Positions 1 to 32,723 of a stretch of DNA of 32,723 nt are shown piece after piece. Source of the DNA: Candidatus Omnitrophota bacterium (GTDB lineage Bacteria; Omnitrophota; Gorgyraeia; Duberdicusellales; 4484-171); the NCBI GenBank assembly GCA_023819315.1, contig JAMWBQ010000009.1:1-32723 (forward strand), written 5' to 3'. The first letter of the stretch is position 1. The number at the start of each line of letters is the position of its first letter. Position numbers and translations under genes: made by a program. The notes below the pieces were generated by a model that was given only the letters and a program-made list of their open reading frames with translations, did not search any database and was not told the DNA's origin.

Positions 1-27
1 CATCGTCAGGGTAATTACTTCTTCCAT
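1..27 (-). CDS. N-terminus of a probable transposase (partial, MEEVITLTM...)
   Basis: ATG at 27-25 on the minus strand preceded by AAAGGAGGTGGTATT; only 9 codons visible. The start resembles ISNCY/IS1202-like HTH transposases from memory. Confidence 0.4.
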
Positions 28-83
28 AATACCACCTCCTTTTTGCTTCTAAGAGGTGGTATTTTACATCAAGTTACCCTGAC
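5..83. repeat. Outer 10-bp inverted repeat (5-14 / 74-83) enclosing the inner hairpin
   Basis: GTCAGGGTAA at 5-14 and TTACCCTGAC at 74-83; read directly. Confidence 0.8.
28..63 (-). repeat. Perfect 11-bp inverted repeat (28-38 / 53-63) overlapping the SD of the putative transposase
   Basis: AATACCACCTC ... GAGGTGGTATT on the plus strand, 14-nt loop; read directly. Confidence 0.85.
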
Positions 84-145
84 ATTTCTACTTTGCAATA
101 AGGTGACATTATTATATTGCGGTGACAAATCAAAATTAATTTTAC

Positions 146-1006
146 TTATATAACCTCTTTAAGCTTATTTAATTCTTCTTCTTTCATTAAGAAACTCTCT
201 TCTTTTAGAGGAAAACGAGCTTCTCTTACATCAACTACAAATTTCTTTACTGTATCTAAAATAACCTGTGACAAATCTACATAAACACGCACAAATTTAG
301 GTTTAAATATCCTATACAAACCTAACAAATCGTAGAGAACAAGTACTTGCCCATCGCAGTATGGTCCTGCTCCAATACCTATAGTAGGGATAAATAACTT
401 ATCGGTTATCAGTTTTGCTAACTGAGCAGGTATACATTCTAAAACTAAACTAAAACTACCCCAATCCTGAAATAGCTTAGCCTGCTCTATCAATTTATGT
501 GCTCGTTGATAATCTCTACCCTGCACCCTGAATCCACCAAGCTTATCAACAGTTTGAGGAGTAAGCCCTATATGCCCGATAAAAGGAATACTATTTTGGG
601 CAAACTGTAAACCAATCTCTTGACAACCATCAAACCACTCTATCTTTACTGCATCTGCTCCTGCTTCCTCTAAGAATCTTTTTGCAAAATATATAGCTTT
701 CTTTTTATTCTTTTGATAGCTAACGTAAGGCATATCTGCTACAACTAACGCTCTCTTTACTCCTCTTCTTACCGCTTGTGTGTGATTAAACATCTCCTTA
801 AAGCTTATATCCTTTGTTCTCTCCATCCCTAAAACTACGTTAGCCATAGAATCTCCCACAAGAATTATATCTACTCCTGCCTCATCTATAATTTGAGCAA
901 AAGAAGTATCGTAACAGGTAAGCATAGTAATTTTTTCTTTGTTCTTCTTGCTTATAATATTTTTTACGGTTATCTTAGAGGATATAGATTCTTTTTCCCT
1001 TTCCAT
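146..1006 (-). CDS. panB: 3-methyl-2-oxobutanoate hydroxymethyltransferase
   Basis: KITMLTCYDTSFAQIIDEAGVDIILVGDSMANVVLG, IGHIGLTPQTV, IGIGAGPYCDGQVLVLYDLLGL motifs. Confidence 0.97.
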   Translation of the reverse strand: MEREKESISSKITVKNIISKKNKEKITMLTCYDTSFAQIIDEAGVDIILVGDSMANVVLGMERTKDISFKEMFNHTQAVRRGVKRALVVADMPYVSYQKNKKKAIYFAKRFLEEAGADAVKIEWFDGCQEIGLQFAQNSIPFIGHIGLTPQTVDKLGGFRVQGRDYQRAHKLIEQAKLFQDWGSFSLVLECIPAQLAKLITDKLFIPTIGIGAGPYCDGQVLVLYDLLGLYRIFKPKFVRVYVDLSQVILDTVKKFVVDVREARFPLKEESFLMKEEELNKLKEVI

Positions 1007-2027
1007 CTCGCATTACTAAAAAAACTTTTATTCCTTGACTCTCTTTCGCTAAGAATTCCTTTATTTTCTCATAACCCATAACAAAAAAAGCAGTAGCTAA
1101 AGCATCGGCAGTTGTACAATTCTTTGCTATAACAGTCACACTTATAATTTTATCATCTAAGGGATAACCTGTCTTAGGGTTAACTATATGTGTGTAGTTT
1201 TGGGAATCGTAAGTAAAGAATTGTTCGTAACTACCTGAAGTAGCTATTGCTCGATCAACCACAGGTATAACATCAATAATCCCATCCTTTATCAGAGGGT
1301 CCCTTATACCTACTTTCCAGGAAGTATCGTAATTGTAACCCAAACAGTAGATATCACCACCGGCATCAACAATTGCACTATATATACCTTTCTTCCTTAA
1401 CTTCTCTACTGCTTTATCTACCATATACCCTTTAGCTATACCTGATAGATCTATCATTAATCCTTCTTTTTTTATCGTTACCGTTTGGGAATCCTTATCT
1501 ACCAATATAAATTCCATCCCTCCTAATTTAACTAAATCTTCTATCTCTTCTCTATCAGGGAACTTATTTATTATTTTACCTTTAATAAAATTTTTCCAAA
1601 ACTTATACAATACACCTTTACTCACATCAAAACTCCCCTCGGTTAGCTGGTATGTTTCACGAGCTAATTCTAAAACCTCTATAAGCTCAGAAGACACTTT
1701 TATAGGTACATTGTAAGTAGAATTAACTCTGGATATTTCTGAATTAGGATCGTAGATATTAAAAACCTTATCTAATCGTTTAAACTCTTGATAAACGATT
1801 TTCCCTGCGTAAGGGGAGGAAGAATTAACTGTAAGGTAGGTACCAGCAACAATAAATCTATGTTTATAAACTCTACGTGTTAACTTGTAAAATCTATCAA
1901 ATATTGAAGATAATACTCTTAAATTACTTTCTTTCCAAGAAAAGTTATCATTTGCTTTCATAAAAAATAAGCAAAAACTTAGGAAAGTCAAAATAACAAT
2001 AAATTTAATTACTATTTTTTTAGCCAT
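975..2027 (-). CDS. apbE: FAD:protein FMN transferase, ApbE family
   Basis: DLSGIAKGYMVDKAVEKLRKKGIYSAIVDAGGDIYCLG, THIVNPKTGYPLDD motifs; N-terminal hydrophobic segment. Confidence 0.93.
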   Translation of the reverse strand: MAKKIVIKFIVILTFLSFCLFFMKANDNFSWKESNLRVLSSIFDRFYKLTRRVYKHRFIVAGTYLTVNSSSPYAGKIVYQEFKRLDKVFNIYDPNSEISRVNSTYNVPIKVSSELIEVLELARETYQLTEGSFDVSKGVLYKFWKNFIKGKIINKFPDREEIEDLVKLGGMEFILVDKDSQTVTIKKEGLMIDLSGIAKGYMVDKAVEKLRKKGIYSAIVDAGGDIYCLGYNYDTSWKVGIRDPLIKDGIIDVIPVVDRAIATSGSYEQFFTYDSQNYTHIVNPKTGYPLDDKIISVTVIAKNCTTADALATAFFVMGYEKIKEFLAKESQGIKVFLVMRDGKGKRIYIL

Positions 2028-3724
2028 TTTCTTAATTCCTCTAAACTCATACAGTTCAATAAGTTATCTTTACCTAACCAAGCCCGTCTTGCTAAACTTA
2101 CTCCTAAATTTATTAAATGTAACTGTTCTAATATATGCGCATCTGTACCTAAAGCTAATTTAATACCTGCTTCCTTTGCTCTCAAAGCATCTATATCGTT
2201 CAAATCTAATCTTTGATGATAACAATTAATCTCTAAAGCTACACGGTAATCTCTGGCTACCTTGAAAATTTCATCTAAATCTACATCGTAAGGTTCTCTT
2301 ACCCCCCATAATCTTCCTGTGGGATGAGCAATAATATTGACATACTTATTCTTACACGCAGAAATAATCCTTTTAGTAATAACCTCTTTTGACTGTTTAA
2401 ACCCGGTATGAATAGCAGCAATGACTATATCTAATTCCTTAAGAATGCTATCAGGATAATCTAACTTACCATCACTAAGTATATCTACCTCTGCTCCACA
2501 AAGAACAGTTACTGTTTTCAACTTCCGGTTAATCTTCCTTATCGTATCTATCTTTTCATAGAGTTTTTCTTTATCTACTCCATGAGCAACCTTTAAAGAT
2601 TGTGAATGGTCACTGATACCTATATACTGATAACCTAAATCTTTAGCTTTTTCTCCAATCGCCTCTAAGGAAGAAGCACCATCGCTGTATATAGAATGGA
2701 CGTGAAAATCACCTTTAATTTGTCCCATCTCTACCAAGTGAGGCAAAGCTTTCTCTAAAGCTAACTCTATCTCTCCTCTATCTTCTCTTAATTCAGGGGG
2801 TATAAACTGCATCTTAAAAAATTCAAATATCTCATCTTCGCTCTTACTAACTAATTTTCTTTCTCCCTTAAATACTCCATATTCGTTTATCTTATAACCC
2901 TTCTTTATCGCATACTGTCGCACTTTGATATTGAACTGTTTAGAACCGGTAAAATACATTAATGCTGAGCCAAAACTATCCTCTTCCACTACTCTCAAAT
3001 CTACTTGGATATTACTCTCTTTAGCCAAAACGCTCGATTTTGTCTCCCCTTTAGCTAAAACCTCTTTCACTAAATCTAAATTTACAAATTTATCCATAAC
3101 TTTTTGAGGATTAGAAGAAACCACAAGAATATCTATATCTCTTATTGTATCCTTGCGTCTCCTTAAGGAGCCGGCTACCTCAATTTCTTTAAACCCTACA
3201 ATTTTTTTTAACTCTTCTATAAACCTATTAGCTGTATTCAATGCCAAATATAGAGGAAGTCGTTCCTTACCTTTTCTAATAATCTCTATACCACGAAGGA
3301 TGTTTTCTTCTGTTTTCTCCTTTATCCTTTCCAAATAATGCAATTTACCATTCTTAGCTGCCTTTTCCAAATCATCTATATTGTCTATCTTAAGTTTCTC
3401 ATAGATCAACTTCACGGTTTTAGGACCTAAACCAGGTATTTCCATCATCTGTAAAATACCTGGGGGAACTTTTTTCTTTAACTCTTCATACTGAGATAAT
3501 GTTCCCGTGGTAATAATCTCACCTATCTTATTAGCTAAATCTTTACCAATACCGGAAATTTCTGTCAATCGATTCTCCTTCCATAGAAGCTCTATATCTT
3601 CAGGAATACTTTCAATATTTTGGGAAGCTCTTTCGTAGGCTCTGATACGAAAAGGATTATCACCTTGAAAATCAAGTATCTTGGCAATGTCACGAAAAAT
3701 TTTAGCGACTTCTTGATTCTTCAT
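2012..3724 (-). CDS. polX: Bacterial family X DNA polymerase with C-terminal PHP domain (PolX)
   Basis: N-terminal HhH/polX domain with GSLRRRKDTIRDIDILV; C-terminal PHP DFHVHSIYSDGASS, GISDHSQSL, GTDAH. Confidence 0.94.
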   Translation of the reverse strand: MKNQEVAKIFRDIAKILDFQGDNPFRIRAYERASQNIESIPEDIELLWKENRLTEISGIGKDLANKIGEIITTGTLSQYEELKKKVPPGILQMMEIPGLGPKTVKLIYEKLKIDNIDDLEKAAKNGKLHYLERIKEKTEENILRGIEIIRKGKERLPLYLALNTANRFIEELKKIVGFKEIEVAGSLRRRKDTIRDIDILVVSSNPQKVMDKFVNLDLVKEVLAKGETKSSVLAKESNIQVDLRVVEEDSFGSALMYFTGSKQFNIKVRQYAIKKGYKINEYGVFKGERKLVSKSEDEIFEFFKMQFIPPELREDRGEIELALEKALPHLVEMGQIKGDFHVHSIYSDGASSLEAIGEKAKDLGYQYIGISDHSQSLKVAHGVDKEKLYEKIDTIRKINRKLKTVTVLCGAEVDILSDGKLDYPDSILKELDIVIAAIHTGFKQSKEVITKRIISACKNKYVNIIAHPTGRLWGVREPYDVDLDEIFKVARDYRVALEINCYHQRLDLNDIDALRAKEAGIKLALGTDAHILEQLHLINLGVSLARRAWLGKDNLLNCMSLEELRKWLKK

Positions 3725-4152
3725 TTAATTCCCTTTTTACGATAAGATAAAGATACTCTATTCTTTATCCCCCCGCGAGTGGTAAAATCTGCATCCACAC
3801 TAAGATAGTAAGGAGAAATTAATTTTTTTAAATCCTCCAAAATTTTATTTACTACATTCTCGTTATATATCTTAACGTTACGGAAAGCATAAAAATAATA
3901 TTTCAAAGACTTTAGTTCAACGATTTTCTTATAGGGAATATATCTTATAGTTATACGAGCAAAATCGGGTAATCCTGAAAATGGGCATAAACAGGTAAAC
4001 TCATCGGTAACCAACTCAATTAAGATTCTCTTCCCTGTATAATCTATAGATTTAAGGATATCTTTATCTATATCTTCGGGCAAAAAAGTTTTTCCTTGCG
4101 TTTTCTTAGCCCTTATCTCTGGTGAAGTTACTTTCCTATCTTCGTAGATCAT
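3721..4152 (-). CDS. queF: NADPH-dependent preQ0 reductase (QueF)
   Basis: EFTCLCPFSGLPDFARITIRYIP, ELKSLKYYFYAFRN, FTTRGGI. Confidence 0.95.
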   Translation of the reverse strand: MIYEDRKVTSPEIRAKKTQGKTFLPEDIDKDILKSIDYTGKRILIELVTDEFTCLCPFSGLPDFARITIRYIPYKKIVELKSLKYYFYAFRNVKIYNENVVNKILEDLKKLISPYYLSVDADFTTRGGIKNRVSLSYRKKGIK

Positions 4153-4168
4153 ATTGCCTCCTAATTTC

Positions 4169-4912
4169 TTATGCTATTAAACCTAACTTATCTACTAGGG
4201 GAGTAAAAGGAGCAATATTAAGATGGTATCTTAAAAATTCTTCCAACACAAAGATGATTTCATTCTCACAATCTGAAGTAGGATTTATTCTTAGAACTAA
4301 AGGGAAATCCTCTCTCTGTATATAACTTATCGTTGAAGATGTTTCTATACTTATAGGATATAGCGATGACTTAGTCTTTCCACATTTCTCGCAAAGCAAA
4401 CCACCACTTACTGTACTAAAAAAAATCTTCTCCCCGTAAGGTCTATGACAATCTATACACAGATTAATCTCGGGTTTTATCCCCGAAATGGTAAGAAATT
4501 TTATAAGAAAAATATAAAGCATCTTTTTTTCATCATTGTTAGACAAACTATCTAAAGATTTATCTAAAAGCCAAAAAATATCTTCGTTACTATCAAAGAA
4601 CAATGTGCCCTTATTGATAACCTTCGTAAATATATAAGCTACTATACTCTTATAAAAATTATCTCTTAAAAAACTGTAATCCTTAATCAAATCAACATAG
4701 GAAATTAACCAAATTTGACTTATCTTAGGGTAAAGAACAAATTCGTTAAGGGTACATATATCCAATGTAGAAGTAAATTCTTTTTTCCTCGTATAGAATC
4801 CTTTAAATATACCATTAATTTTACCAAATTTTTTTGTATAAATAGTTGCCATAACGCTACTCTCTCTAAAATTCCATCGGTTTATAATGAATCCTAAATC
4901 CTTATCAATCAT
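4169..4912 (-). CDS. recO: DNA repair protein RecO
   Basis: N-terminal OB region (GFIINRWNFRESSVMATIYTKKFGKINGIFKG) and CIDC...CEKC zinc finger. Confidence 0.88.
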   Translation of the reverse strand: MIDKDLGFIINRWNFRESSVMATIYTKKFGKINGIFKGFYTRKKEFTSTLDICTLNEFVLYPKISQIWLISYVDLIKDYSFLRDNFYKSIVAYIFTKVINKGTLFFDSNEDIFWLLDKSLDSLSNNDEKKMLYIFLIKFLTISGIKPEINLCIDCHRPYGEKIFFSTVSGGLLCEKCGKTKSSLYPISIETSSTISYIQREDFPLVLRINPTSDCENEIIFVLEEFLRYHLNIAPFTPLVDKLGLIA

Positions 4913-4916
4913 AGTC

Positions 4917-5348
4917 TTATCTTAATTGTTTTGAGTTATATAAACTATGCAATAATTCCCTTTGTTTAGCCTCCATTATTTTTTTATTTTTTATACTATT
5001 ATCATCATAACCTAAAATGTGTAGGAGACCATGAATAATGTAAAGGATAATCTCTTCCTTCCAATCCGTTCCATAAACTTTACTGTTTACCAAAGCTTCT
5101 TCTACAGAAACAATAACTTCTCCCAAATAATTAGGATTAAATTTATCTTGGAGATTAAAAGAGATTACATCCGTAGGTAAATCTTTACCAAAATATAGAT
5201 AATTTAGCTTTTTAATAAAACGGTTATCACAAAAAACCAAAGAGATATATTTATCCTCAATACTTAAAAGATTAAGTAGTCTTTCTACTATTAAACTTAT
5301 TTCACTTTGATTTATTCTCTTGAGGTTTTGTAGATTCTTTATCTCCAT
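4917..5348 (-). CDS. ybeY: rRNA maturation endoribonuclease YbeY
   Basis: LNYLYFGKDLPTDVISFNL, LGEVIVSVEEA, HGLLHILGYDD zinc-binding motif. Confidence 0.95.
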   Translation of the reverse strand: MEIKNLQNLKRINQSEISLIVERLLNLLSIEDKYISLVFCDNRFIKKLNYLYFGKDLPTDVISFNLQDKFNPNYLGEVIVSVEEALVNSKVYGTDWKEEIILYIIHGLLHILGYDDNSIKNKKIMEAKQRELLHSLYNSKQLR

Positions 5349-6696
5349 TATCCTGAGGATAATTTATGCGTGTATGAAATATAGCATTGAGCATCCTTAT
5401 AAAACTATCGGTAATTTTTTCTAAGTCTTTTAAAGTCAAATCACTCTCATCGAGTTCACCTTCCATAATTTTCTTTCTTACAACATCTTTCACCAGATCT
5501 CTAATCCTCGAAGGAGTAGGCTCATCCAACGTGCGCGATAAAGCTTCAATGGTATCTGCTATAGATACTATGGCTACTTCTTTTGACTGCGGACGCGGAC
5601 CGGGATAACGGTATTCTTCCTCACATCCACTCTCCGGCTCTAATTCTTTAGCTCGCTGATAGAAATAATAAACTAAACTTCTTCCATGATGTTGAACAAT
5701 AAAATCTATTATTTTAGGATTAAGATGATACTTTTTAGCTAACTCTACTCCTTCTTTTACATGGTTAATGATAATTAACTTACTCATTGATGGTTTAAGA
5801 GACTTGTGGATATCCCGATAAGGTATCTGATTCTCTACAAAGTATTGAGCTTTAGGGATCTTACCTACATCATGATAGTAGGCTCCCACTCTAACCAAAA
5901 GTGCATTTGCTCCTATAGACTCAGCTGATGTTTCCCCTAAGTTAGCGACCACTAAAGAGTGCTGATATGTCCCTGGTGCTTCTAAAAGCATCCTTTTAAG
6001 AAGGGGATGATTGAAATCCATCAATTCTAAGAGTGAGATGTTGGTCAATACCTTAAAAACAACCTCAAAGACAGGAAGCAATCCTAAAACTACTATAGCG
6101 GAGAGAACACCATTTAACATACATATTCTCAACAATTCCCAGGAAAATAAAGAAAATTTACTCCCTCCCACATTACTTCCTATCACAGCAACAGAAAATT
6201 GCACCACCCCTCCCATCAATCCTGCTTTTATAATTTTAAATCTTGTCCTCACCCTGTAACTTAAAATCGCTGATACAAAAGAAGCGCTCAACAAAGATAC
6301 CATCACAGGAAAACTCATCTCATCCCTAATACTTCCACTCGCTAATATAGAAATAAATAGAGAAAAGAGTAGGGATAATTGTAAATCGTTAAAAAGAATA
6401 GTAATTAAAATTATATAACCTATCGCAGGGAAACTATAGATAGATAAAGCAAAGCTCTCCTTAGTTAACACTAAAATTAAAATACCCAATACTACTAAAA
6501 TACCTAAATCAAAAAATGATGGTAAATCTTTGCTCTTATAGAAATCTCTTAAATATATACCAAGGATAGCTAACAAGACTAAAGGTGATAAATCTATAGT
6601 ATAAATGGAGAAAATGAAAGATAAGAAGATAAAGAATCCTGCTACAGATAAAATAATCTTAAATTTACTTTTCTTCTTTACGGTAGAAATTTTCAT
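5302..6696 (-). CDS. 7TM-HD (PgpH/YqfF-like) HDIG phosphohydrolase lacking the extracellular domain
   Basis: Multi-TM N-terminus then HPLLKRMLLEAPGTYQHSLVVANLGE, GAYYHDVGKIPKAQYFVENQ HD motif; located between phoH and ybeY. Confidence 0.9.
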   Translation of the reverse strand: MKISTVKKKSKFKIILSVAGFFIFLSFIFSIYTIDLSPLVLLAILGIYLRDFYKSKDLPSFFDLGILVVLGILILVLTKESFALSIYSFPAIGYIILITILFNDLQLSLLFSLFISILASGSIRDEMSFPVMVSLLSASFVSAILSYRVRTRFKIIKAGLMGGVVQFSVAVIGSNVGGSKFSLFSWELLRICMLNGVLSAIVVLGLLPVFEVVFKVLTNISLLELMDFNHPLLKRMLLEAPGTYQHSLVVANLGETSAESIGANALLVRVGAYYHDVGKIPKAQYFVENQIPYRDIHKSLKPSMSKLIIINHVKEGVELAKKYHLNPKIIDFIVQHHGRSLVYYFYQRAKELEPESGCEEEYRYPGPRPQSKEVAIVSIADTIEALSRTLDEPTPSRIRDLVKDVVRKKIMEGELDESDLTLKDLEKITDSFIRMLNAIFHTRINYPQDNGDKESTKPQENKSK

Positions 6697-7615
6697 AAGC
6701 CTTAATTATCTTTTGAATCAAAGGGTGTCTAACCACATCTTTATTACTTAAGTAGACAAATTTTATACCTCTTATCGATTTTAATATCTCTATAGTAGTA
6801 ATAAGTCCATGAGGCTTACCTCCCGGCAAGTCACTCTGGGTAATATCTCCTGTAATCACTGTCCGAGAATGGAAACCTAATCTTGTAAGAAACATCTTCA
6901 ACTGTTCAGTAGTACAGTTCTGTGCTTCATCAAGAATTATAAATGCATTGTTCAAAGTTCTACCACGCATATAAGCCAAAGGGGCAATCTCAATAATTCC
7001 TCTATCAAGATACTCTTCAATTACTTCTACTTCTAACATATCGTATAGAGCATCGTATAGGGGTCTTAAGTAAGGTGCTAATTTCTCTTCCATATCGCCT
7101 GGTAAAAACCCTAAAGATTCTCCTGCTTCTATAGCTGGACGAGTAAGAATGATTCTTCTCATCTTACCTTGTAAGAGATAATTTACTGCCATTGCCATAG
7201 CTAAATACGTCTTACCTGTTCCCGCAGGACCAATAGAAAAAGTTATATCGTATTTTTCTATAGAACTAATATACTTCTTTTGTCCTTCGGTGAGAGGAAC
7301 AACAAACTTCCTCTTAGAATTTACCTTTATCTTCATAAACATATCCGAAGATGAAACTTCTTGAGAAATACTCTTAGAGTATTGAGATAATTCTTCCCCC
7401 GTAAATACAAGACCTTCTTTAGAAAGTTTGATAAGCCTATGTAAAAAAGATACTGCTCTTTCTAAATTCTTAGATTCTCCTTTAACTAAAATACCCTGTT
7501 CTCTTAGACCTAAAGTAACGCCAAATTCCTTCTCCATAAACTTCTTTTTCCTATCGCCACTGCCAAAAATTTCTCTTATTAAGGCACTATCAGAAACCTC
7601 TATTATTTTCTCCAT
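6665..7615 (-). CDS. PhoH family ATPase
   Basis: FSIGPAGTGKTYLAMAMAV, IILTRPAIEAGESLGFLPGDMEEKLAPYLRPLYD, FIILDEAQNCT, ITGDITQSDLP. Confidence 0.96.
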   Translation of the reverse strand: MEKIIEVSDSALIREIFGSGDRKKKFMEKEFGVTLGLREQGILVKGESKNLERAVSFLHRLIKLSKEGLVFTGEELSQYSKSISQEVSSSDMFMKIKVNSKRKFVVPLTEGQKKYISSIEKYDITFSIGPAGTGKTYLAMAMAVNYLLQGKMRRIILTRPAIEAGESLGFLPGDMEEKLAPYLRPLYDALYDMLEVEVIEEYLDRGIIEIAPLAYMRGRTLNNAFIILDEAQNCTTEQLKMFLTRLGFHSRTVITGDITQSDLPGGKPHGLITTIEILKSIRGIKFVYLSNKDVVRHPLIQKIIKAYENFYRKEEK

Positions 7616-7628
7616 ATCTTAAAAATAT

Positions 7629-8144
7629 TTATAGATTGGGAATTTTTATCTTTTGTCCGGGATAAACCTTATCTGGTCCCTTTAAAACATCTTTATTTTC
7701 TTCGTAAAGTAAATACCATTTCTTCGTTGTCCCATAAAATTTAGAAGATATCTTTTGGAGTGTATCTCCTTCTGCAACAGTATAGTAAGTGTAATTCATT
7801 TTAGGTGTCTCTAAATTAATATTGCTATCCTGAAGTTCTTTTACAGAGATTTCCTCTTCTATGGGGGAAGAATATATAGTTTCTTCCTTGGGGATTTCTA
7901 ATTCTTCCTCTTTAATAGTTTTACTTGTATCTACCTCTTTAGGTCTATGTGAACCCAATTCTACTTCTACAACTGTGATCGTCCTTGTGTTTTTCAATTT
8001 TGGTTTATGGGAATCACTCTCCCCTACCACGTAACCTTGATTACCTTCCATAGCTATATCCTTTCTTGGCTTCTCTGTATTATAAATCCTTATCAAACAA
8101 CCTGAAAAAAATATCACTCCTAAGATAATTAAAAAACTTCTCAT
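7629..8144 (-). CDS. LysM-domain lipoprotein
   Basis: Lipobox-like SGC near N-terminus; C-terminal YYTVAEGDTLQKISSKFYGTTKKWYLLYEENKDVL...VYPGQKIKIP LysM. Confidence 0.88.
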   Translation of the reverse strand: MRSFLIILGVIFFSGCLIRIYNTEKPRKDIAMEGNQGYVVGESDSHKPKLKNTRTITVVEVELGSHRPKEVDTSKTIKEEELEIPKEETIYSSPIEEEISVKELQDSNINLETPKMNYTYYTVAEGDTLQKISSKFYGTTKKWYLLYEENKDVLKGPDKVYPGQKIKIPNL

Positions 8145-8157
8145 TATCCCCCCTTTC

Positions 8158-9579
8158 TTATCTATTCTTATCTTCCCCTACCTTTATAGATAATTCATTA
8201 AGTTGTCTTACTTCTACCATAGAAGGAGCAGAGGTCAACGGACATATCCCTTTTTGTGTCTTAGGAAAAGCTATTACCTCTCGTATACTCTCCGAACGAG
8301 TAATAATAGTATACAATCTATCTAACCCAAAAGCAATCCCTCCGTGTGGTGGCACACCATATTTAAAAGCTCTTAGAAGAAAACCAAATTTTTCTTCTGC
8401 TTCCAAATCAGATATACCTAAAATAGAAAAAACTTTCTTCTGTAAATAAGGAGAGTGTATCCTTATAGAACCACCAGCAACCTCTTCACCATTTAAAATA
8501 AGGTCGTAAGCACGTGCTCTGATATTTTTTAAAATTTTATCTTTATCTTGTTCAATTGGCCGATCACCTATTTTTTCTAAGAGGAGTATATCTTCCTCCT
8601 TAGGAGAAGTAAAAGGGTGGTGACAAGCCTGCCATCTTTTCTCCTCTTCGTTATATTCAAACATAGGGAAATTTACTACCCATAAAAACCTATAATCGCC
8701 TTCACCCACATCGGGTTTATCCGTTCCATATTTTGCTAATGCTTCTTGATAATCTAAACGTAAAAATGGTCTCACAATATTTATCCCCAAAACTTTTCTA
8801 AACACATAATCGATCATCTCCTCTACCAAAAAGATAATATCTTCCTCATCTATAAAGGACATCTCTATATCAAGCTGGGTAAATTCTGGCTGACGGTCCT
8901 TTCTCAAATCCTCATCTCTAAAACATCGCACAATCTGAAAGTATCTTTCTATACCTGAAGCCATAAGTATCTGTTTAAAAAGTTGTGGTGATTGAGGTAA
9001 AGCGTAAAACTTAGAAGGATTAAGCCGAGAGGGGACTAAAAAATCTCTTGCTCCTTCAGGAGTAGATTTGGTAAGAAAAGGTGTCTCTATCTCTAAGAAA
9101 CCTTTATCATTCAAAAACTCACGAAAGAAATAATTACACTTATGTCTTATTAACAATTTCTCTAACATAACTCTTCTACGTAAATCCAAATAACGATGAA
9201 AAAGTCTAATTTCCTCTCCCACTTCTATATTATCCTCCACAAGAAAAGGCAGTTCCTCTGAAGAACTCAAAATCTCTAACTCTTTACCAAACAACTCTAT
9301 ATTACCCGTGGATATATTGGGATTCTCTGTGCCTTTTGGTCTTAGGTTTATCTCTCCTTTAATCTTCACCACATACTCGTTATGCACCTGTTTAGCTAAA
9401 TTATACGTATCATTATAAGGCTTAGGAGTAAAAACAACTTGAATTTTACCCCACCGATCTCTAACATCTATAAATATCAACTTCCCATGGTCCCTACGAC
9501 TATCCACCCAGCCACAAACTTCTACTTCCTTACCTACTAAAGTCTCATTTAACTCTATAGAGGTATGTGTTCTTAACAT
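8158..9579 (-). CDS. aspS: Aspartyl-tRNA synthetase, bacterial-type, apparently lacking the GAD insertion domain
   Basis: OB fold GWVDSRRDHGKLIFIDVRDR, FRDEDLRKDRQPEFTQLDIEMSF motif 2, GIAFGLDRL motif 3; 473 aa. Confidence 0.96.
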   Translation of the reverse strand: MLRTHTSIELNETLVGKEVEVCGWVDSRRDHGKLIFIDVRDRWGKIQVVFTPKPYNDTYNLAKQVHNEYVVKIKGEINLRPKGTENPNISTGNIELFGKELEILSSSEELPFLVEDNIEVGEEIRLFHRYLDLRRRVMLEKLLIRHKCNYFFREFLNDKGFLEIETPFLTKSTPEGARDFLVPSRLNPSKFYALPQSPQLFKQILMASGIERYFQIVRCFRDEDLRKDRQPEFTQLDIEMSFIDEEDIIFLVEEMIDYVFRKVLGINIVRPFLRLDYQEALAKYGTDKPDVGEGDYRFLWVVNFPMFEYNEEEKRWQACHHPFTSPKEEDILLLEKIGDRPIEQDKDKILKNIRARAYDLILNGEEVAGGSIRIHSPYLQKKVFSILGISDLEAEEKFGFLLRAFKYGVPPHGGIAFGLDRLYTIITRSESIREVIAFPKTQKGICPLTSAPSMVEVRQLNELSIKVGEDKNR

Positions 9580-10826
9580 CTTTTTCTCCTTTTAATTATG
9601 CTTAGTAAATCTTCCTTTCTTACTTTCTCCTGCAAAGATTTTTCCATATCCCTAACCAAAATATACCCTTCTTTAAACTCCTCATCCCCCACAATAATAA
9701 CTATAGGGATACCCAGTTTATTGGCGTATTTAAGTTGCGCTTTCAAAGTTCTATCTTTGTAATCAATCTCTGATGGTATATTGTTCTCTCTCAATAATCT
9801 TGCTATTCTATAAGCCTCTTTATACATCTCTAAAGAGGAACTAGCTACGAATACTTCTAAGCGATTAATCTGTGTAGGTGTATCTAATAAAAGTAATATC
9901 CTCTCTAAACCCAAAGCAAACCCTACTGCCCCTACCCTATCCCCCCCTAAATTACTAATAAGTTCGTTATATCTCCCCCCTGCTCCTAATGCATCTTGAG
10001 ATCCAAGCAAAGAGGTAATTATCTCAAAAACGGTATTCGTATAGTAATCTAAACCTCTAACCAATAGAGGATCGTAGTGATAAGCAATAGCAAACTCATC
10101 TAATAAATTTAACACACCAGAAAAATGTTCATTACAATCAGAACATAAATAATTAGTTCTATCTAAATTTAACGAATGAATTATAACCCTACAACCTTCA
10201 TTTTTACAGTCGAGTATACGTAAAGGATTATAGTTAAATCTTTTCTGACAATCGGGACAAAAAGTATTCTTATAAACAGCTAATTTATCCTTAATTAACT
10301 GTGCTAAACGATTCTTATCTTTTATACATCCTAAACTATTCAACTTCAAAGAGAAATCTTTTATCCCTATTTCTCTAACTATCTTCACTGCTAATTCTAT
10401 GATTTCCGCATCTAAATAGAAACTGTTTGAACCAATTGCTTCCGCACCGATATGGTTAAATTCTCTTAATCTACCTTTCTGTGGCCTTTCTCCTCGAAAC
10501 ATTGCTCCCAAGTAGTAGAATTTATGGAAATCACGTAATTTGGAGAGATTGTTTTCTATATAAAAACGTGCTACCTGGGCTGTTCCTTCTGGCCTAAGCA
10601 CTATATCTTTAGACTCTATTTTAAACATTTGTTTCTCTACAATATCGGTTATTGTTCCTACACTCTTTTTAAATAAACCCTCCTCCTCTAAATGTGGTAA
10701 AATAATTGGCTCATAACCAAAATTTTGGAAAATAGCTTTGACTTTCTCTATTATCTCTTCAATAACAAATGACTGGGGAGGATAAAAATCCGTTGTTCCC
10801 CTTATGCTACGAAAAATTTGTTTCAT
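9573..10826 (-). CDS. hisS: Histidyl-tRNA synthetase
   Basis: RGTTDFYPPQS, MFRGERPQKGRLREFNHIGAEAIG, VRGLDYYTNTVFEI, GGRYNELI. Confidence 0.97.
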   Translation of the reverse strand: MKQIFRSIRGTTDFYPPQSFVIEEIIEKVKAIFQNFGYEPIILPHLEEEGLFKKSVGTITDIVEKQMFKIESKDIVLRPEGTAQVARFYIENNLSKLRDFHKFYYLGAMFRGERPQKGRLREFNHIGAEAIGSNSFYLDAEIIELAVKIVREIGIKDFSLKLNSLGCIKDKNRLAQLIKDKLAVYKNTFCPDCQKRFNYNPLRILDCKNEGCRVIIHSLNLDRTNYLCSDCNEHFSGVLNLLDEFAIAYHYDPLLVRGLDYYTNTVFEIITSLLGSQDALGAGGRYNELISNLGGDRVGAVGFALGLERILLLLDTPTQINRLEVFVASSSLEMYKEAYRIARLLRENNIPSEIDYKDRTLKAQLKYANKLGIPIVIIVGDEEFKEGYILVRDMEKSLQEKVRKEDLLSIIKRRKRC

Positions 10827-10882
10827 CTTAGAATTAAGAATGAGGGAGTATAGAATTACATATAGAAAGAATTAGAGGTGAT

Positions 10883-11161
10883 TTACTTTATCTCTCTCTT
10901 CATTTCTAAACCAGGCTTAAAAACCACTATGTTCTTCTCGGGTAGAGGAATGGTCTCGCCTGTCTTGATATTACGTCCTACTTTAGAACCTCTCTTTTTT
11001 ACTTTAAAAACCCCAAAATTTCTTATCTCCACCCTTTTACCTTCTTTTAGAAATTCAAAAATAGTATTAAAAACCTCCTGAACCACCTCTTTGACTATAG
11101 CTTGTTTTATCCCTGTTTTCTCCTTTATCTTAACTACGATATCCTTCTTGGTCATCACCAA
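10883..11161 (-). CDS. HU/IHF-family DNA-binding protein
   Basis: KRVEIRNFGVFKVKKRGSKVGRNIKTGETIPLPEKNIVVFKPG signature. Confidence 0.95.
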   Translation of the reverse strand: MVMTKKDIVVKIKEKTGIKQAIVKEVVQEVFNTIFEFLKEGKRVEIRNFGVFKVKKRGSKVGRNIKTGETIPLPEKNIVVFKPGLEMKREIK

Positions 11162-11180
11162 AATTTATACCATTGCTAAA

Positions 11181-14100
11181 TTAAAGTGTCAAGAGAAAGT
11201 TTCCCTCCCCTATAGCATCACCAATTTCTTTAAGTAAAGATTCATTTATACTAATTTGGAAATCTTGCGATGTCTTAATCTTCAAACCTTTATTATTATT
11301 CAAAACGAAATAAATGGGAACGGTACCTTTATTTCTAAGGAAAATTTCCTTAATCCTTTTCAAATCTATCTTACCATTAACTTTTATTTCTAAACCTTTA
11401 ACCTTGGAAAACACATTCTCGGCGAGGAAAATATCGTTAGCAATAAAATTTATACTTGTATCCTTAAACTGTGGCACACCTTTTACCAATACAACTTTTG
11501 TCTCACTAAGATAAGGATAAACTGTCTCATAAACCTTAGGGAAAACTACTATCTCTATTGAACCACTCTCGTCCTCCAATTTAACAAAAGCCATACGTTC
11601 ATTCTTACATGTAGTAATCAATTTTATCTCAGAGATTACTCCCATAACTAGACTCTCCTTAATTATCTTATTCTCACATATGCTACTTATAGTTTTAACA
11701 GGTAAATATTCTCTAAGTTTATCATATAAATGTAAAGGGTGCGCACTTACGTATATTCCTAACAGACTCTTTTCAAAATTCAAAAGTTGAACTATTGGCC
11801 ACTCTTCCATATCAGGGATATCTTCCTTAAAGGAGGTGTTGAAAAAACACAACTGTTGTTTACCTACTACTTTTTTATAGTTTCTATCGAGGAGTTTATC
11901 TAATAGAACCATCATCTGAGACCGTTTAATACCAAAACTATCCATTGCTCCTGATTTAATGAGACTCTCACTTACTTTTCTATTTACTGTCTTTGGGTCT
12001 ACTCTTTCATAAAAATCAAAAAAACTCTCAAATTTCTTTTGTTTACGCACAGTTATAATATTTTCTAAAGCCGATTCTCCTACATTTTTTATTGCTAAAA
12101 GGCCAAATCTTATATTACCATCATTAGTAACGGTGAAATGGGCGAAACTCTCATTAATATCAGGAGGAAGAACCTTTATACCCATACGCCTAGCTTCGTT
12201 AACATACTCTACTATTTTATCAGTATTATTCCTCTCACTGGTAAGTAATGCTGCCATAAACTCTACTTTAAAATTTGCCTTTAAATAAGCTGTGCGATAG
12301 GAAATAAGTGCATAAGCTGTAGAATGTGATTTATTAAAACCATAACCAGAAAAATAATCAATAAGGTCAAAGATAACGTTAGCTATGTTAACAGGAATTT
12401 TATTCTTTTTACACCCTTCTATAAAAAGACTCTTCTGTTCTTCCATTATCTCAGGTATCTTTTTACCAATAGCTTTACGTAAAAGGTCCGATTGAGCGAG
12501 ACTAAATCCAGCTAATTCTGAAGCTATCTGCATAGTTTGCTCTTGATATAAAATAATCCCATAAGTTTCTCTAAGTATTGACTCCAACTTAGGATGGATA
12601 TAAGAGATTGGCTTTTTACCCTGTTTCCTTTCAATATAATCTTCCACCATACCACTCCCTAAAGGTCCCGGCCTATACAAAGCTAAAATTGCTATCAAAT
12701 CCTCAAACTTTCTTGGAGCTATCCTCTTCAACAACTCGCGCATACCCCGGCTTTCTAACTGGAACACTCCGATAGTTTCACCTTTACATAATAAATCGTA
12801 AGTATTGTGATCATCCAAAGATACACTATTAATATCTATATCTATATTACGCGTGCGTTTTATTATCTCCAAAGTACTATTAATAACCGTTAAAGTCTTC
12901 AAACCTAAGAAATCCATCTTCAATAAACCTATCTTCTCTAAAGAATCCATTTCAAATCCAGTAATAATTTCATCGTTACTACCTTTTATCAACGGTATTC
13001 TTTCTATAAGAGGGATATCAGAGATAACTACTCCTGCAGCATGGGTAGAAGAATGGCGAGAAAGGCCTTCTAATTGTATAGCTACATCTATTAACTTTTT
13101 TACTGTTTGGTCATTGTTATAAGCATCGTTAAGTTCTGGGCTCACCTTCAAAGCCTCATTTAAATTGATAGAATGTCCTACACCAGAAGGTATCATCTTG
13201 GCTATTCTATCCACTTCCGAATAGCTTAAACCCATTACTCTTCCTACATCCCTTACCACTGCTCTCGCTAACATCGTTCCAAAAGTGATTATTTGCGCTA
13301 CGTTATCTTTACCGTATTTCTTAATTACATAATCAAGGATATAACCCCTCTTCTCATAACAAAAATCAAGGTCTATATCGGGCATACTCACTCTTTCAGG
13401 ATTAATAAACCTTTCAAATAAAAGTCGGTATCTCAAAGGATCGATATCGGTGATACCTAAAATATAACTCACTATACTACCGGCTACCGAACCCCTACCC
13501 GGTCCGGTTGGTATTCTATTTTTCTTAGCAAACTCCACTAAATCCCAAATAATAAGGAAATAACTAGAGAAACCTACTTTTTCTATCATTTTCAATTCGT
13601 AATTCAATCTTTCGTAAACTTCTTTAGTGGGATGGGGATAACGTTTTCTTAAATTCTCCTCGCATAATTTCCTTAAATACTCGTAATCGTTTTTTTCCCC
13701 TAAAGGTAAAGGGAAACGGGGAAGATAAACTTTAGAGAAATCAAGGATAAGATTACACTTCTGCATAATCTCTAAGGAATTTTTTAATGCTAAAGGTATA
13801 TCTTTAAAAATATCTTTCATCTCCCAAGGAGAACGAAAATAAAAAGTATCACTACCAAATTTTAAACGTTTAGGGTCATCTAAGGTAGTTTGAGTTTGAA
13901 TGCACAAAAGCACCTCATGAGCAAAAGCCTCAATCCTATCAATATAGTGCACATCGTTACTAGCTACGATTGGTATATCTAAATCTTTAGATAACTCCAG
14001 AAGGCAATTATTAACTACCTTTTGTTCTTCTAAACCATTATCCATAATTTCTAAATAAAAATTCCCTTTACCAAAAATATTAAGGTAATCATCAGCACAT

Positions 14101-14579
14101 CGGTAAGCTCCTTTTATATTATCACTCAAGATGTTAGTAGCAATCTCTCCATTAAGACATGCACTTAATCCTATCAACCCTTTATTATAAAGGGAAAGCA
14201 ATTCTTTATCTATCCTCGGCTTATAATAGAACCCCTCTAAATAACCAAAACTTGTAAGCTTAAGTAAATTCCTATACCCCTCCTCATTCTTCGCCAAAAG
14301 TATAAGGTGATAATTGGAATCTTCCGATTGCTTATAATCTTTCTTAAATCTTGATTCAGGAGCAACGTAAACCTCACAACCAATAATTGGTTTTATACCT
14401 TTGCTTATGCACTGAGTATAAAATTTAATTGCTCCAAATAAATTTCCATGGTCAGTTATAGCTAACCCTGGTAACTTATACTGGGTAGCTTTATCGATTA
14501 GTCTATCTAAATGGCAGGCTCCATCTAAAAGACTATACTGGGTATGAATATGTAAATGGACAAACTCAGAATGTAACAT
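11181..14579 (-). CDS. dnaE: DNA polymerase III subunit alpha
   Basis: PHP start FVHLHIHTQYSLLDGACHLDRLI; GPGRGSVAGSIVSYILGITDIDPLRYRLLFERFINPERVSMPDIDLDF. Confidence 0.98.
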   Translation of the reverse strand: MLHSEFVHLHIHTQYSLLDGACHLDRLIDKATQYKLPGLAITDHGNLFGAIKFYTQCISKGIKPIIGCEVYVAPESRFKKDYKQSEDSNYHLILLAKNEEGYRNLLKLTSFGYLEGFYYKPRIDKELLSLYNKGLIGLSACLNGEIATNILSDNIKGAYRCADDYLNIFGKGNFYLEIMDNGLEEQKVVNNCLLELSKDLDIPIVASNDVHYIDRIEAFAHEVLLCIQTQTTLDDPKRLKFGSDTFYFRSPWEMKDIFKDIPLALKNSLEIMQKCNLILDFSKVYLPRFPLPLGEKNDYEYLRKLCEENLRKRYPHPTKEVYERLNYELKMIEKVGFSSYFLIIWDLVEFAKKNRIPTGPGRGSVAGSIVSYILGITDIDPLRYRLLFERFINPERVSMPDIDLDFCYEKRGYILDYVIKKYGKDNVAQIITFGTMLARAVVRDVGRVMGLSYSEVDRIAKMIPSGVGHSINLNEALKVSPELNDAYNNDQTVKKLIDVAIQLEGLSRHSSTHAAGVVISDIPLIERIPLIKGSNDEIITGFEMDSLEKIGLLKMDFLGLKTLTVINSTLEIIKRTRNIDIDINSVSLDDHNTYDLLCKGETIGVFQLESRGMRELLKRIAPRKFEDLIAILALYRPGPLGSGMVEDYIERKQGKKPISYIHPKLESILRETYGIILYQEQTMQIASELAGFSLAQSDLLRKAIGKKIPEIMEEQKSLFIEGCKKNKIPVNIANVIFDLIDYFSGYGFNKSHSTAYALISYRTAYLKANFKVEFMAALLTSERNNTDKIVEYVNEARRMGIKVLPPDINESFAHFTVTNDGNIRFGLLAIKNVGESALENIITVRKQKKFESFFDFYERVDPKTVNRKVSESLIKSGAMDSFGIKRSQMMVLLDKLLDRNYKKVVGKQQLCFFNTSFKEDIPDMEEWPIVQLLNFEKSLLGIYVSAHPLHLYDKLREYLPVKTISSICENKIIKESLVMGVISEIKLITTCKNERMAFVKLEDESGSIEIVVFPKVYETVYPYLSETKVVLVKGVPQFKDTSINFIANDIFLAENVFSKVKGLEIKVNGKIDLKRIKEIFLRNKGTVPIYFVLNNNKGLKIKTSQDFQISINESLLKEIGDAIGEGNFLLTL

Positions 14580-14668
14580 ATCTCACCAAAAGGTTATACT
14601 TTAAGTTTCTGGAAGAAAAAGCTCCCAAATATTTGAGGTTAAAAATGAAGTGTTAGATATAAAACTTA

Positions 14669-15073
14669 CTAAATCTCTCCTTTTGTCAATTTATCAAAAA
14701 CACTCTCTTCTACAAAAATAGGTGATTTCATCCTTACTGCTAAAGCGACACTATCTGAAGGACGCGCATCTACTATCTTTATCTCATCATCTTTAGAACG
14801 AATATATAACTTAGCATGAAAAGTGCCATCAACTAATTTATCTACAACAACTTTATCTACTTTCGCTTCCAAACTATCAAGGATAGATTTTATAAGATCA
14901 TGGGTAAGTGGTCGGGGAGAAACAAAACCACTTAAATGTATCCTTATGGCGGAAGCTTCATTTAAACCGATAACGATAGGCAGAATTCTGGTATCGGTTT
15001 TATCCTTGAGAACAATTATCTGTTCTCTCTTCTCTTCATCAATTATTATTTTTGATAATTCTACCTCAATCAT
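14669..15073 (-). CDS. Bifunctional nuclease family protein (DUF151)
   Basis: RILPIVIGLNEASAI...RPLTHDLI...DARPSDSVALAVRMKSPIFVEE pattern. Confidence 0.92.
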   Translation of the reverse strand: MIEVELSKIIIDEEKREQIIVLKDKTDTRILPIVIGLNEASAIRIHLSGFVSPRPLTHDLIKSILDSLEAKVDKVVVDKLVDGTFHAKLYIRSKDDEIKIVDARPSDSVALAVRMKSPIFVEESVFDKLTKGEI

Positions 15074-15093
15074 TGCAATTAACCCCTCTAAAA

Positions 15094-15567
15094 TTATCCC
15101 TGGTGAGATTGGAATCTCTTACTTAATATTTCTCTTGACTCCTTAACGAATTGGCTAACATCTTTAAATTGACGGTACACAGAAGCAAATCTAACGTAGG
15201 CAACATCGTCCAACTTAGAAAGCTTATCTATTACTAACTCTCCAATATAGCGTGATTCTACTTCTCGGTCAAACTTCTTCTGTAGGGCCATCTCTACTTC
15301 TGAAACCAAACTCTCCAATTTATCTATACTTATAGGTCGCTTTTCGCAAGCTTTAAGTAAACCTGACAGTATTTTACTACGATTAAACGGCTCCCTTCGT
15401 CCATCCTTTTTTATAACCATTAAAGGTATTTTTTCTATATACTCGTAGGTAGTATACCTTTTACCGCAGTTAATGCATTCCCTCCTTCTCCTTACCGAGG
15501 TGCCATCCATAGTTTCCCGAGAATCTATTACCTTATCCTGATTGTAATTACAGTAAGGACACTTCAT
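15094..15567 (-). CDS. nrdR: Transcriptional regulator NrdR
   Basis: [48 protein letters not shown]-cone. Confidence 0.97.
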
Positions 15568-15569
15568 CT

Positions 15570-16016
15570 TTAAAAATTTAATATTCTTAAGCTAATACCT
15601 GCTTCTTTAAAAAATTCCTCAGCCATAGGATCAGGGTAGTATTCTTTACAAATCACCTCTTTTATACCAGCATTGATAATCATCTTAGCACATATAATAC
15701 AAGGCGTACATGTAAGATATAACACACTATCTTTGGTAGAAACACCATGTAAAGCAGCCTGTACTAAAACATTCTGTTCAGCATGAAGACCTCTACAAAG
15801 TTCATGTCTTTGTCCAGAAGGAATATTAAGCTCATCTCTCAAACACCCTTTTGTTTCACAATGAACTATCCCTGAAGGAGCACCATTGTAACCAGTGGCT
15901 AAAATTCTTTTATCTTTTACCAAAACCGCTCCTACTCTTCTTCTTAAACAAGTTGACCGTTCACTTACCAAATATGCTACCTTCATAAAATAATCATCCC
16001 AGCTTGGTCTACTCAT
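15570..16016 (-). CDS. dCMP/cytidine deaminase family protein (ComEB-like)
   Basis: [61 protein letters not shown]. Confidence 0.94.
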
Positions 16017-17266
16017 ATATTTTCTATCTCTCTATACAGAGGATACCTCATAATGAAATTTATTACATCTCTTTTAATTTTACCTAACTCCTCAGAATTA
16101 TCTTGGTAATCCAAGGCTAAAGATATAAACTCAGTTATAGCTTTTATCCCTTCTCTATTTATTCCCCGCGTAGTTATTGCCGGTGTCCCTATACGAATAC
16201 CACTGGTCACAATAGGTGGTTGGGGATCAAAAGGTATCAAATTTTTATTTACAGTTATATTAACTTCTTCCAAGATTAATGCTACCTTTTTACCTGTAAG
16301 ATCTTTTGGTCTTAAATCTACGAGGAAAAGATGAGTATCCGTTCCTCCACTGACTATACGGTAACCTTTCTCCTCCATACAGTGAGCAAAATACTTTGCG
16401 TTACTGACAATATTTTTCTGATACTCTCTAAATGAGGGTTGTAAAGCTAAACCAAAAGCAACTGCTTTACCGGCAATTATATGCATAAGTGGTCCTCCCT
16501 GTATACCAGGGAAAACAGCGGTATCTATCTTTTTCGCAAACTCTTTTTTACAAAGGATAAATCCTCCCCGTGGACCACGTAAAGTTTTATGAGTAGTAGA
16601 AGTAACGAATTCAGCATAGAGACAGGGATTAGGATGAATCTTAGCCGCTACTAATCCAGCAAAATGTGCCATATCCACCATAAGATAAGCTCCTACTCTA
16701 TCACAAATTTCTCTAAATCTCTTAAAATCAATTATTCGCGGATAAGCACTGGCTCCGGCAATAATAAGTTTTGGTTTATGCTCTTTAGCTAAAAACTCTA
16801 TCTCATCGTAATCAAGCTGTTCTGTGTTTCTATTAACTCCGTAGGAGATAACCTTATAAAACTTACCAGTAAAATTTAAAGGATGACCATGAGAAAGATG
16901 TCCACCACAAGCTAAATCCATTGCCATTATAGTATCACCTGCGTTCAACACTGCCATCAATACAGCCATATTTGCCTGCGTCCCTGAATGAGGTTGAACA
17001 TTAGCATGTTCACCACCAAACAACTCTTTAGCACGTTGACGAGCTAATTCTTCAACTTCATCCACATAACTACAACCACCATACCAACGAGCCTTAGGAT
17101 ACCCTTCGGCATACTTATTTGTTAAAGGTGTTCCGCAAGCTTCTAATACAGCTAAAGGAGCAAAATTTTCACTGGCGATAAGTTCTATCTGCTCTCTCTG
17201 CCTTTGAATCTCTTTTTTAATACTCTCCCATGCTAAATGGTCTACTTTTTTCAACTCCTCAAACAT
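16013..17266 (-). CDS. glyA: Serine hydroxymethyltransferase
   Basis: [43 protein letters not shown]. Confidence 0.98.
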
Positions 17267-17765
17267 TCTCTTTCTCCTCTATCTCCTTAATCTTTTTTAA
17301 TCTTCTTAGATGCCGTCCACCTTCAAAATCTGTATTAAGCCACTTACTTACTATCTTCTTTGCCTCCTCCTGTTTAATAAAGCCTGCTCCCAGGACTAAA
17401 ACATTGCTATCGTTATGCTTTCTTGAGAGAACAGCCATCTTTGTATTTAAAACTAAAGCTGCTCTTATGCCTTTAATTCGATTAGCTACAATAGAACTAC
17501 CTATACCTGTGTAACAGATAACTATTGCTCTTTCTACTCTTCTTTCCTCCACTGCCTTTACCGCAGGATAAACTAAATCAGGATAATCGCACGGTTCTAA
17601 AGAATATGTCCCAAAATCAACAGTCTCCATACATTTATCTTTTAAATAATCGATAAGAATTTTCTTTAACTTAAATCCTCTATGGTCACTAGCTAAAGCA
17701 ATCTTCATCTGGTATCTTGGTTTTGAGTTTACTTTAAAATTTATGCTTTTAATTTGCTTATCCAT
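17259..17765 (-). CDS. rpiB: Ribose-5-phosphate isomerase B (RpiB/LacAB family); start uncertain
   Basis: [52 protein letters not shown]; internal Met 21 aligns with the usual start. Confidence 0.94.
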
Positions 17766-17807
17766 TATCTCTATAAATAAATTTCCTCCTTAATATTTCA
17801 AATTTTT

Positions 17808-17816
17808 ATTATACCA
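17808..17816 (-). promoter_or_regulatory. Candidate extended -10 promoter (TGGTATAAT) upstream of rpiB-glyA-dCMP deaminase-nrdR
   Basis: Consensus TGnTATAAT on the minus strand in one of the longer intergenic gaps (17766-17859); no clear -35. Confidence 0.45.
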
Positions 17817-17859
17817 CTTTTTATATATTAAAAAATATGGAGATAAACAAAATATAATT

Positions 17860-18927
17860 CTAACATAACCATTCTAAGAGTTCATCTATAGCATCTTTCA
17901 ATAGGTAATAAACTCTTTCGTATATCTCGTAAGGTTTACCAATAGGATCAAAAATATCCACTTCTCTTCCTTGGGACATAAATTTCCGTAGAGGAAAAAC
18001 TCTTGACTCCGCGGTAGGCTCTAATTTTACTATATAATCCTTATGCATCTCTTCCATTACAAAAATAAGATCACTAGAAAGGATCGTATACCTATCAATC
18101 TTTTTAGAACGATGGCTACTGGCATCTATATCCTCCTTCTCCCCTAAAACTCTCAAAGTCTCATAATTTGCCGGCTCACCTTCTAGAGGTATAATTCCTC
18201 GTGAAATTATCTCGTATCTATCACAAAGATAAGGAGCCTTGCGATAAATACTATTCTTCAAAATATACTCTGCCATAGGTGAACGACAAGTATTACCTGT
18301 GCATAGGAAAACTATTCTTTTCTTAAATAGTACATTCATAAGCTCAATATTGGTAATTACTCCTTCCCTCAATATTCTAAAAGGATGAGAAGTTATATCC
18401 ACAACTGTTGATGGTTGAAAAAAAGTAACTTGCCCAGCATCCACTATAAGGTCAACTTCTTCGCCAAATATCTCCTCTATCTCTTTAGCACTCACCGACT
18501 CTCTCTCTCCACTTCTATTAGCAGAAGATAAATATATCGGTGTATTTAGTTCTCTAAGAATTAAGTTAAGAACATTATGGGAAGGAACTCTTATTCCAAT
18601 TTTTTCTGAGGAATCCTTAGAATAGAAAACAACCGTTAATGGTCCAGGCCAGAATTTCTCTATTATGCGGTAAGCGAAAGGGGGCATAAGAGAAAAATAA
18701 TCAACTGCTTTATCTCTACTCTCTAAACATAAAGTAAATGGTTTATCCCATGGCCTATTCTTTATCTTATACAGTCTTTCCACTGCTTTCTTATTATCGT
18801 AAATAACCCCTAAACCGTAAACTGTCTCTGTGGGGAGTGCAACAATCCCTCCTGATTTAAGGACTAAAACGCACTCTTTAACTGTTGCCATATCTATATT
18901 ACGAGGATTAATCTCTACCCTCTTCAT
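17860..18927 (-). CDS. Fusion: L-threonylcarbamoyladenylate synthase (TsaC/YrdC/Sua5 N-domain) + low-MW protein phosphatase (YwlE-like)
   Basis: N-domain GGIVALPTETVYGLG...KNRPWDKPFTLCL...PSTVVDIT; C-domain IVFLCTGNTCRSPMAEYIL (CX5R) and DIFDPIG. Confidence 0.95.
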   Translation of the reverse strand: MKRVEINPRNIDMATVKECVLVLKSGGIVALPTETVYGLGVIYDNKKAVERLYKIKNRPWDKPFTLCLESRDKAVDYFSLMPPFAYRIIEKFWPGPLTVVFYSKDSSEKIGIRVPSHNVLNLILRELNTPIYLSSANRSGERESVSAKEIEEIFGEEVDLIVDAGQVTFFQPSTVVDITSHPFRILREGVITNIELMNVLFKKRIVFLCTGNTCRSPMAEYILKNSIYRKAPYLCDRYEIISRGIIPLEGEPANYETLRVLGEKEDIDASSHRSKKIDRYTILSSDLIFVMEEMHKDYIVKLEPTAESRVFPLRKFMSQGREVDIFDPIGKPYEIYERVYYLLKDAIDELLEWLC

Positions 18928-19388
18928 TTGTTTAACTCTTTTATAAGTTTAGATAACTTTGAATAATAATCTTTATCAAACAAAGAAATAATCTCCAAAG
19001 AAAAAATTATGGCATTTAAAAATCCTCTCTTACCAATTCCACTACTCAGTAATCCTATACCTTTAGGAACTTGCACTATAGATAAAAGACTATCCAAACC
19101 ATCCAAGACCCCTCCTTCTAAAGGAACACCTATCACAGGTATCCTCACATAGGAAGCAATAAACCCTGGTAAAGCGCAAGCTAATCCTGCACAAGCAATA
19201 ACTACCTTTATTCCCCTCTTCTCTAATTTTCTACAGAAATCTCTTAACTTTTCAGGTTGACGATGCGCAGAGATAATCTCTAATATATAAGGGATACCTA
19301 ATCGCTCTATTAATTCTAAGCCATCCTTTAATCTCTCTAAATCAGATTTACTTCCTAATACTATAGCAATTCTTTCTCCCATAATCAT
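18924..19388 (-). CDS. purE: 5-(carboxyamino)imidazole ribonucleotide mutase family protein
   Basis: IAIVLGSKSDLERLKDGLELIERLGIPYILEIISAHRQPE, GLDSLLSIVQVPKGI. Confidence 0.9.
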   Translation of the reverse strand: MIMGERIAIVLGSKSDLERLKDGLELIERLGIPYILEIISAHRQPEKLRDFCRKLEKRGIKVVIACAGLACALPGFIASYVRIPVIGVPLEGGVLDGLDSLLSIVQVPKGIGLLSSGIGKRGFLNAIIFSLEIISLFDKDYYSKLSKLIKELNK

Positions 19389-19401
19389 CTCCTTTTGTAT
19401 C

Positions 19402-20700
19402 TTAGGTTTGTAAATATTTCAATGCTTTATCACCAATATCTTTACGATAATGGATATTCTCAAAATAAACATTTTCTATAGCGCTATAAACTTTTTTCTG
19501 GGCATCTACTAAATCTTTAGCCAATCCTACGATATTTATAACTCTACCCCCGTTAGTTAAAAATTTTACCTTTTTAGAAACTTTATCTTCAAGTTTAACT
19601 GTGCCAGCGTGGAAAACCAATATATCTTCTAAACAACTAATTTTCTCTAACCCGAATATATCTTTACCTTTCTCATAAGTAGAGGGATAACCACCATTAG
19701 CTAAAACAACACATAAACAGAACCTCTCGTCCCAATCCAAATTTATTCTGTCAAGTCTACCTTCTATAGTCGCTAAAATAACCTCTACTAAATCGTTTTT
19801 CAATTTAGGCAATATTACCTGAGTTTCCGGATCACCAAAACGAACGTTAAACTCTAAAACGAATGGTTCGTTATCTTTTATCATTAAACCTGCATAGAGG
19901 ACACCTTTATAAAACTTACCATCTTTATTCAAACCTAATATTAGAGGTTTGAAAATTTTCTCTATTATCTTATTAAAAATATCCTCCCCCACTATCGGTG
20001 CTGGTGCATACGCTCCCATCCCTCCCGTATTAGGACCTTTATCACCATCGAATAAAGGCTTATGGTCCTGAGAACTAACTAAAGGTAAAATATTTTTACC
20101 ATCAATAAAAGCCAATATGGAAGCTTCTTCTCCTTTTAAATAATCTTCAATAACAATTCTATCTCCTGCTTGCCCAAATTCTTTTTTCACCATAATAAGC
20201 TCTAATGCTTTCTCTGCTTCTTCTAAAGAATTAGCTACTATCACCCCTTTCCCACTAGCTAAACCATCAGCTTTTATAACAATAGGAACACCTCTATTAT
20301 AGATATAATCCTTTGCTTCATTAAAATTGTAGAACACTCTAAAATTTGCCGTAGGAATACCTAATCTCTGCATTATTTCTTTAGCAAACACCTTGCTACC
20401 TTCCAAGATAGCTAAATCTTTTTTAGGCCCAAAAATCCTCAACCCTTTCTCTTCAAACTTATCTACTATTCCTCCTACCAAAGGTGCTTCTGGACCAACT
20501 ACAGTTAAATCTATCCTTTTCTCTTGAGCAAACCTTACTAAATCCCTAACATTGTTAGGAGAAATATCTACGTTTTCCGCTAAGTCAACTGTTCCTCCAT
20601 TACCACAAGCACAGTAAATTTTTTTAACTAAAGGGGAGTGTGCTATCTTCCATACCAAACAGTGCTCTCTCCCCCCCGAACCAATTACTAAAACTTTCAT
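19402..20700 (-). CDS. purD: Phosphoribosylamine--glycine ligase
   Basis: MKVLVIGSGGREHCLVWKIAHSP, VVGPEAPLV, IKADGLASGKGVIVA, EFNVRFGDPETQ. Confidence 0.98.
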   Translation of the reverse strand: MKVLVIGSGGREHCLVWKIAHSPLVKKIYCACGNGGTVDLAENVDISPNNVRDLVRFAQEKRIDLTVVGPEAPLVGGIVDKFEEKGLRIFGPKKDLAILEGSKVFAKEIMQRLGIPTANFRVFYNFNEAKDYIYNRGVPIVIKADGLASGKGVIVANSLEEAEKALELIMVKKEFGQAGDRIVIEDYLKGEEASILAFIDGKNILPLVSSQDHKPLFDGDKGPNTGGMGAYAPAPIVGEDIFNKIIEKIFKPLILGLNKDGKFYKGVLYAGLMIKDNEPFVLEFNVRFGDPETQVILPKLKNDLVEVILATIEGRLDRINLDWDERFCLCVVLANGGYPSTYEKGKDIFGLEKISCLEDILVFHAGTVKLEDKVSKKVKFLTNGGRVINIVGLAKDLVDAQKKVYSAIENVYFENIHYRKDIGDKALKYLQT

Positions 20701-21689
20701 ACTATCTCTATACGCTCTTTACTCTTTATAATTTCTCCTATAACGTAAGCATCTACTTTTTTATGTAAAATATCAAAAACATCTTTAATCTTATCTTTAC
20801 TTATCACCAATATCATTCCAATACCCATATTAAATACTGAAAACATATGTTGGTTATCCATGGATGCTCTTTCTTGAATTAGCTTAAAAATTTTAGGTAT
20901 AGGCCAACTATCTTTGCGTATCACCATACATAAACCTTGGGGAAGTATCTTTGTTGCTTTGTGATAGAATGCTCCTCCGGTTATATGAGCTATACCTTTA
21001 ACTATTTTCTTATCGTAGCTAAAACTTTCAAGTAAATCAAGAATATATCGAGTATATATGCGTGTAGGTTTTAGTAACTCGTGAGCATAAGTTTTTATCT
21101 CCTTTTGGGTAAAAACTCTTCTTACTAAAGAAAAACCATTGGAATGTAAACCATTAGAAGCTAAACCTATCAATACATCACCTTCTTTTATATTTCTACC
21201 CTCCACTATATTTTTTTTATCAACTATTCCTACACAAAAACCAGCCAAATCGTACTCATTCTCCTCATACATCCCCGGCATCTGAGCAGTTTCTCCTCCA
21301 ATCAATATACAATCACTCTCTTTTAATCCATACTTAATCCCCTTCATAACTTGTGTTAACTTACCCATATCCAATTTCCCACAAGCAATATAATCTAAAA
21401 AGAAGAGAGGTTTAGCTCCTACGCAAACTATATCGTTAACATTCATTGCCACTAAATCTATACCAACCGTACGGTGAATATCAACCTCTTGAGCAATCTT
21501 TAACTTTGTTCCTACCCCATCGGTAGAAGCTACCAAGTAAGGAGACTCATACTTTTTCATAAATTTTCCTAAATCAAACAATGAAGAAAAGGCAGGAACT
21601 CTTATCCCCCTATTCACTTCCATACCTTTAACGAATCTTTCTGCCTTTTTTATATCCACTCCACAAGCTTTGTAGGTTAATCTACCCAT
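20697..21689 (-). CDS. purM: Phosphoribosylformylglycinamidine cyclo-ligase
   Basis: STDGVGTKLKIAQ, HRTVGIDLVAMNVNDIVCVGAKPLFFLDYIACG, GGETAQMPGMY. Confidence 0.98.
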   Translation of the reverse strand: MGRLTYKACGVDIKKAERFVKGMEVNRGIRVPAFSSLFDLGKFMKKYESPYLVASTDGVGTKLKIAQEVDIHRTVGIDLVAMNVNDIVCVGAKPLFFLDYIACGKLDMGKLTQVMKGIKYGLKESDCILIGGETAQMPGMYEENEYDLAGFCVGIVDKKNIVEGRNIKEGDVLIGLASNGLHSNGFSLVRRVFTQKEIKTYAHELLKPTRIYTRYILDLLESFSYDKKIVKGIAHITGGAFYHKATKILPQGLCMVIRKDSWPIPKIFKLIQERASMDNQHMFSVFNMGIGMILVISKDKIKDVFDILHKKVDAYVIGEIIKSKERIEIV

Positions 21690-21695
21690 AATAAA

Positions 21696-22991
21696 CTAAA
21701 TTATCCCAACTCGTTTATATATCCTATCAATATTTTTTAAGTAATCGTAAGGATTAAATATTTCTTCTAACTCTTTATCCTCCACGTACTGTTTTATTAC
21801 CTTACTCTTATAAACTTCATCTTTGAAATTGGAATCATTATTTATTACCCTTAAAGATATCTCCTGAATTAAATCGTAAGCCTTCATCCGTTCCAATCCT
21901 TTCTCCATTAGTTTTAACAGTAAACGTTGAGAATATATTAAACCCCTGTTAAGTTCTATATTCCTAAGCATATTGTTAGGATTAACTCTTAAGTTTTTAA
22001 TTACCTCTCTTAACTTAATAAGCATATAGTCAGTAACTATAGAAGAATCAGGAACGATCACTCTTTCACAAGAAGAATGAGAGATATCCCGTTCATGCCA
22101 AAGATTTATATTCTCGTAACTGGCTAACATATTGCCTCTCAAAAGTCTTGCTAAACCACATATCCTTTCCGAAATAATTGGGTTTTGTTTATGAGGCATA
22201 GCACTTGAACCTTTCTGTCCTTTATAGAAATGTTCTTTAGCTTCCTCTACCTCTGTGCGATGAAGATGACGAATCTCCGTAGCAAATCTCTCTAAGGTTG
22301 AGCCAAGCAAAGCTAATAGAGATAAGTAGTATGCTATTCCTTCTCGAGAAACAACTTGTGTAGAGATAGAAGAAAAAATTATCCCTATCTTTTTACATAT
22401 ATACTCTTCAATTTGAGGAGAAAGATAGGCAAAAGTTCCTACTGCCCCAGAAATTTTTCCTCTACATACTATCCTATAACTATCTTCTAATAATTTTTTT
22501 TCTCTTAATAGGTCATCGTAAAAATAAAGAAACTTTAACCCAAAACTGTATATTTCCGCATGAACGCCATGGGTACGACCAACACAAAGATTATCTTTAT
22601 ATTTTATAGCCTTATCTTTTACCTCATCCATAAGCAAATCTAAATCCTTCAAGAGTATATCAAGTGTATCTTTTATCTGCCAAGCCAAAGTTGTATCTAA
22701 AAGGTCGGAAGAGGTAAGCCCGTAGTGTAAGTACTGACTATACTTACCAATGCTAAAAGAAACATCCTTAAGGAAGGCAATTACATCATGATGGGTTATT
22801 TTCTCTATCTCTTTTATTCTCTCCACAGAAAACTTTGCTCTTTTCTTTATCTTCTCAGTTACACCTTGGGGTATTATCTTATACTTCTCTAAAGCCTCGC
22901 AGAGAAGGATCTCTATCTCAAGGAATCGCCTAAATTTATCCTCTTCACTCCAAACTTTACCTATCTCTTTAGGGGTATACCTTTCAATCAT
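21696..22991 (-). CDS. purB: Adenylosuccinate lyase
   Basis: HHDVIAFLKDVS, HYGLTSSDLLDT, GRTHGVHAE, GSSAMPHKQNPIISERI. Confidence 0.97.
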   Translation of the reverse strand: MIERYTPKEIGKVWSEEDKFRRFLEIEILLCEALEKYKIIPQGVTEKIKKRAKFSVERIKEIEKITHHDVIAFLKDVSFSIGKYSQYLHYGLTSSDLLDTTLAWQIKDTLDILLKDLDLLMDEVKDKAIKYKDNLCVGRTHGVHAEIYSFGLKFLYFYDDLLREKKLLEDSYRIVCRGKISGAVGTFAYLSPQIEEYICKKIGIIFSSISTQVVSREGIAYYLSLLALLGSTLERFATEIRHLHRTEVEEAKEHFYKGQKGSSAMPHKQNPIISERICGLARLLRGNMLASYENINLWHERDISHSSCERVIVPDSSIVTDYMLIKLREVIKNLRVNPNNMLRNIELNRGLIYSQRLLLKLMEKGLERMKAYDLIQEISLRVINNDSNFKDEVYKSKVIKQYVEDKELEEIFNPYDYLKNIDRIYKRVGII

Positions 22992-22995
22992 AGAA

Positions 22996-23742
22996 CTATC
23001 CTCCCTTATAGTACTCCTTTATTTTTGCTTCTATATTTTTTTTACGTTCCTCTATAGGTGGATGACTACTTAAAAATGCTAAGGTATACTGGCTATTACT
23101 TTCTTTCTTTAACTTTTCCATCAAACTTAATCCAGAACGAGGATCATAACCTGCCTTAATTGTATATTTAACTGCTAAGGAATCTGCCAAAAACTCATCC
23201 TGGCGAGAATAACCTAAAAAAATAACATTATACATTACATCGATAGCTTTCTTTACCAAATCACTTTGGACATCTTTTAACGCTATAGCTAAAATTAAAT
23301 TAACTCCTAAAGAAGCTTGTAACTTTTTAATTGAGTGCCTTGCACATATATGCCCTATCTCATGAGCGAGGACAAAGGCAAGTTCATCTTTATCCAAATC
23401 TTCCAAGGTTCCACTATGGACAAAAATATATCCCCCGGGTAAAGCAAAGGCATTTATACTTTCCTCGCGAATTATATAAAACTCGTAGTTTAAATAATTT
23501 CTGTCAGATAAAGATGCTATTCTTTTGCCAATACTTGTTAAGTAAGACAAAAGCTTACGGTCATAAACCATCTCGTTTTCTCTTACTATACTCTCTGCCA
23601 TATTCTTACCAATCATAACCTCTGTATTATCGTCGATAAAGTATACCTCTCTTTTCTGGGTAGCAGGATTATCTACAGTTATACATCCTACAAAGATAAT
23701 TAATAAGAGGGATAATAATGTAAATATTTTTACTCTCTTCAT
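22996..23742 (-). CDS. M48-family metalloprotease, lipoprotein
   Basis: Lipobox VGC; AFALPGGYIFVHSGTLEDL, LAFVLAHEIGHICARHS (HExxH), DEFLADSLAVKY. Confidence 0.95.
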   Translation of the reverse strand: MKRVKIFTLLSLLLIIFVGCITVDNPATQKREVYFIDDNTEVMIGKNMAESIVRENEMVYDRKLLSYLTSIGKRIASLSDRNYLNYEFYIIREESINAFALPGGYIFVHSGTLEDLDKDELAFVLAHEIGHICARHSIKKLQASLGVNLILAIALKDVQSDLVKKAIDVMYNVIFLGYSRQDEFLADSLAVKYTIKAGYDPRSGLSLMEKLKKESNSQYTLAFLSSHPPIEERKKNIEAKIKEYYKGG

Positions 23743-23746
23743 AACT

Positions 23747-24505
23747 TTACTCTTCCACCAATTCTATCTGGTAAGGAGAACAAGCTACTATTTCCGGACC
23801 GTTATACTCTTTTATTCTACCACTCACTTCTATGGTTTTACCTCGATAGAATATGGCTGGTTCAATATCCTTTTCTCTAAAAAACTTTAGACAATCGTTA
23901 AAAATAACCACAGTAAAATCTTTACGATAATCTCTACCAAAATTTAAGAATACCGCTTTGGGAGATTGATACGTATCAACTACCTTACCTCTAACTCTTC
24001 TTATAGAATTTATAAATTTGTGTGCCTGATCACTAGAAATAACCTCGTATGTTCCCCAAATACCTTTTTTAGAAAGCCGCGCTTTCTTTTGAAGCTCTAC
24101 AAATAGGTTAGCGTATTTTACATTGGGTGGTCGGGTATAAAGAACAGCTAAACCCTCTTCTAACAACTGAGCATTAACAAAGAGGTCATTTACAAAACAG
24201 TAACCCAATAATCTTTTATATTCATCGGTTTTCTCCACATCAAATTCTATCCTTACAAATTTATTTTCCACTAATTTGCGGTTAGCTTCCTTTGCTTCTA
24301 AGGCAAATGGTTGGGGTTGGTAAGTGAAATCTTTATCTTGTTTAATCCTTACCTCAGCGGTATCTATACCTATATAACGCAAAATTTTACCATTAGCCAG
24401 TACAATCGTATCTCCATCAATAACTTCCTTTACTTTTATGTGAGAATAATTATCTACGGAAGAACAACTGAAGAAAAATATACTAAGAAATAAGATTACT
24501 ATCAC
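23747..24505 (-). CDS. Thermonuclease (SNase) domain lipoprotein with C-terminal OB-like domain
   Basis: Lipobox FSC; VKEVIDGDTIVLANGKILRYIGIDTAEVR, EYKRLLGYCFV; C-terminal RVRGKVVDTYQSPKAVFLNFG. Confidence 0.88.
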   Translation of the reverse strand: MIVILFLSIFFFSCSSVDNYSHIKVKEVIDGDTIVLANGKILRYIGIDTAEVRIKQDKDFTYQPQPFALEAKEANRKLVENKFVRIEFDVEKTDEYKRLLGYCFVNDLFVNAQLLEEGLAVLYTRPPNVKYANLFVELQKKARLSKKGIWGTYEVISSDQAHKFINSIRRVRGKVVDTYQSPKAVFLNFGRDYRKDFTVVIFNDCLKFFREKDIEPAIFYRGKTIEVSGRIKEYNGPEIVACSPYQIELVEE

Positions 24506-24867
24506 TCTAATTCCTTAATAATAGCAAAAAAAATATCCTGAGCAATATTAGGTTTAGGTAAAAGATACTTTCGACTAGAAACGCGTAGTTTCTGAATATC
24601 AGGTTTAATGGTATAGATCTTTATAGTTATATCAGCATCGGACAATTTTGCTTTAATCAATCCCTTTGATTCTATAGTTTTAATTATCTCTCCTTTCCTT
24701 TCCTCTAATTTACCCATACAGGCATCCCACACATCCCTATAGCTGGCACTAATAAAGCCCGTAGCTGAATCATTACTTAAAACATAACCGGTAACTATCC
24801 CCGTTCCTACTAGCACAGGAGTGCATCCCAAAATTAATATAAATCCCAGCCAAAGTAAATATCTCAT
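24502..24867 (-). CDS. Small lipoprotein, DUF3568-like
   Basis: Lipobox LGC; TGYVLSNDSATGFISASYRDVWDACMGKLEE pattern. Confidence 0.6.
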   Translation of the reverse strand: MRYLLWLGFILILGCTPVLVGTGIVTGYVLSNDSATGFISASYRDVWDACMGKLEERKGEIIKTIESKGLIKAKLSDADITIKIYTIKPDIQKLRVSSRKYLLPKPNIAQDIFFAIIKELE

Positions 24868-25970
24868 TTAAATTTACCCCCTTTAGAATAATGTCTTAAA
24901 AAAAAACTCTCTAAGATTTCTTTGACTATGTAAACATCTCTACTTAAAGCTTCTCCTATACCGAATCTATTCCCTCTAATCCCCAAAATTAGTATATCAA
25001 TACGATTGTATTCTTGCAAGTATTGAATTGCTAATTTTAAAGAAGAATTATGTGTAAAATATAAATTTAAATCATAACTCATCTGGGGAGAAAATAATTT
25101 GAACCGACTATCATCATCGTAGTAGGCACAATCAACAAATACAATCAATCTATTATTTTGATGAGCGAGCTTATCTAAATGATTCTCTAAAGAATTGCCC
25201 GCATCGTAAACTTTAAAAGAAACTTTCTCTTTTAATGAGCTCATTATAAGCGAACCAACACTATCATCTTCACGAATAACATTACCTATACCTACCAAGA
25301 TAAAATTATTTTGATTACTATCTATCTTCTCCTTCAATCTTTCCAGAGTTATACTTTCCTCACCAGATGGGATAAATACATTATAAAATTCCATTTCACC
25401 AACAAGCTGTGGTAGGGAAATAAATTTTATACACCTAAGTCCTAATTTCTTAGCTTCGTTAATTAACTCCTCTCGGTCATCTATATAAACTATACTATCA
25501 AAAGTAGTTTGCGCTTTTTTTCTAAGAACTTCGTAAATTTCTCTTTGGGGCTTAACTGCTTTTACTTCAAAGGAAAGGATTAAATCATCAAAAAAAGAAA
25601 ATATCTCTCCAAAACTATTCTTAAGATGTTCAAAATGAACCTTGTTAATATTGGAAATTAAATAGGTAGGGTAAATTAATCTTGCTCTACGGACCAAATC
25701 TACCATTTCTAACTTAGGAGAGAAAATATTACACCAGATATCTATAAATTCTTCGTATCCTAAATTTGCTTTAAATTTTTTAACAAACTCTTTATAGAAA
25801 TCTTGGCAAGATACTAAACCCCGCTCAAAATCCAAGGTGAAATCCTCATAGAAAAGTGTATGAATAACTCTATCTTGACTTACTCCCAATTTATCCTTTA
25901 TCTTATCTAAACCAATATCGTAATCAAAATCAAATATAACTTTGCCTAAATCAAAAGCTAAACATTTCAT
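24864..25970 (-). CDS. Fusion: HAD-superfamily hydrolase + M52-type hydrogenase maturation protease domain
   Basis: N-domain LAFDLGKVIFDFDYDIGL...LISNINKVHFEHL...VKPQREIYEVL...IVYIDDREELINEAKKLG; C-domain FILVGIGNVIREDDSVGSLIMSSL...VFVDCAYYDD...ILGIRGNRFGIGEALS. Confidence 0.85.
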   Translation of the reverse strand: MKCLAFDLGKVIFDFDYDIGLDKIKDKLGVSQDRVIHTLFYEDFTLDFERGLVSCQDFYKEFVKKFKANLGYEEFIDIWCNIFSPKLEMVDLVRRARLIYPTYLISNINKVHFEHLKNSFGEIFSFFDDLILSFEVKAVKPQREIYEVLRKKAQTTFDSIVYIDDREELINEAKKLGLRCIKFISLPQLVGEMEFYNVFIPSGEESITLERLKEKIDSNQNNFILVGIGNVIREDDSVGSLIMSSLKEKVSFKVYDAGNSLENHLDKLAHQNNRLIVFVDCAYYDDDSRFKLFSPQMSYDLNLYFTHNSSLKLAIQYLQEYNRIDILILGIRGNRFGIGEALSRDVYIVKEILESFFLRHYSKGGKFK

Positions 25971-25987
25971 AATAATTTAATTTCCCC

Positions 25988-26305
25988 CTAATATTTTTTA
26001 TTTCCATGCCGATAGGGTCTTCTCCTATTTTTCTCCATCTTCTTAAGGATTGCTCTCTCTAAGTCTATCCTCTTTCTACCACAGTAATCAAAAATTCTTA
26101 TACAACAATCAGCTAACTCTTCTGCCACTAATTCTTTAGGTTGACGTTTGCGTAATGCTTCTAAAACCTCGGAAAGTTCCGAATGCATAAGAGCGATTAG
26201 CTCAGCATCGTTACGTGGTTTATCCCACCACCCCTTAGATTTAGCAATAGAGTAACAGTTTGCAATAATCTCTTTTAGAGAAATTTTATCTTTTACCTTC
26301 TTCAT
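25988..26305 (-). CDS. MazG-like nucleotide pyrophosphohydrolase
   Basis: ALMHSELSEVLEALRK...LAEELADCCIRIFDYC (EExxE/ExxD-type) motif. Confidence 0.85.
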   Translation of the reverse strand: MKKVKDKISLKEIIANCYSIAKSKGWWDKPRNDAELIALMHSELSEVLEALRKRQPKELVAEELADCCIRIFDYCGRKRIDLERAILKKMEKNRRRPYRHGNKKY

Positions 26306-26320
26306 TTATTTAGATAATCT

Positions 26321-26923
26321 TTAAGAAGTAATTACCAATTTTCTCCTACAATGAGGGCAGACAATACGGAACCGATCGTAACGAAGAATCTTTTCTTCTC
26401 CCTTACCCACATCGTCTCTTACTAATAGTTCTTTTTGGTGAAGAGAGATTAGGGAGGTATTAGAAACAAAAAGAGGCCCTAACTTATTTATTGTCCAAAA
26501 AATATGCTCTGAAGTTACAATTGGTTACTCACATATTTCGCAAACAAACAATTCCTTTTCAATTCTCTGAAAGAGTTGTTCCCTATTCTCCGTAACAGAA
26601 ATATCAAATTCGTTAGAAAGAATTATACCCTTCTCGGTCAAACAATGAAGCTGGCATTGTCCACATTCAATACAGATATCCCATCTAACCTTTAATATCC
26701 TTTTATATCCGGAGCCGCTCTTTACATCTTTAAAACTCAATGCTCCTGTAGGACATACATTTACACAAGCAGTGCAACCTACACAATCTTCTTCATAAAA
26801 GTATGGTTTACCCCTAAAAGAAGGATAAGGGATATGCTTTTGATGAGGAAATTTTGTGGTATAGGGTTTGCTCAACAAAGCCCTTATTGCTTCTTTTATC
26901 TCTCTCAGTTTAGGATACTTCAT
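26321..26923 (-). pseudogene. Group 4 hydrogenase/Mbh ferredoxin-like 2x[4Fe-4S] subunit, interrupted by in-frame TAA (26525-26527)
   Basis: ORF 26525-26923 carries CVGCTACVNVCP and CIECGQCQLHC, ends FVCEICE*. The same frame runs 67 more codons: PIVTSEHIFWTINKLGPLFVSNTSLISLHQKELLVRDDVGKGEEKILRYDRFRIVCPHCRRKLVITS*. May be sequencing error, nonsense mutation or readthrough. Confidence 0.8.
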
Positions 26924-26929
26924 ACAAAA

Positions 26930-27262
26930 CTAAACTTTATTCTTCTGGGAATAAAAATCGCATTTACTTTTCTCCCAAAGTTTTATTCCTCCCTTATAGG
27001 AAGCTCTTGCCAATGCATGGGAAGCGGTAGGAGAAGTAAGCAAAACAAAAATTAATGCAAGTATACACTTTATACCTGTAGGATTAAATCCTACCATCAC
27101 GTATGTACCAAAAAGAATACTTGCTGTTCCAAAAGTAACACATTTAGTAGATGCCTGAAGACGATTATATACATCAGGAAAACGCACTAATCCCAAACAA
27201 CCTAAGAAATCAAAAACTAACCCCATAACTATGAAAATTATGCCTATTACCTCAATCATCAA
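26930..27262 (-). CDS. Mrp/Mnh antiporter subunit G-like
   Basis: IGIIFIVMGLVFDFLGCLGLVRFPDVYNRLQASTKCVTFGT signature. Confidence 0.92.
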   Translation of the reverse strand: MMIEVIGIIFIVMGLVFDFLGCLGLVRFPDVYNRLQASTKCVTFGTASILFGTYVMVGFNPTGIKCILALIFVLLTSPTASHALARASYKGGIKLWEKSKCDFYSQKNKV

Positions 27263-27617
27263 AATCCTTACCTTCTAAAAATTTTGCTAACGCTAAAGTA
27301 GAAATAAAACTCTGTAATGCCCAGGCAATCCCTATATCTATATACCAGTTACGTTTAGTAGAAATAGTTAAAAGAGCACATATACCTAAGATTAAAATTC
27401 CTAACATATCTATACTAACAATTCTATCCGAGGCAGTAGGACCTCTAAAGATACGGAATAAACAGAAAAACGCACTTATTATAATTATCCCTATCCCTCG
27501 TTTCAATAGCCCTAAATAGGAAAGTTTGGGATAAATGAGCATCTCTAAAGGTAAAAATACCACTACTACCAAAAGAGAAACGATAAGGATTAAACCTAAA
27601 AAATATCTTAACTTCAT
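27252..27617 (-). CDS. Mrp/Mnh antiporter subunit F-like
   Basis: FRIFRGPTASDRIVSIDMLGILILG signature. Confidence 0.92.
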   Translation of the reverse strand: MKLRYFLGLILIVSLLVVVVFLPLEMLIYPKLSYLGLLKRGIGIIIISAFFCLFRIFRGPTASDRIVSIDMLGILILGICALLTISTKRNWYIDIGIAWALQSFISTLALAKFLEGKDFDD

Positions 27618-28111
27618 TATTCAAATATTTTTTTTAGAATCCTCTCAAACCTCTTCACAATCATCTCTGTAGCTTTCTCTACATCGGTTGTCTTTACATC
27701 AATCCAATGGATATACAAGCACCCCTTCTCTTTATCTATATCCACAGTTAATGTTCCGGGAGTTAAAGTGATTGAATTGGCTAAGAAGGTTAAAGCAGTA
27801 TCATTCCTTAAGGTTGTTTCTACTTTTACAATCCCGGGATTTAAAGGCTTATTAGGGTGAATAACTCTTAAAGCCACATCTATATTAGACTTAAAACACT
27901 CCCATAAGAATAGAGGTATGTAATATAAAAACCAGAAATATCGCTGAGGATGAAAGAAAAGATTGGGTCTCTGTGTGAATAGTTCACCTGTTAAGTAAGC
28001 AACAAAACCTGATACAATTAACCCTATTATTAAATGCTGCCAATCTAAAGAACCGGTAAGCAAAAGCCACACTATAAATCCCAAAATTAATAGGATCGTT
28101 CTACTTTTCAT
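27617..28111 (-). CDS. Mrp/Mnh antiporter subunit E-like
   Basis: VALRVIHPNKPLNPGIVKVETTLRNDTALTFLANSITLTPGTLTVDI. Confidence 0.95.
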   Translation of the reverse strand: MKSRTILLILGFIVWLLLTGSLDWQHLIIGLIVSGFVAYLTGELFTQRPNLFFHPQRYFWFLYYIPLFLWECFKSNIDVALRVIHPNKPLNPGIVKVETTLRNDTALTFLANSITLTPGTLTVDIDKEKGCLYIHWIDVKTTDVEKATEMIVKRFERILKKIFE

Positions 28112-29597
28112 TGTTTATACTCTGGTTTATATTCTTGTAATCTAACCCCCCCAAAATAACTTTTTGTGCTGGCAAAAGAAAATAATTGTTTAAATAGGGG
28201 ATAAGCATACCCCCACTTAAAATACAGATAATAGCTAAAATTACCATCGCAGTTCTCATAAAAATGGGCACCTCTTTAACCTCTTTGTATAAACTATTTA
28301 ATTTGCCCAAGAAAGCAAATTTTTGCACCTTCATAAAGGAAGAAAGAGTAAGGATACTACCAATAATTGCCCAAATAGCATAACCAATATATCCCTTTTC
28401 CATACACGCAATAATAATTAAAAGCTTACTAAAAAAACCATTGAACGGAGGTATACCTGAAATACTTAAAGAAGCAATTAAAGATGTCCATCCCGTCAGA
28501 GGCATATTCTTACGTAAACCTCCCATCTTAGAAAGATCTCTTGTTCCTATAGTGTACTCTATTGCTCCTGAATTAAGAAAAAGTAAAGATTTAAATACTG
28601 AATGATTAAATAGATGGAATAGTCCACCTAAAACACCTAAAGGTGTACCTAAACCAATGCCCAATATTATATACCCAATTTGACTTATAGAATGATAGGC
28701 TAACAGCCGCTTAATATCCATCTGAGTAATAGCCAGGATCACTCCTACCATTATAGATAAAACTCCTAAGAACATAAGGATATCAAGAAAAATCTGATTT
28801 ACTCCTAAAAGATTATAGAAAATTCTTAAAAGTAAATATACTCCTAAAGTTTTAATAAGCACTCCTGATAAGGTTGCCGAGATAGGTGCAGGTGCAGAAG
28901 GATGGGCATCAGGCAACCAAGCATGAAAAGGCACAATAGCAGATTTTAATCCTACCCCTAAGAAAAATAAAACTGCAGAAAATATCACTACCGGCACTAT
29001 CCCCTTCTCCCAGAGAACCACTCCCATATCAGCAATATTTAATGTAGAAGTGTAAGAATATAAGAGAGCGATACCTAAAAGAATACATAGAGAAGCAAAC
29101 GAACTCATTACTAAATATTTAAAAGAAGCTTCTAACTCTTCTGCTTCTACACCATAAGCTACCAAAGCATAACTTGCCACGGAAGCAATCTCTAAGAAAA
29201 CAAATACATTAAAAATATCTCCACTGATAAGCAAACCGTTCATACCGGCAAGCATAAAAAGAAACAAAGTATAGAACTTATACTTAGAAGTGAACTTTTC
29301 CATATAATTTACAGAAAAAAGAGTAATCGTCCAAGCAATAAAATTAACTGTAATTAACATAAACCTTGTTAATCCATCTATAACTAAAGTTATCCCCCAA
29401 GGAGGTAACCATCCTCCCACCTTATACAATAGAGGCTCAAATGGCTTAAAAAACAATATAAACAAAGACAACAAGAATAAAACAAAAGTAGTAATATTAG
29501 CAAAGATATCGGTAAAAAATTTAGAGTGCCTTCCTACCAAGTATATAATAAATGCTCCCGAAAGAGGAAGAATAGTAAAAAAAGGAATAATTACCAT
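28101..29597 (-). CDS. Mrp/Mnh subunit D-like proton-conducting membrane subunit
   Basis: KSAIVPFHAWLPDAHPSAPAPISATLSGVLIKTLGVYLLLR, KRLLAYHSISQIGYIILG, GIPPFNGFFSK. Confidence 0.95.
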   Translation of the reverse strand: MVIIPFFTILPLSGAFIIYLVGRHSKFFTDIFANITTFVLFLLSLFILFFKPFEPLLYKVGGWLPPWGITLVIDGLTRFMLITVNFIAWTITLFSVNYMEKFTSKYKFYTLFLFMLAGMNGLLISGDIFNVFVFLEIASVASYALVAYGVEAEELEASFKYLVMSSFASLCILLGIALLYSYTSTLNIADMGVVLWEKGIVPVVIFSAVLFFLGVGLKSAIVPFHAWLPDAHPSAPAPISATLSGVLIKTLGVYLLLRIFYNLLGVNQIFLDILMFLGVLSIMVGVILAITQMDIKRLLAYHSISQIGYIILGIGLGTPLGVLGGLFHLFNHSVFKSLLFLNSGAIEYTIGTRDLSKMGGLRKNMPLTGWTSLIASLSISGIPPFNGFFSKLLIIIACMEKGYIGYAIWAIIGSILTLSSFMKVQKFAFLGKLNSLYKEVKEVPIFMRTAMVILAIICILSGGMLIPYLNNYFLLPAQKVILGGLDYKNINQSINNEK

Positions 29598-29598
29598 A

Positions 29599-29949
29599 TT
29601 AACCTTTCAGTTTACTAATTTTGGTTATATCGAATGTGCCATACTTTTCGTATATTCTTATAGCAATCCCTACAACCAATGCTGTGGTAGCTAAACCGAT
29701 AACTATTGATGTTAGAACTAAAGCTTGCGGAAGAGGGTCAACCATATCAAGGATTGATTGGTCAGGTGAATATAGAGGAGAACGTCCACCCATCTTATAT
29801 CCTACAAGAACTAAAAAAAGATTAGCTGCATACTCGCATATCACCAAACCAATAATTATTTTAATAATGTTTCTCTTCCGCAGAACTCCGTACAGCCCCA
29901 CGCAAAAGAAAACTAAACACAAAAAATATGGTAGATAACTATTATTCAT
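29599..29949 (-). CDS. Mrp/Mnh subunit C-like (NuoK-like)
   Basis: YAANLFLVLVGY...DPLPQALVLTSIVIGLATTALVV. Confidence 0.95.
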   Translation of the reverse strand: MNNSYLPYFLCLVFFCVGLYGVLRKRNIIKIIIGLVICEYAANLFLVLVGYKMGGRSPLYSPDQSILDMVDPLPQALVLTSIVIGLATTALVVGIAIRIYEKYGTFDITKISKLKG

Positions 29950-30412
29950 CTTTAGAAGTAAACTTTAACAATATCAACACTAAAAATATTCCAAATAATC
30001 CCAATCCTACCTTTAAAGCAATAGCGATATTAGAGAAAATTATACTTCCTGCAGAGAATAACTCAAATGGTTTACCTTTGCTAAACCAATCTAAGAAGAA
30101 GTATCCTCCCATAAACCCTAAAATAGCGATACCCAAAAACAAGAGAGCGCCTACACTCTCTAAAACTGATATAAATGTTTTAGGTAAAATTCTCAAGGCC
30201 TCTTCTCTTCCAAAAGCAAGCATAAGATGGATAAAAGATATCGCAACAATTACTCCTCCTGCAAATCCTCCTCCTGGAGAGATATGGCCATGGAGGGTAA
30301 TATATAATCCATAGAGAAGAATTAATCCTACGGTTAAACCTGTAATTGTCTTTACAATTAATGTCATCCCCTTATCTTTATTATCATAACTCATCTTCTT
30401 CTTTCTCCTCAA
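29942..30412 (-). CDS. Mrp/Mnh subunit B-like (MnhB domain)
   Basis: LYGLYITLHGHISPGGGFAGGVIVA signature. Confidence 0.94.
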   Translation of the reverse strand: MRRKKKMSYDNKDKGMTLIVKTITGLTVGLILLYGLYITLHGHISPGGGFAGGVIVAISFIHLMLAFGREEALRILPKTFISVLESVGALLFLGIAILGFMGGYFFLDWFSKGKPFELFSAGSIIFSNIAIALKVGLGLFGIFLVLILLKFTSKDE

Positions 30413-30929
30413 GTTTTTTCCTACCTTTCTTCCTCATTACTGTCATCACTCCCACCACACTGGCAAAAAGGACAGTTGCCTCTCCTAAAGTATCGTAGGC
30501 TCTAAAATTTAAAATTATAGAAGAAACCAAATTAGCCGATCTAACTAATTCTTTAGCATGATCAAGATAAAATTGGGATATGCGCATAAGAGGATAGCCG
30601 AAGGGGGGTAAATCTTTTATAGCTAAATAACCTAAATAGAGGAAAATTATTATAAAGACAAAAGAAACAATTGTATTAAATACCCATCTACCCGAAGTAG
30701 AGAATGGTAGATCTTTTTTTATAGTAGCTCTAATTAAGATTATTAAACAGAGGATCTCTACTACCAACTGCGTAATTGCTAAATCAGGTGCTTTCAATAT
30801 CAAAAAAACGATACATAAACCTAAACCACTTGCTCCCAATGCCACTACTGCCGAAAGTAAATCTTTTACCTCAAGAGCGATAAGCGCTCCTAAGATCATA
30901 AATATTAAAAGAATATTTAATTCTAACAT
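30384..30929 (-). CDS. Fused MbhD/MbhE-like subunit (DUF4040 + MrpA C-terminal domain)
   Basis: N-half ALGASGLGLCIVFLILKAPDLAITQLVVEILCLIILI; C-half SIILNFRAYDTLGEATVLFASVVGVMTVMR. Confidence 0.9.
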   Translation of the reverse strand: MLELNILLIFMILGALIALEVKDLLSAVVALGASGLGLCIVFLILKAPDLAITQLVVEILCLIILIRATIKKDLPFSTSGRWVFNTIVSFVFIIIFLYLGYLAIKDLPPFGYPLMRISQFYLDHAKELVRSANLVSSIILNFRAYDTLGEATVLFASVVGVMTVMRKKGRKKLEEKEEDEL

Positions 30930-30931
30930 AA

Positions 30932-32557
30932 CTACCTAAAAAATAAATATAATAACCCTAACATCCCTATCAAACACCAAACTAAGTACGTAGGTAAAAC
31001 TCCATTATGAAGGAAACTTAAGAATCTACCTAATAAAAAAATTAATCTCTTGCCTTGATCGTAGATATCAAAATATTTATTCTCTGCACTATTGTAAATT
31101 TTTTTAAGTAAGGATAAATCTTTTATCGTATTGTAAAAATCTTCACTCTTAACCTCATCCTCTAATACTTCTCCTCCTATATAAGATGAACTATAACGAA
31201 TACTTCTTGCGGAAAAGAAGAATAAAATTAAACCCAAAATTATACCTGAAACAATTAAACCTGTAGAAAGAAGTGGTCGCCATAATCCAGAAAAGTAAAT
31301 TTCTCCTACTCCTTTCTCTATGAACTTCAATATCGTAGAGTAGGCAAATAAGCCAAAAATTATACATAGTAAGGATAGGATAAATGGTGGAAAATAGAGA
31401 CTAAAGCCTACCTCTTTAACTATCTTCTTAGGTTTACCTAAAAATACCGAAGAGATAAGTTTTAAGAAAGAAGCTAAAGTCAAACCCGAACCAACCAATG
31501 CCATAACTAAAGATAAAGAGATGGTAACCTTTAGGGTTATAAATGTAGTGTTATTAAATAAATCTAACAAACTCTGATAGATCATCCATTTAGAAACGAA
31601 ACCATTAAAAGGAGGTATTCCTGATATAGAGAAAGAAGCAATCAAGGTAAAGAGAAAGGTAAGAGGCATAAATTTACCAATACCTCCTAAATCCTCTAAT
31701 TCACTGCTCCCGCTTTGCTTCTCTACATTACCGGCACATAAGAATAAGCAAGATTTATAAATGGCGTGATTAACCATATGGAATAACCCTGAAGCTAAAC
31801 CTAAAGATGTTGCTGAAGTTATCCCCAAAATCATATAACCCACTTGAGAAACAGCATGGTAGCCCAATAGTCTTTTTATATTATGCTGAATCAATGCCAT
31901 CATTACAGCAAAAATTACCGTTGATGAGCCTATAATGAGAAGAAAAATTTTTGCCCAATTATCTAAAATAAATGTATCCTTCACTATTCTTGCTAATAGA
32001 TATATCCCTAAAAGTTTATCCAAAGAAGCTGGTAAATAAGCTACCACTGGTACAGTAGTATCTTTAGCTACATCGGGTATCCAAGTATGTAAGGGTATAG
32101 CACCTGCTTTAGCAAAACAACCAAGAGCAATAAAGATAAAAGATAAAAGAGCTAACCCATTGTTTATTATCAAAGGTTGTTTGTCAACATAGAGATTAAA
32201 CGATAGCGAGGAAGTTAAATATGCATATAAAATAAACCCTAAGAGCATAAGTCCATCGCTACCACCTACAATAATAAAAGTCTTTTTTGCCGTAGATGAA
32301 GCATCATCGGACAGGTTTATTAATTGAAAAAGAGTAAAACCTAAGAAACCCCATAAACTGATAACGATCCATACATTTCTTGTGAAAACTACTCCTATGC
32401 TTAAAATACCTGTGATCAAAAACCAGAAGTAATAGGAAAACTTTCTCTCTTTGATGTAGCCAAACGAATAGATAAGAATAATCAAAATGAAGAAAGAGAT
32501 AAAAGTTGCTACCAACTTAGATAAGTTATCTAAAATAAACAAATCACTTATTATCAT
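30932..32557 (-). CDS. NuoL/MrpA-N-like proton-conducting membrane subunit with C-terminal extension
   Basis: KAGAIPLHTWIPDVAKDTTVPVVAYLPASLDKLLGIYLLAR, KRLLGYHAVSQVGYMILG, GIPPFNGFVSKW; extra C-terminal HNGVLPTYLVWCLIGMLGLLYLFF. Confidence 0.93.
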   Translation of the reverse strand: MIISDLFILDNLSKLVATFISFFILIILIYSFGYIKERKFSYYFWFLITGILSIGVVFTRNVWIVISLWGFLGFTLFQLINLSDDASSTAKKTFIIVGGSDGLMLLGFILYAYLTSSLSFNLYVDKQPLIINNGLALLSFIFIALGCFAKAGAIPLHTWIPDVAKDTTVPVVAYLPASLDKLLGIYLLARIVKDTFILDNWAKIFLLIIGSSTVIFAVMMALIQHNIKRLLGYHAVSQVGYMILGITSATSLGLASGLFHMVNHAIYKSCLFLCAGNVEKQSGSSELEDLGGIGKFMPLTFLFTLIASFSISGIPPFNGFVSKWMIYQSLLDLFNNTTFITLKVTISLSLVMALVGSGLTLASFLKLISSVFLGKPKKIVKEVGFSLYFPPFILSLLCIIFGLFAYSTILKFIEKGVGEIYFSGLWRPLLSTGLIVSGIILGLILFFFSARSIRYSSSYIGGEVLEDEVKSEDFYNTIKDLSLLKKIYNSAENKYFDIYDQGKRLIFLLGRFLSFLHNGVLPTYLVWCLIGMLGLLYLFFR

Positions 32558-32723
32558 AACTCTCTTTTAGTTTAAAAGTCTTTTGCTGACACAACTTTAT
32601 CAATTCATCACCTTTAAATATTTTTTCTCCTTCTTTAGAGAATGCTACACTCCGTTCGGTGCAACAATAACAAGGGTCAACAGCGGCTAAGATTATTGCT
32701 GCATCGGATATGGTGTATCCGGG
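32544..32723 (-). CDS. Group 4 [NiFe]-hydrogenase large subunit, C-terminal fragment (partial, runs off window)
   Basis: Translation PGYTISDAAIILAAVDPCYCCTERSVAFSKEGEKIFKGDELIKLCQQKTFKLKESYDNK*; DPCxxCTxR C-terminal Ni-ligand motif. Overlaps the next gene by 14 nt. Not in the supplied ORF track. Confidence 0.85.
   Translation of the reverse strand, partial: PGYTISDAAIILAAVDPCYCCTERSVAFSKEGEKIFKGDELIKLCQQKTFKLKESYDNK

Follow-up and report, generated by a model that had tools for sequence, protein, structure and literature searches.

An in-frame TAA divides a HycF-type ferredoxin gene in a putative Mrp-linked [NiFe] hydrogenase operon of an Omnitrophota genome: most probably a local mutation of recent origin or an assembly base error

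Introduction

The closest described counterpart of the gene analyzed here is HycF of the Escherichia coli formate hydrogenlyase (7z0s/7z0t, chain F; PMC9474812), in which a dicluster ferredoxin is followed by a quartet of cysteines arranged as CxxC...CPxC. The quartet of HycF (CxxC-x34-CPxC) holds one metal ion, tentatively assigned as iron, in a peripheral position of the complex, and the C-terminal extension contacts the HycB ferredoxin (PMC9474812). The metal site itself is already known from that complex. In the membrane-bound hydrogenase of Pyrococcus furiosus, an Mrp-linked [NiFe] enzyme, the equivalent subunit is MbhN (6cfw, chain N), a ferredoxin of 139 aa without an extra C-terminal domain. 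Mrp-linked group 4g [NiFe] hydrogenase has also been reported in Omnitrophota (PMC8542988).

The window investigated here is the whole stretch of 32,723 nucleotides from contig JAMWBQ010000009.1 (C191 in our numbering) of assembly GCA_023819315.1, a genome whose relatives, as far as they are named, are for the most part metagenome-assembled genomes of Candidatus Omnitrophota. On its minus strand, a HycF-like gene is interrupted by an in-frame TAA. The interruption most probably goes back to a local mutation of recent date or to a wrong base in the assembly, an ordinary event that calls for no new mechanism.

Results and discussion

Organization of the interrupted gene

The open reading frame at 26525-26923 (minus strand) encodes 132 aa ending with FVCEICE and is closed by a TAA at codon 133 (26525-26527). 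Past this codon, the same frame remains open for 67 codons (26324-26524) up to a second TAA (26321-26323), which is located 15 nt before the ATG of a mazG-like gene at 26305. All these positions agree with the initial annotation, which was also right that no other intergenic gap of the window is as long as the resulting one (219 nt): those next in size measure about 90-95 nt, and the apparently longer one at 10827-11180 was rejected since it carries a real HU gene. A stretch of 67 open codons would arise in random sequence of 31% GC with a probability of about 0.005; the codon-usage score of the tail alone is about zero and uninformative. The argument from random sequence is not needed, however, because the tail is homologous to that of the relatives (see below). 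The region 26321-26923 thus represents one ancestral gene, in which the TAA separates a dicluster ferredoxin of 132 aa from a tail of 67 codons.

The N-terminal 132 codons (26528-26923) belong to a ferredoxin of the HycF/NuoI/MbhN type, with Pfam matches to Fer4_7 (E 8e-11) and Fer4_9. Both 4Fe-4S motifs are present (C47-C50-C53-C57 and C84-C87-C90-C94), and all eight cysteines are invariant in 40 homologues. The best sequence match in the PDB was HycF (7z0s_F, E 5.7e-15), and the same chain ranked first in a Foldseek search (E 2.1e-12, 192 aligned columns) with a predicted structure made for the intact protein of a sister genome (pLDDT 82). The earlier designation as a hydrogenase ferredoxin subunit is borne out. 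The NCBIfam HycF/HyfH models scored below their cut-offs (PRK12387, 80 bits against 204; PRK08222, 78 bits against 270), so the protein is a relative of HycF rather than its equivalog.

The CEIC in front of the stop and the CPHC in the tail (residues 189-192) had been proposed to form one four-cysteine site, with longer relatives carrying such a C-terminal domain. Both suggestions hold in the homologues, where the two motifs are the halves of one conserved quartet (CxxC...CPxC) within a single chain; in the window genome, the quartet is encoded but split by the TAA at codon 133. Hence, the gene is predicted to specify a HycF-type electron-transfer subunit, i.e., a dicluster ferredoxin with a C-terminal Cys-quartet domain, putatively metal binding. 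As opposed to HycF, in which the quartet is whole and its pairs are separated by 34 residues, the window gene has a spacer of 57 and is divided by the stop. The quartet, described as unpredicted in the E. coli formate hydrogenlyase, was invariant or nearly so in HycF-like relatives from several phyla (L032-L111), while the spacer between the two Cys pairs varied among them.

Hydrogenase operon

In a sister genome of the same genus (G001, JAMWDA010000022.1), the operon is complete and comprises an AsrB/HydG-like flavoprotein, a HycB-like ferredoxin, NuoH-, NuoB- and NuoC-like subunits, the large subunit, antiporter-like and MbhD/E subunits, MrpB-G, the HycF-like gene, mazG and a fusion of a HAD domain with a HycI maturation protease. 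The same genes in the window genome are split over two contigs, C185 with the operon start and C191, and the assembly gap between them swallows the small subunit, the NuoC-like subunit and the start of the large subunit. The HycB-like gene is present in both genomes, a trait shared with the HycF system; no FdhF gene was seen in the operon, in contrast to that system, but an AsrB/HydG-like flavoprotein was.

Upstream of the ferredoxin gene, the window contains an Mrp/Mbh antiporter module with all genes intact (26930-32557, minus strand; MrpG, F, E, D, C, B, MbhD/E and an antiporter-like subunit), preceded by the C-terminal part of the large subunit of the [NiFe] hydrogenase (32547-32723, minus strand), which continues past the window, on the far side of a 10-N scaffold gap. 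An apparent frameshift in the large subunit was discarded as an artefact of this gap, placed just beyond the window end (G000:C191:32724-32733). Of the nickel-ligand CxxC motifs, RICGIC and DPCYCC are both found in the sister, whereas in the window genome DPCYCC is present and the N-terminal motif is unassembled. Downstream of the ferredoxin gene are the intact mazG-like gene (25988-26305, minus strand; Pfam MazG, E 1.7e-6), which has the same position in the sister, and a gene in which a HAD-family phosphatase is joined to a HycI-like hydrogenase maturation protease (24864-25970, minus strand). The HAD part was recognized in the window copy, and the scores of the protease domain come from the sister copy (L132:10712-11815; TIGR00072, E 4.3e-17; hycI, E 4.3e-13). 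The location of this fusion directly downstream of the operon supports the hydrogenase context.

Judging from its gene content, the operon would encode an Mrp-linked group 4 [NiFe] hydrogenase. It shares the Mrp linkage and, by its relatives, the phylum with the Omnitrophota group 4g enzyme, the subgroup label being taken from the phylum literature (PMC8542988); the part of that source drawn on here describes no truncation of the ferredoxin. Every assembled gene of the operon is open in the window genome, the HycF-like gene excepted.

The stop site in relatives

The sister HycF-like gene is 200 aa long and has AAG (Lys) at codon 133. It is 92% identical to the window gene over residues 1-132 with no indels, its tail aligns without gaps, and it has the same terminal stop with the same 15-nt spacing to mazG. 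Continuity of homologues across the site had been suggested as a check, and it was found throughout: all 78 homologues that were aligned and have complete reading frames possess a residue at codon 133. They come from Omnitrophota, Elusimicrobia, Bacteroidales, Cloacimonadota and further groups. Since the tail is homologous, gapless in the sister and continuous in all 78, it is genuine coding sequence, and the idea of a frame left open by chance was rejected. The related explanation that the protein belongs to a subfamily of naturally short ferredoxins, for which the existence of tail-less relatives such as MbhN in other complexes could be invoked, has a negligible probability. It is already refuted, as all close relatives have a tail homologous to the downstream frame; every relative examined was full length unless the contig or the match ended first.

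A search for the same stop in related genomes, also advised earlier, returned none besides the window gene itself. Among 246 genomes of the class, 79 had a HycF-like match (81 places, including a few partial matches, none of which has a stop), and an internal stop occurred only in the window genome. In a separate case (L041), a HycF-like gene appears to stop at 161 aa (3483-3501). As the contig ends just 18 nt away, this may be an assembly-edge artefact, and it was not counted as a second truncation.

Age and source of the stop

The open tail had been read in the initial annotation as a sign that the stop is either very recent or an error, and the comparison with relatives agrees with that. 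All invariant tail residues are kept in the window gene, including the cysteines of CPxC, W143, G149, N155, R181 and R184. When the tail changes were polarized with seven outgroups, two fell on the window branch, two on the sister branch, and five were ambiguous. The tail changes somewhat faster than the N-terminal part, and intact close pairs do likewise: for window and sister, the distance ratio of tail to N-terminal part is 1.77 (9/67 against 10/132), a value also covered by the intact pairs (median 1.58). The dN/dS comparison that had been proposed gave 0.45 for the tail and 0.10 upstream against the sister, values based on 15 base differences, with no significant contrast between the two parts in nonsynonymous changes (Fisher p 0.33). 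The idea, suggested by these values, that selection on the tail is relaxed was dropped in view of the few differences, the p-value, the similar behavior of intact pairs and the lack of excess change on the window branch. With key residues kept and no excess change, the stop is either an error or so young that no trace of it has yet built up. Overall, it appears to be recent and confined to the window genome.

Of the two source codons named at the outset, GAA is unlikely. Codon 133 in the outgroups is AAG, AAA, TCT, GCG, GAG, GAA or AGA, and a lysine codon is the likely source of the TAA because AAG is shared by the sister and the closest outgroup, and AAA occurs in one further relative. The TAA differs from the AAG of the sister at two bases, which requires AAA or TAG as an intermediate, while AAA to TAA takes a single base.

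Mutation or consensus error

We favor, with moderate confidence, a nonsense change of recent date, or a strain variant, in this one genome. Its main competitor, which we hold as a tentative but serious possibility, is a base error, or the base of a minor strain, fixed in the consensus; the organism would then really make a full-length 200-aa subunit. Such an error fits the tail without any sign of relaxed constraint and a stop found in no relative, and an intact copy would be expected given that the gene is full length in all relatives. The assembly itself is also of a kind in which it might occur: a fragmented metagenome assembly of 1.88 Mb in 192 contigs, 92.5% complete, with N-filled scaffold gaps. 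However, the 9.6 kb syntenic with the sister contain no other disabling difference, and no other credible interrupted gene was seen in about 182 kb of readable sequence (the window and 20 sampled contigs, three of which consisted of N), so the assembly is not generally error-ridden. Moreover, an error from AAG would have to affect two bases, although only one from AAA. The sole additional candidate in this sample was at L128 (4802-5317), where a 33-codon stretch stays open in the same frame after an ORF, with no early start; it is probably due to chance.

Readthrough, recoding and re-initiation

Regulated or suppressed readthrough, giving a short and a long form of the subunit, had been listed among the options. 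In its favor are the open and conserved tail and the base 3' of the TAA, a C; the initial annotation proposed that TAA followed by C, a relatively weak termination context in E. coli, may act so here. Nevertheless, we consider programmed or suppressed readthrough very improbable. The stop is absent from every relative (one of 81 places class-wide), which leaves no conserved signal, and the scan for promoters and terminators revealed no recoding element. TAA is also the commonest terminator of long genes in the window genome (44 of 83), and none of the 40 tRNAs detected in this 92.5% complete genome reads a stop or has the TTA anticodon. A change of the genetic code with TAA as a sense codon was discarded on similar grounds, there being no suppressor tRNA and no second credible case in the sample. 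Together, the survey of interrupted genes and the tRNA results speak against recoding as well as against a generally error-prone assembly. Slimmer still is the prospect of a lineage-specific leaky TAA that would provide two ferredoxin forms, with and without the docking domain, and so tune which electron donor is accepted.

The open and conserved tail could in principle also be re-initiated as a separate small protein, a scenario that is barely tenable: past the stop, no in-frame ATG, GTG or TTG occurs before the GTG of tail codon 39, which lies deep in the domain, and no promoter-like site for the tail was found in the scan.

Expected consequences of the truncation

Under the favored nonsense change, lysine codon 133 of the HycF-type subunit would have turned into TAA recently and as a single-codon event. 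If the base is real, translation would end at residue 132 and yield a tail-less ferredoxin retaining both [4Fe-4S] clusters; with these kept, electron transfer to the small subunit of the hydrogenase could still take place. By analogy, MbhN shows that a related complex works with a ferredoxin of about this length (139 against 132 aa) and without such a tail, whereas homologues of the window gene normally have one. The truncated product would lack the peripheral metal site. As the operon has a HycB-like gene and the extension of HycF touches HycB in the known structure, the expected defect would be a weaker docking of the input ferredoxin/flavin module. The tail itself would be a very young relic, bound to decay.

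Conclusion

The Cys quartet, unpredicted as it was said to be in the E. coli formate hydrogenlyase, is near-universal in the collected HycF-like proteins of several phyla. Should the stop prove to be an assembly error, the case would be only a caution for annotation. If it is real, the locus would represent a natural experiment in which a poorly understood peripheral Cys-quartet domain has just been removed from a group 4 hydrogenase, with the rest of the operon intact.
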